A DNA stretch of 64,000 nucleotides, from contig CACWXP010000005.1 in assembly GCA_902764875.1 (NCBI GenBank), positions 62,001-126,000 of the forward strand. Direction: 5' to 3'. The DNA is from an uncultured Eubacteriales bacterium. GTDB lineage: Bacteria > Bacillota > Clostridia > Christensenellales > Aristaeellaceae. The notes under the pieces are model-generated. The model was not told where the DNA came from, did not search any database, and saw nothing but the letters and a program-made list of their open reading frames with translations. A program made the position numbers and the translations under genes. The stretch's first letter is position 1; each line of letters begins with the position of its first letter. Below are positions 1 through 64,000 of the stretch, in pieces.

Positions 1-739
1 CATCCGTCGCGGTGCGGCCGCCGAACTCCTCCGTCTGGAGGGAAGCGTCCACAGCGATGGTTTTGATTTTCGATTCATCGTCAAGGGTCACCGTTACGTA
101 GATCAGGGCGTTCTGCCAGCCTTCCGCGGAACCGGTGAGGGTGGCGCCGGGCTGACGGTCCTGCTCCGCGGCCAGGTCAGCGGCGGTGTCTTCACCTGAA
201 GTCTGGCCGGCGGCAGATGCGGAATCAGCAGCGGCTTTGGCAGTTTGAGCTCCGGCCTGCCAGGTCAGTTCCATGGAGCGGCCGACGCGCATGCCGAGCT
301 GATCGGCAACGGCTTTGCCCAGGAGGACTTCCCGGTCGTTTTCCGGGAGGCTGCCTTCAATATGAAAATAGGGGCTGGTTTTCATCACCTGTTCAAAATC
401 CGTGCCGGCGGTGGTGAAAGACAGCTGGCGGGAAACCATGTCCATGCGCACGTAGCGGTAGGGCGTCGCGCCGATCAGGGCATCCGCGGGCAGGGATTGC
501 AGCGCGTTTTCGGCGCTTTCACGGGTCATGGAGGACTCCCCTGCGGGGAGGAGCAGCATGTTCGCGCCGTAATTGCGGAACTGGGCGCTCATCTGGCGGG
601 GAACGTCATAGTAGATTGTGACGAGGCCGGAGAGGATGGCCGCGCCCACGGCGATGGACAGCAGGGCGATCAGCATACGGGAGCGGCGGCGCAGGAGCGA
701 GGCCGTGATCATCCGAAGGAACATTTTTCTTTTGCTCAT
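1..739 (-). CDS. FtsX/MacB-type ABC transporter permease (3' end cut by window)
   Basis: About 246 residues are visible and the C-terminal part lies beyond the window edge. The start ATG (737-739) opens MSKRKMFLRMITASLLRR, followed by one membrane helix (about residues 20-40) and then a large extracytoplasmic domain, as in MacB-periplasmic-core/FtsX permeases. The start lies one base after the stop of the upstream permease gene (TGA-T-ATG), so the two are probably translationally coupled. Two adjacent permeases after P19 and DUF2318 genes match the known Campylobacter P19 iron locus, where an ATPase gene follows. That ATPase would lie to the left of this window. Its role in ferrous/ferric iron handling is inferred from context only. 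Confidence 0.85.
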   Translation of the reverse strand, partial: MSKRKMFLRMITASLLRRRSRMLIALLSIAVGAAILSGLVTIYYDVPRQMSAQFRNYGANMLLLPAGESSMTRESAENALQSLPADALIGATPYRYVRMDMVSRQLSFTTAGTDFEQVMKTSPYFHIEGSLPENDREVLLGKAVADQLGMRVGRSMELTWQAGAQTAKAAADSASAAGQTSGEDTAADLAAEQDRQPGATLTGSAEGWQNALIYVTVTLDDESKIKTIAVDASLQTEEFGGRTATD

Positions 740-740
740 A

Positions 741-2093
741 TCAGTGTCCTCCGTGCAGCACTTCGGCGGGGCGCAGACGCAGCACCATCCGGATGGCGGG
801 GATGCAGCCGGCCATGGCCATCAGGACAATGAGGCCCGCCACGATGGGAATCACCAGGGGCTTCATTTCGATGGCAGATCCGAAGACGTTCCAGCCGATG
901 AGCTGGGCAAAGCCGAAGCCCATAAAGTAGCCGGCAACGCCGCCGATGAGGGCGGTCACGAGGATTTCCGTGACGACGACGCCGGTGATCTGGCCGTCCC
1001 GGGCGCCGATGGCCTTCAGAAGACCGAATTCCTGGCTGCGCTCCATGACGCCGGCGGTGACCAGGTTGGAGATGCCCAGGGAGGCGCCGATCAGGCTCAT
1101 GGCCGTGATCAGGATCATCAGGAGTTGGGTTTTATCAAGGATCGCGCCTTCCCCTTCCGCCACCTGGCGGACGGCGGAGGCCATGGAGTCCGTGATGACA
1201 GACTGGATCTGATAGCAAATGGCGGAAACGTAGGCGGTGCAGTACCAGGTTTCGTAATCCTGGGAGGAAAGGGCTGCGGGATTCAGCGCGGCCCGGCGGC
1301 TGAGCTCGTTGTCTGGTGTGGTCAGGGCGCTGACCTCGATAGAGGCCACCTTGCCGTCCAGGCCGGAAAGCTTCTGAACCAGATCCAGGGTGCCGTAGAG
1401 CTGGTCGTCGGCGTCGTCGCCGGAATCGAAGACACCGACGACGGTGACAGTCTCCGCTCCGTTCTTTCCCGTCAGGGCGACGGTGTCACCGGCCTTCAGG
1501 TTCTCCCGTTTTGCCAGGGCTGATCCGACCATGATTTCGGTATCGGCATCGCCGGAGGCTTCGTCGATCCAGCGGCCGTCGGTCAGGTCCCACCAGGTCC
1601 GGAGGTTGGTAATGCCCGTGTCCACACTTTCGCCGGTGGGCAGATCCAGGTGGTGATTGTACCAGGAGCCGGTCAGGGGAATCCGGGTATCGCCGGCTGT
1701 GGCTTCACCTGCGGCTGCTCCGGCGGATTCGGAGCCTCTGTTATGGGTCAGCGTGACCGTGGTTTTCAGGAAGGGGGCGAAGTCCGTGATGTTGTAGGTC
1801 CAGAAGATGGTTTTGATTTTTCCGAGTTCATCTTCCGCCAGATAAGCCGTGCCCAGCTCGCCGCCGGATTCTCCGTTCACGCTGTAGATATCATTCAGCA
1901 GGCTGGAGGATTTGGGTTTCACGACGATGTTGGCGCCGTAGGTTTTCAGTTCCTGGTTCACCTTGTCCCCGACATCCAGCATGACGTTGAGCATGCCGGT
2001 GGCCAGGGAAGCCCCCAGGGCGACGGTGAAGGCGATCAGCAGCATTTTTCCTTTCTGGCGGAAAAGTGCGCCGCGGATCATGCGAAATAACAT
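741..2093 (-). CDS. FtsX-like ABC transporter permease
   Basis: A 450-residue protein with one N-terminal membrane helix (about 15-37), a periplasmic MacB core-like domain, and three C-terminal helices (about 325-440) typical of the FtsX fold. The start is supported by AAGGAG seven bases upstream. It sits between the DUF2318 gene (11-bp gap) and a second permease (1-bp gap). In the P19-type iron operons of Campylobacter and others, two such permeases plus an ATPase accompany FTR1, P19 and DUF2318. The partner ATPase is not in the window. Substrate specificity cannot be read from the sequence; iron is inferred from the operon. Confidence 0.88.
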   Translation of the reverse strand: MLFRMIRGALFRQKGKMLLIAFTVALGASLATGMLNVMLDVGDKVNQELKTYGANIVVKPKSSSLLNDIYSVNGESGGELGTAYLAEDELGKIKTIFWTYNITDFAPFLKTTVTLTHNRGSESAGAAAGEATAGDTRIPLTGSWYNHHLDLPTGESVDTGITNLRTWWDLTDGRWIDEASGDADTEIMVGSALAKRENLKAGDTVALTGKNGAETVTVVGVFDSGDDADDQLYGTLDLVQKLSGLDGKVASIEVSALTTPDNELSRRAALNPAALSSQDYETWYCTAYVSAICYQIQSVITDSMASAVRQVAEGEGAILDKTQLLMILITAMSLIGASLGISNLVTAGVMERSQEFGLLKAIGARDGQITGVVVTEILVTALIGGVAGYFMGFGFAQLIGWNVFGSAIEMKPLVIPIVAGLIVLMAMAGCIPAIRMVLRLRPAEVLHGGH

Positions 2094-2104
2094 AGTGAGT
2101 CTCC

Positions 2105-3433
2105 TTAGAACTTAAATTCAGATTCGCCGGCAATGATGTCTTCCAGCCGGAAGACCATTTTTCCGTTCTCGATGGCGTAGTTCAGAGGAATCGGGTTGCA
2201 GCCGCCGGGGAAACCGATGGTGCGGATGTTCATGACCACGTCACAGCGCTTGCACACCACCTGGTTGCCGCGTTCGTAGTAGCCGGCGTTGCCGCAGACG
2301 TCACAGGCGTCCAGGCCGACGCCGTAGGCGGCGCTGTTCGGCTTTTTGATGACGATCCAGCGGACGGCGATGTTTTTCTTTGTAACGTATTCAAAACGAT
2401 GGAGATGGCCGTCGCTGATGTCCTCCAGATCTATGAGAATCCGGTCACCGTCCACTGTATAGCTTTCCGGGGAGGAGAGCACCACGGGACGGGTGGCGTA
2501 GGATTTCACCGCGGTCATGCAGACCATGAAGACGGCGAAAACCGCCAGGGTCCGGACGGCCATGCGGCGCAGTTTCCGGTTGTTGAAACGGTGGCGCCGC
2601 AGTTGGGCGGGGTTGTCATAGGGCTCGGTAACCCGGATGTGGTCGATGAACAGCTTCAGCGGAATGATCATGGCGATGCCGGCGACCAGCGCGGAGAAAA
2701 ACAGGATATTGCTGGAGGCAAAGATCGTCAGGTCGGAGGCCCAGGGGAAACGGGCACTGTCGTAGCGGACGGGCCAGGGGAACTGCTTGATGTTTGCTGT
2801 CCAGTAGCGCAGGATGATGGCGAAAACCCGGAAACAGCCGGACAGCAGCGCGGCCGCGGTCACGGCGACAACGGTTCCCCGGGATTTCAGGCGTACCGCG
2901 CCGCGGTAGAGCCAGCGGGCATACAGCGCCAGGAGGATCAGCGCCAGCAGCCAGCCGGCCAGGCGCAGGAACCATTCTTCCGAGATGACGCCTTTGCCCA
3001 TTGTGTCGAAATTGATGGGATCGGAGATGATGCCGGGCATCTCGCGGACGGTGAGGCCGAAGACGGCGATCGCCGCGAAAACGCAGACGGCTGCGCCGCC
3101 TGCTTTCAGGCCTGCGGCATCCGGATCCGGGCAATCCTTCCTGCCGAAGAAGGCCAGCAGGATCAGGAAACCCAGGGAGCCGGTAATGATGATCAGGGTG
3201 GTCCAGATCGCCTGCTGCGAGATGTTCAGCCATGTGTTCAGCTGACGGTTGGCCTGCAGATCCATCCTGGCAGCCGCGAGGGCGGCACTGGCGAGGAGGC
3301 CGGCAATTCCGCCGGCCCAGAGGAAGGGCCGGCCCCGGCGGCCGTATGTGCGCCGGACCACAGCAGCGATCAGCGTGATCAGCGTCACGGCGATCAGCAG
3401 GTTCTCCACCGTCGAATAGAGATATTTGAGCAT
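2105..3433 (-). CDS. DUF2318 membrane protein of the P19/FTR1 iron operon
   Basis: About 442 residues with roughly eight hydrophobic helices, then a soluble C-terminal domain. That domain carries a CxxC...CxxC set (CDVCG and CKRC) plus a further Cys in GFPGGCNPI, the signature of DUF2318 (predicted Fe-S or metal-binding membrane protein). Two in-frame ATGs exist six bases apart. The second is preferred because GGGAG lies nine bases upstream of it but only three from the first. The gap to P19 holds a short GC-rich hairpin (3467-3495) without a T-run. Known homologues (for example the gene after p19 in Campylobacter) may pass electrons or metal in iron uptake, but the exact reaction is not established. 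Confidence 0.88.
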   Translation of the reverse strand: MLKYLYSTVENLLIAVTLITLIAAVVRRTYGRRGRPFLWAGGIAGLLASAALAAARMDLQANRQLNTWLNISQQAIWTTLIIITGSLGFLILLAFFGRKDCPDPDAAGLKAGGAAVCVFAAIAVFGLTVREMPGIISDPINFDTMGKGVISEEWFLRLAGWLLALILLALYARWLYRGAVRLKSRGTVVAVTAAALLSGCFRVFAIILRYWTANIKQFPWPVRYDSARFPWASDLTIFASSNILFFSALVAGIAMIIPLKLFIDHIRVTEPYDNPAQLRRHRFNNRKLRRMAVRTLAVFAVFMVCMTAVKSYATRPVVLSSPESYTVDGDRILIDLEDISDGHLHRFEYVTKKNIAVRWIVIKKPNSAAYGVGLDACDVCGNAGYYERGNQVVCKRCDVVMNIRTIGFPGGCNPIPLNYAIENGKMVFRLEDIIAGESEFKF

Positions 3434-3532
3434 AAGCATGATCTCCCGTCATGATACAAAACCGCCGGGATGCAGTCCCCCGCGGACCGCATCCCAGCGT
3501 CATAAAAACCCGATATCAGGCTGAAAATGTGA

Positions 3533-4108
3533 TTACCACTTCACGCTGAAGTCCCAGTCGGTCCAGGTGACTTCCAGGGGCTCGGTCCAGTCGGTTTCGA
3601 AGTTGCCGTTCACGCCGGTTTCCTTGTCGGTGTGCAGCACATAGCCGTTTTCCGCGGGGCTGATGATCTGGAGGGTCAGGCTGTAGCCCTTTCCTTCGGG
3701 AATGTTGATGTTGGCGCCGTAGTGCGCGCCGTCGGAGGCGCTCATGGGCATGAAGGAGCCGTCCACCAGCTGGTTGCCGTCCTTGTCTTTCACGACGTAG
3801 TTGATGGTCAGATAGGGTACCCAGTTGCCGACGCCGAAGCCGTATTTGTCGCTGTTGGCCTTGATGTCCGCTTCAATGTGGCAGTTCGCGTCTTCCTTGG
3901 CCAGGGCCATTCCGGCGGGGGCCAGGTCCACGGGCTGGAAATACACAGCCGCGATATTCATGAAGTCCACAACCTGTTCATTGTCTTCCAGACCGTCGGG
4001 TCCGATGACGTATTCCGGGAATTCACCTTCCGCCGCGTCCTCCGCGAGAGCGCAGCCGATGCCCAGAGCCATTACCGCGGCCAGAACCAGAGCCAGAAAC
4101 TTTTTCAT
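3533..4108 (-). CDS. P19/Tp34-family periplasmic iron-binding protein
   Basis: A 191-residue exported protein: signal peptide MKKFLALVLA...ALA cut near residue 22, then the Fe2+/Cu-binding P19 fold. Candidate metal ligands of the family are visible: His77 and Glu79 (CHIEA), Met120/Met122 and His129 (MPMSASDGAHYG), and His159 (VLHTD). The start is fixed by AGGGAGGA seven bases upstream. The reading frame is open for 43 more codons upstream, but that part has no ribosome site and no signal peptide at its front. P19 proteins hand iron to the FTR1 permease, here the gene just upstream. A GC-rich hairpin (4157-4178, no T-run) in the 88-bp gap may stabilise or space the messages. Confidence 0.93.
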   Translation of the reverse strand: MKKFLALVLAAVMALGIGCALAEDAAEGEFPEYVIGPDGLEDNEQVVDFMNIAAVYFQPVDLAPAGMALAKEDANCHIEADIKANSDKYGFGVGNWVPYLTINYVVKDKDGNQLVDGSFMPMSASDGAHYGANINIPEGKGYSLTLQIISPAENGYVLHTDKETGVNGNFETDWTEPLEVTWTDWDFSVKW

Positions 4109-4196
4109 TGATTTTTCCTCCCTTGTTGCTTTACTGTGAATACCTTTGTATGTCCGGGCCGCCGGCGGGGCGGCGGCCGAAACACCGAAGTAACCG

Positions 4197-5933
4197 TCAG
4201 GTTTTCTGCGCCATGCATTCAGCGCGGACCGCGGCAATTTTTCCGCGGTAGTGAGCGATCATGAAAGTGATCAGCAGGATGATCGACAGGATCAGCTGGG
4301 GCACGAGGGTTTCCAGGTAGGGATAGATACCGAAGAGCTGAACCACATCGTTTTCCGGGATGCCGGGGACCCGCAGCGTCATATCGAAGACGCCGCCTTC
4401 CGCCAGTTCCTTGATGCCGCTGCCCAGGAAGCTGACGCACATGACGGCCATCAGGATACTGGTCGCCGTGAAGAACACCTTGATCGGCAGTTTGATGGAA
4501 AGCTTTGTGATGGCCAGGTAGACAAACACCAGCACCACGCAGCCCACGCCGAAGCCGGCCCAGACCATGCCGGGATGATCGCCGCTGAGCATCGGCTGGT
4601 AGAAGAGGACGACCTCGGCGCCTTCACGGAAGACGCTGAGGAAGGCCGTGAAGGCCAGGGCGAAGGAGCTGCCCCGCTCCAGGGAGGACTTCACCTTGCC
4701 GTCAATGTAGTTCGTCCAGGCCGCCGCTTCGGATTTGGAAATCATCCAGTTGCTGACATAGAAGATCACGCATACGGCAATCAGCGCCGTGACGCCTTCA
4801 ATGATCTCCTGTCCCTGGCCCGCACCGGCCACCGCCTGCTTCACAAAGTAGAGGATGACCGCCGCAGCAAAGGAGGCGAGAATACCGGCAATAGCGCCGA
4901 TATAGATGTTCCGCAGACTTTTGGCGTTTCCGCTCTTGGTCAGGTAGGCGATAATTGCGGCGATGACCAGGATGGCTTCCAGGCCTTCCCGCACGATGAT
5001 GCCGAAAGACCCCAGGAAAGTGACCCAGCCGGGATCGCTTTTTGCCGCTTCCGCTTCGGCTTCCGCCTGCACGGCGGCGGCTTCTTCGGCCTTTGCGGCG
5101 GCTTCCTTCTCGTCGATGGCGGCCGCTTTTTCCTTCACAACGGATTTCAGACTCTTCACCGCGTTATTGAAGGTCCGGCTCTTGTGGGCCTCGGCCGTCG
5201 CCTTTTCCTTCAGCGCGGCGAACTGGGCCTCCGCTTCCTCCCGGGCTTCAACACCGAGTTCCGTGTAGATTTTGTGGCTCAGGCCGCTTTCCTCAAAAAC
5301 GCTGTAGTAGGCGGTGTTGATGTTATCCAGGGCGCTGTCTTCCTGGAAGGTATCGTAAGCCTCCTTTGCCGTTTCGAGGATCTCATCCATCGCGTTCGCG
5401 GCTTCGGTCCAGCTGGCGTACATCGATTCGGAACCGCCGTTTCCGCCGTATTCGGCGAAGGGATCCGAGGCGACCTGTTCGCCGCCTTTCCAGTAGGTAA
5501 TCTGGCTCTGCCGGTATCCGTCCATGGCGGAAAGCTTGTTGCAGTCCTCCCGGATGATTCCCTTCAGCCGGTTCAGGGCCGTCCGGGCTTCCAGCCGGTT
5601 GTTTTCATCCGTGCTGTCCCGCTTCAGCAACCCCTTGCAGTTGGAGAACTCCATCTCCGTCTTGTTCTTCCGCGGACCGGAGATGCGGTTCATGACATTC
5701 ATTTCAAAGGCGATATCGTATACCTTGAAATAGGCGTTGGATACGTCGCCCACGGCGTCCTGGGTGTTGCCAGCCAGGTATTCCTCAAAGGCGTGGTCCA
5801 GATACTGATCCATCTGGTTGGCTTCCAGCTCCCAGCGGCCGGCTTCGTTCGCGGATTCCGCGGCGGCGAAACTCAGCGACAGCATCACCGCCAGGATGCA
5901 CAGCATCCAACGGGCGGCTTTTCCGACTCTCAT
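4197..5933 (-). CDS. FTR1-family iron permease with large N-terminal extracytoplasmic domain
   Basis: A 578-residue protein. It has a signal peptide (MRVGKAARWMLCILAVML), then about 290 residues of helical extracytoplasmic domain ending in an Ala/Glu-rich coiled coil (about 230-300), then the FTR1 membrane domain of seven helices. Both REGxE iron motifs are intact: REGLE (315-319) and REGAE (436-440). The start is chosen at the ATG with AAGGAG eight bases upstream; an earlier ATG 16 codons upstream lacks a ribosome site and overlaps the operator region. It is the first gene of the iron operon. A palindrome CGTTAGAGTCATCTAACG lies immediately upstream (5951-5968), so metal-dependent repression is likely. 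Confidence 0.93.
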   Translation of the reverse strand: MRVGKAARWMLCILAVMLSLSFAAAESANEAGRWELEANQMDQYLDHAFEEYLAGNTQDAVGDVSNAYFKVYDIAFEMNVMNRISGPRKNKTEMEFSNCKGLLKRDSTDENNRLEARTALNRLKGIIREDCNKLSAMDGYRQSQITYWKGGEQVASDPFAEYGGNGGSESMYASWTEAANAMDEILETAKEAYDTFQEDSALDNINTAYYSVFEESGLSHKIYTELGVEAREEAEAQFAALKEKATAEAHKSRTFNNAVKSLKSVVKEKAAAIDEKEAAAKAEEAAAVQAEAEAEAAKSDPGWVTFLGSFGIIVREGLEAILVIAAIIAYLTKSGNAKSLRNIYIGAIAGILASFAAAVILYFVKQAVAGAGQGQEIIEGVTALIAVCVIFYVSNWMISKSEAAAWTNYIDGKVKSSLERGSSFALAFTAFLSVFREGAEVVLFYQPMLSGDHPGMVWAGFGVGCVVLVFVYLAITKLSIKLPIKVFFTATSILMAVMCVSFLGSGIKELAEGGVFDMTLRVPGIPENDVVQLFGIYPYLETLVPQLILSIILLITFMIAHYRGKIAAVRAECMAQKT

Positions 5934-5950
5934 GCGATCGCTCCTTTCGT

Positions 5951-5982
5951 CGTTAGAGTCATCTAACGCAAAATGAATCATA
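5951..5982 (-). promoter_or_regulatory. Promoter -10 and TTAG/CTAA operator of the iron operon
   Basis: On the minus strand an extended -10 (TGATATGAT, hexamer at 5977-5982) is followed directly by the near-perfect dyad CGTTAGAGTCATCTAACG (5951-5968), which covers the expected start of transcription. TTAG..CTAA half-sites resemble DtxR/IdeR-type operators, and a DtxR-family gene lies 0.8 kb away. No good -35 was found. Confidence 0.55.
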
Positions 5983-6089
5983 TCACAGGAGTTAAGATCG
6001 CGCTATCCGGATATTGACTTTTTGAAACCGTTCATTTGTCTGATATTTACCTCTTTCGCCCTTTTTCGGTCAAGGACTGGCAAAAGCCA

Positions 6090-6120
6090 TTAGTTTGTGC
6101 TAATATATCTAACTGGTTAG
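6090..6120 (+). promoter_or_regulatory. Two TTAG/CTAA dyads upstream of the AraC-type gene
   Basis: TTAGTTTGTGCTAA (6090-6103) and CTAACTGGTTAG (6109-6120) are inverted repeats built from the same TTAG/CTAA half-site as the dyad at 5951-5968; another CTAA follows at 6126. They lie 45-75 bases before the proposed GTG start of the regulator. They are likely operators shared by the divergent promoters. This is inference from symmetry and position. Confidence 0.5.
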
Positions 6121-6164
6121 AAGCAACTAATCCGTTACGAGCAGAGAACGGGAGGAAACCGGAC

Positions 6165-6518
6165 GTGACGCAGGGCAGAAAGAAAACCGGTGGGGAGATG
6201 CTGGCGCAGGCAGCTTCGGAATACATTGAAACCCATTATAAGGAGAAATTTTCGCTGCAGAAGATGGCCGGCGATCTGTATGTGAACGGAAGCTATCTGC
6301 TGCGCGTTTTCAAAAAGCATACCGGTACCACGCCGCTGGCGTATCACAATCATGTTCGCTGCGCGCAGGCCCGGGAACTGCTGGGGGCCTCCGAAAAGAG
6401 CGTATCGGAAATCGGCGAAACCGTCGGATTCGTTTCCTCGGCGCATTTCTCCCACGTATTTAAAAAAGAAGAGGGCTGCACGCCTTCCGAATACAGAGCC
6501 GGATGCGAAAAACACTGA
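6165..6518 (+). CDS. Small AraC-family transcription regulator (DNA-binding domain only)
   Basis: A 117-residue protein consisting almost only of the AraC double helix-turn-helix: first HTH FSLQKMAGDLYVNGSYLLRVFKK, second HTH with SVSEIGETVGFVSSAHFSHVFKK and the closing GCTPSEYR motif. The start is set at GTG 6165 with GGAGG nine bases upstream. An ATG-led frame runs 43 codons further upstream, but that stretch contains the operator dyads and has no ribosome site. There is no ligand-binding domain, so it may sense through a partner or respond only to its own level. It is divergent from the FTR1/P19 operon, which is probably its target. Confidence 0.88.
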   Translation: MTQGRKKTGGEMLAQAASEYIETHYKEKFSLQKMAGDLYVNGSYLLRVFKKHTGTTPLAYHNHVRCAQARELLGASEKSVSEIGETVGFVSSAHFSHVFKKEEGCTPSEYRAGCEKH

Positions 6519-6556
6519 AAGCATCCGGCAAAAATAAAGAGTATACTTGTCTGATG

Positions 6557-6585
6557 TTGACCTGTTAATGAAAAAAGTTTATGAT
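6557..6585 (+). promoter_or_regulatory. Sigma-A promoter of the DtxR-family gene
   Basis: TTGACC (6557-6562), a 17-bp spacer and TATGAT (6580-6585). It predicts a transcript starting near 6592 with about 143 untranslated bases before the DtxR ATG. Confidence 0.8.
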
Positions 6586-6591
6586 ATATCT

Positions 6592-6734
6592 ATGAACGAT
6601 AGGCAATGCCAACCGTGTCACCCCGGGTGCAGCGAAGAATCCAACAGGCACTCGCTGCAACTGGCACAATAGTACGTCAGGAAGTATCATACAGGCACGG
6701 ACAGGAAATAAAAACAAATGACAGGAGCAGGACA
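6592..6734 (+). promoter_or_regulatory. Structured 5' leader of the DtxR-family gene (candidate regulatory RNA)
   Basis: The leader contains an 8-bp stem TGCAGCGA/TCGCTGCA (6628-6635 with 6652-6659), enclosed by TGCCA/TGGCA (6607-6611 with 6662-6666). A competing small hairpin CACC/GGTG (6619-6629) shares two bases with the first stem. No T-run follows, so any control would act on translation or stability. I do not recognise a known riboswitch family; metal-sensing classes are only a possibility. Confidence 0.4.
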
Positions 6735-7094
6735 ATGAACATTTACGAATCGGCGGAAGATTATCTGGAGCAGATCCTGATGCTGCTGGAAAAGAAGGGC
6801 CATGCCCGATCCATCGACATTGCCACGGGGCTGAACGTTTCCAAACCGTCCGTCAGCGTGGCCATGAAAAAGCTGCGGGAGAACGGGTATATCCGCATGA
6901 GCACGGACAACCTGATTTCCCTGACCGACAAGGGATACGCGATCGCGCGGAAGATTTACGACCGGCACCAGGCGCTGACGAAATACCTGATCCAGATCGG
7001 CGTTCCCGAGGAGATCGCCCGGGAGGATGCCTGCAAGATCGAGCATGATCTTTCCGAGGAGTCCTTTGCCGCCATCTGCGAACAGATCCACTGA
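6735..7094 (+). CDS. DtxR/MntR-family metal-dependent transcription regulator
   Basis: A 119-residue protein. It has an N-terminal winged helix with recognition region VSKPSVSVAMKKLRENGYI (about 29-47), then the dimerisation/metal domain with the family helix REDACKIEHDLSEESF (about 95-110) providing Cys, Glu, His and Glu side chains suited to metal binding. The start ATG has AGGAG eight bases upstream; an upstream in-frame ATG falls inside the structured leader and is not used. The family represses metal uptake genes when Fe or Mn is plentiful. Here it lies next to an FTR1/P19 iron operon with TTAG..CTAA dyads, the likely targets. The SH3-like third domain of IdeR is absent, as in MntR-type proteins. 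Confidence 0.92.
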   Translation: MNIYESAEDYLEQILMLLEKKGHARSIDIATGLNVSKPSVSVAMKKLRENGYIRMSTDNLISLTDKGYAIARKIYDRHQALTKYLIQIGVPEEIAREDACKIEHDLSEESFAAICEQIH

Positions 7095-7102
7095 AACGTG
7101 TA

Positions 7103-7132
7103 AACGGGTTCCGAAACCGGAGCCCGTTTTTT
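7103..7132 (+). terminator. Intrinsic terminator after the DtxR-family gene
   Basis: AACGGG(T)TCCG, loop AAA, CCGGAGCCCGTT followed by TTTTTT. It lies nine bases after the stop codon and separates two converging transcription units. In the opposite direction only three Ts follow, so it would work less well for the sulfur operon. Confidence 0.85.
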
Positions 7133-7147
7133 CATGCTTTTCTTTGA

Positions 7148-7840
7148 TTACGACTGATGCGCCCGGAGCTTTGCGGAAATCGCGCCGCCCAGCAGCTGTA
7201 TCAGCTGAACGATCACAACCAGGATAATCACCGTCAGAATCATCAGCGGGGTATTCATCTTCTCATATCCGTAGGTCAGCGCCAGGTCGCCGACGCCGCC
7301 TCCGCCCACATATCCGGCCATGGCCGACGCGCCCAGCAAGCCGATGGTTCCGGTGGTCAGCGCCAGCACCACCGAACCCAGCGTCTCCGGAATAATAAAA
7401 TAGCGGATCACCTGGAAAACATTGGCGCCCATGGCCTGTGCCGCCTCAATGATCCCCGGGGAGCATTCCAGCAGACTGTTCTCGATTAACCGGGCCAGAT
7501 ACGGACTGATGTAGAGCACCAGCGGCACCAGTGCCGCCGTGGATCCGATGGTCGTTCCCATCAGCAGCCGGGTAAACGGCATGATTGTCACCAGCAAAAT
7601 TACAAACGGCACCGAACGCACCACGTTGACATAAAAGTTCAATACTGCGTGGACAACCCGCGCCCCCGGTCCTTTCAGAATGCCGCCCTTCCGGGTCAGC
7701 ACCAGTGCCAGCGCCAGGATAAACCCGATGATTGTTCCGATCAGCAGCGCCCATCCGACCATATACAGCGTCTGCTGAATATTCGTCAGCAGCCGGCTCC
7801 ATTTCACCCCGAAGATCTTCGTGTTCAGAAAATCATCCAT
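7148..7840 (-). CDS. metI: MetI-type methionine/cysteine ABC permease (second set)
   Basis: A 230-residue permease with five to six membrane helices and the EAA loop MECSPGIIEAAQAMGANVFQ, close to MetI of the methionine uptake family. GGAGGGACAGAGGAC precedes the start. It is the last gene of the long sulfur operon, 22 bases after its ATPase. It would pair with the ATPase encoded at 7863-8918; no third binding protein is found beside this pair. The exact substrate (D/L-methionine, cystine or an N-acyl form) cannot be read from the permease. Confidence 0.9.
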   Translation of the reverse strand: MDDFLNTKIFGVKWSRLLTNIQQTLYMVGWALLIGTIIGFILALALVLTRKGGILKGPGARVVHAVLNFYVNVVRSVPFVILLVTIMPFTRLLMGTTIGSTAALVPLVLYISPYLARLIENSLLECSPGIIEAAQAMGANVFQVIRYFIIPETLGSVVLALTTGTIGLLGASAMAGYVGGGGVGDLALTYGYEKMNTPLMILTVIILVVIVQLIQLLGGAISAKLRAHQS

Positions 7841-7862
7841 GTCCTCTGTCCCTCCTTCCGGC

Positions 7863-8918
7863 TCAGGCGCTTTCCGTAACCGTCCGGTTCTCCCAGTCGA
7901 TGGTCAGCCGTTTCCGGATGGCGCCGGACTGGTCAATATAGGCCTCCGCCTCGTTAATGGCGTCCGTTTCCCCGATCAGCTGCAGGATGAAAACACTCAT
8001 CATGCTGCCCTGCATGGGGGAAATATTTGCCCCGACAATATTGACGTCCAGCCCTTCCCGCCGGCAAAGGTTCGCGATCACCGGCTCGTTCACCGTGTCC
8101 CCGATAAACTTCAGCTGTTCCAGCCGGTAATGCCGGTTTTCACTCCGGATCGTGTCGTAGAAGGTTTCCGGCACCTGATCGTTGATGACCGTACGGACAA
8201 AGCGCTTCGTAACCTCCGCCTGCGGCCGTCCGAAAACGTCCAGCACATTGCCCTCCTCGACGATTTTCCCGTCCTCCATCACCGCCACCCGGTCGCAGAT
8301 CAGCTGGATCACCTGCATCTGGTGGGTAATCAGCATGATGGTGATCCCCATCTCCCGGTTCACACGTTTCAAAAGCTTCAGAATGGACTCCGTGGTCTGC
8401 GGGTCCAGGGCGCTCGTCGCCTCGTCGCACAGCAGGATCTCAGGCGCCGTCGCCAGGGCTCTCGCGATGCCGACACGCTGTTTCTGGCCGCCGGAAAGCT
8501 GGCTGACGTAGGCGTCCTTCTTTTCACCCAGTTCGACAAAATCCAGTACTTCCGAAACCCGCCGCTCAATCTCTTCCCTTGAGCGGCCTTCCATCCGCAG
8601 CGGAATGGCGATGTTGTGGAAAACCGTCTTCCCCTCCAGCAGGTTGAACTGCTGGAAAACCATCCCGATCTTCCGCCGCAGGTTCGTCAACTCCCTGCCT
8701 GTCAGGGCCGCCAGGTCCTGCCCTTTCACCCGGACCGTCCCGCCGTCCGGCGTCTCCAGCCGGTTCACCAGCCGGATCAGGGTGGATTTCCCGGCGCCGG
8801 AAAAACCGACAATTCCGAAAATTTCCCCTTCACGGACATGGAGGCTGACGTCCTGCAGGGCGCGGACTTCCATGTTTTTCTCCCTGAATGTCCGGGATAC
8901 ATGTTCCAGCTGAATCAT
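7863..8918 (-). CDS. metN: MetN-type ABC ATPase with C-terminal NIL sensor domain (second set)
   Basis: A 351-residue ATPase: Walker A GFSGAGKST (39-47), signature LSGGQKQR, Walker B ILLCDEATSALD, and a C-terminal NIL domain (about 265-345). In MetN the NIL domain binds the transported amino acid and shuts down import (trans-inhibition). It couples to the MetI-like permease immediately downstream (22-bp gap) and follows the M20 hydrolase gene by 25 bp. It is a diverged relative of the other MetN in this operon (11343-12437), which suggests two transporters of different specificity rather than a recent duplication. Confidence 0.92.
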   Translation of the reverse strand: MIQLEHVSRTFREKNMEVRALQDVSLHVREGEIFGIVGFSGAGKSTLIRLVNRLETPDGGTVRVKGQDLAALTGRELTNLRRKIGMVFQQFNLLEGKTVFHNIAIPLRMEGRSREEIERRVSEVLDFVELGEKKDAYVSQLSGGQKQRVGIARALATAPEILLCDEATSALDPQTTESILKLLKRVNREMGITIMLITHQMQVIQLICDRVAVMEDGKIVEEGNVLDVFGRPQAEVTKRFVRTVINDQVPETFYDTIRSENRHYRLEQLKFIGDTVNEPVIANLCRREGLDVNIVGANISPMQGSMMSVFILQLIGETDAINEAEAYIDQSGAIRKRLTIDWENRTVTESA

Positions 8919-8943
8919 GGTTCAGATGCCACCTTTATTTGTT

Positions 8944-10137
8944 TTACTCGTCCTGTGCCGCAACTGCCCGCGCGTGGTCTTCCTTGATCCTGCCCAGCAG
9001 TTCCGGATCCAGGATCAGATCCATGGCCGTCAGCGCCAGCGCTTTCGCTCCCAGTGCGATGGAGCGGAATCCGGTTTCGCTGCGGCATGCTTCCCGCTTT
9101 TCAATGCTGTGCCCGGCCACCGGCGTTTCGCTGATCCGGATCATCGGCTGAATCACCGGGATCACCTGGGATACATTCCCGACGTCCGAGGAGCCGAGAG
9201 GAAATACTTTGTCTTCGAAGGTCTCTCCGAGGGAGACCAGGTTTTTCCGGTACACTTCGTCAAACGAAGGCGTCGGAACCACATTGTCGATCAGGTTCCG
9301 CTGCGCCGGTTCCAGCAGACCCGTGCAGCCGGTCTGCAGCGCGGCGCCTTTCACGATGTCCTCCAGCTGATGATATACCTTCATCATCCGCTTCACCGTC
9401 GCCGCCCGGACGTAGAATTTCCCTTCCGTCAGGTCCGGGATGATGTTCGGCGCGTCTCCGCCCTTTGTGACAATGCCGTGCACCCGAACATCCGCCGGCA
9501 GCTGCTGCCGCATGAGGCCGATGGCATTAAAAACCAGCACCAGCGCGTCCAGCGCGTTGATCCCGTCCTTCGGGCTGGAGGAAGCGTGCGCCGCTTTCCC
9601 CCTGAACTCAATCCGGATCGGTGCGCAGGCAATCTCCGGATGGGTCAGCTCGTGGTGGTCGGATCCGGGATGCACGCACAGCGCGGCGTCCACGTCTTTG
9701 AAGTAGCCTTCCCGGACAAAGCTGCCCTTCGCGCTGCCGTTTTCTCCGCCTTCCTCGCCGGGGGTTCCGTAAACCCGGATTTCCCCGCCGATGTCGTCGA
9801 TCACCTGTTTTAAAGAAGCCGCAGCCAGCAGCGAGGTCGCTCCGAACAGGTTGTGGCCGCAGCCGTGGCCCAGGCCGGTCAGCGCGTCGTATTCCGCCAG
9901 GAAAGCCAGCACCGGCCCCGGCTTCCCGGATTTGTATACGCCGGTGAACCCGGTGGGATGCCCCGCCACGTCCACTTTCACCTCAAAGCCTTCCTTTTTC
10001 AGCTGTTCGCTGAGCACACCGCAGGCAAAGTACTCGTGATTGCTGGTTTCCGGTTTCCCGTGAATCTGCAGCGCGATCTCCCGATACACCGGGTATTGCT
10101 TCTCTGCATATTCAAGAATCCTGTCCCTGAAAGCCAT
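8944..10137 (-). CDS. M20-family metallo-amidohydrolase (aminoacylase-like)
   Basis: A 397-residue cytosolic protein of the M20D group. The metal-binding signature GHGCGHN is at about 93-99, the catalytic acidic pair GTPGEEGGENG at about 124-134, and later ligand histidines are in CVHPGSDHHE and in AGHSIEKRE. AAGGAG lies upstream. M20D enzymes remove acyl groups from N-acyl amino acids or aminobenzoyl-glutamate. In Bacillus subtilis, M20 aminoacylases of CymR-controlled operons process N-acetyl sulfur compounds taken up by Met/Cys-type transporters. The same neighbours here (two Met-type transporters, Rrf2, IscS nearby) suggest release of cysteine or methionine from acylated forms; that is inference. 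Confidence 0.88.
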   Translation of the reverse strand: MAFRDRILEYAEKQYPVYREIALQIHGKPETSNHEYFACGVLSEQLKKEGFEVKVDVAGHPTGFTGVYKSGKPGPVLAFLAEYDALTGLGHGCGHNLFGATSLLAAASLKQVIDDIGGEIRVYGTPGEEGGENGSAKGSFVREGYFKDVDAALCVHPGSDHHELTHPEIACAPIRIEFRGKAAHASSSPKDGINALDALVLVFNAIGLMRQQLPADVRVHGIVTKGGDAPNIIPDLTEGKFYVRAATVKRMMKVYHQLEDIVKGAALQTGCTGLLEPAQRNLIDNVVPTPSFDEVYRKNLVSLGETFEDKVFPLGSSDVGNVSQVIPVIQPMIRISETPVAGHSIEKREACRSETGFRSIALGAKALALTAMDLILDPELLGRIKEDHARAVAAQDE

Positions 10138-10150
10138 GCCGATCCGCTCC

Positions 10151-10597
10151 TTAAATCATGTAGTAATCCCATTCTCCCGACATCTGGTTCCTGCACTCCT
10201 GAACGAACTCGGCGAGCGTCTTGTTTGCCGCGAACCCGTTCAGGAAACCGTTCATTTTCTCCCAGAGTCCGGCGTTCACCGCATTGCGCAGGCTGCGTTC
10301 GTTCCGGTCTCCGGAAGTATTCTGCGGATCCAGGATACTTTTGTCAAGCGCGTTCAGAACATCCGCAATGCTGATCCGGTCCGCCGGCCGGGACAGCGTG
10401 TAGCCGCCCCGCAGTCCTTTCTGGGCGCGGATCAGCCCGGCCTGTTTCAGATGCGTCAGAATCTGTTCCAGGTATTTCTGGGAAATACCCTCTCTTTCCG
10501 CAATGTCCGGCGCGGATACGCTGGTTCCGTTTGCCGCGTACATCGCGATGTCTGTCAGCGCCAGCATTCCGTATTCAACCCTTGTGGATACCTTCAT
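10151..10597 (-). CDS. Rrf2-family transcription regulator (CymR-like, no cluster cysteines)
   Basis: A 148-residue protein with the Rrf2 winged helix: MKVSTRVEYGMLALTDIA, HTH ISQKYLEQILTHLKQAGLI and wing KGLRGGYTLSRP. The three-cysteine cluster loop of IscR (CxxxxxCxxxxxxC, about residues 92-106) is absent; the only cysteine is near the C terminus (VQECRN). It therefore resembles CymR-type cysteine-metabolism repressors rather than Fe-S IscR. It sits inside the sulfur operon, just before the M20 gene (13 bp). The dyads CCTA..TAGG at 14696-14712 and 16428-16452 are its best candidate sites, giving autoregulation and control of iscS-iscU. Confidence 0.92.
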   Translation of the reverse strand: MKVSTRVEYGMLALTDIAMYAANGTSVSAPDIAEREGISQKYLEQILTHLKQAGLIRAQKGLRGGYTLSRPADRISIADVLNALDKSILDPQNTSGDRNERSLRNAVNAGLWEKMNGFLNGFAANKTLAEFVQECRNQMSGEWDYYMI

Positions 10598-10660
10598 CCG
10601 GCAATCCGCCTTTCTTCGCTGTCTGTGTCCGGGAAACCCTCAGCCGCCGATCACCCGATA

Positions 10661-11374
10661 TCATGATTTCACCCGGTTCCGTACAAACAGCGCTCTGTTG
10701 AACGTCCTCCGCGCCAGCAGATTCCCAAGGCTCTGCAGCAGGAAAGTTACCAGCAGGAGAATGATCACACAGGCGTTGACAATATCCGGATGGTTCTGGT
10801 TCTGTCCGTAGTTGATGGCGAAGGAGCCGATGCCCCCCGCGCCGACCGCCCCGGCCATCGTGGTCAGGCCGATCAGGCTGATCGCCGTCACCGTTGTCAC
10901 GCGGATCAGGTCCGGAACGGCTTCCCGAAGGTAAACCCGGAAAATCAGTCCGGCCGTACCGCTGCCCATGCTCCGGGCCGCTTCGATCTTTCCGGCATCC
11001 ACGCCGCTCAGGGCCACCTCCACCTGCCGGGTGTAGAAAGGCACCGCCCCGAAAACCAGCGGCAAAATCGCGCCTTTGACGTTGATGGCCGTACCGACCA
11101 CCGCCCGTGTCAGCGGAATCAGGAAGATCAGCAGGATGATGAAAGGAATGCTCCGGAAAACGTTGACGACAGCGTTGACAACCTGATAAACCATCAGGTT
11201 CTGCCGGATACCTTCCTTTTTCGTCGCCACCAGCAGCACCCCGAAAAGCAGTCCGATCGCAAAGGCAATCAGCCCCGCTTTCCAGAACATCTCGAACGTT
11301 GCGCTGAAGCTCTTCAGGAATTTGTCCCGATAAGTCCACAGATTAGGCGCCGCCGTTTTGAGGAACTCTTCCAT
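10661..11374 (-). CDS. metI: MetI-type methionine/cysteine ABC permease (first set)
   Basis: A 237-residue inner-membrane permease with five or more helices and the cytoplasmic loop ALSGVDAGKIEAARSMGSGTAGLIFR that contacts the ATPase. The start ATG is preceded by GAGGTG and overlaps the end of the metN-type gene by 32 bases, so the two are translated in a coupled way. It belongs with the ATPase at 11343-12437 and the binding proteins at 12535-14409. Identity with the other MetI in the operon is only moderate by eye. Confidence 0.9.
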   Translation of the reverse strand: MEEFLKTAAPNLWTYRDKFLKSFSATFEMFWKAGLIAFAIGLLFGVLLVATKKEGIRQNLMVYQVVNAVVNVFRSIPFIILLIFLIPLTRAVVGTAINVKGAILPLVFGAVPFYTRQVEVALSGVDAGKIEAARSMGSGTAGLIFRVYLREAVPDLIRVTTVTAISLIGLTTMAGAVGAGGIGSFAINYGQNQNHPDIVNACVIILLLVTFLLQSLGNLLARRTFNRALFVRNRVKS

Positions 11375-12437
11375 CCCGAATCACCTCGCATCTCACATGA
11401 TGTTCCTGCAGATAGGCCATCCCTTTTTCAACGCTCTCCGGTGCTCCGCTGAGAATGCCGACAATGCCGCCCAGCGGTCTTCCCTGAAGGTATTCCGCGT
11501 CCGCGAGCAGCAGGTTCAGATCGATACCGGTTTCCTTGGCCGCGCTGGTCAGCACATGCTCCCCGACGCATTCCTTCTCAAACACCAGCCGGACCAGCAT
11601 CTCGCCTTCCCGGATCTCAGCCAGCTCCGCGTTTTCCCGGATCAGGCTGTCCATCTTCCCCAGCAGCGAGGAAGAGGCCACAAACCGTTTGCTGATCTCC
11701 GCCTTCGGGTTTGAGAAGATGTCGTATACGTTTCCTTCTTCCACGATCCGGCCGTCTTCCATCACGGCCACACGGTCCGCGATCCGCTTGACAACCGCCA
11801 TCTCATGGGTAATCAGCACGATGGTAATCCCCAGCTTCCGGTTCAGTTCCTTCAGCAGCGACAGAATGGATTCCGTCGCCTCCGGATCCAGCGCGCTGGT
11901 GGCTTCGTCCGAAAGCAGAATCGGCGGATTCGCCGCCAGGGCCCGGGCAATGGCCACCCGCTGTTTCTGGCCCCCGGAAAGCTGGGAGGGAAAAACGTTC
12001 GCCTTGTCCGTCAGGGCAACCAGTTCCAGCAGTTCCCAGACCCGCTTCTCGATTTCTTTCCGGTTCCTGCCCGTGTGCTGCAGGGGATAGGCAATATTGT
12101 CAAAAACCGTCAGCCGATCCAGCAGGTTAAACTGCTGGAAGATCATGCCGATGCCTCTGCGCATCGCACTCTGTTCCCGGCCGGTCATTTTTCGGCCGTC
12201 AATCGTCGCCTGTCCGTCCCGCAGAACGACAGCCTTCCCGTCTCCGATCCGGATTTCCCCGGAATCCGGATACTCCAGCAGATTGAGGCAGCGCACAAGG
12301 GTTGATTTACCCGCGCCTGAATACCCGATCACTCCGAAAACGGATCCTTTTTCAACCTTGAACGACACATCGTCAAGCGCCGTCACATCCCCGCTTTTCA
12401 GATGGAATGTCTTGTTCAGATGCCGTACTTCAATCAT
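11343..12437 (-). CDS. metN: MetN-type ABC ATPase with NIL domain (first set)
   Basis: A 364-residue ATPase: Walker A GYSGAGKST, signature LSGGQKQR, Walker B ILLSDEATSALDP, and a C-terminal NIL domain (about 280-355) for feedback by the transported amino acid. It powers the MetI-like permease that overlaps its 3' end. The 97-bp gap before it, after the MetQ gene, holds the hairpin CTTCA.GCCG/CGGC.TGAAG without a T-run. That hairpin could protect the upstream binding-protein mRNA and give more binding protein than transporter. Confidence 0.92.
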   Translation of the reverse strand: MIEVRHLNKTFHLKSGDVTALDDVSFKVEKGSVFGVIGYSGAGKSTLVRCLNLLEYPDSGEIRIGDGKAVVLRDGQATIDGRKMTGREQSAMRRGIGMIFQQFNLLDRLTVFDNIAYPLQHTGRNRKEIEKRVWELLELVALTDKANVFPSQLSGGQKQRVAIARALAANPPILLSDEATSALDPEATESILSLLKELNRKLGITIVLITHEMAVVKRIADRVAVMEDGRIVEEGNVYDIFSNPKAEISKRFVASSSLLGKMDSLIRENAELAEIREGEMLVRLVFEKECVGEHVLTSAAKETGIDLNLLLADAEYLQGRPLGGIVGILSGAPESVEKGMAYLQEHHVRCEVIRDGRVPQNGGA

Positions 12438-12534
12438 TGCGGCTGCCTCTTTTCTGCCGGTTCTGCTGTGTTTTCCGTATTCAGTCTTTCTTCAGCCGTC
12501 CGGCTTGAAGTCGCCGCGGCGTTTTCTCTGTTTC

Positions 12535-13440
12535 TTATTCGGCTGCTCCGGCGGCCTCCTTCAGGGCGTCCAGGGAGTCAAACTTCTGGGAATAAAGCGT
12601 CAGCGGAGCAATCAGCGTGTCACCAATGACGGTCAGATCGTATCCGTTGTCGCCCGCGTCCTTGTTCAGGTAGGCCTTGTGCTGGAAGGCGTTCAGGTCG
12701 ATCTCGCCGGCGTTCAGCGCTTCGTTCGGCAGGTTGTAGGCGTCGAATTCCACCAGTTCGATGAAAATCCCCGCGTTCTCTTCATCCAGAACCTTCTGAA
12801 CCGCTTTCCACTGATCGTTGTTCGCGCCGCACACGCCGACCTTGACAACCGTCTTCCCGGCCGCATCGGATGTGTATTCAACGATCTCCTGCGCCTGCTC
12901 CTTCGTCAGCGCAATATTCTCGTCGTAGGGGAAGGCCGGGAAGAAAGCTTCCTCATAATTCACAAGCAGAAACTCAGCCACAGCCTGGGTCTGGTAGGCT
13001 TTCACAATCGTCGCGTAGGTTTCGTTATCCTTGTCCGCTGTCCGGGCCACGATGATGTTCACATAGGGGTTATCCCCGCTCTCGCTCTGTTTCTCAATGA
13101 TCAGGCCGTCCTTCGAAGGAATCAGACCGTAGGGAATCGCATAGGTGCCGTTGATCGTGGAGGCGCCGAAGTCCGACAGCGTGGAGGGCAGGGTGTTTGC
13201 CTGCACCGGAACCACTTCCACGTTGTAAAGATACCCGGTGATGTCCGCAATTTCCGGTGTATATCCCGCCTCCGGATTCACGGTGATCAGTCCCGCGGTC
13301 TCCAGCAGCTTAATGCCTCTGGAAAGGTTTGTTCCGTCGTCAGGAATACCGATCTGAAGGGTGTCCGCCGCAGCCGCGGCCGTTGTCAGAGCCAGTACCA
13401 GCGCCAGTGCCAGCGCGAAAATCTTCTTTGAAAGCTTCAT
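12535..13440 (-). CDS. metQ: MetQ/NlpA-family substrate-binding protein (second)
   Basis: A 301-residue exported binding protein of the NlpA (MetQ) family, with features such as NAGEIDLNAFQHKAYL near the C-terminal half and SASTINGTYAI-like strand motifs. The start is at the ATG with GGAGGG eight bases upstream, opening MKLSKKIFALALALVLAL; an earlier ATG 17 codons upstream has no ribosome site. The signal peptide ends in AAAAAD and carries no lipobox cysteine, unlike usual Gram-positive MetQ lipoproteins. It lies between the other MetQ and the MetN gene; two binding proteins on one transporter widen the substrate range. Confidence 0.9.
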   Translation of the reverse strand: MKLSKKIFALALALVLALTTAAAAADTLQIGIPDDGTNLSRGIKLLETAGLITVNPEAGYTPEIADITGYLYNVEVVPVQANTLPSTLSDFGASTINGTYAIPYGLIPSKDGLIIEKQSESGDNPYVNIIVARTADKDNETYATIVKAYQTQAVAEFLLVNYEEAFFPAFPYDENIALTKEQAQEIVEYTSDAAGKTVVKVGVCGANNDQWKAVQKVLDEENAGIFIELVEFDAYNLPNEALNAGEIDLNAFQHKAYLNKDAGDNGYDLTVIGDTLIAPLTLYSQKFDSLDALKEAAGAAE

Positions 13441-13569
13441 TGGGTTTTCCCTCCTGATAATCATTCTTTTCGTTTTGTTTTTATGTTTCACTCTGCCGGA
13501 AGCAGCCCGCCTTACCGCACCCGGAAGCGCTTTGTCGCCGTGTGCTGCTCCCGGTTCCGGAAAGCCGCC

Positions 13570-14409
13570 TTAGTCTGCCAGATTAGCAAACAGCTCCTCC
13601 GGAATCCACCAGAGACCTCTCCACTCGCCGTCCGGAGCGTTCTCCTTGTCAAGATACTCCTTGAATTCTTTGGAGTGATACGCGTCGACAATCGCCTTGG
13701 CCCAGGGGGCGTCCACATTCTCGGCCTTCACGACCACCTGCAGAATCAGGTGCGGCAGAATGTCTTCGTTCGCCAGCGCGGTGGAACCGTCAATGCCTGC
13801 GTTGTAAACGACGGAGCCGGTGATCGCCGCGTAATCGTAGTCCTGGATGGCCGCGGGAATGGTCAGGCTCTTCTGCTCAATCAGTTCCAGCTCATAGGGG
13901 TTTTCCACCACGTCATCCACCGTGACCGCGGAAATATCCACCTTCTCATCCAGTTTAATCCAGCCGATCTTCTGCAGAATCGCAAGGCACCGCGCCGTGT
14001 TGCTGGCGTCGTTGGGAATCGCAACCGTGAATCCCTTGCCCACTTCGTCCAGGCTCGTGTGGTTCACGGAGTAGATGCCGGCCGGCACTGTCGGAATCAC
14101 GCTGATGGGCGTCAGGTCGCCGTTGTTGTTAGCGTTGAAGTTGTTGGCATAGGCGGTGTGCTGTTCAACATTCACCTGCACCTCGCCCGCCTGCAGCAGC
14201 TGATCCGCCACCAGCAGTTCGGAAGTCTCGACGACTTCAAAGGTGTAGCCCTGTGCTTCGAGGATCGGGATAATCGCTTTCTCAAACAGTTCGGTGTAAG
14301 GTCCCTGGGATTTGGAATACTTGATGTTCGTCCCTTCGCCTTCCGCGAAGGAAGCGGCGGCTGTCAGCAGCAGGGCTGCGGCAAGGAGGATCGCAAAAAT
14401 CTTTTTCAT
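13570..14409 (-). CDS. metQ: MetQ/NlpA-family substrate-binding protein (first)
   Basis: A 279-residue NlpA-family protein: signal peptide MKKIFAILLAAALLLTAAASFA, no lipobox cysteine, then the MetQ fold with EVQVNVEQHTAYANNF and AIPNDASNTARCLAILQKIGWI. AAGGGG lies nine bases upstream. It is the first full gene of the sulfur operon, 109 bases after the cysteine-rich leader peptide and 51 bases after the attenuator-like terminator. Methionine or cystine is the likely ligand from family and context. Confidence 0.92.
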   Translation of the reverse strand: MKKIFAILLAAALLLTAAASFAEGEGTNIKYSKSQGPYTELFEKAIIPILEAQGYTFEVVETSELLVADQLLQAGEVQVNVEQHTAYANNFNANNNGDLTPISVIPTVPAGIYSVNHTSLDEVGKGFTVAIPNDASNTARCLAILQKIGWIKLDEKVDISAVTVDDVVENPYELELIEQKSLTIPAAIQDYDYAAITGSVVYNAGIDGSTALANEDILPHLILQVVVKAENVDAPWAKAIVDAYHSKEFKEYLDKENAPDGEWRGLWWIPEELFANLAD

Positions 14410-14460
14410 GGGTGGTTTCCCCTTTCTTTCGTTTCATTTCTGTTTTATTTCCGGCCCAAT

Positions 14461-14492
14461 AAAAAACCGGAAGCTTTTCCTGAAGCTCCCGG
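14461..14492 (-). terminator. Attenuator terminator between leader peptide and metQ
   Basis: On the transcript CCGGGAGCTT (14492-14483), loop CAGGAA, AAGCTTCCGG, then TTTTTT (14466-14461): a 10-bp stem with one G-U pair. It lies before, not after, the structural genes. Its 5' arm overlaps ATGCCCGGGAG (14496-14486), which is perfectly complementary to CTCCCGGGCAT inside the leader ORF (14591-14581), so terminator and antiterminator exclude each other. Confidence 0.85.
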
Positions 14493-14518
14493 GCATGTTC
14501 GTGCAATCGGCTCAAAAA

Positions 14519-14647
14519 TCAGCAACATCGCACCGTCTGGAGGCGCGCAAAGCAATCGCCGGACGCCCCAGTCGCATCATATGCCCGGGAGATCAGCATT
14601 CGACAACACATGCCGCCAGCCAGTTTCTTCGTCTCGTTCCTGAACAT
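14519..14647 (-). CDS. Cysteine-rich leader peptide (42 aa) of the sulfur operon
   Basis: A 42-codon ORF with a very strong ribosome site (AAAGGAGG, eight bases before ATG 14647) that starts about 25 bases after the predicted transcription start. It encodes five cysteines: a Cys-Cys pair at 14-15 within GGMCCRM, Cys32, and a Cys-Cys pair (41-42) just before the stop. No membrane segment or known domain is seen. Codons 19-23 contain the antiterminator strand. Ribosome stalling at codons 14-15 when Cys-tRNA is short would leave that strand free to pair with the terminator's 5' arm, letting transcription reach metQ. A second stem CTGGGGCG/CGCCTCCAG (14564-14571 with 14537-14545) lies within the ORF. 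The mechanism is inferred; the parts are seen. Confidence 0.75.
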   Translation of the reverse strand: MFRNETKKLAGGMCCRMLISRAYDATGASGDCFARLQTVRCC

Positions 14648-14679
14648 TGCCCGTACCTCCTTTCGAATGGATTGACCGA

Positions 14680-14712
14680 AGTATATCACCAATCGCCTAC
14701 TATGTCAATAGG
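14680..14712 (-). promoter_or_regulatory. Promoter and CCTA..TAGG dyad of the sulfur operon
   Basis: TTGACA (14703-14708), a 17-bp spacer and TATACT (14680-14685), giving a start near 14672. The -35 lies inside the imperfect dyad CCTATTGACATAGTAGG (14696-14712). The 11-mer CCTATTGACAT also forms the -35 region of the iscS promoter, which points to a common regulator, probably the Rrf2 protein encoded in this operon. Confidence 0.8.
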
Positions 14713-14728
14713 TATTTGGAAATTTGTC

Positions 14729-14768
14729 AAAAAAACCCGCAGCCCTTTGTTTGCAATGGCCCGCGGGT
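14729..14768 (-). terminator. Intrinsic terminator after iscU
   Basis: CCCGCGGGCC and GGGCTGCGGG form a stem with one mismatch around a 13-base loop, followed by seven Ts. It separates iscS-iscU from the sulfur operon promoter 20 bases further on. Confidence 0.88.
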
Positions 14769-14796
14769 AAGCGTCTCCGGTTTTCCCGAAATGTTT

Positions 14797-15177
14797 TTAC
14801 TTGTTTTCGCTCCGGCTGTGATAATCGTCCAGCGCTTTCTGAATCGCTTCCTCCGCCAGCACGGAACAGTGCATCTTGTAAGCCGGAAGCCCGTCCAGCG
14901 CCTCCGCCACCGCTTTGTTCGTCAGCTGCATCGCCTCCGAAACCGGTTTCCCCTTGATCAGTTCCGTGGCCATGGAGCTGGACGCGATGGCGCTGCCGCA
15001 GCCGAAGGTCTCAAACTTGACATCCTGAATGATGTCATCCTCTATTTTCAGGTACATTTTCATGATATCGCCGCATTTGGCGTTCCCGACTTCCCCGATA
15101 CCGTTGGCGTCCTCCAGCACGCCCACGTTCCTCGGATTCCGGAAATGATCCATCACTTTGTCGCTGTATAATGCCAT
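14797..15177 (-). CDS. iscU: IscU-type Fe-S cluster scaffold protein
   Basis: A 126-residue NifU-N/IscU protein with the three scaffold cysteines Cys35 (NAKCGD), Cys60 (FGCGSA) and Cys104 (MHCSVLAEEA) and Asp37. It receives sulfur from IscS, the gene directly upstream (19-bp gap), and assembles [2Fe-2S]/[4Fe-4S] clusters in the cytosol. GAGGAG precedes the start. No SufBCD, HscA or ferredoxin genes are near; the two-gene iscS-iscU unit is common in Clostridia. Regulation by the Rrf2 protein is likely from the shared promoter dyad. Confidence 0.95.
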   Translation of the reverse strand: MALYSDKVMDHFRNPRNVGVLEDANGIGEVGNAKCGDIMKMYLKIEDDIIQDVKFETFGCGSAIASSSMATELIKGKPVSEAMQLTNKAVAEALDGLPAYKMHCSVLAEEAIQKALDDYHSRSENK

Positions 15178-15196
15178 GGTTCTGCACTCCTCTTCC

Positions 15197-16381
15197 TTAT
15201 AATAAATGCGGTTTCTTTCCGCTCTCCAGGTCCCGCCAGATCGGCGAAAAACTCCGAAGGTAACCGACCACTTCCGAAACCGACCGGATGATATAGTCCA
15301 CGTCTTCGTCCCGAAGATCCTCCCCGATGCTCAGCCGCAGGGAACCGTGGGCCACATCGTGCACCCGCCCGATGGCCAGCAGCACATGGCTCGGATCCAG
15401 GGACCCGGAGGTGCAGGCGCTGCCGGAGGATGCCTCAATGCCTTTGTCGTCCAGCAGCAGAAGCAGCGATTCGCCTTCAATGCCCTCAAAGCAGAAGTTC
15501 ACGTTTCCCGGGAGACGCCGTTTCGCGTCCCCGTTCAGGGCGGAATGCGGAATAGCCCCCAGTCCCTGAATCAGCCGATCCCGCTTTTCCGTCAGAATCT
15601 CCGCGTTCCGCGCCATATTCTCTTTTGCTTCGGCCAACGCCGCGGCCATGGCCACGATGCCCGGGACGTTCTCGGTGCCGGCGCGCTTCCCGTTTTCCTG
15701 GGCGCCGCCTTCAATCAGGTTGGAAAGCCGCACACCCTTCCGGGCATACAGGAACCCGACCCCCTTGGGTCCGTGGAACTTATGCGCGGATGCTGAAAGC
15801 AGATCAATCCGGTCCGCCTCCACGTCGATCGGCAGATGCCCGACGGCCTGCACCGCGTCCGTATGGAAAAGCACCTTGTGTTTCCGGCAGATTTCCCCGA
15901 TCTCCCGGATCGGCTGAACCGTTCCGATTTCGTTGTTGGCAAACATGACCGTCACCAGGCAGGTGTCTTCCCGAAGCGCCTTTTCCAGTTCTTCCGGCCT
16001 GACGATCCCGTCCTCGTGAACGTCCAGCAGTGTAATCTCAAAACCTTCTTTTTTCAGCTTTTCAAGCGTGTGAAGCACCGCGTGATGTTCAAACGCGGTG
16101 GAAACAATGTGCATCTTTCCGTTTTTCCGGCCCAGTGCCGCGGCGCTCAGAATCGCCTGATTGTCCGCCTCGCTTCCGCCCGAAGTAAACAGAATTTCCT
16201 GCGGCTTCGCGCCGATCACGTCCGCAACGGTCGCCCGCGCCTCTTCCAGAATCTCCTTCGCCTTCTGGCCGATGCTGTAGAGGCTGGAGGGATTCCCGTA
16301 ATTCTCTGTAATCACGGACATCATGGCGTCCACCGCCGTCTTGCTCATTTTCGTTGTCGCTGCATTGTCTGCGTAAATCAC
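15197..16381 (-). CDS. iscS: Cysteine desulfurase (NifS/IscS type)
   Basis: A 394-residue PLP enzyme that converts cysteine to alanine and a protein persulfide. Seen: N-terminal YADNAATT, PLP-lysine motif SASAHKFHGPKG (Lys201), and the catalytic loop SSGSACTSGS (Cys323) of class I desulfurases. The start is GTG (16379-16381); the next ATG would remove the conserved YADNAATT. AAGGAG lies 13 bases upstream, which is long. It heads the operon with iscU. Its cysteine demand fits the adjacent Met/Cys uptake operon. Confidence 0.95.
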   Translation of the reverse strand: MIYADNAATTKMSKTAVDAMMSVITENYGNPSSLYSIGQKAKEILEEARATVADVIGAKPQEILFTSGGSEADNQAILSAAALGRKNGKMHIVSTAFEHHAVLHTLEKLKKEGFEITLLDVHEDGIVRPEELEKALREDTCLVTVMFANNEIGTVQPIREIGEICRKHKVLFHTDAVQAVGHLPIDVEADRIDLLSASAHKFHGPKGVGFLYARKGVRLSNLIEGGAQENGKRAGTENVPGIVAMAAALAEAKENMARNAEILTEKRDRLIQGLGAIPHSALNGDAKRRLPGNVNFCFEGIEGESLLLLLDDKGIEASSGSACTSGSLDPSHVLLAIGRVHDVAHGSLRLSIGEDLRDEDVDYIIRSVSEVVGYLRSFSPIWRDLESGKKPHLL

Positions 16382-16419
16382 AGTAAAAGATCTTCTCCTT
16401 CCCGGCTGATGCCTACTGC

Positions 16420-16452
16420 ATCTTATACCTATTCACCCTTAATGTCAATAGG
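16420..16452 (-). promoter_or_regulatory. Promoter and CCTATT/AATAGG dyad of iscS-iscU
   Basis: TTGACA (16443-16448), 17-bp spacer, TAAGAT (16420-16425). The inverted repeat CCTATT...AATAGG (16428-16452) spans the -35 and spacer, and the CCTATTGACAT part is identical to that of the sulfur operon promoter. It is a candidate Rrf2 operator. Confidence 0.75.
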
Positions 16453-16463
16453 CAATAGATCGT

Positions 16464-16517
16464 CAAAAAACGGATCCGGCTTCTCAGAGCCCGCGCTCCG
16501 CAAAGACCGGATCCGTT
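16464..16517 (-). terminator. Intrinsic terminator after the liv operon
   Basis: ACGGATCCGG ... CCGGATCCGT forms a 10-bp stem around a GC-rich inner region, followed by six Ts (16465-16470). It lies 14 bases after the livF stop. Confidence 0.85.
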
Positions 16518-16530
16518 GGATGATGAAGCT

Positions 16531-17256
16531 TCAGCTTCCGAGATACGCCTTCCGGACGTTGTCGTCGTGCATCAGGTCGTCCGCGTCCCCCTCCATGGTG
16601 ATCCGCCCGGTCTCCATTACATACGCCCGGTTGGCCACAGACAGCGCCATCTGCGCATTTTGTTCCACCAGCAGAATAGTAGTTCCCGCCGCGTTCATGT
16701 CCCGAATGATCTCAAAGATCTGTTCCACCAGGATCGGCGCCAGGCCCATGCTCGGTTCGTCCAGCATCATCAGGCGGGGCTTGCTCATCAGTGCCCGGCC
16801 CATGGCCAGCATCTGCTGCTCACCGCCGGAAAGGGTGCCGGCAATCTGCTTTTCCCGTTCCTTCAGCCGGGGGAAGAATTCATATACCTGCTCCATGGAC
16901 TTTTCCGTCTCTTCATTGGGACGGCTGAAGGCGCCCATTTCCAGGTTTTCCCGGACAGTCATCTGCTGGAAAATCCGCCGTCCTTCCGGGCAGAGGCTCA
17001 GCCCTTTGTAGACCATCTTGCTGGCGCCCGTGCCTTCCACCGGCATTCCCGCGAAGGCAATGCCGCCCTGTCGGGGCTTCAGCAGTCCGGCAATGGTATT
17101 CAGCGTCGTGGATTTCCCCGCGCCGTTCGCACCGATCAGCGTAACGATTTCCCCTTCGTTCACCTCCAGGGAAATCCCCTTAATCGCATGGATCGCGCCG
17201 TAGTAAACATGAATATCCCGAACTTTCAGCAGCGGAAGTTTCTTTTCCTCGCTCAT
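16531..17256 (-). CDS. livF: LivF branched-chain amino acid ABC ATPase
   Basis: A 241-residue ATPase: Walker A GANGAGKST, signature LSGGEQQML, Walker B LMMLDEPSMGLAP, matching LivF. Its ATG overlaps the livG stop by four bases (ATGA). It drives import of leucine, isoleucine and valine with LivG, LivH, LivM and LivK. It is the last gene of a complete five-gene operon and is closed by a strong terminator. Confidence 0.95.
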   Translation of the reverse strand: MSEEKKLPLLKVRDIHVYYGAIHAIKGISLEVNEGEIVTLIGANGAGKSTTLNTIAGLLKPRQGGIAFAGMPVEGTGASKMVYKGLSLCPEGRRIFQQMTVRENLEMGAFSRPNEETEKSMEQVYEFFPRLKEREKQIAGTLSGGEQQMLAMGRALMSKPRLMMLDEPSMGLAPILVEQIFEIIRDMNAAGTTILLVEQNAQMALSVANRAYVMETGRITMEGDADDLMHDDNVRKAYLGS

Positions 17257-18116
17257 GCTTCCGCCTCCTTCCGCTTGCCCAGATAAGCCTCGATCACGGC
17301 CGGGTTCGCCTGAATTTCATCCGCTGTGCCCTTGGCAATAATCTTGCCGAAGTTCAGCACGCAGATTCCCTCGCAAACGCCCATCACCAGGCTCATGTCA
17401 TGCTCAATCAGCAGAATCGCGATCTGGAACCGGTCCCGGATCTTTGCGATATTCTCCATCAGCTCCTCGGTTTCGTGTGGGTTCATGCCGGCGGCGGGCT
17501 CGTCCAGCAGCAGAAGCTTTGGATCCGTCGCCAGTGCCCGGACAATCTCCAGCCGGCGCTGTGCGCCGTAGGGCAGACTGCCGGACTGCTCATCCGCCAG
17601 ATCCTGCATTCCGAAGATATCCAGGAGCTCCATCGCCCGTTCGTGCTGGTATTTTTCCTGTTTCCAGTACCGCGGAAGACGCAGAATTCCAGTAAACATA
17701 TCGTACCGGATCTGGTTGTGAAGACCGATCCGCACGTTTTCTTCCACCGTCATTTTGTCAAAGAGGCGAATGTTCTGGAAGGTGCGGGCAATACCGAGCC
17801 GGGAGGCCTGAACAATGCTCATACCGTGCAGGTCCTTGCCGTTCACCAACACCGCTCCGGAAGTGGGTTCGTATACTTTGGTCAGCAGGTTAAACACGGT
17901 TGTCTTGCCCGCGCCGTTGGGGCCGATCAGGCCGGCGATCTCGGTTTTCCCGATGGTCAGATTGAAATCGTCCACAGCCTTCAGGCCGCCGAACTCAATC
18001 CCGAGATGACGGGTTTCCAAAACCGGAATCTCATTCACATCCCTTTCCGGAACGATGGAATACGTGGGCATCGGCACCATTTTTGTGTCGCTGCGGTGCT
18101 TTTTGATGTCCGCCAT
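17253..18116 (-). CDS. livG: LivG branched-chain amino acid ABC ATPase
   Basis: A 287-residue ATPase: Walker A GPNGAGKTT, signature SLPYGAQRRLEI, Walker B LLLLDEPAAGMNPHE, typical of LivG. An N-terminal extension of about 30 residues before ETRHLGIEFGG is longer than usual. The start shares one base with the livM stop, and its end overlaps livF by four bases, so the ATPases are translationally coupled. Confidence 0.95.
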   Translation of the reverse strand: MADIKKHRSDTKMVPMPTYSIVPERDVNEIPVLETRHLGIEFGGLKAVDDFNLTIGKTEIAGLIGPNGAGKTTVFNLLTKVYEPTSGAVLVNGKDLHGMSIVQASRLGIARTFQNIRLFDKMTVEENVRIGLHNQIRYDMFTGILRLPRYWKQEKYQHERAMELLDIFGMQDLADEQSGSLPYGAQRRLEIVRALATDPKLLLLDEPAAGMNPHETEELMENIAKIRDRFQIAILLIEHDMSLVMGVCEGICVLNFGKIIAKGTADEIQANPAVIEAYLGKRKEAEA

Positions 18117-19192
18117 TATGCCTCACCTCCCGAAACGGAATTCTTCTTTCCGCGGAAAAGTCCCTTGACCGGCGCAACCGCGCGGCCGAAAACGGAGCGG
18201 ATCAGCGGATTGTTCGTGAAGATCATCACCAGGATCAGCACCACCGCGTAAACCAGCATCCGGTAATCCGCAAACTCGCGCAGCACCTCCGGCAGCACCG
18301 TCAGGAACGTTGCCGAGATCACAGATCCCAGCACGTTTCCGAGGCCGCCCAGCACCACGAACACCAGAACGTTGATGGACTGGTTGAAGGTGAACTGCGT
18401 GGGAACAACGGTGGAAGAGTTCAGCCCATAAAGCGCACCGGCCATTCCGGCCAGCACCGCTGCCGTCACAAAGGCCATCATCTTGTATTTTGTAACGGAA
18501 ACGCCCATGGATTCCGCGGCGATCCGGTTGTCCCGCGTGGCCTGGATCGCGCGGCCCGCCCGGGAGTTGACCAGATTCAGCACCACGATCAGCGTAATCA
18601 TCACAAGCACAAATCCGACGGTAAACGTGGAAATCGGCTTGATTTTCACCGCGCCTTTGGCGCCGTCCACCAGCATCGTCACATCCGCAGGAAGCTTTTT
18701 GTTCAGGAACGCGAAATGAAGCTGTCCATCCGCCGTGCCGACGTAAAGCACGTTCACCAGGTTCCGGATAATTTCACCGAAGGCCAGTGTAACAATGGCA
18801 AGATAGTCACCGCGAAGCCGGAGAACGGGAATGCCGATCAGTACGCCGAAAATGCCCGCGACAATGCCGCCGCCGGCAATGGCAAGAACCAGCCGCAGCG
18901 TGGGATCCTGCATGTCAAAAGCCGCCAGCAGCCATCCGCTGATAATCGCTCCGGTATAGGCGCCGATGCTCATAAAGCCGGCATGTCCAAGGCTCAGTTC
19001 GCCGGAAAAGCCGATGACCAGGTTCAGGGAAACCGCCATGATGATCCAGGCGCAGATGGGCACCAGCAGGCCCTTCAGGGAACGGCTGATGGTCTTCGCG
19101 CCGATCATGTTCTGCAGAATGATGTAGGCGGCGATCACCAGTGCATACGTGACCAAATTGTAGATGAGGCGTTTGCGTTTTGCTTTCGTCAT
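18116..19192 (-). CDS. livM: LivM branched-chain amino acid ABC permease
   Basis: A 358-residue permease with about nine to ten membrane helices and the LivM loop GDYLAIVTLAFGEIIRNLVN. The ATG at 19190-19192 is chosen because GGTGAGGAA lies close upstream; a GTG eight codons earlier lacks one. It forms the membrane pore with LivH, whose stop lies ten bases before this start. Confidence 0.95.
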   Translation of the reverse strand: MTKAKRKRLIYNLVTYALVIAAYIILQNMIGAKTISRSLKGLLVPICAWIIMAVSLNLVIGFSGELSLGHAGFMSIGAYTGAIISGWLLAAFDMQDPTLRLVLAIAGGGIVAGIFGVLIGIPVLRLRGDYLAIVTLAFGEIIRNLVNVLYVGTADGQLHFAFLNKKLPADVTMLVDGAKGAVKIKPISTFTVGFVLVMITLIVVLNLVNSRAGRAIQATRDNRIAAESMGVSVTKYKMMAFVTAAVLAGMAGALYGLNSSTVVPTQFTFNQSINVLVFVVLGGLGNVLGSVISATFLTVLPEVLREFADYRMLVYAVVLILVMIFTNNPLIRSVFGRAVAPVKGLFRGKKNSVSGGEA

Positions 19193-19202
19193 ATTCCTCA
19201 CC

Positions 19203-20081
19203 TCATACTTTCTCACGCATGGGCTTGCCCAGCAGTCCGGCGGGCTTCACCAGCAGCACGATGATCAGCACCGCAAAAACAATGGCGTCTCCCAGTTCCG
19301 TCGAGATGTAGGCCTTGCCGAAGATCTCAATTACGCCTAGCAGAATCCCGCCCAGCATCGCACCGGGAATGGAGCCGATCCCGCCGAAAACAGCCGCCGT
19401 AAAGGCTTTGATGCCCGGCATGGAACCGGTGGTGGGCTGCAGAATCGGATAGGAAGAGCACAGCAGCACGCCGGCCACCGCCGCCAGCGCCGATCCGATG
19501 GCAAAAGTGAGTGAAATCGTCCGGTTGACGTTAATGCCCATCAGTTCCGCCGCGCCCCGGTCTTCGGATACACACCGCATCGCTTTGCCCAGCTTCGCTT
19601 TGGACGTGAACAGCGTCAGCGTCACCATGATCACAATATTCGCAACAATCGTAATCAGGGTGGCGGATGAAATGTTCAGCTGTCCGATGCGGATGTTGCT
19701 GCCGTTGATAAAAGTGGTCGGGAAAGATTTCGGATTCGCTCCCCAGATCATCAGGGCAATGTTCTGCAGCAGATAGCTCATTCCGATGGCCGTAATCAGC
19801 ACAGCCAGCGAGGTTGCCTGCCGCAGGGGGCGATAGGCAAAGCCTTCGATTGTCACGCCCAGCAGCGTGCAGAACACCATGGCCAGCAGGATTGCCAGCA
19901 CCGGGGGTATGCCCCAGTACTGCAGTCCGCAGAACGCAATATACGCGCCGATCATGATGACGTCGCCGTGTGCGAAGTTCAGCATTTTGGCAATGCCGTA
20001 GACCATCGTGTAGCCCAGAGCGATAATGGCATAGATACTGCCAAGACTCAGTCCGTTTATCAGGTGATCAAGAAAAATCAT
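19203..20081 (-). CDS. livH: LivH branched-chain amino acid ABC permease
   Basis: A 292-residue permease with eight predicted helices, opening FLDHLINGLSLGSIYAIIALGYTMVYG, the LivH signature, and containing RCVSEDRGAAELMGINVNRTI in the ATPase-contact loop. It is separated from livK by an 89-bp gap with two hairpins ending in T-runs, so its transcript level should be lower than that of livK. Confidence 0.95.
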   Translation of the reverse strand: MIFLDHLINGLSLGSIYAIIALGYTMVYGIAKMLNFAHGDVIMIGAYIAFCGLQYWGIPPVLAILLAMVFCTLLGVTIEGFAYRPLRQATSLAVLITAIGMSYLLQNIALMIWGANPKSFPTTFINGSNIRIGQLNISSATLITIVANIVIMVTLTLFTSKAKLGKAMRCVSEDRGAAELMGINVNRTISLTFAIGSALAAVAGVLLCSSYPILQPTTGSMPGIKAFTAAVFGGIGSIPGAMLGGILLGVIEIFGKAYISTELGDAIVFAVLIIVLLVKPAGLLGKPMREKV

Positions 20082-20112
20082 ACCGGTCGGTTCCTCTCAG
20101 ATCAGGATAAAA

Positions 20113-20153
20113 GAAAAAACAAGCGGGACCGGTCCCGCAAAAAGGACCGGTCC
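20113..20153 (-). terminator. Tandem terminator-like hairpins between livK and livH
   Basis: GGACCGGTCC followed by TTTTT (20144-20153 and below), then the perfect palindrome GCGGGACCGGTCCCGC (20123-20138) followed by TTGTTTTTT. Because the hairpins lie inside the operon, they probably stop part of the transcripts so that binding protein exceeds transporter. Confidence 0.75.
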
Positions 20154-20170
20154 GCAAAAGCGCACAGCGA

Positions 20171-21301
20171 TCAGTCTTCGAAGACATACACTCCGTTGAC
20201 GATGGTGGCAGCCATAGGCGTTTTGGTGACGGCGCCGGATTCGTCCCAGGTCATGGAACCGGTCAGGCCATCCACCTGGATTTCCTTCATGGCGGCGATC
20301 AGCAGATCGCAGGCTTCTTCGGGAGCCATTTCGGCGGTGATGCCGGCCTTCTCCGCGGCGGCGAGCAGGATGTAGATGCCGTCATAGGCGTCCGCGGCGA
20401 ACTGGATGGGCGTCTCGTTGAACTTCTCCTGATATTTGGCAACGAAGCTCTTGACCCTTTCGTCTTCGGAAGTGGCAACGAAGGGGGTCAGCAGCATGAC
20501 GCCTTCCGCCAGGGAGGTGTCAAAGCCTTCAACGGACAGGATGCCGTCCATGCCGTCTACGCCGAAGAAGATCGGCTTGTAGTTCTTGTCGGAAGCAGTC
20601 TTCAGAATCAGGGAAGCAGGGGTGTAATACATGGGCAGGAACACGATTTCCGCGCCAGCTTCCTGCGCCTTGCCAACCTGAACGGTGAAGTCCGTGGTCT
20701 CATCGGTGAAGGTTTCTTCGCTGACGATTTCCAGGCCCATTTCGGCAGCCTTTTCCACGAAGGTGTCACGGATACCGGTGGAATACACGTCCGCGTTGTT
20801 GTAAATCACTGCGATCTTGGTGCCCAGCTTGTGTTCGGCAATATACTGCGCGGAAGCAGAGCCCTGGTTCGGGTCAGTGAAGCAAACCTGGAACACGTTG
20901 TCCTTATCCTCGATAACAGCGGTGGAGGAAGCGGAAGGCGTCAGGAAGAACACGCGGTCCACATAGCCCTGGGCGCCCGCGGCTTCACAGGGCTTGGAGG
21001 TCGTGGAGCCGAGGATCATCTGGGCGCCGGCGTCCAGCGCGGCGTTGTAGGCATTGATAACCTTTTCAACGTTGTGTTCGTCGTCTTCGGTGATCAGTTC
21101 AATCTGATACTTTCCGCCGGCGGCGTTGATCTCGTCCACGGCGATCTCGGCACCGTGCTGGGTTGCCAGGCCGTAAAGGGCTGCTGCGCCGGTGGTCGGA
21201 CCGATATGGGCGATCTTCAGCACAACGGGTTCTTCGGCCAGGGCGGCACAAACGGTCAGTGTCAGCGCCAGTGCCAGAAGCAAAGCGATCAGTTTCTTCA
21301 T
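20171..21301 (-). CDS. livK: LivK-type branched-chain amino acid binding protein
   Basis: A 376-residue family-1 periplasmic binding protein (Leu/Ile/Val type): signal peptide MKKLIALLLALALTLTVCAALA, then VLKIAHIGPTTGAAALYGL and the two-lobed fold. The start has GAGGAGG seven to eight bases upstream; an ATG 30 codons earlier lacks a site. The signal peptide contains a cysteine (LTVC) but Val before it does not fit a lipobox; AEEPV fits signal peptidase I. It is the first gene of the liv operon. Confidence 0.95.
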   Translation of the reverse strand: MKKLIALLLALALTLTVCAALAEEPVVLKIAHIGPTTGAAALYGLATQHGAEIAVDEINAAGGKYQIELITEDDEHNVEKVINAYNAALDAGAQMILGSTTSKPCEAAGAQGYVDRVFFLTPSASSTAVIEDKDNVFQVCFTDPNQGSASAQYIAEHKLGTKIAVIYNNADVYSTGIRDTFVEKAAEMGLEIVSEETFTDETTDFTVQVGKAQEAGAEIVFLPMYYTPASLILKTASDKNYKPIFFGVDGMDGILSVEGFDTSLAEGVMLLTPFVATSEDERVKSFVAKYQEKFNETPIQFAADAYDGIYILLAAAEKAGITAEMAPEEACDLLIAAMKEIQVDGLTGSMTWDESGAVTKTPMAATIVNGVYVFED

Positions 21302-21326
21302 GTGAGAATTCCTCCTCTTTCTGTGA

Positions 21327-21414
21327 AGCCTGTCGGCTCCTTTGTCAGGTTTCCCTGATTTGTTCCTTATCATACGTCCGAAAGAAAACATTCGTCAAGA
21401 AAACAGCTGTTTTC
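21327..21414 (-). promoter_or_regulatory. livK promoter, upstream palindrome and leader hairpins
   Basis: TTGACG (21393-21398), 18-bp spacer, TATGAT (21369-21374). The perfect 16-bp palindrome GAAAACAGCTGTTTTC (21399-21414) abuts the -35 and may be an operator or a weak terminator for the preceding FNT gene. The leader RNA holds TCAGG-GAAA-CCTGA (21345-21358) and AGCC-GACA-GGCT (21327-21338). Confidence 0.65.
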
Positions 21415-21436
21415 CCTTTGTTTTTTTCGGCAGTTT

Positions 21437-22072
21437 TCAGGCTTTGGGGGCCTGTTTCTGCTGAATTCTCCGCAAAAGCGGGAAAAGCACGCCTCCGGCG
21501 CTGTTGCCGGCCGTCATCACAAGCACCCATCCCAGCGTCTTCCAGCTCCACATGCCGGCCATGGAGAAGTAGTACATGTTGGCCACGCAATGCTCAAAGC
21601 CGCACAGGATAAATACGGCCACCCCGAAAAACAGGCTCAGGTATTTCCCGGCGGGATGCGGGTTGTTTTTAAAGCCTTCCACCGCCAGCCAGATCAGCAC
21701 GTTGCAGAACACCGACAGCAGGAAAATGCTTGCCGGTCCGTCTCCGAGCTTCACGCTGCAAAGCGCCGCCGCCTTTTCCGCAAGCGCCGGACCGATCCTC
21801 GTCGCCCGTTCCGCCGCGGCCGTCAGGAAGGCGCCGCAGAGGTTTCCGAGCCAGATCACAGGCAGCCCCAGGGCGTACTCCCGGTCGTTGTCGAAAACGT
21901 AACAAACCTTCCCGGTGTAAAGGTTGAATCCAAAGGTGCAGACCGCGAACAGCCCCACCGTGAAAAACAGGGCTCCAAGCACCTTATTGTCCAGCGACAG
22001 GAAAACCGTGCCGCCGACGGCAATGCTGATGCCCGCCAGGATCCCCCCGACAAAAGTCTTAAGCCACTTCAT
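21437..22072 (-). CDS. Formate/nitrite transporter (FNT) family channel
   Basis: A 211-residue membrane protein with six helices and the FNT motif [13 protein letters not shown] containing the central pore histidine, plus [11 protein letters not shown] near the second helix. FocA/NirC-like channels carry formate, nitrite or hydrosulfide; the sequence does not decide which. It is shorter than FocA (about 280). Its ATG overlaps the uvrA stop by four bases, an unusual operon partner. Confidence 0.9.
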
Positions 22073-24897
22073 TTCTCCAGGACCTCCCGCAGATACTGCC
22101 CCGTATAGGAAGCCTCGCAGGCGGCCACCTCTTCCGGCGTCCCTTCCGCAACCACGGTGCCGCCGGCGTCTCCGCCCTCCGGACCCAGGTCAATAATGCG
22201 GTCGGCGACCTTGATCACGTCCAGGTTGTGCTCAATCACCAGCACTGTGTTGCCGGTCTCCGTCAGCCGCTGCAGCACGCGGATCAGCCGGTCCACGTCG
22301 GCGGCGTGAAGGCCCGTGGTGGGTTCGTCCAGCAGGTAAATCGTCTTCCCGGTGGCCCGCCGGCTCAGTTCCGTCGCCAGCTTCACGCGCTGTGCCTCGC
22401 CGCCCGACAGCGTGGTGGAGGGCTGCCCCAGCCGCATATACCCGAGCCCCACGTCGTAAAGCGTCTCCAGCTTGCGCAGAATCTGCGGATGGTTTTCAAA
22501 GAACAGCAGCGCTTCCTCCACGGTCATGTCGAGCACTTCGCTGATGTTCTTCCCCTGCCATACCACTTCCAGCGTCTCCCGGTTATACCGTTTCCCGCCG
22601 CACACGTCGCAGGGCACGTACAGGTCCGGCAGGAAGTGCATCTCGATCTTTTTCATGCCGTCTCCCTGGCAGGCTTCGCACCGGCCGCCCTTCACGTTGA
22701 AGGAGAACCGGTTCTCCCGGAACCCGCGCATCTTCGCCTCGGGGCTCATGGCGTAAAGCTTCCGGATCATGTCGAAAAGCCCCGTATACGTGGCCGGGTT
22801 GCTCCTGGGCGTCCGCCCGATGGGGCTCTGGTCGATCATGATGATCTTGTCGAGCTTTTCGATGCCCTCGATCTCGTCGAACCTGCCCGCCCGGGTATTC
22901 GCCCGGTTGAGTTTTCTGGCTAAATATTTATAGACGATCTCGTTCACGAGGCTGCTCTTCCCGCTGCCGCTGACTCCGGTGACGCAGGTGAAAACCCCCA
23001 GAGGAATCCGCACGTCGATGTGCTTCAGGTTATGTTCCGCCGCCCCGCGCACCGTCAGCCACCCGGAGGCTTTCCGTCTCTTCGCCGGCACGGGGATCCG
23101 CTTCTTTCCGCTCAGGTACTGCCCTGTCAGGCTCGCCGGGTTGGCGCAGATTTCCTCCGCCGTCCCCTCGGCCACGATCTGCCCGCCGTGCTCGCCGGCC
23201 CCGGGCCCCACGTCGATGATCCAGTCCGCCGCCCGCATGGTTTCCTCGTCGTGCTCCACAACGATCACCGTATTCCCAAGGTCCCGCATGCGTTGCAGCG
23301 TGGCGATCAGCTTCGCGTTGTCCCGCTGATGCAGCCCGATGCTGGGCTCGTCCAGGATGTACATCACGCCCATCAGGGCGCTGCCGATCTGCGTCGCCAG
23401 GCGGATCCGCTGGGCTTCGCCGCCGCTGAGGGTGCCCGCCCCGCGGGCCAGCGTCAGGTAGCCCAGCCCCACGTCCCCCAGGAACCCGAGCCGCGCGTCG
23501 ATCTCCTTTAAAATCTGTTTCGCGACGATGGCGCTGCTGCCCTCCAGCTGCAGTTCGCTGAAGAATTTCCGGGCATCCAGGATGCTCATCCCGCTGACCT
23601 CCGGCAGGCTTTTCCCGCCCACCGTCACCGCCCGGCTTTCCGGCTTCAGGCGCTGCCCGCCGCATTCCGGGCAGACCTCCTCCACCATGTACTCCTCGTA
23701 CATCTGCTTCATCGCGTCCGACGAAGTCTCCCGGTACCGGCGCTCCAGCGTCGGGATAATCCCCTCAAACCCCGTCGTATAGCTGCTCATGCCCCGGGCG
23801 CCTTCATAGGTGATCTCAATTTTGTCCTTCCCCGTGCCGTAAAGCAGCGCGTCCATGCCCTCCCGGCTGATCTCCTCCACCGGGGTGTCCATCGAAAAGC
23901 CGTATTTATCCCCCAGGGCGCTGAAGTACTGGGCCGCGATGCCGTTCTCCTCCCCGGTGTTGAACCCGGCCGCCGTCAGCGCGCCTTCCCGCAGGCTCAG
24001 CCGCTCGTCCGGAAAAACCGCCTCCCGGGTGATGACCATCCGGATCCCGAGCCCGCCGCAGGCCGGGCAGGCGCCGAAGGGGCTGTTGAAGGAAAACATC
24101 CGCGGCGCCAGTTCCTCGATGGAAATCCCGCAGTCCGGGCAGGCATAGTTCATGCTGTAAAGCGTCTCGCCCTTTTCAAACCGGTCGCAGATCACGAGCC
24201 CCGCGCTCTTCGCCGCCGCAGCTTCGATGTCCTCGGCCAGCCGCTGGCGGAATTCCTTCGTGTCCCGCCGCACCAGCCGGTCCACCACGATCTCAATGGT
24301 GTGCTTCTTCTTTTTGTCCAGCGCCGGCGCGTCCTCCAGGTCGTAAAGCTCCCCGTCAATCCGGGCCCGCACATAGCCGCTCTTCCGTGCCCCTTCCAGG
24401 ATGTCCCGGTGTTCGCCCTTCCGCCCGCGCACCAGCGGGCTCAGGATCTGCAGCCGCTCGCCCTCTTCCCCCCGGCACACCGCGTCCACGATCTCGTCCA
24501 CCGTCTGCTTCCGGATCTCCCGGCCGCACCGCGGGCAGTGGGGCACTCCCGCCCGCGCCCACAAAAGCCGCAGGTAGTCGTGCACCTCCGTCACCGTGCC
24601 GACGGTGGACCGCGGGTTCCGCCCCGTGGTCTTCTGGTCAATGGAAATCGCCGGGCTCAGGCCGTCGATCCCGTCCACGTCCGGCTTATCCATCTGCCCG
24701 AGGAACTGCCGCGCATAACTCGAAAGGCTTTCCACATAGCGGCGCTGGCCTTCCGCATAAATCGTGTCGAAGGCCAGCGAGCTTTTCCCGCTCCCGCTCA
24801 GCCCCGTAATCACGGTCAGCCGGTCCCGCGGTATTTTTACGCTGATGTTTTTCAGATTATGTTCCCGGGCGCCCCGGATCTCCACATATTCCCTCAT
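22069..24897 (-). CDS. uvrA: UvrA, excinuclease ABC subunit A
   Basis: A 942-residue protein of full UvrA length. Seen: two ABC cassettes with Walker [10 protein letters not shown] near the N terminus and GVSGSGKSS in the second half, signatures LSGGEAQR (twice), and zinc-binding CxxC sets (CPRCG, CPDCG/CPACGG, and CEACQGDG...[10 protein letters not shown]). It recognises bulky DNA damage and loads UvrB, which is not encoded in the window. The gene is followed by an FNT channel gene with a four-base overlap, and preceded by the diguanylate cyclase gene, six bases away. Confidence 0.98.
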
Positions 24898-24903
24898 AAA
24901 CCC

Positions 24904-26061
24904 CTACCTCAGGTTCTGCTCCGCCACGGTCGCCGCGCCGCTGTCCTCCCGCGTGGTCGCCCTGCCCCGCGCTTCATGCACCAGGTCTTTCGAATAGAAC
25001 ACCGCCTGGTTTCCGCCCTGGGCCTTCGCGAAGTACATGGCGATGTCCGCCGCCCGGTAAAGATCCTCATAACGCCGTTCCATTCGGTTGGTCATCACAA
25101 CGCCGACGCTGGCGGAAATCTGAATGTTCGTCGTCCCGTCCGTCACCCAGCGGCGCACCGTACGCACGACCTCCTCGGCCCGTCTGCGCACCCATGACTC
25201 CTCCGGCACGGCTTTCATATAGATGATGAATTCGTCTCCGCCCAGCCGGCTGAGCACGTCCGAATTCCGGAACATCTTCCCGAGATCCCTCGCCACCTCG
25301 ATCAGCACCCTGTCGCCCGTCTGATGGCCGAGTTTGTCGTTCACGCTCTTAAACCGGTCCAGATCCAGCAGGATCAGCACGCCGGTCTCCTGGGTCTGCT
25401 CCAGGTGGTCCTGAATGTCCTCCTGCGCAGCCGTCCGGTTCATCAGCCCCGTCAGCAGATCCGTGTCCGCCTGCCTCCGGCTTTCCTCCCGCCCGATGAT
25501 CAGGCTCACGCGGGTCCGGTTCATCGTGTAGAAAGTCACCATCCCCACCGCCAGGTACATCATGCTGAACATGAACCGGCTGTCCGCAACCTCCGTCCGC
25601 GCCGCGATCCACCCGGTCATCAGCGCAAGATAGCTCAAAAGCTGCATCAGCCCCAGCCGCCACGCATAGTCCAGCAGGTAACACCCCACCGCCACCTGCG
25701 TCCCGACCCAGAAGGCGTCTGAATTCAGGTAGATGCTGCCATAGATGCAAAGGCAGTACAGCGCCAGGCTCACCAGGTACCCGGACCCCAGCAGCAGCGC
25801 CCGGGGCGTATGCTTCCGGAAGGAAGCCCATGCCGCCAGCGCGCCGCAAACCAGCACCGCCAGGCAGAACCACAGCCCGTCCAGCGCCTGCCGCGTTGAA
25901 AGCCCATAGGCCATCATCACCACTGCGTCCACCAGCGCCATCACGCTCAGCACCCGGATGGAAGCCCGGTTGCTCCGCCGCACGGCGTCCCGGTACATGT
26001 CGAACACGTCCGTCTCAAACCCGTACTGCGAAAGCCACCGGAAAAACCCGATCTCCTTCAT
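24904..26061 (-). CDS. Membrane-bound diguanylate cyclase (GGDEF)
   Basis: A 385-residue protein with about six membrane helices (35-185) and a C-terminal GGDEF domain. The active site GGDEF (274-278) and the inhibitory I-site RxxD five residues before it (RNSD, 265-268) are both present, so it should make cyclic di-GMP and be product-inhibited. The ATG at 26059-26061 is preferred; a GTG four codons earlier sits too close to GGAGAAG. It reads into uvrA with a six-base gap. Confidence 0.92.
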
Positions 26062-26081
26062 GCGCCCTTGCACCTTCTCCC

Positions 26082-26176
26082 GTAAAACCCGTTTACCTTA
26101 ACCCTGAATCCGTTTACCTAAAACCCAAACCCACGCAGCTCCTGAATCCTGGGCCTGCAGGGACGGTTCTTTTCGG
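26082..26176. repeat. Intergenic low-complexity repeats and REP-like motif
   Basis: The spacer holds two copies of CCGTTTACCT followed by A-rich/CCC words, and two CCTGAATCC words, then GGGACGGTTCTTTT (26160-26173), a word often seen in REP-like sequences of Firmicutes. The remaining spacer up to 26307 holds nothing I recognise. The same CCTGAATCC words recur inside tsaD and at 28186-28276. Confidence 0.5.
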
Positions 26177-26307
26177 CCCACTTTTTCATTCTGTATCTCT
26201 TCTTTCGCGGCATTATCCGCCATGTAAACTACCCCAAGCCGCAAACCGCAAGAGCCTTTCGGGTCATTGCGATTTTGCGCCGTTTTTTCGGCTGAAGGGC
26301 CTGACTC

Positions 26308-27459
26308 CTAAACCAGCCGCAAAGCCGGCATGGCGTTCAGCTCCAGCCCCGCAACCTCGCCCCGCATCAGCCGGTAATACGCCGCGCTGCCGATCATCGC
26401 CCCGTTATCCGTGCAAAGCGGAATCTCCGGCATGTACAGCGCAACCCCCAGCCGCGCGCACATCTCCGCCGCCATCCGCCGAAGCTCCCGGTTCGCCGAA
26501 ACCCCGCCGGCCAGGGCGAAAGCCACCGCGCCTGCGTTCTCCCCTGAACCTGAAGCCCCGCCGGCCGGCGCTGAAGCCGCCGTTCCTTCTCCCCTCAATC
26601 CTGAATCCTGTTTCCTGAATCCCGGCGCAGCCAAAAGCGCCTTCTCCGCCGTCTCGATCAGCTGGCTGCAAACCGCCCGCCGGAAGCTGGCCGCCAGGTC
26701 CGCCTTCGGCAGCGCCGCCCCCTTCATCTCCATCCCGTGCACCAGGTTGATGAACGCCGTCTTCAGCCCGCTGAAGCTGTATCCGTATTCCTCCGCCGTC
26801 TTCGGCCGGGGCAGCGGGAAAGCTTCCGGGTCGCCCTCTTCCGCCAGCGCGTCCATCCGCGGCCCGCCGGGATAGGGCAACCCCAGCACCCGCGCCGCCT
26901 TGTCAAAGGCTTCCCCCGCCGCGTCGTCGGCCGTCCGGCCGATCAGGCGGTATTCCCCGTATCCGCAAACCTCCACCAGGTGGCTGTGCCCCCCGCTCAC
27001 GACCAGGCAAAGGAACGGAGGCTCCAGTTCCGGGTGGGAAAGGTAGTTGGCGCTCACGTGGCCTTCTATGTGGTTCACCCCCACCAGGGGTTTCCCCGCC
27101 GCAAAGGCCAGCCCTTTCATATAGTTGACCCCCGTCAGCAGCGCCCCGACCAGCCCCGGCCCCTTTGTCACCGCCAGCGCGTCGATCTCTCCCAGCGCCG
27201 CTCCGGCTTCCTCCAGGGCCTTTCCCACAACCCGGCCGCAGGCTTCCATGTGCGCCCGGCTCGCAATCTCCGGCACAACCCCGCCGTAAAGCTCGTGCAG
27301 GTCTATCTGGCTGAAAACCACGTTGCCCAATATCTTCCGCCCGTTTTCAACCACCGCCGCCGCCGTCTCGTCGCAGCTGGTCTCCAGCGAAAGGATCCGC
27401 ACCGTCTCCTTCTCCCGAAGCCCCAAAGCCGCTTCCCGGCTCATCGATAAATAACTCAT
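26308..27459 (-). CDS. tsaD: TsaD, tRNA threonylcarbamoyladenosine transferase subunit
   Basis: A 383-residue ASKHA protein: RILSLETSCDETAAAVVENG at the start of the fold, metal ligands in NHIEGH (129-134), and nucleotide motifs SGGHSHL and ALAGGVSANREL. With TsaB/TsaE/TsaC it makes t6A37 in ANN-decoding tRNAs. It is about 40 residues longer than usual: residues 279-310, just before AVAFALAGGV, form a Gly/Ala/Ser-rich insert whose DNA (26530-26625) contains the GGATTCAGG repeat seen in nearby spacers. The start is uncertain; the ATG at 27459 has GAGG six bases upstream, while GTG 27402 would give a more standard N terminus. Confidence 0.95.
   Translation of the reverse strand: MSYLSMSREAALGLREKETVRILSLETSCDETAAAVVENGRKILGNVVFSQIDLHELYGGVVPEIASRAHMEACGRVVGKALEEAGAALGEIDALAVTKGPGLVGALLTGVNYMKGLAFAAGKPLVGVNHIEGHVSANYLSHPELEPPFLCLVVSGGHSHLVEVCGYGEYRLIGRTADDAAGEAFDKAARVLGLPYPGGPRMDALAEEGDPEAFPLPRPKTAEEYGYSFSGLKTAFINLVHGMEMKGAALPKADLAASFRRAVCSQLIETAEKALLAAPGFRKQDSGLRGEGTAASAPAGGASGSGENAGAVAFALAGGVSANRELRRMAAEMCARLGVALYMPEIPLCTDNGAMIGSAAYYRLMRGEVAGLELNAMPALRLV
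26530..26625 (-). repeat. Repeat-derived insertion inside tsaD
   Basis: In the coding direction GGATTCAGG occurs twice, separated by AAACA-like bases, followed by a GC-rich Gly/Ala/Ser-coding stretch. The words match those of the flanking intergenic repeats. The insertion keeps the reading frame and falls in a surface loop position between a helix and the conserved ALAGGV strand. Confidence 0.6.
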
Positions 27460-27498
27460 GCCCGTCCTCTGTCCGCTAACCACTAAAATCCCTGAAAC

Positions 27499-28188
27499 CT
27501 ATCCCCTGTACCTTAAACCCAGCAACCCCAACACTGTCACCGTTGCAAACAGCCCGAACCTCAAAAGCCCGATCACTCCGAGCCGGATGAAGAACGAAAC
27601 CGGCATCAGCCGGATCAAAAGGTCCGTCCGCGGGTCCAGCAGCCATCCGCCCTGCGGAAAAGCCACCCGGTGAAACGTCACAAACAGCCCGTCGAAATCA
27701 ACCGCCGCCCAGATCCCCAGTACAACCGCGATCCCGAAAAACCCGGTCAGGCCCCATCCCGCGCCCTGCAGAAAGAGCCTTCGGGCCCTGCCGCAGAAAA
27801 CCCCCGCCGCGCAGCACGCCGCGCAAACCGCCAGGCTCCCCGCGCAAACCCATCCGTCCAGCGCGATCAGCCCCCGGCAGTCCGCCATGTGCGCCGCCTC
27901 GTGGGCCTGGAAAACCTCCCGCCGCCGGCAGGCCCCGTTCGGGTCCTCTTCCGCCGCCACGTACTGGAATTCCGCCCGCTTCCCCGTCAGGTATTCGGCC
28001 GTCATCGCCCCGACGCCCGCGTAGTCCTTCTCCGCGAGCCCGGAAACCGCCGGCGGCGCCGCCCGCAGCATCTCCGCCGCCAGCAGCCCGCCGTCCCCGG
28101 CCACCCACCGGATCACCAGCGTCACCCCGAAAACCATCCAGGCAAACCCGAAGATGGCCCCCAGAGCCTTCCGAAACCCCGTCTTCAA
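27499..28188 (-). CDS. TIGR01906/DUF1461 integral membrane protein
   Basis: A 229-residue protein with four to five helices. Conserved features of the DUF1461 family are visible: FQAHEAAHMADCRGLI after the first extracytoplasmic loop, FDGLFVTFHRVAFPQGGWLLDPRTDLLIRLMP, then FF in the next helix. The function of this family is not established. GC content is very high and the flanking spacers carry the CCTGAATCC-type repeats. Confidence 0.85.
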   Translation of the reverse strand: MKTGFRKALGAIFGFAWMVFGVTLVIRWVAGDGGLLAAEMLRAAPPAVSGLAEKDYAGVGAMTAEYLTGKRAEFQYVAAEEDPNGACRRREVFQAHEAAHMADCRGLIALDGWVCAGSLAVCAACCAAGVFCGRARRLFLQGAGWGLTGFFGIAVVLGIWAAVDFDGLFVTFHRVAFPQGGWLLDPRTDLLIRLMPVSFFIRLGVIGLLRFGLFATVTVLGLLGLRYRG

Positions 28189-28276
28189 AATCCCTGAATC
28201 TCCGTAACCCCGTACTCCCTGAATCCTATATCCTGAATCCCAAATCCTCGTAACCCCGTACTCCCTGAACCCTCTT
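28186..28276. repeat. Tandem-like intergenic repeat before the DUF1461 gene
   Basis: A 21-bp word beginning CGTAACCCCGTACTCCCTG occurs twice (28203-28223 and 28249-28269, 46 bases apart), interleaved with CCTGAATCC/CCTATATCC words. It fills the spacer between prfB and the DUF1461 gene. No ORF or terminator is seen in it. Confidence 0.8.
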
Positions 28277-29381
28277 ATTGCATCTTCAGGTAAGCCGTCA
28301 CAAACCCTTCCAGGTTCCCGTTCATCACGTCGTCAATGTTCCCGCTCTCATAGTTCGTCCGGTGGTCCTTCACCATCGTGTAGGGCTGGAAAACATAGCT
28401 CCGGATCTGGCTGCCCCATTCGATTTTCTTCATCTCGCCCTTGATGTCCGCCATCTGCTGCTCCTTCTCCCGCTCCCGCAGTTCCAGCAGCTTCGCCTTC
28501 AGCATCTTCAAACATGTGGCCCGGTTCTGAACCTGGTCCCGCTCCGTCTGGCATGCCACCACGATCGTCACGTCGTCCTTCACGTACGTCATCCGCACCG
28601 CGCTGCTCGTCTTGTTCACGTTCTGTCCGCCGGCGCCGCTGGAGTGGTAGGTGTCCACCCGAACGTATTTCATGTCGACCTCGATCTCCCCGTTGTCCTC
28701 CTCCAGGATCGGGGCCACGTCCAGGCTCGAAAAGCTCGTGTGCCGCCGGGCGTTGGCGTCGAACGGGCTGATCCGCACCAGCCGGTGCACGCCCTTCTCG
28801 CCCCGCAGGTACCCGTAGGCGTGGTCGCCGCTCACCTCAAAGGTCACGCTCTTGATCCCCGCCTCGTCCCCGTCCAGCAGGTCCAGCAGCTTCACCTCAA
28901 ACCCCATCCGCTCGCAATACCGCGTATACATCCGGTAAAGCATCTGCGTCCAGTCCTGGGCTTCCGTCCCGCCGGCCCCCGCGTGCAGGCTCAGCACCGC
29001 GTCGCTGTCGTCGTAGTCACCCCGCATCAGGGTCTCCAGCTCCAGCGCCTCCGCCTGCTCCTTCAGCCTTGCCAGCGCCTCGCCGGCCTCTTTCACCATG
29101 TCCTCGTCGTTCTCTTCCTTTGCCAGTTCCATCATGGTGTCGATGTCGTCCGCCGCCGCCAGCAGCCCTTCGTAGTGCTCCAGCCGGTTCTTCAGGTGCC
29201 CAAGCTTCTGGTTCACCCGCGTGCTCCGCTCCGTGTCGTTCCAGAATTCCGGCTGGTTCATCTCTTCCGTCAGCTCGTCAATCTGCTCCTGCATCTGGTC
29301 AATGTGCAGTGCTTCGCCCGCCGCCAGTATGCTCTTCCGGATCCCCGTAATCTCCTGCGTGTATTGTTCCAGTTCAATCAT
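28275..29381 (-). CDS. prfB: Peptide chain release factor 2
   Basis: A 368-residue RF2: GGQ motif in [11 protein letters not shown] for peptidyl-tRNA hydrolysis and the SPF tripeptide ([11 protein letters not shown]) that reads UGA/UAA. It is one uninterrupted frame from [11 protein letters not shown], so the programmed +1 frameshift that many bacteria use near codon 25 of prfB is missing; no internal UGA or CUU-UGA slip site is needed. It overlaps the end of secA by eight bases. Confidence 0.97.
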
Positions 29382-32079
29382 TTTCTACTCTCCCACAGCA
29401 GTTCTTGTACTTCTTCCCGCTGCCGCACGGGCACGGGTCGTTCCGCCCGACCTTCTGCGAAGCTTTCACCCGCCTCGGCTGCCGCGGCCCGTCCCCGGCC
29501 AGCCGCGCTTCCGTCGGCTTTGCCGCCTGCACCCGTTCCGGCGTCACCTGCACCTTCGTCTGGTAAACCCGCCGCACCGTGTCCTCCCGGATCAGGTGGT
29601 TCAGCTCCTCAAACATGTGCGAGGCTTCGATCTGGTATTCCGTAACCGGGTTCTTCCCGCTGTAAGCCCGGAACCCGATCCCGTCTCGCAGCTGGTCCAT
29701 CGCGTCGATGTGGTCCATCCACCGCGTGTCCACGCTCCGCAGCAGCATCACCCGCTCCACTTCGCGCATGTCCACGCCGATCTCTTCCATCATCTTTTCC
29801 CGCTCTGCGTAGAAAGCCCGCGCATCCTCCTTCAGCGCCGCCAGGAAGCCTTCCCGGTCCCCGCCGTCCGCCGGCTTCCGGTGCTCTTCCAGCGCCCCGT
29901 GGTGGCAGCACAGGTTTTCGAGGTAGTTCGTGGCCTCCCGCCATTCCCATTCCTCCGGGTCCTCGCCGTTCATCCACCGGCCCCCCGCAAAGTCCACCAC
30001 GTGGTCCGCCATCCGCAGGATGCTGTCCTTCACGTCTTCGCCCATCAGCACCCGCCGCCGCTGGCCGTAGATCACCTCGCGCTGCCGGTTCATCACGTTG
30101 TCGTATTCAAGCACGTGCTTCCGCGCCTCAAAGTTCCGGCCTTCAATCCGCTTCTGCGCGTTCTCAATCTGCTTGGTCAGCAGCCCCGCCGTCAGCGGCT
30201 CGTCCTCCTTCAGGCCCAGCCGGTCCACCATCGTGCCGATCCGTTCGCTCCCGAACAGGCGCATCAGGTCGTCCTCCAGGCTGATGAAGAACTGCGTGGA
30301 GCCCGGGTCGCCCTGCCGGCCGCTCCGGCCCCGCAGCTGGTTGTCGATCCGGCGGCTTTCGTGCCGCTCCGTGCCGATGATGTGAAGCCCGCCCGTCTGC
30401 AGCACCCGCTCGTGCTCCGCGTCCGTCTCCGCCTTGAATTTCGCGTAAAGCTCCCGATACCGCTTCCGCGCCGCCAGCACTTCTTCGCCAACGTGCTCGC
30501 TGTGCCCGACGGCTTCCTCAATCACCTCGTCCTCAATCTCCGGCTGCTCCTGCCGCAGGGCCTTCCGGGCCATGAATTCCGGGTTCCCGCCCAGCAGGAT
30601 GTCAGTCCCGCGGCCCGCCATGTTCGTCGCGATGGTAACGGCACCCCAGTGCCCCGCCTGGGCAACGATCTCCGCTTCCTTCGCGTGGTTCTTCGCGTTC
30701 AGCACCTCGTGGGGAATCCCCCGTTTGGAAAGCATGGAACTCAGCAGTTCGCTGATCTCCACGCTGATCGTGCCGACCAGCAGCGGCTGCCCCGTCTTAT
30801 GACGCTCCTCGATGCTCTCCAGCACCGCCTTGTATTTCGCGTTCTTGTTTTTGTAAACCATGTCTTCCAGGTCTTTCCGGATGTTCGGCCGGTTCGTTGG
30901 AATCTCCACCACGTCCAGGCTGTAAATCCCCTGGAATTCGGGCTCCTCCGTCTTCGCCGTGCCCGTCATGCCGCTCAGCTTTTTGTACATCCGGAAATAG
31001 TTCTGGAACGTGATCGTCGCCAGCGTCTTGCTTTCCCGCTCAACCTTCACATGCTCCTTCGCCTCGATGGCCTGGTGCAGCCCTTCCGAGTACCGCCGCC
31101 CGATCATCAGGCGCCCCGTGAATTCGTCAACGATGACCACCTGCCCGTTCTGGACCACGTAGTCCACGTCCCGCTTCATGATGAAGTTCGCCCGCAGTGC
31201 GCAGTTCACGTGGTGGTTCAGCTCGCTGTTCTCCGGGTCGTTCAGGTTCTCAATCCCGAAGGCGCTCTCCACCTTCCGGGCGCCCTCGTCCGTCAGCGTC
31301 ACGGCCTTCTTCTTTTCCTCAACTTCGAAGTGCGTCCCGATCTTCATCGTCCGCACCACCGCGTCCACCCGGTCGTACATCTCCGTGCTCTTTTCCCCCT
31401 GCCCGGAGATGATCAGGGGCGTCCGCGCCTCGTCGATCAGGATGGAATCCACCTCGTCCACGATGGCAAACTCGTGCCCCCGCTGAACCAGGTCGCCCTT
31501 CCGGATCACCATGTTGTCCCGCAGGTAGTCGAACCCCAGCTCGTTGTTCGTCCCGTAGGTAATGTCGCAGGCATACGCCGCCCGCCGCTCCTGCGGCTCC
31601 AGGTCGTGCACGATCAGGCCCACGCTCAGCCCCAGGAACCGGTGCACCTTGCCCATCCATTCGCTGTCCCGCCGGGCCAGGTAGTCGTTCACCGTAACGA
31701 TGTGCACCCCGTTCCCCCGCAGCGCGTTCAGGTAGGCCGGCATCGTCGAAACCAGCGTCTTGCCTTCGCCGGTCTTCATCTCGGCAATCCGCCCCTGGTG
31801 CAGCACGATCCCGCCCAGCACCTGCACCCGGTAGGGCCGCATCCCCAGCACCCGGTCCGCCGCCTCCCGCACCGTGGCAAAAGCCTCCGGCAGGATGTCG
31901 TCCTCCGTTTCGCCCTTCGCCAGCCGCGCCCGGAATTCGTCCGTCTTCGCGCGCAGCTGCTCGTCCGTCAGTTTTTTATATGCGTCTTCCAGCGCCATCA
32001 CGTCGTTCACGGGTTTTTGCAGTTTCTTCAGCTGCGCTTCGTTTCCGCCGCCCAGCACCTTCTTCAGAAAATCAAGCAT
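29374..32079 (-). CDS. secA: SecA, preprotein translocase ATPase
   Basis: A 901-residue motor protein that pushes preproteins through SecYEG. Seen: Walker [13 protein letters not shown] of Walker B ([19 protein letters not shown]), helicase motif [13 protein letters not shown], and the C-terminal zinc/SecB-type motif [15 protein letters not shown]. The start has AAGGAGA seven bases upstream; an ATG 16 codons earlier is unsupported. The gene precedes prfB, a frequent order in Firmicutes. Confidence 0.98.
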
Positions 32080-32170
32080 CGTTCTCTCCTTCAAGGGGGT
32101 TTTGCCCGTCGAAAGACGGACACACAAATATAGGATATTATATCATTTTAGCCCTCCCGGATGCAACTGC

Positions 32171-32201
32171 AAAAAATCAGCCGCAGCTGTTGCTGCGGCT
32201 G
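32171..32201 (-). terminator. Intrinsic terminator after the deacetylase gene
   Basis: CAGCCGCAGC, loop AACA, GCTGCGGCTG: a perfect 10-bp stem followed by ATTTTTT. It lies 20 bases after the deacetylase stop and insulates secA. Confidence 0.92.
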
Positions 32202-32220
32202 AAAAGTAAAAGAAATCCTC

Positions 32221-33597
32221 TTATGTTCCACCGGGTTTTTTGGTGGTATCGCCGTTGTTGCACCGGTAGTAAACCTGCCCGTTCTCCAGCGCCACCCCGT
32301 CCTTGGCAAAAAGCTCGTCCACCGTCAGGAAAAGGTAGCCCTGTTCCTCCAGATAATCGACAATCTTCCGGGTATTCTGCGGCGCGTATTCCTTAATGTC
32401 GTGGCAAAGGATGATATCCCCGTCGTCAATTTTTTTCTTGACGCTGCTCAGCACCTGGTTCGGCGTGCGCCCACGCCAGTCATAGGTGTCCAGGCTCCAC
32501 TGGATCAGCGGCCATTCCACCCCGGCCTTGACCATTTTGGGATAAAGCCCGCCCGGCGCCCGGTCATACCGCACCGGAATCCCGATCACCTCGTTCATCA
32601 CTTTGTTGACCTTTTCCGGCATCGCCTTCAGCGTCGTCCCGGAAAGGCTGTTCACGTTGTCGTGGGTCCAGTTGTGGCTGGCAACGGCGTGGCCGTTGTC
32701 GTGTTCCCGCTGAACGATATAGTAGCTCTTCTTCACCTGGTTTCCGATGCAGAAGAAGGTCGCCCGGATCCCCTTTTCCATCAGCGCGTCCAGCACCTGC
32801 GCACTCTTGGGGTTCCTCGGCCCGTCGTCAAAGGTCAGCGCCACTGTTTTGTAATAGGTCAGGTTGTCCGTCTCTTCCCAGGCCTTCTCGGTCATCATGT
32901 CCCGGATCTCTGGGTAATAGAAAGGGACTTCCATCAGCGTCTGTTTCCCTTCGTAAAGCACCGACGCCGGATAATGCAGCACCAGCGACATTCCGTGCAG
33001 CGTAAAATCAGCTTCGGACAGTGCTTCCTGTGTGCATATTTTTTTCAGTGCTGCCTCGTCGGGTTCTTCCTCCGGCCAGTATCCGCTCAGCACCTCCCGC
33101 ACCCGCGCAGCCATAAAATCCCAGGCCTTTGAATCTTCGTCAAAAATCAGGTCCAGCGTAATCCGTGAACCGGTCGTCATGTCGTAGGTCCGGGTGGCAA
33201 TCTGCTGATCCGTCAGGCCCCGGTGGAAGATCGTCCGCGCCTGCACCATGAAGCTCATCCACGTAAGCCCCGTCCTGCTGTAGCGGATCTCCACGTCCAG
33301 GCGGCTGTTGCCGTCCCCGGTGTTTTTGGCCGCGGGCAGGTCGCTGCCGAGTTCTTCGGCAAACGTTTCGGCAATGCCGTTAATCTCCTGCGTCACCTTT
33401 TCATGGGCCGTTTCAACTTTCCAAAGCCGGACGACCGTCTTGTTCTTCCCCTTCGTGTCCTTGTAGCTGCTCGTAACCTTATGGCAGTCCTGAAGCGTTT
33501 CCGCTCCGGCCGGCGCAAAAAGAAGCGCCGTCAGAACAATCGCGAGTGCCGTCATCAGGCCGGCGATGCGCAGACAGCGCTTCTTCATGGTTTTCAT
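32221..33597 (-). CDS. Polysaccharide deacetylase (NodB domain) with DUF3298-like N-terminal domain
   Basis: A 458-residue exported protein. It has a signal peptide (MKKRCLRIAGLMTALAIVLTALLFAPAGA), a middle domain resembling DUF3298/PdaC N-regions (about 55-240), then a NodB carbohydrate esterase 4 domain with TFDDGP (255-260), ATFFCIGN and the metal histidines in SHNWTHDNV, plus the closing CHDI motif. Such enzymes remove N-acetyl groups from peptidoglycan or other glycans on the cell surface. It follows the surface protein gene by 21 bases. The first of two close ATGs is kept; neither has a strong ribosome site. Confidence 0.92.
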   Translation of the reverse strand: MKTMKKRCLRIAGLMTALAIVLTALLFAPAGAETLQDCHKVTSSYKDTKGKNKTVVRLWKVETAHEKVTQEINGIAETFAEELGSDLPAAKNTGDGNSRLDVEIRYSRTGLTWMSFMVQARTIFHRGLTDQQIATRTYDMTTGSRITLDLIFDEDSKAWDFMAARVREVLSGYWPEEEPDEAALKKICTQEALSEADFTLHGMSLVLHYPASVLYEGKQTLMEVPFYYPEIRDMMTEKAWEETDNLTYYKTVALTFDDGPRNPKSAQVLDALMEKGIRATFFCIGNQVKKSYYIVQREHDNGHAVASHNWTHDNVNSLSGTTLKAMPEKVNKVMNEVIGIPVRYDRAPGGLYPKMVKAGVEWPLIQWSLDTYDWRGRTPNQVLSSVKKKIDDGDIILCHDIKEYAPQNTRKIVDYLEEQGYLFLTVDELFAKDGVALENGQVYYRCNNGDTTKKPGGT

Positions 33598-33618
33598 CTT
33601 CTTTCAGCGGGAGTCTTT

Positions 33619-35583
33619 TTACTTTCTGCCGGCCCGGCGGCGGCGGGTTGCTTCCTGCGTGGTCTGGGGAGCGTTTTCCGCTTCGATTTTTACCGTTTCA
33701 TCCGCCTCTGCGGTTTCCTGGACCGTCTCCTGCGCCGCCTCTTCTGCCGCCCCGGCCGTCTCTTCAACTGCCGCGGCCGTTCCGGCAGCCGCCGCCTGGA
33801 CGCTTTCCGTCGGCTCGTCATACAGGCGTTTCAGTGTTTCCGCCATCAGGTCGTCGCTGCCCGCGTCTTTGGTCTCAGCCGCCTGCGGCAGTTCTCCCGC
33901 TTCCGGTGTTCCGGCCGCGTTTGCGCTGCGCTCTTCCTCGCCGCTGACGATCTCGCTCCGTCTTCTTCCCTTCGGGGCAACGCTGTAGTCGCGATACGTG
34001 GCGCCTTCAAGGTGATCCATCGCCTTGTTGCTCTGGCTTCTGCTGTGTCCCCTGCGAACCGCGCCGATCAGCAGCAGCACGCCCAGCACCCCGGCGATCC
34101 CGGCGAAAATCCATTTCGCCGTGTCCGCAGCTGATTCCGCCTGCTTGATCCACTGGGGAGCCGCTGTTTCCTGCGGCAGGGGCATGGTCGCCGGCGCCGG
34201 AGGCGTAACCAGCGGGGCTTCCGTGGGCACAGCCGTCGGCGGCGCGTAAGCGATCGGGATGGTGTTGCTGACAAAGGTAACAACCTGGCCCAGTTCATCC
34301 TTGGCGTTGGCGGTGAACTGGAAGTTGCCCGCCATGGAAATTTCCATGTCCCGGGTCACGGTGCGGCTTGCGCCCGAGGGAATCGTGTCGAAGAAATAGA
34401 CTTCCTTGTCAACCGCCTTCACCGAGATGTTCTTGACTTCAACGGCGCTCTCGTTGTGAACCGTAATCTTGAAACGGACAACGCCGCCGGGAATCCTGTA
34501 TACTTCCGACCGGTCCGCTTCCGCTTCAACGCTCAGCACGATCTGCTTCGTCGGATCCGTGGCCACCACGTGCACCCGGCCTGTGGCGGTTTCAATGGCA
34601 TTTCCATCCGCTCCGTCCGCCTTCACGGCAAACTGCAGGTCGGTGGTTTCCGTTACCGTCAGGTCTTTTTCCAGCGTCAGCGTTTCGCCGGCTTTCACCG
34701 TTTCCCCGGTAAACACTTCGCCCAGGTTCTCGTCCGTCACCGTGACGTTCGTGAAGTCGCCCTTGCCGGAATTCTTCAGCTTCAGCGTCAGCTTCACCGT
34801 GTCTCCGGGCGCGCCGCCCTTCTTGTCGGCCGTCAGCGTTGCGCTCAGGTCCATCGTACCGTATTTGATGGTTCCCGCCTCCACCTTGGAAGAATAGTTC
34901 TTCCCGCCGGCTTTGTAGGTGATGGTTGCTTCGCTGGTCAGATCCTTCGTGCCCATTTTGGTGGTGAACACGAATTTCTTGGTTTCCCCGGGCGCAATGC
35001 TCTTGATCGCGCCGGCCGTGGAGGAAATGGTGTCGTTTTCCTTGATGGTCACGTTCGCCACTTCGGCGGCGCCCGTATTGGAAATCTCGTAAATGACGCT
35101 GACTTCCTGGTTCTTCTGCGCGACGGCAGGCAGGAAAGACCGCTTGATATCCAGCTCCGGCTCCGCGCCGGAATAGCTGATCTTGAAAGACAGCTTCTTG
35201 GCTTTGGTCGTCAGTTCACCCGTTGTTTCGTCCTTCACGGGATAGCGGACATAGAAGGCGATCACTCCTTCTTCCAGTTCCTTCTGGGTCACCTTCCACT
35301 TGCCTTCCCAGTTCCGGCTGCTGCCGGCGGCCAGCGTGGGGGAGCCGAATTCCTCAACCAGGGTCAGATCGGGATAGTACAGCTCGACAGGCCCGGGAAA
35401 ATCCTCGTCACCGGCATTGCGCACGTCAATGGTCACCGTGATTTCCTCCGGCCCGGTGAAGGTATATCCACCCGGGAGCTCACCCTTGCATTCCAGCAGG
35501 CTGCCCGCCGATCCGGAAACGGCAAAAAGCAGCGCCAGGACCATTCCCAGTGCCAGAACCAGCAAAAAGCGTCTTTTGTTCAT
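33619..35583 (-). CDS. Membrane-anchored surface protein with CARDB/DUF11-like repeats
   Basis: About 654 residues: signal peptide MNKRRFLLVLALGMVLALLF, four or five Ig-like repeats of conserved-alanine/glycine beta type (NTGAAEVANVTIKEND, NSGKGDFTNVTVTDEN, NESAVEVKNISVKAVD), one membrane helix (WIFAGIAGVLGVLLLIGAV) near residue 520, and a charged, Ala/Glu-rich cytoplasmic tail ending in RRRRAGRK. The role is unknown; COG1361-like proteins sit on the surface or help assemble it. The chosen ATG lacks a near ribosome site: AGGAGG lies 23 bases upstream, so the true start is uncertain. Confidence 0.75.
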   Translation of the reverse strand: MNKRRFLLVLALGMVLALLFAVSGSAGSLLECKGELPGGYTFTGPEEITVTIDVRNAGDEDFPGPVELYYPDLTLVEEFGSPTLAAGSSRNWEGKWKVTQKELEEGVIAFYVRYPVKDETTGELTTKAKKLSFKISYSGAEPELDIKRSFLPAVAQKNQEVSVIYEISNTGAAEVANVTIKENDTISSTAGAIKSIAPGETKKFVFTTKMGTKDLTSEATITYKAGGKNYSSKVEAGTIKYGTMDLSATLTADKKGGAPGDTVKLTLKLKNSGKGDFTNVTVTDENLGEVFTGETVKAGETLTLEKDLTVTETTDLQFAVKADGADGNAIETATGRVHVVATDPTKQIVLSVEAEADRSEVYRIPGGVVRFKITVHNESAVEVKNISVKAVDKEVYFFDTIPSGASRTVTRDMEISMAGNFQFTANAKDELGQVVTFVSNTIPIAYAPPTAVPTEAPLVTPPAPATMPLPQETAAPQWIKQAESAADTAKWIFAGIAGVLGVLLLIGAVRRGHSRSQSNKAMDHLEGATYRDYSVAPKGRRRSEIVSGEEERSANAAGTPEAGELPQAAETKDAGSDDLMAETLKRLYDEPTESVQAAAAGTAAAVEETAGAAEEAAQETVQETAEADETVKIEAENAPQTTQEATRRRRAGRK

Positions 35584-35699
35584 CTTGTTGCAGAGCCCGC
35601 AGGCTCCCTCCTCCTTCCTCTGCCCAAAGGCATCAGCGGAATTCCCATATAAACAGATATAGGACATCTATATTATTTTACCGGGTAACCCCTGCTCTG

Positions 35700-36587
35700 T
35701 CAAGGGTTCCGTGTTTCTGTCCCCAAAGCTTCCGCAGGCAGTTCGCCAACCGGCAGCGTTTCCGAAAGCTCTGTCTCGTCCATCCGGGTCTGCGCGGCCT
35801 CCGGCATTTCCGAAAGAACCGCCTCGTCCATCCGCGTCTGCAGGGCCTCCGGCTCCGTATAGACAGGCGCCGTCCGCGTCCGCCTGAGGGACGCCGCCGG
35901 CTCTGCCGCCGCGCGAAGGGACTGCGGCAGCCGCACCTTCTTTTTCTTTCCCAGTTTTTCGCGGATGTATTCCATCGTGTCTTCCCATGTAAAAGGCGTG
36001 CAGATCACAGGAATCCGCAGCCACCAGACCGGCGCGTAGAAAAGCACCGTACATTTTTCGGGCCACAGCTGAACCCGCCCGACATCCTTCCACGCAATAT
36101 GATATTCGCTCAGCTTCACAACCCGGGCGTCCCCATCCCCTTCCGGCAACCCCGGTGCCTTCATCCGCAGCATCAGCTTCAGGGGCGTCGGATTCGGAAG
36201 ATACCGGGTTTCATGAACGCCCCGGTTGTCAATCACGAAGTCGCTCAGTTCCTTTCCCCGAAGCAACAGCACCGCAAAAACCACCGCCACCGTCGTCAGC
36301 ATCAGAACCCCCAGCACCGCCGGAAACGCCGAGGAAAGCATTTTCTCAAGCGCCTCAGCCCCGCCGGAGATGCCCTCCAGCAGCAGCACCAGGATCAGGA
36401 TCGCCAGGGCCCCGGGCAGCAGAATGCGCATCACACTGTTCCAGTACATCCAGTCTTTCACCGGCGTACGCTCAATGCACCAGGCTGCGTGCGCGGCGTT
36501 CTTCCCGAGCCGCGTTCCGCATTCGGGGCAGACTTCTCCCGCTTCCACTTCTTTTCCGCAGTGTTTGCAGTATGCCGTCCGCGCCAT
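35700..36587 (-). CDS. Zinc-ribbon membrane protein of unknown function
   Basis: A 295-residue protein. It has an N-terminal zinc ribbon (CKHCGKEVEAGEVCPECG, residues 7-24), then two membrane helices (about 50-70 and 90-110), then a soluble PH-like domain (about 115-220) and a degenerate acidic tail with repeated TRMDE..LSEM/LSE units. GGAGGAAACGGAA precedes the start. I do not recognise a specific family; the layout resembles zinc-ribbon membrane proteins common in Clostridia. Confidence 0.7.
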   Translation of the reverse strand: MARTAYCKHCGKEVEAGEVCPECGTRLGKNAAHAAWCIERTPVKDWMYWNSVMRILLPGALAILILVLLLEGISGGAEALEKMLSSAFPAVLGVLMLTTVAVVFAVLLLRGKELSDFVIDNRGVHETRYLPNPTPLKLMLRMKAPGLPEGDGDARVVKLSEYHIAWKDVGRVQLWPEKCTVLFYAPVWWLRIPVICTPFTWEDTMEYIREKLGKKKKVRLPQSLRAAAEPAASLRRTRTAPVYTEPEALQTRMDEAVLSEMPEAAQTRMDETELSETLPVGELPAEALGTETRNP

Positions 36588-36660
36588 TTCCGTTTCCTCC
36601 GCCCTTCCGGTTCTTCTCCGCTATTGTATCCTCTCCCCCGAAGCTTTTCAAGGCGAACAA

Positions 36661-36707
36661 AAAGAATTCCCGGGGAGAAGTCAAACCACCTCCCCGGGAA
36701 TCCCGTA
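36661..36707 (-). terminator. Intrinsic terminator after the sugar-binding protein gene
   Basis: ATTCCCGGGGAG (36690-36701 arm) pairs with CTCCCCGGGAAT (36666-36677 arm) over 12 bp, followed by TCTTTTTG in the minus direction. It lies 25 bases after the binding-protein stop and marks the end of the glycan locus. Confidence 0.88.
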
Positions 36708-36731
36708 AATCCTAAAACCCAACCCCCGGAA

Positions 36732-38258
36732 TCACCACTGCGCGTTCTTCCACTCTTCGTACTGTTTCTGGGCGGTTTCCACGATCTTTTCGATCCCGGC
36801 GTCCTTCAGCGCTTTCTTTGCGGCTTCAATGCCCTTTTCCGGATCATCCGGATCCACCACGCCGCACAGCAGGGGATTGAAGTATTCCTTCACAACCGCG
36901 TTGACAGCTTCGCTCTCGTCCTTGATCTTTTTCTTGTTCAGCCGGAAGCCGAGACAGCAGGTCTCCGTTGCGTCCTTCGCAAACTCGATCAGCTTGTCGT
37001 TCTTCTCCGGATCCTCGTTCTCCAGCACATACTGCAGCGTAACGTCGCCGACCGTCCAGGCGCCACCGTGCACCGTGTACCATGGCGTATCCGTCAGCGT
37101 TACCTTCTTGCCGTCCAGCTTCGTGTAGTTCTTGCCCTCCACGCCGAAGAGCATCAGGTTCACCAGCGTCGGATCGCTGTGCATCAGGTTCAGGTACTGC
37201 ATCGCCTTGTCAGGGTCGCAGTCGGCCTTCGGAATCGCGAACATGGAGCCGGCGGTATGCGCCGTCACGATGTACTTCGGCTGCATGATGATTTCGCCGA
37301 CATCGAAGGGTTCGTCCTCCGCCTTGTGCTTTTCCGTGTACATTTCAACGGCCTTGATGCTGTTGCCCTTGATGGCCTGGGTAAACACAAGGAAGTCGCC
37401 CTTGCCGAAAAGTTCCTCGGCCGTGCCCTTTTCCATGTTGACGTTCTCGGGGCTGATGTAGCCCTTCTGGACCCAGTCATACATCAGGCGGATGTGTTCC
37501 TCTTCCTCCGGCGTCTCGAAGATACTGTAAACCGTCTCGTCGAATTCGCCGTCTTCGCCCTTGGCCATCTTCATGGCCACCGCGTTGTTCTCCAGGCCCG
37601 ACCAGTCGTTGATCCAGGGCTCGTCCACCCACCGTCCGGGAGGATTCATGTCCATCAGGTAAGGATAGCTGTCCGGATACTTTTCTTTGTATTTCACAAG
37701 CCAGGGCTCCAGGTCTGCCGTGGTCCTGATCTCTCCGTTTTCAAAATCCCATCCGATTTCCTTTGCCCTCGTGGCGTTGACGATGAAGCCCTGGGGAACG
37801 CACAGTTCCTTGTTTGTGGGCACGCCGTAGATATCACCCTTGATCTTGACGCCGTTCCAGAAACCTTCCGGCAGAGAGGCCAGGATTTCCTTGCCGTTCT
37901 GCTCCAGTTCGTCTCCGAGCTGCAGCAGGGCCTTCGCCTCCACCTCGTCGGTGTAGTATTCCCAGTCTGCCGTGAACACCAGGTCCATCTTTGCCTTTTT
38001 CCGGGAATCCTTGTCCGTCAGCACGTCCACGACCTCTGTCTTCCAGTCGTCCCAGGGGACAATATGGAATTTGACGTGCGCGTCCATCAGCGGCTCAATA
38101 TAGTCGTTGATCGCCGCTTCCACATCCGGCTGAACCGCCGCGTCGGCCACATTGCCGACCCAGTAGATGTCCAGCGTGTAGGGTTCCGCCGCAAAAGCGG
38201 CCGGCGCCACCGAAAGAACCATGATCAGCGCCAAAAACAGGGAAAGAATTTTACGCAT
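36732..38258 (-). CDS. Extracellular sugar-binding protein with DUF3502-like C terminus
   Basis: A 508-residue family-1 solute-binding protein: signal peptide MRKILSLFLALIMVLSVAPAAFA, mature start AEPYTLDIYWVGN, and the LplA-like motifs FWNGVKIKGDIYGVPTNKE and a C-terminal helical DUF3502-like end. AAGGAGG lies close upstream of the start; an earlier ATG is unsupported. No lipobox cysteine is present. No cognate MalF/MalG-type permeases are nearby, so it may use permeases encoded elsewhere. It lies after the GH51 gene and is expected to bind oligosaccharides. Confidence 0.88.
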   Translation of the reverse strand: MRKILSLFLALIMVLSVAPAAFAAEPYTLDIYWVGNVADAAVQPDVEAAINDYIEPLMDAHVKFHIVPWDDWKTEVVDVLTDKDSRKKAKMDLVFTADWEYYTDEVEAKALLQLGDELEQNGKEILASLPEGFWNGVKIKGDIYGVPTNKELCVPQGFIVNATRAKEIGWDFENGEIRTTADLEPWLVKYKEKYPDSYPYLMDMNPPGRWVDEPWINDWSGLENNAVAMKMAKGEDGEFDETVYSIFETPEEEEHIRLMYDWVQKGYISPENVNMEKGTAEELFGKGDFLVFTQAIKGNSIKAVEMYTEKHKAEDEPFDVGEIIMQPKYIVTAHTAGSMFAIPKADCDPDKAMQYLNLMHSDPTLVNLMLFGVEGKNYTKLDGKKVTLTDTPWYTVHGGAWTVGDVTLQYVLENEDPEKNDKLIEFAKDATETCCLGFRLNKKKIKDESEAVNAVVKEYFNPLLCGVVDPDDPEKGIEAAKKALKDAGIEKIVETAQKQYEEWKNAQW

Positions 38259-38387
38259 GTACTGTTCCTCCTTATATATTTGCAGTTGCGCAAAGCCATT
38301 TTTGTACTTATACAATAACACATTTTTCCGTTTTGCACAAGCTGCAGTTCCGCACTGGTCCTCCGAACCGCTCTGCGTGATCGTATT

Positions 38388-39854
38388 TTACAATCCGATC
38401 CGGATTTCCGCTACGGAGCAGGCCGGCATTTTCACCAGCAATCCGCCGTCCACAGCCCGAATATCGCTGAAATCCTCCACCTGCAGCGGCGCGCTGTCAA
38501 AGTCGTTGTATGCGTCCATCCTGCCCTGCAGGATTCTGCCCTTCGTCTCCTTCACCGCCGCCTTCAGATCGACGGTCACCTCTTCCGCTGTGTCCGGGCT
38601 CAGGTTGCTCAGCGTCAGGGTAATGATCCCGTCCTTCTCCGAGGCGGAAGCCGTGATCCCGGCAACGGAATGTTCTGCCGTGCCGATCTTCCCGGTCTCG
38701 ATGGCGCAGGCCAGTTCTTTGGCGTCCATGTGGTGCTGATACAGGTCGAAAACATGATAGGTCGGCGTCAGCACCATCTTTTCGCCCTCCGTCAGGATAA
38801 TGGCCTGCAGCACGTTCACCGTCTGGGCGATATTCGCCATGAACACCCGGTCGCAGTGACGGTTGAAAATATCCAGGTGCACCGCCGCCACCATCGCGTC
38901 CCGCATGGTGTTCTGCTGATACAGGAATCCGGGATTGGTGCCGGGTTCCACCTCAAACCAGTTGCCCCATTCATCGATAATCAGTCCGACCCGCTTGTCC
39001 GGGTCGTATTTGTCCATGATCTCCGCGTGCAGGCCGATCTTCCGTTCCATGTCCGCTGCGATGGCCATCGTCTCAAAGTAATCCGCTTCGGTGAACTTTG
39101 TGGCGCTGTTTTTATGGTCCCATCCGCCGGGAATCGTATAGCTGTGCATACTCAGCCCGTCCATGCAGAACGCGGCGTTCTTCATCAGAACCTCTGTCCA
39201 TTCCGTGTTCACGTCGCTCGGTCCGCAGGCGATTTTATAGAGTTTGTGGTCTCCGTACTGCCGGCAGAAGTTCTGATACCGGCGGTATACGTCCGCGTAG
39301 TATTCCGGCCGCATGATGCCGCCGCAGCCCCAGCTTTCGTTGCCCACGCCCCAGAACCGCACGCCCCAGCTGTCCTGCCGGCCGTTGGTCCGCCGTTCGC
39401 GCACAACAGTGGAATCCCCGTCCGAGTTCAGGTATTCAACCCATTCGCTCATCTCCTGGGCCGTTCCGCTGCCGACGTTGCCCGTGATATACGGTTCGCA
39501 CCCGACCTGCCTGCAAAGTTCCAGGAATTCATGGGTGCCGAAGGAATTGTCCTCCGTCACCCCGCCCCAGTTGGTGTTCACCATGTTCCGGCGCTTCTCC
39601 TGCGGTCCGATGCCGTCCCGCCAGTGATATTCGTCCGCAAAACATCCGCCCGGCCAGCGCAGCACAGGCAGGTGAATGGCTTTCATCGCTTCCACCACGT
39701 CCGACCGGATGCCTTCCGTGTTCGGGATCGGGCTGTCCTTTCCGACGAAGATCCCGCCGTAGATGCAATGCCCCAGATGTTCCGCGAAATGCCCGTAAAT
39801 ATACTTTGAAATCGTTCCCGCCGAAGATTCCCTGCTGATCGAAATTTTTGTCAT
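38388..39854 (-). CDS. GH51 alpha-L-arabinofuranosidase
   Basis: A 488-residue GH51 enzyme without signal peptide, so it acts in the cytosol. The catalytic acid/base is Glu173 ([11 protein letters not shown]) and the nucleophile Glu295 ([10 protein letters not shown]). N-terminal [17 protein letters not shown] and [13 protein letters not shown] are the family hallmarks. It removes L-arabinofuranosyl branches from imported arabinoxylo- or arabino-oligosaccharides. AGGAGG lies upstream. It follows the beta-mannosidase gene by 84 bases. Confidence 0.95.
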
Positions 39855-39938
39855 CCTGCTGTTCCTCCTCCGTAATATTGGCCTATGGGCCTATGGGGCG
39901 CAGGCTCCTCCACTGCCGCGCCGCAGCGCGGCCGCCTG

Positions 39939-42371
39939 TCACCGGATATCATAGACGCTTCGGACTTTCACGTTCTCCGCCTTCCCGCGCAGCACCCGAA
40001 TTCGCCGCGTACCGGCGTTCATGTCAAAGAAGTTGTCCTCCACCAGCACGTCCGCCCCGCACTGAATCTCCACGCTCCGGGCATAAGCCCCGGCCGTCAC
40101 GACAATCTCGTCCCCTTCGATGCGGGCCTCCAGCTTCGGGTCCTCAAAGCGGAAATGCTTCGGCGCGCAGAACAGCACCGTTCCGTTGCCGACCTCCGCC
40201 CCCGCCTCATCCTCCAGCGAATAGGCAAAATAGCATCCGTAGGTGTCCTCATCACAGAAGTCCATCTTTTCCAGCCACACGACCTCCAGCGCCGGTACCG
40301 TCACGGCGCAGCTGCCTTCCCGGATCACGGAGGCATCCGGCTTCCGCAGGCTCCAGCGCACAGTGCCCCGGAACGTCTCCCGGGTTTCGTTCGAAACGTT
40401 CAGTCTCGCCGATTTCTTCAGCGGGAAAGGCTCCGCGTTCACGTTGGTGTCCTGGGTCAGCGTCCCTTCCTCCTCGCAGGAAATCAGCACCGGCGCGAAG
40501 AACCGCTTTTCGTAGTAGTGCAGCGCCTTCCACCGGCCGAAGTAGTCGATGCTGGCCCAGCTGGTCACCGGCCAGCAGTCGTTCAGCTGCCAGATCAGCG
40601 TGCCCATGCACTGTCCCCGGTGCCGCCGCCAGTGTTCCACGCCGTACTGCATGGCCTGGGCCTGCAGCAGCTGAGACGCGTAAACAAACGCGTCAAAGGA
40701 CGTCGGATACAAATACGTCTGGGACAGATATTCGGCAATCTTCCCGTTGGCGCTGGCGTTCCGCTGATGCTTCTCCATCACATAGGAGAACACGTTCCGG
40801 TCCTCCGGCTCGGTGAAGCTTTCAATCGTCGCCATGCAGGGGAAGGATTGGAATCCGAACTCGCTGGCATAGCGGAAAAGATGGTTTCTGTAGTCGGTGA
40901 AAGGCTTCAGCCCGTGCCACACCGCCCAGTAATGATTGTCCCCCCGGTTCTCCGCGGAAGGCTCGTCAAAGCTGCCGCCGGAGGAGGGGCTGGAGGGCCA
41001 GTAGAAGGTCTGGGGATCCTCTTCCTTCACGATCTTCGGCAGCACGTATTCATACAGCTTGATATAATCCGCGATCAGCCCCTTGCTGTCAACCCACATG
41101 CCATAGGGTACAAAAGACTCGATCTCGTTGTTGCCGCACCACAGCGCCAGGGACGCATGGTGCCGCAGCCGCCGGATGTTGTCCCGGAATTCGGCGCAGA
41201 GATTCTTTTCAAATGCTTCCGTGAAATCATACGCCGCGCAGGCGAACATGAAGTCCTGCCACACCAGCAGCCCCATCTCGTCGCACAGGTCGTAGAAATA
41301 ATCCTCCGGATAATAGCCGCCGCCCCACACGCGGATGGCGTTCATGTGCGCCGCCCGGGCGTCCTCCAGCAGCCGCCGCGTCCGTTCCCGGTTCACTCTG
41401 GGCAGCAGGTTGTCCTCCGGAATATAGTCCGCCCCCATGGCAAACACGTCCAGCCCGTTCACGCAGTGGCAGAAACTCTCGCCCCATTCGTCCTTCTCCC
41501 GCCGGACCGTCATCGTCCGCAGGCCGATCCGCTTCTTCCATGTATCCAGGATCTTTCCGCCGCCGGAAAGCGTTACATCCACGGTGTAAAGCGGCTGCTC
41601 TCCGTATCCGGCGGGCCACCACAGCTGAGGATCCTCAATGGCAATCTCGCAGTCAGCGCCTTCCGCCCGGAATACCTTCCCGTCCGGCGCCGTAACAGCC
41701 ACCGCAACGCCGGTCTCCCCGTCCGTCAGCTGCCGGATCCGGGAAACGATGTGCAGCGTCACCTTCCCGTTGTCGTGATGCTGCAGAACGGAAACGTCCG
41801 AGAGCCGCGCTCTGTCCGCTCCGATCAGCTCGATCTCCCGCCAGATGCCCGCGTCTGGAAGCCGGGGGCCCCAGTCCCAGCCGAACATGCAGTGGGCTTT
41901 CCGCAGATAGGGGAACCCCCGCATCGCGTCGCTGGATCCTTCCAGCGGCTTCTTTTCATAGGCTTCGCGGATAAACTTCGTCGGGGACGCCAGCGTCACC
42001 CGAATTGTGTTCTCCCCTTCATGCAGCAGCGCCTTCACGTCGAATTCCCAGGTGCGGTGCATATTGTCCGCCCGTCCCGCCAATTGTCCGTTGATCTCCA
42101 CGGTGGCCAGCGTGTCCAGCCCGTGGCACCGCAGCCACACCCGGTCGCACGCCAGCAGCTCCGCGGAAACCTCAAAACTCCGGCTGTAGATGAAGTCGTG
42201 CTCCATGATCTTCAGCGCTTCGTTTTCGTTGTCCCGCCAGAAAGGATCCGGAATCAACCCTGCCTTCAGCAGGTCATGGTAAACCGATCCCGGCACATTT
42301 GCCGCCGTCTCCGGAAAAGAACTTTCCGGAATCAGGAGCCGCCAGGCTCCACCAAGAGACTGTTGGATCAT
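39939..42371 (-). CDS. GH2 beta-mannosidase
   Basis: An 810-residue cytosolic GH2 enzyme of the beta-mannosidase branch: sugar-binding N domain with CMFGWDWGPRLPDAGIWREIEL, catalytic barrel with RVWGGGYYPEDYFYDLCDEMG, acid/base Glu416 (GNNEIESF) and nucleophile Glu504 (ASEFGFQSF). It cleaves terminal beta-mannose from manno-oligosaccharides. The 180-bp gap upstream, after the GH3 gene, is A/T-rich and has no clear terminator; a weak promoter may lie there. Confidence 0.95.
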   Translation of the reverse strand: MIQQSLGGAWRLLIPESSFPETAANVPGSVYHDLLKAGLIPDPFWRDNENEALKIMEHDFIYSRSFEVSAELLACDRVWLRCHGLDTLATVEINGQLAGRADNMHRTWEFDVKALLHEGENTIRVTLASPTKFIREAYEKKPLEGSSDAMRGFPYLRKAHCMFGWDWGPRLPDAGIWREIELIGADRARLSDVSVLQHHDNGKVTLHIVSRIRQLTDGETGVAVAVTAPDGKVFRAEGADCEIAIEDPQLWWPAGYGEQPLYTVDVTLSGGGKILDTWKKRIGLRTMTVRREKDEWGESFCHCVNGLDVFAMGADYIPEDNLLPRVNRERTRRLLEDARAAHMNAIRVWGGGYYPEDYFYDLCDEMGLLVWQDFMFACAAYDFTEAFEKNLCAEFRDNIRRLRHHASLALWCGNNEIESFVPYGMWVDSKGLIADYIKLYEYVLPKIVKEEDPQTFYWPSSPSSGGSFDEPSAENRGDNHYWAVWHGLKPFTDYRNHLFRYASEFGFQSFPCMATIESFTEPEDRNVFSYVMEKHQRNASANGKIAEYLSQTYLYPTSFDAFVYASQLLQAQAMQYGVEHWRRHRGQCMGTLIWQLNDCWPVTSWASIDYFGRWKALHYYEKRFFAPVLISCEEEGTLTQDTNVNAEPFPLKKSARLNVSNETRETFRGTVRWSLRKPDASVIREGSCAVTVPALEVVWLEKMDFCDEDTYGCYFAYSLEDEAGAEVGNGTVLFCAPKHFRFEDPKLEARIEGDEIVVTAGAYARSVEIQCGADVLVEDNFFDMNAGTRRIRVLRGKAENVKVRSVYDIR

Positions 42372-42551
42372 ATACTACCTCCAAAAAATCAATGGTTTCC
42401 TCATTTTCCGTATGTTTCCGCAGTATTTCTCAAAAATTCTTGCAAATTCACGAGTATTTCTCAATTATTGCTGTGCAAAATTTGCTGTGTTTTTTCACTC
42501 TTCTCATCTTTTGCCCCGTTTTTGGCCCCCAAAAGCAACAACTGAGAAACC

Positions 42552-44732
42552 CTAAACCCTCTCCGCAAACCCTTCCTGCCAGACCGACCCGTCCGCGCAA
42601 ACATAAGCCTCCGGTCCACGAATATCGTCTTCCCCGTGAACTTCCACCGCGGCCATACTCTTCGGCAGGTTGTAGGGCAGCCGCCCTCCCGCCGTCCGCT
42701 TTCCGAACAGGATGTCCATCAGCACGCTCCTTCCGCAGCTGAAATACACAACAATCCCGTCCGCAAGGCTTTCCCATTCCGCGGGAACCGTCGGATTATG
42801 CATCAGCATGCACACGATCACCGGTTTCCCGCCCATGCGGCGCCGGGTCTCCTCCAGGTTGTCCAGGTCCTGCTCGTTGAAGCACCGGTTGGTCTTTCCC
42901 CGGTAGGAGCGGTTGGTGAAATCCTCCCGGAAATCCCCGCCCCCGATGCTCTCCGCCCGGGCTTCCGAAGCTGTATATTCCCTGTATTGCAGCATCAGCG
43001 GACGGTATCCGTTGCCGCCGTTCTTCCGGTCTTCCGGATCATAGGGATCCGACTGCGGGCTCTCCATGAACACAATGGCCGCGTCCGCCTCCTCCGGCGT
43101 CTCCGCCCGTTCAAACCAGGGCAAGCAGTCAAATCCGTCCAGCGGATCCGGTGCGCTTTCCGGATCGATGAAACGCATGAAATTCTTGTGGGCCCGGATC
43201 TTCCGGGTCGGAACGTACACTTTGATGCCTTCCCGCAGCGGCAGCGGCCCTTTCCGCAGCAGTACGGCGCTCCTTGCCTGCGCTTCCAGGCCGGCCTTCA
43301 CGAATGCCGCGTTCCCGACGATCCGCTCGCTCTCCGCCGGATCCAGATAGGGGTTCTCAAACAGCCCCACCCGGAACATGCCGGTCAGCAGTCGCTTCGC
43401 GCTCAGACGCATGCGTTCTTCCATGAAGTCCGCGCCGCAGCGTTCCTCGCCGATCCGCCAGGCCTCCAGTACCGGTTCCGCCCGGTTGTTGCCGCCGAAC
43501 TGGTCCACCCCGTTCAGGATGATCCGCAGGTGGCGTTCCGCCTCCGTCAGTTCGTTCACGCCGTAGCATCGGCTGCCGAAGCTGTCGATCTCCGGGTTCG
43601 GATCCGCCGTAATGCCCCAGTCCGTGCAGACCACGCCGTCGTAGGCGTATTTTTCCCGCAGCAGGTTTTTCAGGATGTATTCATTGTAGCTGTTGCCGAC
43701 TTTCTCGTGATCCTCCAGCCAGCTCACCGTGTAATACGGCATCACCGCCCCGGCTTTACCCGTCGGCCCGTCCAGCCGGAAGGCGCCCTCCGTGAAGGGC
43801 CGCAGATGTTCCGCAAATTGCCCGGCGGGATACACCGCGAAGCAGCCGTAGGCATAGTGCGCGTCCCGGCCGCCCTCGCCCGTTCCGCCGCCCGGCCAGT
43901 GTTTCACCATGGTGATCACGCTGTCCGCGCCCCAGCCGTCCGGGCTGCCTTCCGTCGTCTGCATCCCGTCGCAATAGGCTTTCACCATCGGGATCACCTT
44001 TTCCGGATCGCTGCCCAGCGTGTCCTCCAGCCGCATCCATCTCGGCTCCGTGGAAAGGTCGATCTGCGGACCCAGCGCCGTGGTAATCCCCAGGGCCCGG
44101 TATTCCTTCGCCGCCGTCTTTGCAAACTGCCGAACCAGCTCCGGATCCCCGGCCGCCGCCAGGCCGATGCCTTCCGGCCATTTGCTCACGTCGCTGCCCG
44201 CCGTCCGGAATTCCGCCCCGAAGGCGGAAACCCCGTGGCGGGGATCCGTGGAAATATTCACCGGGATGCCCCAGCGTTCCTCCTCGCAAACCTTCTGCAG
44301 GTTGTTGCTCCATGCCGCCGAAACCCGGGCACTTTTCACCCGCATCTGCAGCACGTGGCGGATGTGGTCCTTTTTCAGAAAATGGATCTGCCCGTCGCTC
44401 AGGTCCGCATCGTCATGTTTCTCGGGATTGAAAGGCTCCCCGCCGTAGGTGTCCCCGAAGGGACCGCCGTCAAAGGGAACCACCTGATGGGAGGAATACA
44501 GCATCAGCCCGGCGATTTCCTCCCGGCTCAGCCGTCCCGCCAGGTCCGCCGCCCGCTCTTCCGGGCGCAGCCGCCAGTCTTCATAGGGCAGCAGCTTCCC
44601 GCACCGGGCCAGGTCCTTGAAGGCAAAGCCGTCCTGCTCGATCACGGACACATCGCCCCCGATGCCCAGGTCCTTCCCGCCTTCGTTGTGAATCAGCGTG
44701 CCGTATACGGTTTTCTCCCTGTTCCAGGCCAT
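42552..44732 (-). CDS. GH3 beta-glycosidase (first, in the mannosidase cluster)
   Basis: A 726-residue GH3 enzyme. The nucleophile Asp371 is in DGVVCTDWGIT, and KHWPGGGTGEGGRDAHYA (277-294) is the family KH motif. The N-terminal segment before residue 60 is unlike common GH3s. The second (alpha/beta sandwich) domain is shortened at VCMLMHNPTVPAEWESLADGIVVYFSCG. GGAGGA lies upstream; the earlier ATG 30 codons before has no site. No signal peptide, so it is cytosolic. Specificity (glucoside, xyloside or N-acetylglucosaminide) is not clear. Confidence 0.93.
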   Translation of the reverse strand: MAWNREKTVYGTLIHNEGGKDLGIGGDVSVIEQDGFAFKDLARCGKLLPYEDWRLRPEERAADLAGRLSREEIAGLMLYSSHQVVPFDGGPFGDTYGGEPFNPEKHDDADLSDGQIHFLKKDHIRHVLQMRVKSARVSAAWSNNLQKVCEEERWGIPVNISTDPRHGVSAFGAEFRTAGSDVSKWPEGIGLAAAGDPELVRQFAKTAAKEYRALGITTALGPQIDLSTEPRWMRLEDTLGSDPEKVIPMVKAYCDGMQTTEGSPDGWGADSVITMVKHWPGGGTGEGGRDAHYAYGCFAVYPAGQFAEHLRPFTEGAFRLDGPTGKAGAVMPYYTVSWLEDHEKVGNSYNEYILKNLLREKYAYDGVVCTDWGITADPNPEIDSFGSRCYGVNELTEAERHLRIILNGVDQFGGNNRAEPVLEAWRIGEERCGADFMEERMRLSAKRLLTGMFRVGLFENPYLDPAESERIVGNAAFVKAGLEAQARSAVLLRKGPLPLREGIKVYVPTRKIRAHKNFMRFIDPESAPDPLDGFDCLPWFERAETPEEADAAIVFMESPQSDPYDPEDRKNGGNGYRPLMLQYREYTASEARAESIGGGDFREDFTNRSYRGKTNRCFNEQDLDNLEETRRRMGGKPVIVCMLMHNPTVPAEWESLADGIVVYFSCGRSVLMDILFGKRTAGGRLPYNLPKSMAAVEVHGEDDIRGPEAYVCADGSVWQEGFAERV

Positions 44733-44832
44733 GGCTGTCTTCCTCCGATCTGTCTTTATACTTCCTTTTTTCTGAAGCCGGGCAGCGGAATCCTCCGCTG
44801 CCCGGTCGTTGGGGTCTTGCATTTCCCGGGGA

Positions 44833-47112
44833 TTATTCGTTCATCTTCTTGAGCATCTCGTCGATCATTTCGCCGGTCACGGCGCCGTTCGAGAAGCCCA
44901 GCATGGAGCGCAGCGGCATATACTGCATCATGGCCATGCTCATTTCCTCGGTCACGGCCTCGTTCGCCGCTTCGCTGCCGCCCTCCCCGTCGCCGAAGAT
45001 CGCCGCCGCGCCCGAAATCAGGGGCGCGATCACCGCTTTGGCTTTGGGATCCTTCATCAGGTCCATCACGATGCTGTTCATGTCGTAGTGTGCGGGCAGC
45101 TTCTGGGTGGATTCCACCGTCACCGTCGCCTTCAGCGGCAGGCAGGCACTGCTGTCACCCACTTCGATGGAGAACTCGCCGCTTTCCACAAACCAGTCGT
45201 GAATCTCGCTCCGCCAGGTGGCAAACGCCCGCTTGCACAGCGTGAAGGAAACCTCTTTGCTTTCGCCGGGCTGTAGTTCAATCTTTTTGAAAGCCTTCAG
45301 TTCCCGCACGGGACGAATCGCATTCACATAGCCTTCCACGTCGCCCACGTACACCTGCGCCACCGTCTTGCCGGCCCGTTTGCCCGTGTTCTTCACGGTC
45401 ACCGTCACCGTCACGGTGTCGGTATCCAGGATCTTGTCCTTGCTCAGTTTCAGTCCGCTGTACTCAAACGTGGTATAGCTCAGTCCGTAGCCGAAGGGGA
45501 ACAACACGTCCATCTTCTTTTTGTCGTAGTACCGGTAGCCTACGAAGATGCCTTCCCGGTATTCCGTTCCCGCGGGCTCTCCGCCGTAGAACAGATAGCT
45601 GGGATTGTCCTCCAGCTTGATGGGGAAGCTTTCCGGCAGGTGTCCGGAGGGGTTCACGTCGCCGAAGAGCACTTTCACCTCGGCCAGGCCCACCGCCTGT
45701 CCGCCCAGATAGGCTTCCAGCACACCCTTCACCTTGCCGATCCATGGCATTTCCACGGGGGAACCGTTGTGCAGCACCACCACGGTGTTCGGGTTCGCTT
45801 CCGCCACCGCTTCAATCAGTCTGTTCTGGCTCTCCGGCATCCGCATGTGCGTCCGGTCATAGCCTTCGCTTTCATAGGCGTCCGGCAGGCCGGCAAACAC
45901 CACAGCCACCTTCGCCTTCTTCGCCGCTGCCGCCGCTTCCGCGATCATGTCCGCGGGCGCGTCATCCGCCGCCACGTCATAGCCCCGGGCATAGGTCACC
46001 TTCAGGCCCTTCGCCGCCTCCACCGCGCCGGTGGTTTTGAAGCAGTTGATGTGGCTGCTGCCGCCGCCCTGGAAGCGGGGCTTCTCGGCAAACTCGCCGA
46101 TAAAGGCAATGTCGTCTTCCTTGTTCAGGGGCAGAATGCCGTCTTCGTTCTTCAGCAGCACCATGCAGTCCGCCGCCACTTCCGCCGCCTGAAGATGCTG
46201 CGCTTCCTTGTCCCAGGGCGTCTCCGGCTTCGCGTTTTCCACATAGCGGAAAACGATGTTCAATATCCGCTCGCAGCAAAGGTCCACCAGCTTCTCGTCC
46301 AGCTTTCCGGCCTTCACCGCTTCCACGACCTTCCGGTCGTTGATGCCGCCGCTTGCCGGCATTTCCAGATCCAGTCCCGCTGCCACGCCGGCCACCCGGT
46401 CGCTCACCGCGCCCCAGTCGGACATCACATAGCCCTCGAATCCCCATTCCTTCCGGAGGACGTCCGTCAGCAGCCAGGGGTTCTCGGAGGCAAAGGTACC
46501 GTTAATCCGGTTGTAGGAGCACATCACGGTCCATGGCTGGGCCTCCTTCACGGCCATTTCAAAGGCCGGGAAGTAAATCTCGCGGATGGTCCTCTCGTCG
46601 CAGTCCGAAGAGCTGCTCATCCGGCGGTGCTCCTGGCTGTTCAGGGCAAAGTGCTTGATGCTCGTGCCGACGTTTTTGCTCTGAATGCCCTTGATCAGCG
46701 CCGTCGCCATCACGCCCGTCAGGTACGGATCCTCCGAAAAATATTCGAAGTTCCGGCCGCACAGGGGGCTGCGCTTAATGTTCACCGCCGGTCCCAGCAG
46801 CACGCTCAGCTTTTCATGCTGGCAGGCCTCGCCCAGTGCTTCGCCCATCTTTTCGATCATGTCGGGATCGAAGGACGCCGCCGTGGCGCTGGCCGCGGGG
46901 AAACAGACCGCCTTGATGCTGTCGTTAATGCCGAGGTGGTCCACCTGCTCGTCCTGTTTGCGCAGTCCGTGGGGGCCGTCGCTCACCATGCTCTTCGGTA
47001 CGCCGAGGCGTTCCACGCCCTTGGTGTGCCAGAAGTCCTCGCCGGAAAGCAGTCCGGCCTTTTCTTCCAGCGTCATCTGTGCGATCAGTTCTCTGATTTT
47101 GTTGATATCCAT
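44833..47112 (-). CDS. GH3 beta-glucosidase with FnIII-like domain
   Basis: A 759-residue cytosolic GH3 enzyme: KHFALNSQEHRRMSSSSDCDERTIREIY (153-180), nucleophile Asp232 (GYVMSDWGAVSD), a second domain, then an FnIII-like domain (about 565-650) and a C-terminal extension of about 75 residues found in many Clostridia GH3s. It cleaves terminal beta-linked glucose or related sugars from the oligosaccharides imported by the ABC system just upstream (31 bp). GAGGTG lies before the ATG. Confidence 0.95.
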   Translation of the reverse strand: MDINKIRELIAQMTLEEKAGLLSGEDFWHTKGVERLGVPKSMVSDGPHGLRKQDEQVDHLGINDSIKAVCFPAASATAASFDPDMIEKMGEALGEACQHEKLSVLLGPAVNIKRSPLCGRNFEYFSEDPYLTGVMATALIKGIQSKNVGTSIKHFALNSQEHRRMSSSSDCDERTIREIYFPAFEMAVKEAQPWTVMCSYNRINGTFASENPWLLTDVLRKEWGFEGYVMSDWGAVSDRVAGVAAGLDLEMPASGGINDRKVVEAVKAGKLDEKLVDLCCERILNIVFRYVENAKPETPWDKEAQHLQAAEVAADCMVLLKNEDGILPLNKEDDIAFIGEFAEKPRFQGGGSSHINCFKTTGAVEAAKGLKVTYARGYDVAADDAPADMIAEAAAAAKKAKVAVVFAGLPDAYESEGYDRTHMRMPESQNRLIEAVAEANPNTVVVLHNGSPVEMPWIGKVKGVLEAYLGGQAVGLAEVKVLFGDVNPSGHLPESFPIKLEDNPSYLFYGGEPAGTEYREGIFVGYRYYDKKKMDVLFPFGYGLSYTTFEYSGLKLSKDKILDTDTVTVTVTVKNTGKRAGKTVAQVYVGDVEGYVNAIRPVRELKAFKKIELQPGESKEVSFTLCKRAFATWRSEIHDWFVESGEFSIEVGDSSACLPLKATVTVESTQKLPAHYDMNSIVMDLMKDPKAKAVIAPLISGAAAIFGDGEGGSEAANEAVTEEMSMAMMQYMPLRSMLGFSNGAVTGEMIDEMLKKMNE

Positions 47113-47143
47113 ATGTCACCTCAAAAATAGATTGCTCAGGGGC

Positions 47144-48038
<895 letters not shown>

Positions 48039-48052
<14 letters not shown>

Positions 48053-49052
48053 GCGCGTACACCTCCTTCAACTGATCCACGGAGAAGCTGCAGCGATAGG
48101 TGCGTCCGCCGCCGATGTCGAACAGCGGGGGCTGCTGCACCTTGCAGGCCGGCGTCGCGTACCGGCAGCGATCCGCAAACCGGCAGCCGGCCGGCGGATG
48201 CTTCAGGTTCGGCGGTGTGCCGGGAATAGCCGTCAGCTTCACATCGCGGGTGCCTTCTTCCGGCACCAGAATGGAACGCATCAGGCCGCGGCTGTAGGGA
48301 TGGATCGGATCGAACACCATCTCGTGCGCCGTTCCGCGTTCCACGATCTGTCCGGCATACATCACCATGATGTCGTCCGTCACGTTGTACAGCAGCGGCA
48401 GTTCGTGAGTGATGAAAATCATACTCTTCACCATACCGTTGGCCAGCATGTCCTTCATCATCTTGATGACCATCTTCTGGCTGGTAACGTCCAGGGCGGA
48501 AGAGGGTTCGTCGGCAATCAGCACCTTCGGACTCAGAATCGTGGAAATTGCGATAACCACGCGCTGCCGCATGCCGCCGGAGAGCTCCACGCTGTATTTG
48601 TCCAGCGCTTCCACAGGCAGACCCAGCTTCGCGAAGCGCTGCTCCGCCATTTCCCGGATCTGCTTCTTGTCCATCGGCAGTTCATGAGCCTCAATCACGT
48701 CCTCAATGAACTTCCCGACCTTCCGGGTGGGATTCAGGGCGTTCATAGCCGCCTGGGGAATATAGGCAACCTCGCTTCCGAGCACTGTTTTCCGCACCAC
48801 GTCCGGATCCATGCCGGAAATGTTTTTACCGTCGATGATGATTTCGCCGCTGGTGTAGTGCAGCGGAGGGAAGTAATAGCCCATCAGGCTCAGGGCCAGG
48901 GTGGATTTGCCGCAGCCGGATTCGCCGGCGATGCCCAGGCTCTTGCCTTCTTCAATGTCCAGGGATACATGGTCCACGGAGTATACATCTTCGCCCTGCC
49001 GTGTGATGTATTTGGTGGTCAGCTCATGGACCTCAAGCATTTTCTTTGCCAT
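48039..49052 (-). CDS. Dpp/Opp-type ABC ATPase (first)
   Basis: A 337-residue OppD/DppD-like ATPase: Walker [10 protein letters not shown], signature ELSGGMRQR, Walker [13 protein letters not shown], and the C-terminal oligopeptide/nickel domain with [19 protein letters not shown], a cysteine set seen in many DppD/OppD proteins, some of which bind an Fe-S cluster. It is the first ATPase gene of the ABC set, downstream of two permeases. Confidence 0.94.
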
Positions 49053-49067
49053 TTTGCTTTACCTCCT

Positions 49068-50327
49068 TTAATCACGCAGGGTCGGGTTGAACACCTGGTC
49101 GAGGCCGGTATTCATCAGGTTCAGGGAGAAAGAGATCAGCGCGATCATCAGAATCACCGGGAAGTAAGCCCACCAGGCATTGCTGGATGTATACGCGCCG
49201 AAGAGTTTCGCCCAGTTCATCATCAGGCCCAGGGTCGGCAGCTCATTCGGGTTCGGTCCGAGGCCCAGCATGGACAGCTGCGCTTCCGCCAGGATGCCGC
49301 TGGAAACCTGCAGGATGAAGGCCATCACCACATAGCTGGCGATGTAGGGCAGAATGTCCGTGGTCACGATCCGGAACAGGCTGTGGCCGCTTAGTTTGGA
49401 CAGGTTCACGTGGTCGCGGTTCCGCAGAGAAATGACCTGGGAACGCACGGAACGTGCCGTCCATACCCAGCTGGTGATACCGATAATCACCGCGCAGGTC
49501 ACGATACCGCGTGATTCCGCGCCCAGGGCGGAATAGATCAGGATCAGCAGTACGAAGCCGGGAATCACGGTGAAGATGTTCGCGATGAACATCAGGATAT
49601 CGTCCAGCAAGCCGCCGACATAGCCGGCCAGCAGGCCGACCAGCAGGCCCAGCACTGTGGCGATGGAGCCGGCAATCAGACCGACCAGCAGGGAAATACC
49701 GGTAGCCTTCACCAGTTCCGTCAGGGTGTCTCGGCCGAAGTTGTCCGTGCCCAGCGGCAGGTTGATGGAGTTGGCCACCTCGTCCACCTTCACGTAGTCG
49801 CTTCCTGCGACGGCAGTGGTGGTGGCGCTGTCGCCTTCACCCTTGGTCACGCTCATGGCCGCGCTGGTATCCTCGGACAGGCGGTTGTTCAGTCTTCTCA
49901 GTTCGTTGCGCTTCGCCTGTGTCGCAAAACCTTCATATTTGTTCTTTTTGGCGTCCGCCTCGTCATAGTTTTCTTTCCAGACCTCAATCAGCTCGTGGAA
50001 CTTTTCGTTGGAGGTGTCCAGCGCGGAAACATCCACGCCCTTGGCCTTCAGGAAGTCCAGCATCGTCTGCCGGTCTTTCACCGGGATGGTGCTCTCCAGC
50101 CGGTTTTCATTCGCTTCCGGCAGTTCCACGCGGTATGTTCCCGCGTTGTTGGTGTCATAAACGGAAACATAGGTACCCGGTTCCAGGAAGCCTTTGCCCA
50201 GGCCCTGCAGCGGATCCCGGTGCACAAACCAGGGATAGATCAGCACGGTCAGCAGGATCGACATGAAAATGATGAAGCCGACCAGGAAGCGGGGAGAATG
50301 GAATACATTTCTCAGCGTATGTTTCAT
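49068..50327 (-). CDS. Dpp/Opp-type ABC permease (C type)
   Basis: A 419-residue permease with the DppC layout: one N-terminal helix (15-35), a large extracytoplasmic loop (about 35-215) longer than in peptide DppC proteins, and then five to six helices with DNFGRDTLTELVKATGISLLVG and the EAA loop. The extended loop is a feature of some Opp-like importers in Clostridia. It pairs with the permease encoded upstream. Confidence 0.92.
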   Translation of the reverse strand: MKHTLRNVFHSPRFLVGFIIFMSILLTVLIYPWFVHRDPLQGLGKGFLEPGTYVSVYDTNNAGTYRVELPEANENRLESTIPVKDRQTMLDFLKAKGVDVSALDTSNEKFHELIEVWKENYDEADAKKNKYEGFATQAKRNELRRLNNRLSEDTSAAMSVTKGEGDSATTTAVAGSDYVKVDEVANSINLPLGTDNFGRDTLTELVKATGISLLVGLIAGSIATVLGLLVGLLAGYVGGLLDDILMFIANIFTVIPGFVLLILIYSALGAESRGIVTCAVIIGITSWVWTARSVRSQVISLRNRDHVNLSKLSGHSLFRIVTTDILPYIASYVVMAFILQVSSGILAEAQLSMLGLGPNPNELPTLGLMMNWAKLFGAYTSSNAWWAYFPVILMIALISFSLNLMNTGLDQVFNPTLRD

Positions 50328-50342
50328 TGCTCATCCACCTCC

Positions 50343-51350
50343 TTAATCAAACTGCGCTGCCTTGACCCGCGGGTCAATGAAAGCGTAGATAATATCGAGC
50401 AGGAAACTGGCAATCAGCACCATGATCGTGATAATCAGGGTACAGGCGGAAATAACCGGGTAGTCCGACGAGTTGATCGCCGCGTACATGGACATGCCCA
50501 GGCCGGGGTAACTGAAGATGGTTTCCGCAACCAGTGCGCCGCCGACCATGGAGCCGATGGACATCGCCAATCCGGTGACCTGCGGCAGCATGGCGTTCCG
50601 GAAAACGTAACGGACAATCTTCTTGTCCTTGATTCCCAGGAAACGGGCATATTTGACATAGTCCGCATTCAGCTCATAAATGGACATGGACCGCATGCCC
50701 ACCGCCTGGCCGCCGATGGAGATCAGCACGATGGACCAGAAGGGCAGCTGATAATGCGCAATCACGGAGGATATGAATTTCCAGCTGAAGCTGGGAATCA
50801 TGCCCGGGTCAAACGCTCCGTTCACCGGAGCCCAGCCCAGGGTAACGGCAAAGAGGACCAGCAGAATCACCGCGGCGCCGAAGGCCGGGATCGCGCTGAA
50901 GAACAGGGTCACCGGCATCAGGACCTTATCATAGACGCTCCGTTTGTAGGCCGCCATCGCCCCCAGCAGATTGCCCAGCAGCCAGCCGACAATAATGGCG
51001 GGCAGCTGCAGCGCCACCGTCCACCAGATGCTGGATCCGATGATATCGGATACCAGCCGCGGATACTGGCTGTAGCTGACGCCGAAGGTCCCGTTGAAGG
51101 CGTTTTTGACGAAGTCCCAGAACTGACCGAAGATATCCTTGTCCAGGCCGAACTGATGTTTGTAGTAGGCAATCTGTTCCTGAACCTGTTCCTGGGTCGC
51201 CCCGGGACTGATGTTTTTACCGACAATCGAGTTAACCGGATCGCCCGGCATCAGCCGCGGCAGAATGAAGTTAAGGATTACCGCGGCAATAAAGGTAATG
51301 ATAAACCAGAAAATCTTCTTTTTGAAGTATTTCTTCATTCCCTTGGTCAT
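50343..51350 (-). CDS. Dpp/Opp-type ABC permease (B type)
   Basis: A 335-residue permease with the DppB layout: N-terminal helix, [27 protein letters not shown] on the outer side, then five helices with [34 protein letters not shown] as the ATPase-contact loop. It sits 80 bases downstream of the binding-protein gene and 16 bases upstream of its partner permease. Confidence 0.93.
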
Positions 51351-51429
51351 CGTTGTAAACTCCCCTCTGACTGAAAAAGGCGGCCATGACCCGCCTCGGG
51401 CAGAATCATGGCCGCCGGAAAATTTTGGA

Positions 51430-53217
51430 TTACTTCACGAGCTCCAGGTTGTACAGAGCGGCGATGCCGTAACCATCCGTGCAGTCCATAGGCGGAATGT
51501 TGTTTCCGTCGTCCTTTTCCGGATAGCCGGTCCAAACAGTCTCGTTCACAGCGTGGAACACTTCGGGGCGATACATCAGGGAGAAGCTGGGCACTTCGTC
51601 CAGATAGATCTTGGTGGCTTCGGTGTACAGCGCCTTCAGCTCTTCAGCGTCCGTGGTCAGCGGGATCTGCTTGATGATCTCGTCGATCCGGTCATTCTTG
51701 TAGTGGCCGAAGTTGCCGGACCAGTTGTTGTCAACGCCGACGAACTCAGAGCTCATCAGGGCGCGGACGCGGCTCCACGGGGCGGCGGGTTCGGCGCCGG
51801 CAGGACTCCACATGAAGATTTCATAATCGGTCTGGGAACCCTTGGTGAATACGGTCTGATACTGATCCCAGGTGGGGAAGGTCGCGATGATTTCAATGCC
51901 GATGTTCTTGCCGGCTTCCGCAACCATGTTCATGGCCGCCTGCCAGTCGGTCCAGCCGTCCGGGCAGCAGGCCTTCAGGCTGATCTTTTCGCCGTTGTAT
52001 TCACGCCATCCGTCGCCGTCGCTGTCGGTGATGCCGGCGGCATCCAGCAGCGCCTTGGCGCCTTCGATGTCCTTGCCGACCCACTGCAGATCCTTCACAG
52101 CGTCATGATCATACATGGCCTGCTCACCGTCGGTGGGGTTCATCACGGAACGCGGCACATCCGCGAAGGACGGGCTCTGGTTGGTCATCGCGTTTTCGAT
52201 GATGTTGTCATAGTCCACAGCCATGGCGATGGCCTTGCGCAGTTCCTTCACCTGCATCACCGGCACATCCATGTTGTACCAGGCGGTGGGCATGGTGGCG
52301 CAGATGCCGTAGGGAGCTTCATCGGAATAGGTCGCGATCGGCAGTCCCTGTTCTTCCCACAGTTTCTGAACGTTCGCGATGAACTGCTGGTTCACGTCGA
52401 TCTGGCCGGCCTTGAAGGCTACCAGCGTCGCGTCGTTGTCCTTGTAGATGGTGTGAGCCAGGTACTTCGGAGCGGGCAGCTTGCCCCACATGGAAGCATC
52501 CTGTCCCCAGTAGTTGTCGTTGCGGACGAAGGCAACCAGCTGGTCGTTCGCAAAGTAGGGGCCGTAGGGGCCGGAGTACACGGCGTCGGGGGTGGGATCG
52601 GTGCGGATCGCGGTCGCATCGTCATTGTGCTTCGCGCACAGGTCTTCCGCCCAGGCTTTCTGCACAATGTAAACGCCGGTCAGGAAGTTCAGCACCTGCA
52701 GGGGGTTTGCGGGCTTGCCTTCTTCATTCAGCTTCGCCTTGATCAGCACAGCGCCGTCCACGTTGGCAATGCTGTCGATGTAGGGAGCATAGCCGGTGTA
52801 GGTGCCGTTCTGGATCTTGGTGCTGACGTCCCAGGTCGCAACCACGTCATCCGCGGTGACAGGGGTGCCGTCGGACCACTTGGCGGCGGACTTGATCTTC
52901 AGCGTCAGCTCGGTCAGGTCGTCGTTCCAGGTGTAGTCGCCGTCGGCGAGCAGGGGATACAGTTTGCCGTCCAGGCCGTTGTACATATACAGGGTTTCGA
53001 ACATAACCGTCCGGGTGCCGCGGGGAGCCGCAGACAGGATCAGACCGTTGTTCATGTTGTCGCCCAGCGGGTTGTATCCGACGATCGGATCCCACTGCTG
53101 GCCGCCGAAGTACAGGGTTTCTTCACGGGGAAGATCCTGCGCAGCTTCAGCGCCGGCAACTGCTACCATGCTCAGCATGAGAGCGAGGGCCAGAACCAGG
53201 GAAATGAGTTTCTTCAT
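51430..53217 (-). CDS. Family-5 extracellular solute-binding protein
   Basis: A 595-residue SBP_bac_5 protein: signal peptide [23 protein letters not shown], no lipobox cysteine, and the family fold with ARFLGI-independent motifs such as [19 protein letters not shown] and [20 protein letters not shown]. Peptide-type binding proteins placed with glycosidases often bind oligosaccharides (as in Thermotoga cello- and manno-oligosaccharide systems). It is the first gene of the glycan operon, with a good promoter upstream (53364-53392). The ligand is inferred from neighbours, not from the sequence. Confidence 0.92.
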
Positions 53218-53612
53218 AGGGTTTACCCTCCTTTAAAATATGTGTCATGGCCTTCCGGGCCAGAACATCCTTCATGGGAGATTCCGTCAAAACGGCCGCA
53301 AGAAGAGTTCTTCCACTTTGATGCCGGGTGATTGTGTTTGCGTTGATTCCATCAATCACGATTAGTATACTCTGAAAATAACAATTTGACAAGTACAAGA
53401 TGTAGGTTTCACGTCAGAATTTTGCCAGTCCCGACATGTACGCACAAATTAGAGTGCACGAGTGCACCGAGCTTTCCTCCTCTACCAATCCGCTTTTCCA
53501 CGCAAATTCCCCCTTCACCCTATCGGCCAGAATCCTCCTCTCACCCTAAAATTGTTTTTTGGCGAATTTGGGCAAACAGGAAATCAGGAAAAAGCCCGCG
53601 AACCCTTATTTC
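53218..53612. other. 395-bp non-coding stretch with the glycan operon promoter
   Basis: It contains the leftward promoter (53364-53392), the palindrome TTGATTCCATCAA (53343-53355), and the direct/palindromic GTGCAC pair at 53454-53467. I see no ORF. The part between 53400 and 53612 is AT-richer than its surroundings and may be debris of the truncated AAA gene region. Confidence 0.6.
53343..53392 (-). promoter_or_regulatory. Promoter and palindrome of the glycan operon
   Basis: TTGTCA (53387-53392), 17-bp spacer, TATACT (53364-53369). TTGATTCCATCAA (53343-53355), a 13-bp palindrome, lies at the expected start site and could be an operator. No local regulator gene is found; the leader to the ATG is about 140 bases. 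Confidence 0.7.
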
Positions 53613-53756
53613 TCAATAAATAACGGATTTTGCGATATTCACGGCGGTTGTTGTTTTACCGCACCATTTGGCACCTTTAATCAGGACAGCCCCTTTTGAT
53701 TCAAGCTTATCAGCCAGAATCCGATCAGCTATTCTCGCGTAGTATTCTTTCGCCAT
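53613..53756 (-). pseudogene. Truncated AAA ATPase (DUF4143-type) fragment
   Basis: A 47-residue N-terminal stub: MAKEYYARIADRILADKLES, then Walker A GAKWCGKTT, ending at AKSVIY with a stop codon. Full-length proteins of this ATPase family have about 400 residues. The ribosome site and start are intact, but the rest is missing, and nothing further of the family is found up to 53218. It is the remains of a deleted gene. Confidence 0.8.
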
Positions 53757-53788
53757 ATCCATCATCTCCTGAAGAATGGTCAACCGCA

Positions 53789-54544
53789 TTATAATCCGGA
53801 TTGATGACTTTGGCAGATTTTCGTTGATGACTTTGGCGTTCTTTCTCTCCAAGTCATGTTCCGGATTTTCAACGTTTTCAGATAGGTTTTCTGCTCCGGC
53901 GTGATCCGATAGCTCTCGACGGCCTTCTGGATCGCTTTGTTGTGCGACCAGGTATCCAGCCTGCGGTTTTCGATATACGGCAGAATCGCTTCATATTGTT
54001 TCGCCAGGGCCGTGGCAAAGTACCAGGCGATCATCATGTTGACATAGTATTCTTCCGACCGGATGGCCGCGACCATTTCCGGGTATGCCGGATCAAAGTC
54101 CTCATCCAGATAGTGCTCCATCAGCATCCCGATGCCGAAACGCACCGTATAGGTTTTCGCTGAGCCGATCCATTTCCGGATTTCATCGGGGAGTTCCGCC
54201 CGATGCTTTTTGAAAACCCGGGGAGACATCTGGTCGCAGGTAGCCCAGTTATCCACATAGGGCAGAAACCGGTTTAGTTCCCGGATGCACTTGCCGTAAT
54301 CCTTCATCCCGGAGAGGATGAACGCATGCAGCTGGTTCTCCTCAAAATACAGATGAGGCAGATCTTCCAGAAAAGCCCCGATCTCCTTCGAGGCGCCGTA
54401 TTGCTTTGCCAGTTTCCGCAGTTCCGGCGTGCGCACACCGATCATGCTCTCCGGTTTAACTGTCGGAATGATCGGAATCTGAAAATCCCGGTACTTCACA
54501 TCCTGCAACCGTTTCAGTTCTTCCCTGATCTCAGCAATGATCAT
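53789..54544 (-). CDS. AlkD-like DNA alkylation repair (HEAT-repeat) protein
   Basis: A 251-residue helical protein of the AlkD-like family: GVRTPELRKLAKQYG, LPYVDNWATCDQMSP, and the helix pairs of the HEAT-like fold. Family members remove or bind alkylated bases. The tail after residue 225 (MTWRERTPKSS...) does not look like the family and may be altered, since the gene ends next to the truncated AAA fragment. It overlaps the MATE gene by 14 bases and is probably co-transcribed with it. Confidence 0.88.
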   Translation of the reverse strand: MIIAEIREELKRLQDVKYRDFQIPIIPTVKPESMIGVRTPELRKLAKQYGASKEIGAFLEDLPHLYFEENQLHAFILSGMKDYGKCIRELNRFLPYVDNWATCDQMSPRVFKKHRAELPDEIRKWIGSAKTYTVRFGIGMLMEHYLDEDFDPAYPEMVAAIRSEEYYVNMMIAWYFATALAKQYEAILPYIENRRLDTWSHNKAIQKAVESYRITPEQKTYLKTLKIRNMTWRERTPKSSTKICQSHQSGL

Positions 54545-55916
54545 TCCTCATTTCCTCCCGGTCTTTGATCTTCATTTTTTTCCAGATCACATGAACCATC
54601 GTCATAAAGCACGCCGTGGCGCCGATTACCTGGCTGGCCAGTTCCGCCCAGAACACGCCGTAAACACCCAGTCCGATGTTGGGAAGCAGAAGCGTCAGCG
54701 GCGCCACCAGCACAATTTTCCGCAGCAGCGAGAAAAACAGCGCATACCGCGGATAGTTCAGCGCCACAAAGGTGGTCTGGCCGGCCTGCTGCAGGGCCAT
54801 GAAGGGAAAAGCCCCGAAGAAGATCCGGCCACAGACAACGGTTGTGCCGATCAGCTGCTCATCCGAAGTGAAAATCCGGATCAGAGGTTCCGGAACAAAC
54901 ATGACCAGCGCCCACATGACCACGTTGATGGCAAGACCGCTCAGAAAAGTGAACCGGATAGCTGCGGAAACCCGGGCATACTGTTTCGCGCCGTAGTTAT
55001 AGCTCATGACGCTCTGGCCGCCCATCACAATCCCGCTGTTCGGCAGGCTCATAATCTCCCGAAGGGAATTGATCAGGCTCATGGCCCCCACATAAACCGT
55101 GCTGAGTGCTCCGCCCCAGGTCTTCAGCATAATGTTCACAATCGCCTGGGTAATGCTGTTGGTCACCTTAAAGGTGAAGCCGGTAACCCCGAGGCGCACA
55201 ATCCGCTTCAGTTCATACCGGTCCAGATGCAGCCCCGTCAGCCGCAGGGCCGCTTTCCGGCCCCGGAGGAAGAAAAGCACCCACAGCGCGCTGACCGTCT
55301 GGGAAATCACCGTGGCCAGCGCGGCGCCCCGGATCCCCATGTTCAGCGTGTAAATCAGCAGCGGATCCAGCACAATGTTCAGTGCTGCCCCGATGATCAC
55401 CGTCATCATCCCGATCTTCGGGAACCCCTGTGCGCTGATAAAAGGATTCATTCCCAGGCTGATCAGCACGGGAATCGTTCCAAGCACATAAATCCTGAAA
55501 TATCCCATGGCCGCCGGCATCGTTTCATCATCGCCGCCCAGCCAGCGCAGAGTCAGCGGTGCCGTGAAGTACAGAAGCAGGGTCAGAACCGCCCCCGTGA
55601 GCAGAAGCATCGAGAAGGAGGTGCCCATGATCCGCTCGGCTTTTTCGTCTTCCTTTGCGCCCCGGGCGATGGTGGCCAGCGTTGCTCCGCCTGTGGAATA
55701 CAGGTTGGCAAAGGCGCCGATCAGCGTTATGAGAGGAAAGCAGATGCCCAGACCGGTCAGTGCCAACGTGCCGCCCTCCGCCATGTGACCGATATACATC
55801 CGATCCACAATGTTGTAAAGCACGTGAACAAACTCGGCCAGCATCATCGGCAGGCCGAGCCTCAGAATGATCAGGGACACCCTGCCCCTGGAAAAATCAC
55901 CCGATACCGGCGTCAT
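54531..55916 (-). CDS. MATE-family multidrug exporter
   Basis: A 461-residue protein with twelve helices and the MATE fold: PMMLAEFVHVLYNIVDRMYIGHM near the N terminus, the second half duplicating it. MATE proteins export cationic drugs or metabolites with Na+ or H+ exchange. The start (ATGACGCCGGTATCGGG) is kept because it opens the fold; no strong ribosome site is seen. It precedes the AlkD-like gene, with a 14-base overlap. Its substrate is unknown. Confidence 0.9.
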   Translation of the reverse strand: MTPVSGDFSRGRVSLIILRLGLPMMLAEFVHVLYNIVDRMYIGHMAEGGTLALTGLGICFPLITLIGAFANLYSTGGATLATIARGAKEDEKAERIMGTSFSMLLLTGAVLTLLLYFTAPLTLRWLGGDDETMPAAMGYFRIYVLGTIPVLISLGMNPFISAQGFPKIGMMTVIIGAALNIVLDPLLIYTLNMGIRGAALATVISQTVSALWVLFFLRGRKAALRLTGLHLDRYELKRIVRLGVTGFTFKVTNSITQAIVNIMLKTWGGALSTVYVGAMSLINSLREIMSLPNSGIVMGGQSVMSYNYGAKQYARVSAAIRFTFLSGLAINVVMWALVMFVPEPLIRIFTSDEQLIGTTVVCGRIFFGAFPFMALQQAGQTTFVALNYPRYALFFSLLRKIVLVAPLTLLLPNIGLGVYGVFWAELASQVIGATACFMTMVHVIWKKMKIKDREEMRNDHC

Positions 55917-55994
55917 CTGATTCCCTCATTCCCATGCCGCCCGTGATGTAAATGATCGCATGCCTCCGGCGTCAGCATTATTCTGACATGTTGC

Positions 55995-57440
55995 TCACTG
56001 AATTCCTTCCAGCGCCGTACCGTTCACATAAAGCGTATATCCGTTTCCGATCACGTTCGCCGGATCTCCTTCAAAGGAAGTGATGGAGGTATCCGCGGTC
56101 AGGGTCCAGGTGCTGGTGCTGTCCAGAATCACGCTGACGGTGCCGATGTCGGTGGACACGACGCTTTCCTTCGCGTTGACAATCTCTCCGCTGAAGGTTC
56201 CTTCAAAGGAAGATCCGTTCTGCAGCGTCAGCGTGAATTCGGCATTGTCGCCCACCAGGATCGTGCCGCTCAGCTTCTGACCGTCCGCAATCAGCTCCGC
56301 AATATTGCCCGCGCCGTTCCATCCGTCGTCGCAAACGGAGAGAAGCACGTCGCTGCCTTCATTCGCCAGTTCCACCCCGCTCAGGGTAATCACCGCGTGG
56401 GTGTTCGTCACGTGGAACATATGCCCGCTCAGGCTGGTCAGGCTGCCGCCGGCCATCGTAAAGGCGGAAGTACCGCTGTCCGCGTCGCCGCTCATGGACT
56501 GATAGATCATGATCGTGTCCAGGAAGGTGGCGTTTCCGTTGCACTGGGTGTTGCTGGCCGTCAGGTCGCAGTTCTCCAGCGTAATGCTGTTCTTTCCTTC
56601 AATGCAAACGCCTTCCGACAGGTTGGAAACCAGCGCCGCGTTCTTCACGGTGATGTCCGCAGTGGAATAAATCGCCGGAGAGCCCAGTCCGTTCGTAGTG
56701 TAACTGCCGCCGTCGACGACCACGGTGCCGCCGCCCCGGTCGGTGCGGATCGCCGCGGAAGACCGGCCGGATGTGTTGACGGTCAGGTTGCTGGCATAGG
56801 TAACTCCGCCGCCGGTGGTCATAATGCCGCCGGAGCCGTCTCCGGTGGTGGTAATCACCGTATCCGAAATGATCACCGTGGTTCCGTCGCCTTCCGCGCC
56901 GTTTCTGCCGCCGTTTCCGCCGTAGGAGAACACGCCGTTCGCCCCGGAAGCGGAGGTCTCAATCGTGCCGCCGGTAATCGTGGTCATGGATCCGCCCATC
57001 ACCAGCAGCCCGGCGTTCAGGCCGTAGAAGTTGCAGTTATCCCCGCCGTCGGAATTTCCGGTCTTGGTCACCGTCGGATTGCTGATCGTCACCGCATCCG
57101 CGGTGTTCACGATCAGGGCGCTTTCATCCGCGGTGTCGGAGACATACGTTCCGTCCGCCAGTTCGGCCGCTTCCGTCACTTCCGTGGCCGCGGCATATTC
57201 AAAGGAAGAAGTGCTTCCTCCGGGAGGCGTTCCGCCGCCGAATCCACCGCCTTCACCGTCCGGTTTTTCCGGAGGCTGTCCGTTTTCTCCGCCGGGAGGT
57301 GTCATATCCCCGTCAGGCTTTTCCGGTGGCTGACCGTTTTCTCCGCTCGGAGGCGCAGACGGCGCCCCGTTCTCTTCGGCTATCGCCGCCGTGCTGAACA
57401 TCATGGCCAGAATCAGTAAAACACAAAACATCTTTTTCAT
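55995..57440 (-). CDS. Secreted beta-helix/carbohydrate-binding-like protein
   Basis: A 481-residue exported protein: signal peptide MKKMFCVLLILAMMFSTAAIA, then a Pro/Gly-rich linker with a repeated GENGQPPEKPDG unit, then about 400 residues rich in Gly, Thr, Ser and Asn arranged as short beta-strand repeats, as in right-handed beta-helix proteins (TITGGTIETSASG, VVVDGGSYTTNG, SITLENCDL). No lipobox, LPXTG or transmembrane anchor is seen. It may bind glycans or act as an adhesin. The two-component system, histidine phosphatase and another repetitive secreted protein lie close by. Confidence 0.75.
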   Translation of the reverse strand: MKKMFCVLLILAMMFSTAAIAEENGAPSAPPSGENGQPPEKPDGDMTPPGGENGQPPEKPDGEGGGFGGGTPPGGSTSSFEYAAATEVTEAAELADGTYVSDTADESALIVNTADAVTISNPTVTKTGNSDGGDNCNFYGLNAGLLVMGGSMTTITGGTIETSASGANGVFSYGGNGGRNGAEGDGTTVIISDTVITTTGDGSGGIMTTGGGVTYASNLTVNTSGRSSAAIRTDRGGGTVVVDGGSYTTNGLGSPAIYSTADITVKNAALVSNLSEGVCIEGKNSITLENCDLTASNTQCNGNATFLDTIMIYQSMSGDADSGTSAFTMAGGSLTSLSGHMFHVTNTHAVITLSGVELANEGSDVLLSVCDDGWNGAGNIAELIADGQKLSGTILVGDNAEFTLTLQNGSSFEGTFSGEIVNAKESVVSTDIGTVSVILDSTSTWTLTADTSITSFEGDPANVIGNGYTLYVNGTALEGIQ

Positions 57441-57565
57441 CGCATCAGAACCGCCTTTCTTTGCTCAGTGCCGGTTTCTTTCCCCCGGCAGCTGTTATTA
57501 TCCGCGGTATCCTTGAAAAAACATTGAACGTCCACAGCAATGACAAATTACGCTGAAATCCGTTC

Positions 57566-58117
57566 TCAGATCAGCCGGATCATTTTGCAGTTTACAATTC
57601 CCGGTGTCCAGAAATCTTCTCTGGGAAGTTTCCGGATCTGGCTGATGATGCTCAGGTTCATGGCCCCGTGGCCGACAATCAGTACATCTTTTCCTTCTTT
57701 TATCAGAGGATCAATGACTTCCCGGAGAAAACTCCCGGTTCGTGCGAACAGTTCGTCAAAGGTCTCCGCTCCGCCCACGGAACGGGTATAGGCCTCCGGA
57801 TGCTGAAAAATGACATTGACCGGGCAGTCCGGGATGCTGAAGCTGTTTTCAGTCCCTTCATATTCGCCGAAACTCATTTCCCGCAGCCGGTCGTCCGTCC
57901 GGATCGGAATATGCCGTCCCCGGAGCACGATTTCAGCTGTTTCCCTGGCCCGGATCAGCGGTGAACAGTAGCATATGTCCAGCGGAACATCCATATATTC
58001 CTCCCGGGCCGCTTCCGCCATGCGCCTTCCCTCTTCATTCAGCGGGATATCCGTCCGGCCCTGCAGTTTGTGACGGTCGTTCCAGTCCGTCCGGCCATGC
58101 CGCATAATATATAGCAT
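57566..58117 (-). CDS. Histidine phosphatase (phosphoglycerate mutase-like)
   Basis: A 183-residue cytosolic phosphatase: N-terminal RHGRTDWN with the phospho-acceptor histidine, SPLIRARETAE with arginine ligands, catalytic glutamate in REMSFGEYEG, and GHGAMNLS with the second histidine. It belongs to the cobalamin-phosphatase/GpmB-like branch. Substrate unknown. Confidence 0.92.
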   Translation of the reverse strand: MLYIMRHGRTDWNDRHKLQGRTDIPLNEEGRRMAEAAREEYMDVPLDICYCSPLIRARETAEIVLRGRHIPIRTDDRLREMSFGEYEGTENSFSIPDCPVNVIFQHPEAYTRSVGGAETFDELFARTGSFLREVIDPLIKEGKDVLIVGHGAMNLSIISQIRKLPREDFWTPGIVNCKMIRLI

Positions 58118-58190
58118 CCCAACCTCCTGAGTTCCGGTTTTTTCCGCTTCACAGGATGTCTCCGTATTTCATTCCTGTTTAAACCGCTTT

Positions 58191-59498
58191 TCAGGCGTTC
58201 AGTGTCACCGTAAACGTTGTTCCTTTTCCTTCTTTGCTTTCCACGGAAATCTTCCCGTGGTGTGTGTCCACGATGGATCGGGCAATCGCCAACCCAAGGC
58301 CGTGACCGCCCGTTTCGCTGCCGTGGGCCGGATCCGCCCGCCAGAAGCGGTCAAAGATCTTTTCCTGATCCTCCGGCGCGATGGGATTTCCCGTGTTAAA
58401 CACGCGGATCTCCCGCTGTTTGCCCCGGGCGTTCAGGCTGATCCGGATCTGTCCGCCTTCGTCCGAATATTTCAGCGCGTTGGAAAGAAGAATCACCGCC
58501 AGCTGCTTGATCATTTCCTCGTTGCCGTTGCATTCGATCCCGTCCGGAATGTCGTATTCCAGGATTTTTCCGGCCTCATAAACCGTGCTTTCAAAAGGAA
58601 GCACGACGTCCAGCAGCGCGTGGCTCAGGTCAAAGGGTTTCATTTCAATACCCTTTTCCTGCCGGTCCAGCCGGGCCAGCGTCAGCAGATTCCGCACAAG
58701 GCTGTCCGTCCGCCGGACTTCGCTGCGGATATAGCCCAGGTATTCGTTCTGCCCGATCTCCTGCTCCAGCACCTCCGCGTTGGCGGAAATCACAGCCAGC
58801 GGCGTCTTCAGCTCGTGGCTGGCGTCGGATACAAACTGCTTCTGCCGCACAAAAGCTTCCTCCACCGGCCGCACCATACGGCGGATCAGCAGCCAGGCCA
58901 GCAGGGAAAGCAGCACGCAGGCGGCGGCCGTTACCAGAATCACGGAGCGAAGCGTACTCTCGGCGGAAAGGTAATCCAGTCGCGCGTCCAGCACCAGCAC
59001 CTTTGTCTCGTCGTTTTTGTTCGTTTTCCGGTAAAACTGCGTTCCGATCCTGCCGCTTTCCTTGCCTTCGGCCAGAACGGCTTCCACCATCTCGGCAATC
59101 TGCCCGTCCGAATACAGATCCGTTCTTTCGGAGGACCAGGACGCCACCGTTCCGTCCTCGTTCAGGGTAATCGAATAGGAGTTGCCCAGTTCCGCGGCAG
59201 CGGCGTCCCGTCCGTTGCGGATCTCCGGCGGCTGCCCTTTGTCTTTGGGCCAGCTTTTTTCCGATTCGTGTTTCTTCTTTCCGTCGTCGTCCGGTTTTTT
59301 ACCGTCGTCGTCCGGCTTTGACATTTCCCCGCGGCCGGGATTCCCGTTCTTCTCCGCCAGCGCAGAAAGAGAGTTCTCCGCCTGAGCGGCAATATTCCGC
59401 TGGGTGGACAGGTGAATGGCCAGCACAATCCCGACGGATACGACAACCAGCACGGCGATTACCAGGAAGGTCATGCGAAACCGAAGGCGTCTGATCAT
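58191..59498 (-). CDS. Sensor histidine kinase
   Basis: A 435-residue kinase: membrane helices at about 8-28 and 186-206 around an extracytoplasmic sensor domain with a repeated DDDGKK linker (60-80), then HisKA with His228 in SDASHELKTPL, and HATPase_c with NALKYSDEGG, DRFWRADPAHGSETGGHGLGL. The ATG overlaps the regulator stop by four bases (ATGA) and has GGAGGA upstream; a longer frame to 59780 would only be an unlikely extension across the regulator gene. Confidence 0.95.
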   Translation of the reverse strand: MIRRLRFRMTFLVIAVLVVVSVGIVLAIHLSTQRNIAAQAENSLSALAEKNGNPGRGEMSKPDDDGKKPDDDGKKKHESEKSWPKDKGQPPEIRNGRDAAAAELGNSYSITLNEDGTVASWSSERTDLYSDGQIAEMVEAVLAEGKESGRIGTQFYRKTNKNDETKVLVLDARLDYLSAESTLRSVILVTAAACVLLSLLAWLLIRRMVRPVEEAFVRQKQFVSDASHELKTPLAVISANAEVLEQEIGQNEYLGYIRSEVRRTDSLVRNLLTLARLDRQEKGIEMKPFDLSHALLDVVLPFESTVYEAGKILEYDIPDGIECNGNEEMIKQLAVILLSNALKYSDEGGQIRISLNARGKQREIRVFNTGNPIAPEDQEKIFDRFWRADPAHGSETGGHGLGLAIARSIVDTHHGKISVESKEGKGTTFTVTLNA

Positions 59499-60175
59499 GT
59501 CTCTTCCTCCAGGGAATATCCCAGTCCGCGGGTGGCCCGGATCTTCATCCGGCTGCCGATGAAACTCAGTTTCTTGCGCAGGAACGAAACGTATACTTCC
59601 AGGTTGTTGTATTCCGCATCGCTTTCCAGGCCCCATACCTTGTCCTGCATCGTTTCCTTTGTCAGGATCTGCGCCGGATTGCGCAGAAACAGCTCCATCA
59701 GCTGGTATTCCTTCGCGCCGAGTTTGATTTCCGCGCCGCTCTCCGTGTTCCGGAGTTTTGCGTCTTTCTGTTCCAGACAAATATCTCCGTAGGACAGGGT
59801 CATGATCGGGGTGCGATTTCCCCGGCGGGTGATCGCGTGCAGGCAGCTGACCAGTTCCGCGGACTCAAAGGGTTTGGGCAGGTAATAATCCGCGCCGCTG
59901 TCCAGTCCGGTCAGCCGGTCCTCCAGCGACGCCCGGGCGGTCAGCATCAGCACCGGGGTTGAAATCTTTTCCTTTCGAAGCTCCCGCAGCACGGAAAAGC
60001 CGTCCATCCCGGGAAGCATCACGTCCAGGATGATGGCGTCGTATTCGCTGCTCAGTGCCCAGTCCAGCCCGTCGGTCCCGGTATAAACAGGATCCACCGT
60101 CATCCGTTCCTTTTCCAGCAATTTGCAGATGGCTGCAGACAGATTCCGCTCATCTTCCACCAGTAATACCCGCAT
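59495..60175 (-). CDS. OmpR/PhoB-type response regulator
   Basis: A 226-residue regulator: receiver domain with phospho-acceptor Asp51 (AIILDVMLPGMDG), conserved Thr and Lys in MLTARAS and YLPKPFES, and a winged-helix DNA-binding domain (LGAKEYQLMELFLRNP, TRGLGYSLE). GGAGGT lies before the ATG; an earlier ATG 18 codons upstream lacks a site. It forms a pair with the kinase and probably controls the repetitive secreted protein gene just upstream, though that is inference. Confidence 0.96.
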   Translation of the reverse strand: MRVLLVEDERNLSAAICKLLEKERMTVDPVYTGTDGLDWALSSEYDAIILDVMLPGMDGFSVLRELRKEKISTPVLMLTARASLEDRLTGLDSGADYYLPKPFESAELVSCLHAITRRGNRTPIMTLSYGDICLEQKDAKLRNTESGAEIKLGAKEYQLMELFLRNPAQILTKETMQDKVWGLESDAEYNNLEVYVSFLRKKLSFIGSRMKIRATRGLGYSLEEET

Positions 60176-60233
60176 ATTGCACCTCCGTTCTCTGTTCGAA
60201 TCATACCACAGGAAACCCTCGGGCAGCAAGAAG

Positions 60234-60262
60234 GGACTCCCGGAAAAGCTCCGGGAGTCCGT
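60234..60262 (-). terminator. Hairpin between the repetitive protein gene and the regulator
   Basis: GGACTCCCGGA, loop GCTTT, TCCGGGAGTCC: an 11-bp stem followed by CTTCTTG, a poor T-run. It is probably a partial terminator, about 60 bases before the regulator start. Confidence 0.6.
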
Positions 60263-60272
60263 GGACTCAGGT

Positions 60273-60878
60273 TCAGGTCGTGCCAGCGCTGTCGGTGGAG
60301 CTCTCCGTGCTCTGCTGCAGCGTCGCCAGGCTGTTCAGATAGTTGATGATCGCGTCATAAACGTCCTGTGAAATCACGTTCTCTTTCAGCAGCTGATCCA
60401 GATCAAGCCCTGCACCGGATTTCCCCGTGCGCCCGTTTTTCGCGTTGTCGTGTTTCCGGTTTCCCCCGTTCTGCCCGGGTGTCTGCGGCTGTGGTGCATT
60501 CTGCTCCGGCGTCTGCGGCTGCTGGCCGTTCTGGTCGGGTGTCTGCGGCTGCTGACCGTTCTGGTTCGGCGTCTGCGGCTGCTGACCGTTCTGGTTCGGC
60601 GTCTGCGGCTGCTGACCGTTCTGGTCCGGCGCCTGCTGTTGCTGACCGTTCCGGCCGGGCTTCTGTCCGTGGCCCGGCTTCTGTTGCGGCGCGGCCTGAT
60701 TGTTCCGGTTGTTGCGGGTGGCAGACGCCACCGCGTCCGTCGTTTCGGTTGTCGTTTCGGTCGTCGTTTCCGTCGTTGCCGTTGTCTCTGTCGTTTCCGT
60801 TGATTCCGCCATTGCGGGCAGGGATAACGCACAGATCAGCAGCGCGGCCGCCAGGGTCATCGTCAGTATTCTTTTCAT
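60273..60878 (-). CDS. Secreted repetitive Gln/Asn/Pro-rich protein
   Basis: A 201-residue exported protein: signal peptide MKRILTMTLAAALLICALSLPAMA, a Thr/Glu-rich stretch of ETT repeats, a basic NNRNN/GHGQKPGRNG segment, then six tandem 10-residue units of the type QNGQQPQTP[ND] and a C-terminal segment with a short helix (LDLDQLLKENVISQDVYDAIINYLNSL). No enzyme domain is seen. Such proteins are usually surface or matrix proteins. The C-terminal helix resembles a short SHOCT-like segment but I cannot confirm it. Confidence 0.7.
   Translation of the reverse strand: MKRILTMTLAAALLICALSLPAMAESTETTETTATTETTTETTTETTDAVASATRNNRNNQAAPQQKPGHGQKPGRNGQQQQAPDQNGQQPQTPNQNGQQPQTPNQNGQQPQTPDQNGQQPQTPEQNAPQPQTPGQNGGNRKHDNAKNGRTGKSGAGLDLDQLLKENVISQDVYDAIINYLNSLATLQQSTESSTDSAGTT
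60481..60660. repeat. Six tandem 30-bp coding repeats
   Basis: Units start at 60481, 60511, 60541, 60571, 60601 and 60631, each near GTCTGCGGCTGCTGACCGTT in the plus direction, with increasing divergence at both ends. They are in frame, encoding ten residues each, so copy number could change without breaking the gene. Confidence 0.9.
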
Positions 60879-61050
60879 GGTTCAACCTCCGTTTCTTTTG
60901 CTCCGTTTTTTTCGGTCTGTCCTCAGGTTCTGTTTCTGATGACGGTGCAAGCATAATCGATAAAGCTTGATTGAAGATTGAAAAAACACATCTTATAGAA
61001 GCTGCCTGCTGTTTTCTTCCTTTGACAAATCATTCAACCATAACCGGTAT

Positions 61051-62244
61051 TCATTGCGTGACCTGCTTCTTTTTGGCGTTCCTGCCAAGCAAAATCAGCG
61101 AAACAATCAGCACCAGCGGGAATATGCTTCCGGCCAGCATACCGAATTGCAGGCTGTCGCCTGCCTGCTGGGAAACCGTGCCGACCAGACTTGGCCCGAA
61201 TGCGCCGCCCAGATCACCGGCCATGGCAAGAAAAGCGAACAGCGCAGTACCGCCCCGGGGAAGACGTGGGGACGTGATGCTGATCGTGCCCGGCCACATG
61301 ATGCCAACAGAAAACCCGCAGAAAATACAGCCGATCAGTCCCAGGACAGGACTGGAAGACAGGGACGCCAGCAGATAGCAGCACAGACACAGGATACCGG
61401 AACCGATCATATAATGATTCAGATTGATCTTAGCGCCGTATTTTCCGTAAATCACCCGGCTGATCCCCATAGTCACCGCGAACATGCAGGGGCCGATCAG
61501 GTCACCTATGGATTTTGAGAAACCAAGCGCCGCCTCCGTATAAGCCGAGGCCCACTGCGCCATGGCCATTTCTGACGCTCCTGCGCAGACCATCAGCAGG
61601 ATCGATACCCAGAACAGCGGCTTCCTGAACAGCTGCCCGATAGTCATTCCCTTGCCTTCCTCCGTCAGATGCTCAATCGGGCATGTGGCAAAGTTGAAGA
61701 TGTTGTACAGCGGGATCAGTGCCCACACGCATGCAAGAATCCGCCAGCTGCCGATTCCAAAGACCGTGAAAAAGACAGATGACAGTAGAATGACGCCGAC
61801 AGATCCCCAGCAGTAGAAGGAATGCAGCAGGCTCATGACCGCTTCCTTATGGTCGAAAGGACAGGCTTCCACAATGGGGCTGCACAGCACCTCGATCAGT
61901 CCGCTGCCGATGGCGTATACAATGACGCAGGTAATAATGCCCGCAAAGGGATCGGCGCACAGATCCGGGATGAAAGCCAGTCCGACCAGACCGAGGACAG
62001 ACGCCACCTCTGACGCAACCACACTCTTTCGATAACCAATTTTATCCACAAACCTGGCGCAGAATATATCCACCACCAGCTGGGTAAAGTAAAACGCGGT
62101 GGAGATCAGGGCGATTCTGCCCAGCGAGATGCCGTAATCGGCGTGGAATTTCAGGAACAGCAGCGGTGCGAAATTCGCCGCGATGGCCTGGGTGATAAAG
62201 CCCAGGTAACAGGCTTTCAGAGTCTTTTGGTAATTCTTCTTCAC
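61051..62244 (-). CDS. MFS transporter
   Basis: A 397-residue major facilitator with twelve helices, cytoplasmic loop RFVDKIGYRKSVVASEVA between helices 2 and 3 (motif A-like), and a long loop between helices 6 and 7 (CPIEHLTEEGKGMTIG). It starts with GTG (62242-62244) preceded by GGAGGA six bases upstream; the only nearby ATG is out of frame. Substrate unknown; the overall look is of the sugar/organic-solute group. Confidence 0.88.
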   Translation of the reverse strand: MKKNYQKTLKACYLGFITQAIAANFAPLLFLKFHADYGISLGRIALISTAFYFTQLVVDIFCARFVDKIGYRKSVVASEVASVLGLVGLAFIPDLCADPFAGIITCVIVYAIGSGLIEVLCSPIVEACPFDHKEAVMSLLHSFYCWGSVGVILLSSVFFTVFGIGSWRILACVWALIPLYNIFNFATCPIEHLTEEGKGMTIGQLFRKPLFWVSILLMVCAGASEMAMAQWASAYTEAALGFSKSIGDLIGPCMFAVTMGISRVIYGKYGAKINLNHYMIGSGILCLCCYLLASLSSSPVLGLIGCIFCGFSVGIMWPGTISITSPRLPRGGTALFAFLAMAGDLGGAFGPSLVGTVSQQAGDSLQFGMLAGSIFPLVLIVSLILLGRNAKKKQVTQ

Positions 62245-62359
62245 AGCATTTCCTCCTCGAAACTTTCGACTGCTTTTGAATTATATCCCGTTTATAATTG
62301 TTCTTCATTAGACAGAATACCATATTCATAGTACAATATTCCAGCAGGGAATTCATCAG

Positions 62360-62536
62360 TCTCCGATTTCTTACGTGATTGAGTTCCGTCTGAAACAGGC
62401 GGCAAAACTGCTCACTTCAACCGAAAAAACCATCGCCGGGATCGCGGAAGAAACCGACTTTGAAAGCTCAGCATATTTTTGCCGGAAATTCAAGGAGCTA
62501 TATGGGATAACGCCAAAGGCTTATCGAAACAAATAA
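62360..62536 (+). pseudogene. AraC-family regulator remnant (C-terminal HTH only)
   Basis: A 58-residue open stretch, without start codon or ribosome site: YVIEFRLKQAAKLLTSTEKT, then the second AraC helix-turn-helix (IAGIAEETDFESSAYFCRKFKELYGITPKAYR) and a stop. The first HTH and any N-terminal domain are missing. It is the 3' end of a decayed regulator gene that probably controlled the divergent MFS transporter gene. Confidence 0.8.
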
Positions 62537-62639
62537 CATAAATCTCTGCGGATACTGCAGCAACATGGCGAAAGCCGGGATGAATCCGAAGACGCTGCAG
62601 TATCTGATGGAACATTCGGACATTAGCGGTGTGGAGGCT

Positions 62640-63344
62640 TTACTCTGCCTCGAAGGTAATACTTACGGACGCGCTGACAACCAGCTTCGCGGATTGAACG
62701 ACTGTACCTCCAATATCAGCTTCCGCTTCTTCAACATCAAAGCCCTTGGCGTACATATTGCCCACAGTATTTGTGTAGTTGTAAACGCCGCCCTCAGAGA
62801 TCACTTCGATTCCTTTGATCTTCAGTCCGGCAGCTTCAGCCAGAACTTCACCTTTGGCCTTTGCATCAGCCACTGCTTTTTTCATAGCTTCGGTTTCCGC
62901 ATCAGTGGTGTCAGAGGCAGAGAAATTGATGCCGTTCAGCGTGTTTGCCCCGGCGGCAAAGCAGACGTCGATAATGCTTCCTACGCTTTCCATATCCGTG
63001 ACTTTGATGTCCAGCGTGGAGTTTGCATTGTAGGCGACAATCTGTTCCTGATCTTCTTCGTAATCGTAGATGGCGTAGATGTTGATGAAATCCGTGTTAA
63101 TGTTTTCTTCCTTCACACCGGCATCAATGAGCGCAGCTCTTATTGCAGCGATGGTTTCATTGACTTTCTGCTGGGCTTTCAGGACATCCTTGTCCCGAGC
63201 ATTCACGCCCAGAGAAATGACAGCAGTATCCGCGCTGACTCGGACTTCGCCGGTGCCGTTAACCGTGATCTTGGTATCGGCAAGAGCCGTTGTGGCTGCC
63301 AGGATCAAAACGATGGACAGGAAAATAGCAATCAGTTTTTTCAT
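62640..63344 (-). CDS. SIMPL-domain (DUF541) secreted protein
   Basis: A 234-residue exported protein: signal peptide MKKLIAIFLSIVLILAATTALA, then the SIMPL fold with KITVNGTGEVRVSADTAVISLGV at the start and a C-terminal FDVEEAEADIGGTVVQSAKLVVSASVSITFE. The start has AAGGACGG eight bases upstream; a 101-codon extension upstream is not supported. The function of this family in bacteria is largely unknown, with reported roles in oxidative stress in some species. No lipobox. Confidence 0.9.
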   Translation of the reverse strand: MKKLIAIFLSIVLILAATTALADTKITVNGTGEVRVSADTAVISLGVNARDKDVLKAQQKVNETIAAIRAALIDAGVKEENINTDFINIYAIYDYEEDQEQIVAYNANSTLDIKVTDMESVGSIIDVCFAAGANTLNGINFSASDTTDAETEAMKKAVADAKAKGEVLAEAAGLKIKGIEVISEGGVYNYTNTVGNMYAKGFDVEEAEADIGGTVVQSAKLVVSASVSITFEAE

Positions 63345-63559
63345 GAGGATTACCGTCCTTTCTGCGGGAAGGCAGACTTTTCCCTTTCCCACATTATATC
63401 TGACGCACGGGAAATAGAAAAGTTCCCCGTTCGTGAGAATAAACATGCCGAAGCCTGAAAAAGTGGAAAAGACGGGCTGGATATGGTAAAATCGTAAGCC
63501 ACAGAAGCGATAGGTTTGCCTCTGTGATAATTTCCTGTGATGGGGCAGGAGGTGCATGC

Positions 63560-63898
63560 ATGATGACACGGCAGGACGTTTTTGAAATGCCGTTTGAGAA
63601 GGTTTACCAGTGCCTTGTCCAGAAGGCCGAACGGAAAGGTCGGACACAGGAAGAAGTGGACCAGGTTATCAAATGGCTGACTGGTTATGTCAGTATGGAT
63701 ATCCTGAACGGGTTGACCTACGGACAGTTTCTATCCCTGGCTCCGATGTGGAATCCTCGATCTGACCTGATCACCGGTTCCATCTGCGGGGTTAAGGTTG
63801 AGGAAATTGATGATCCTATGACAAAGAAGATGCGGCAGCTGGATAAACTAATCGACGAACTGGCAACAGGAAAACCGATGGAGAAGGTGCTGAGATGA
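63560..63898 (+). CDS. DUF2200 family protein
   Basis: A 112-residue cytosolic protein: the conserved block MPFEKVYQCLVQKAERKGRTQEEVDQVIKWLTGY and MWNPRSDLITGSICGVKVEEI are characteristic of DUF2200. The ATG is preceded by AGGAGG seven bases upstream; a second ATG follows at once. The function is unknown. Its stop overlaps the next gene's ATG (ATGA), so the two are probably translated together. Confidence 0.9.
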   Translation: MMTRQDVFEMPFEKVYQCLVQKAERKGRTQEEVDQVIKWLTGYVSMDILNGLTYGQFLSLAPMWNPRSDLITGSICGVKVEEIDDPMTKKMRQLDKLIDELATGKPMEKVLR

Positions 63899-64000
63899 CG
63901 ATTGATGAATACATACCATTTGACTACCATCCATTGCCGCGATTTGCCGGGTTGGCCTGGTTTTCCGGCAGGAATGTACGATTTTCCGGCGCGCAAATCG
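63895..64000 (+). CDS. Hypothetical protein, cut by the window end
   Basis: Starts ATGACGATTGATGAATAC, with the ATG sharing four bases with the DUF2200 stop. The visible 35 codons read MTIDEYIPFDYHPLPRFAGL and go on without stop to the window edge. I do not recognise it; the overlap suggests that it is made with DUF2200. Confidence 0.6.
   Translation, partial: MTIDEYIPFDYHPLPRFAGLAWFSGRNVRFSGAQI

Follow-up and report, generated by a model that had tools for sequence, protein, structure and literature searches.

Amino acid and methionine genes of Firmicutes are usually placed under RNA control by T-boxes and riboswitches, the SAM riboswitch among them. In the trp/his-type attenuators of enterics, a ribosome stalled on regulatory codons selects between an antiterminator and a terminator, and it is unusual for attenuators to have a primary sequence in common across families. 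The leader that we describe here resembles the trp/his type in that a stalled ribosome on regulatory codons would choose between antiterminator and terminator; it is unlike that type in having a core whose primary sequence is common to several clostridial families, and in that the 1:2 helix is a candidate only.

Two described systems are specific for cysteine. The uORFC-8-2 motif is a candidate ribosome-mediated cysteine attenuator found before cysS in Rhodobacterales (PMC8632094). According to that report, the motif shares with our leader a short uORF, tandem Cys codons (usually 14-15), an intrinsic terminator and a proposed read-through at low Cys-tRNA, and differs from it in its alphaproteobacterial hosts, its position exclusively before cysS, the dominance of UGC and the location of the Cys codons within the first stem (PMC8632094). 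Compared by description, the clostridial leader stands instead before sulfur uptake and biosynthesis genes, uses UGU, and has a near-invariant CGAAUG and a conserved pairing between two elements, A and B. For mycobacteria and other Actinobacteria, a second report describes leaders whose Cys codons form runs close to the stop and which have no conserved terminator hairpin (PMC1262725); Canestrari et al. 2020 is cited on actinobacterial cysteine leader peptides in PMC13236596. These leaders resemble ours in that cysteine genes are preceded by a short ORF containing Cys codons (PMC1262725), but the clostridial Cys codons lie at the core, together with a terminator and an antiterminator.

Since cysteine attenuators have already been proposed in Rhodobacterales and Actinobacteria, the kind is known, and it is the class, the lineage and the regulon that look new. 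A first-pass annotation of this DNA had spoken of an apparently undescribed type in this lineage; this holds for the clostridial class as far as our literature search reached (no such leader class was found, judged by titles and abstract openings, with few subscription papers covered), but two papers report cysteine attenuators in other phyla (PMC8632094, PMC1262725). Our best reading of the sequence comparisons is that the clostridial leader is a cysteine attenuator of a new ribosome-mediated class, whose transcription is subject to a second control.

The leader upstream of metQ

The window, that is, the whole stretch of 64,000 nucleotides analysed, comes from an uncultured Eubacteriales bacterium (Clostridia). 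Its leader consists of the following parts, all on the minus strand:

14696..14712 (-): imperfect palindrome CCTATTGACATAGTAGG, 17 nt, over the -35 box, 0 mismatches; candidate Rrf2-type operator
14680..14708 (-): promoter TTGACA-17-TATACT, read directly (TTGACA 14708-14703, TATACT 14685-14680)
Upstream of the leader ATG (-): strong Shine-Dalgarno sequence AAAGGAGG, read directly
14519..14647 (-): leader ORF of 42 codons plus stop, MFRNETKKLAGGMCCRMLISRAYDATGASGDCFARLQTVRCC, with its ATG at 14647
Codons 14, 15, 32, 41 and 42 of the leader ORF (-): Cys codons, read directly
14603..14608 (-): TGT TGT = Cys14-Cys15, proposed stall codons, from codon comparison with relatives
14596..14604 (-): core GTCGAATGC, containing the near-invariant CGAATG; possible 5' strand of helix I
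14582..14591 (-): A element CTCCCGGGCA, 5' strand of the antiterminator, from alignment and covariation
14564..14569 (-): 5' strand of helix M, GGGGCG, from covariation
14558..14566 (-): GCGTCCGGC, possible 3' strand of helix I, of which the window leader can form 8 of 9 pairs
14540..14545 (-): 3' strand of helix M, CGCCTC, from covariation
14486..14495 (-): B element TGCCCGGGAG, 3' strand of the antiterminator, overlapping the 5' arm of the terminator, from alignment and covariation
14461..14492 (-): intrinsic terminator, a 10-bp stem (14492-14483 with 14476-14467) followed by T6 (14466-14461)

The promoter, the ribosome site, the 42-codon Cys ORF, the terminator and the 11-nt complementarity reported in the first-pass annotation were all recovered where it had placed them. 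CTCCCGGGCAT (14591-14581), which comprises A and sits within the leader ORF, is perfectly complementary over 11 nt to ATGCCCGGGAG (14496-14486), which comprises B and overlaps the 5' arm of the terminator, a hairpin folded at -16.1 kcal/mol. The window leader forms 11 pairs of A:B, 6 of helix M and one of the five of a short extension helix; folded alone, this single leader gave an uninformative z of -1.05. As an ORF with codons of the pathway's own amino acid, the leader has the frame, the ribosome site and the Cys codons of a cysteine attenuator in its sequence, and its translation is predicted. The same annotation had called the attenuator complete, which goes slightly too far, as the helix (1:2) that would hold the antiterminator back at ample cysteine is a candidate.

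Rfam 15 gave no match at the window leader (the window being searched at the gathering cut-off and the leader at E<=1), and neither the T-box (RF00230) nor the SAM riboswitch (RF00162) matched there; among 10 of the 80 inspected loci described below, none matched at the leader, the sole match being a glycine riboswitch elsewhere in L145. The leader peptide matched nothing in NCBIfam. The T-box has 7 matches in the window's own genome, all under Rfam's cut-off, and the SAM riboswitch is present in 38 of the 45 genomes of the genus.

Recurrence, codons and covariation

The exact 20-base core pattern matches 98 stretches in the GTDB genome collection, where by our own estimate about 0.5 would be expected in random sequence with equal base use. 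The record titles of the 80 matches listed are all clostridial, mostly metagenome-assembled genomes of rumen and gut, and among the matches listed are Lachnospiraceae, Ruminococcaceae, Oscillospiraceae, Christensenella, Eubacterium and Peptococcaceae, as well as a cultured carrier, Clostridium porci WCA-389-WT-23D1. When these 80 loci, selected on the A element alone, were inspected, Cys stood at one of the two codons preceding the core in 79, and B (<=1 mismatch) was found downstream in 75; three of the five loci without B run past the available sequence (L099, L136, L141) and two lack it (L095, which is also without Cys, and L133). With up to 3 mismatches the core pattern matches in 27 of the 45 genomes of the genus, a count that includes at least two spurious loci (L053 and L058, where the pattern falls within the coding sequence of a different gene), against 0 of 45 for the reversed control, which argues that the core is not due to chance. 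A phylum-wide search for the pattern at 1 mismatch matched 5 of 398 genomes, the window's own included, with one of the five spurious.

With a covariance model the leader was detected in 13 of 391 genomes drawn from across the class, in 30 of the 45 genomes of the genus and, in another clostridial family, in 78 of 115 genomes and 2 of 5 genera, with the reservation that such searches evaluate a limited share of the candidates (9 for each genome of the class-wide sample), so that members may be missed. The model found four copies in the window's own genome. On these counts the leader is patchy across the phylum and dense wherever it is present. Rejected candidates were L340, a spurious pattern match, and L003-L005, weak matches besides L002 in a leader-protein search of the own genome that we judged unrelated.

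The comparative counts rest on two alignments. Filtering reduced 101 stretches to 84, by removal of L053 and L058, of L057 (a copy of the window) and L046 (a copy of L071), and of rows without B, with <110 nt upstream, with insufficient downstream sequence or with >97% identity to another; L122, whose frame continues and which has no T run, was left out by judgement, giving the 83-sequence alignment, of which L095 was never part. The covariance model was built from 57 of these 83. The alignment of model-found members has 78 rows, is fitted to the model and so is biased towards its structure; three opposite-strand rows are counted for covariation and helix I and excluded from codon and base counts (n=75).

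Conservation of the Cys codons, on which the first-pass annotation had staked its proposal, was confirmed in both sets. In 83/83 aligned members Cys is encoded by at least one of the two codons that precede CGAATG; the second codon is TGT in 81, although its G and T are mostly set by the search pattern and only its first base lies outside the 20-base core pattern, and the remaining two members have Cys at the first codon. Among model-found members, Cys lies within three codons of the core in 74/75, the exception (L317) being a shifted frame, and the third base of the second Cys codon is T in 68/75. Position by position, CGAATG is retained in 73 to 75 of these 75, a set drawn by a model that itself favours it. 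A ribosome site with at least four matching bases is present in 72/75, and Arg-Met follows Cys in 73/75, while the peptide N-terminal of the Cys codons is highly variable. In 11 genes of the window TGC is used 22 times vs 2 for TGT, and CGA makes up 2 of 146 Arg codons; the core nonetheless uses TGT and CGA.

The end of the leader is often Arg-Cys-stop or Arg-Cys-Cys-stop (18/83, and commonly in the model-found set; 14527-14519 in the window). A stall at these terminal Cys codons would not obviously favour read-through.

Near-perfect A:B pairing in the 83-sequence alignment arises by construction, because its rows were chosen via an A word and a B word; the pairing was tested by the extension and M helices, which were not used for selection, and by the model-found set, itself leaning to the model. 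In the extension and M helices 84.6% of cells are paired, vs 79.0 in shuffled and 37-48 in slid alignments, and 53 two-sided changes are seen vs 20.4 in shuffles, with a two-sided change at 11 of 11 pairs. The strongest covarying column pair of the alignment (49-145) lies within the short extension helix just inside A:B. Over the whole structure, the model-found set (78 rows) has 112 two-sided changes vs 27.0 in shuffles, with such a change at 6 of 10 A:B pairs. The complementarity of A and B is thus kept in relatives through compensatory changes, as in the pairs CTCCCGGACA/TGTCCGGGAG (L283), CTCCCGAGCA/TGTTCGGGAG (L299) and CTCCCAGGC/GCCTGGGAG (L176). The 45 nt from B onward fold with a median of -15.9 kcal/mol over the 83 members, in agreement with an intrinsic terminator ahead of the first gene. 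Covariation supports an antiterminator exclusive with the terminator, and its release by a stalled ribosome is predicted from geometry and folding.

Helix I, in which GTCGAATGC would pair with the GCGTTCGGC region, has 81.9% and 73.1% of its cells paired in the two sets vs 20-40% when slid, and no covariation in either. It is predicted (P>0.5) in 40 of 83 leaders before B is made, in 43 with a ribosome at the stop and, by construction, in none with a ribosome on a Cys codon; in the window it is weakly predicted, with P 0.32 without a ribosome and 0.13 with one at the stop.

One genome bears on what is being conserved. In L169 the leader frame stops directly after CCRMR, within the core, and the downstream helices persist, suggesting that it is the RNA, and not the peptide, for which they are conserved. 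This early stop could be a sequencing error; if it is real, a ribosome terminating right after the Cys codons would itself cover A.

Downstream genes and the promoter palindrome

In the window, nifU and nifS lie upstream of the leader, which is followed by a run of genes encoding, in order, a metQ-like protein, a second MetQ/NlpA protein, metN-like and metI-like proteins, an Rrf2 regulator and an amidohydrolase:

13570..14409 (-): metQ-like substrate-binding protein, the first regulated gene (PF03180, E 1.1e-47)
12535..13443 (-): second MetQ/NlpA family protein, its profile matched in two swapped halves
11343..12437 (-): metN-like ATP-binding protein (best model MetN, below cut-off)
10661..11374 (-): metI-like permease (best model MetI, below cut-off)
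10151..10597 (-): regulator of the Rrf2 family, part of this gene run (TIGR00738 passes its cut-off; the IscR and CymR models do not)

Residues 26-157 of the second protein match the C-terminal half of MetQ profiles and residues 195-298 the N-terminal half; judged by its profile matches the protein is a circular permutation, and matches in relatives show the same order.

Of 9 relatives with an orthologous metQ, the closest alone (L007) carries the leader immediately ahead of that gene; in three of these genomes (L043, L212, L331) the leader is followed by a metN-like gene instead. Of the four copies in the own genome, one each lies ahead of metQ, a gene for an amino acid ABC permease, one for a rhodanese and one resembling metY. 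First downstream ORFs, picked by script with none for 3 of 101 members and a few doubtful (L082, L096), gave 98 proteins: 59 Cys/Met PLP enzymes, 11 NlpA/MetQ proteins, 10 permeases, 5 SBP_bac_3, 2 ABC ATPases, 2 M20 peptidases, 2 iron-containing alcohol dehydrogenases (Fe-ADH), 1 rhodanese and 1 PALP. Most of the 59 resemble O-acetylhomoserine sulfhydrylase, both in a tally of model matches, where models of this superfamily cross-match, and in their N-termini. A second set, partly overlapping the genomes of the first and lacking a downstream ORF for 1 of 58, gave 57: 32 PLP enzymes, 13 NlpA, 4 LysR, 3 ABC, 3 Fe-ADH, 1 SBP_bac_3 and 1 permease. The setting of uORFC-8-2 was not encountered: the records are clostridial, and no aminoacyl-tRNA synthetase family occurs among the 17 and 12 downstream Pfam families of the two sets. 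By these family assignments, the downstream genes are mostly cysteine and methionine genes. The LysR-family regulators (L304, L319, L321, L322) and Fe-ADH genes (L102, L108, L283, L312, L314) that follow some members have no obvious tie to sulfur.

A diverged Cys leader, MKYCWYWLKNIPDVSVRAADRC, with a terminator lies upstream of the own-genome cysK (C21 around 39013; L223, L240), and other shorter Cys leaders, MARCIMRHCRRMQIMRPGVFMRAGVRCC and MSRSRGCMCQ.., precede the cysK genes of L246, L251 and L260. MKYCWYWLKNIPDVSVRAADRC and MARCIMRHCRRMQIMRPGVFMRAGVRCC have terminator-like CCCGG repeats but are without the CGAATG core; these short leaders are perhaps a second class.

The promoters of the members have CCYATTGACATRGTRGG in common over the -35 box: 89 of 101 match it with at most 2 mismatches, whereas none of 2020 upstream sequences shuffled by mononucleotide came closer than 3. 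The remaining 12 keep the leader without the palindrome, and conversely the palindrome is found before relatives' cysK genes without a visible leader. In the own genome it also occurs, without the leader, before a ThiF/TcdA-like gene with 1 mismatch and upstream of nifS with 3 (window 16436-16452), and it lies in the intergenic stretch beside a divergent Rrf2 gene that adjoins the metY leader; the two of these sites outside the window are at C20:10788 and C4:166444. A genome-wide search at 3 mismatches gave 19 matches vs 39 for the reversed control, so that only sites with 0-1 mismatch carry weight alone. The palindrome is perhaps an Rrf2-type operator exerting a second, transcriptional control on the leader promoter, and the regulator encoded at 10151..10597 would then be a candidate for reading it. 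The product of the divergent Rrf2 gene has three clustered Cys. Four members without the palindrome (L101, L118, L119, L179) have, by eye, GTGATAA..TTATCAC-like upstream repeats, perhaps the operator of another regulator.

Ribosome position and the proposed switch

The leading edge of a ribosome lies about 12 nt downstream of its A-site codon. When the second Cys codon occupies that site, the edge would reach 14593, two bases short of A (14591). Partition functions for the transcript up to B, computed with the ribosome at different positions, gave A:B a probability above 0.5 in 81 of 83 leaders when the ribosome sat on the second Cys codon, in 78 when it sat on the codon before, in 67 without a ribosome, in 61 with a ribosome at the stop and, by construction, in none with it over A. 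The corresponding values for the window are 0.81, 0.36, 0.02, 0.53 and 0.00. In these predictions stalling would free A in nearly all leaders, and at equilibrium most would antiterminate by default; since A:B prevails in most leaders even without a ribosome, the off state would need kinetics or ribosomes on A.

We are confident that the leader is a ribosome-mediated transcription attenuator reading charged tRNA-Cys, in keeping with the conserved Cys codons, the compensatory changes and the mostly Cys/Met downstream genes, which support the cysteine-attenuation reading of the first-pass annotation at the level of sequence. The strong start site would drive translation of the leader ORF, and at cysteine shortage the ribosome would halt with a Cys codon (14-15 in the window) in its A site. 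As its front would end just ahead of A, A would be free to pair with B around the nested helix M, to which most relatives would add a further covarying helix; with B bound, the terminator could not form and transcription would enter metQ. At ample cysteine, ribosomes would pass over A, or the GTCGAATGC-GCGTTCGGC helix would fold early and sequester it, or both, leaving B to pair with the 3' arm of the terminator and transcription to stop. The leader would thus very probably let transcription continue only at cysteine shortage. We infer the stalling, the direction of the switch and the manner of holding A back; the ORF, its Cys codons, the antiterminator helices, the terminator, the sulfur regulon and the promoter palindrome recur on comparison.

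A possible extension, which we hold tentatively, is a leader with two inputs, in which, besides stalling on Cys codons, the near-invariant UGU-CGA-AUG core would carry a signal of its own: its rare codons might slow and pace the ribosome, CRM might act through the nascent chain, or a trans-acting factor might bind there. Such a leader would be a new type of attenuator, its stall set by a fixed RNA/peptide word, and an entire cysteine regulon would share it across several clostridial families. The strict conservation of CGAATG, beyond what a plain attenuator requires, and its sharing at the nucleotide level by several families could also point to a metabolite riboswitch or a protein-bound antiterminator, with the core as binding site and the ORF incidental, but we think this unlikely: the ORF is open and nearly always has a ribosome site, Cys adjoins the core almost without exception and is found at the preceding codon where the second is no longer Cys, and no Rfam family matches the leader. 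An arrest of the nascent peptide at C-R-M, sensing cysteine or another sulfur compound and not a hungry codon, could explain why Arg-Met so regularly follows Cys; it is very unlikely, as codons are conserved and not residues alone (TGT, and CGA, though both are rare in the window genes), and the sequence before the Cys codons varies widely. That promoter control through the palindrome alone matters and the leader is a decaying relic is hardly credible, for all the frequency of the palindrome and its presence before cysK genes without a visible leader, given the strong covariation of the leader helices and the members that keep the leader without the palindrome.

Read as a ribosome-mediated cysteine attenuator, the leader would present codon-stalling attenuation as a conserved, countable RNA class in Clostridia of gut and rumen, within the Firmicutes, whose amino acid genes are controlled mainly by T-boxes and riboswitches. 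It would mark a cysteine regulon that takes in Cys/Met PLP genes (metY-like ones among them), metNIQ, ABC genes for amino acids and rhodanese, and would allow cysteine control to be annotated in numerous genomes of uncultured bacteria. Its near-invariant core may offer an unusual handle on the coupling between the ribosome and RNA structure.
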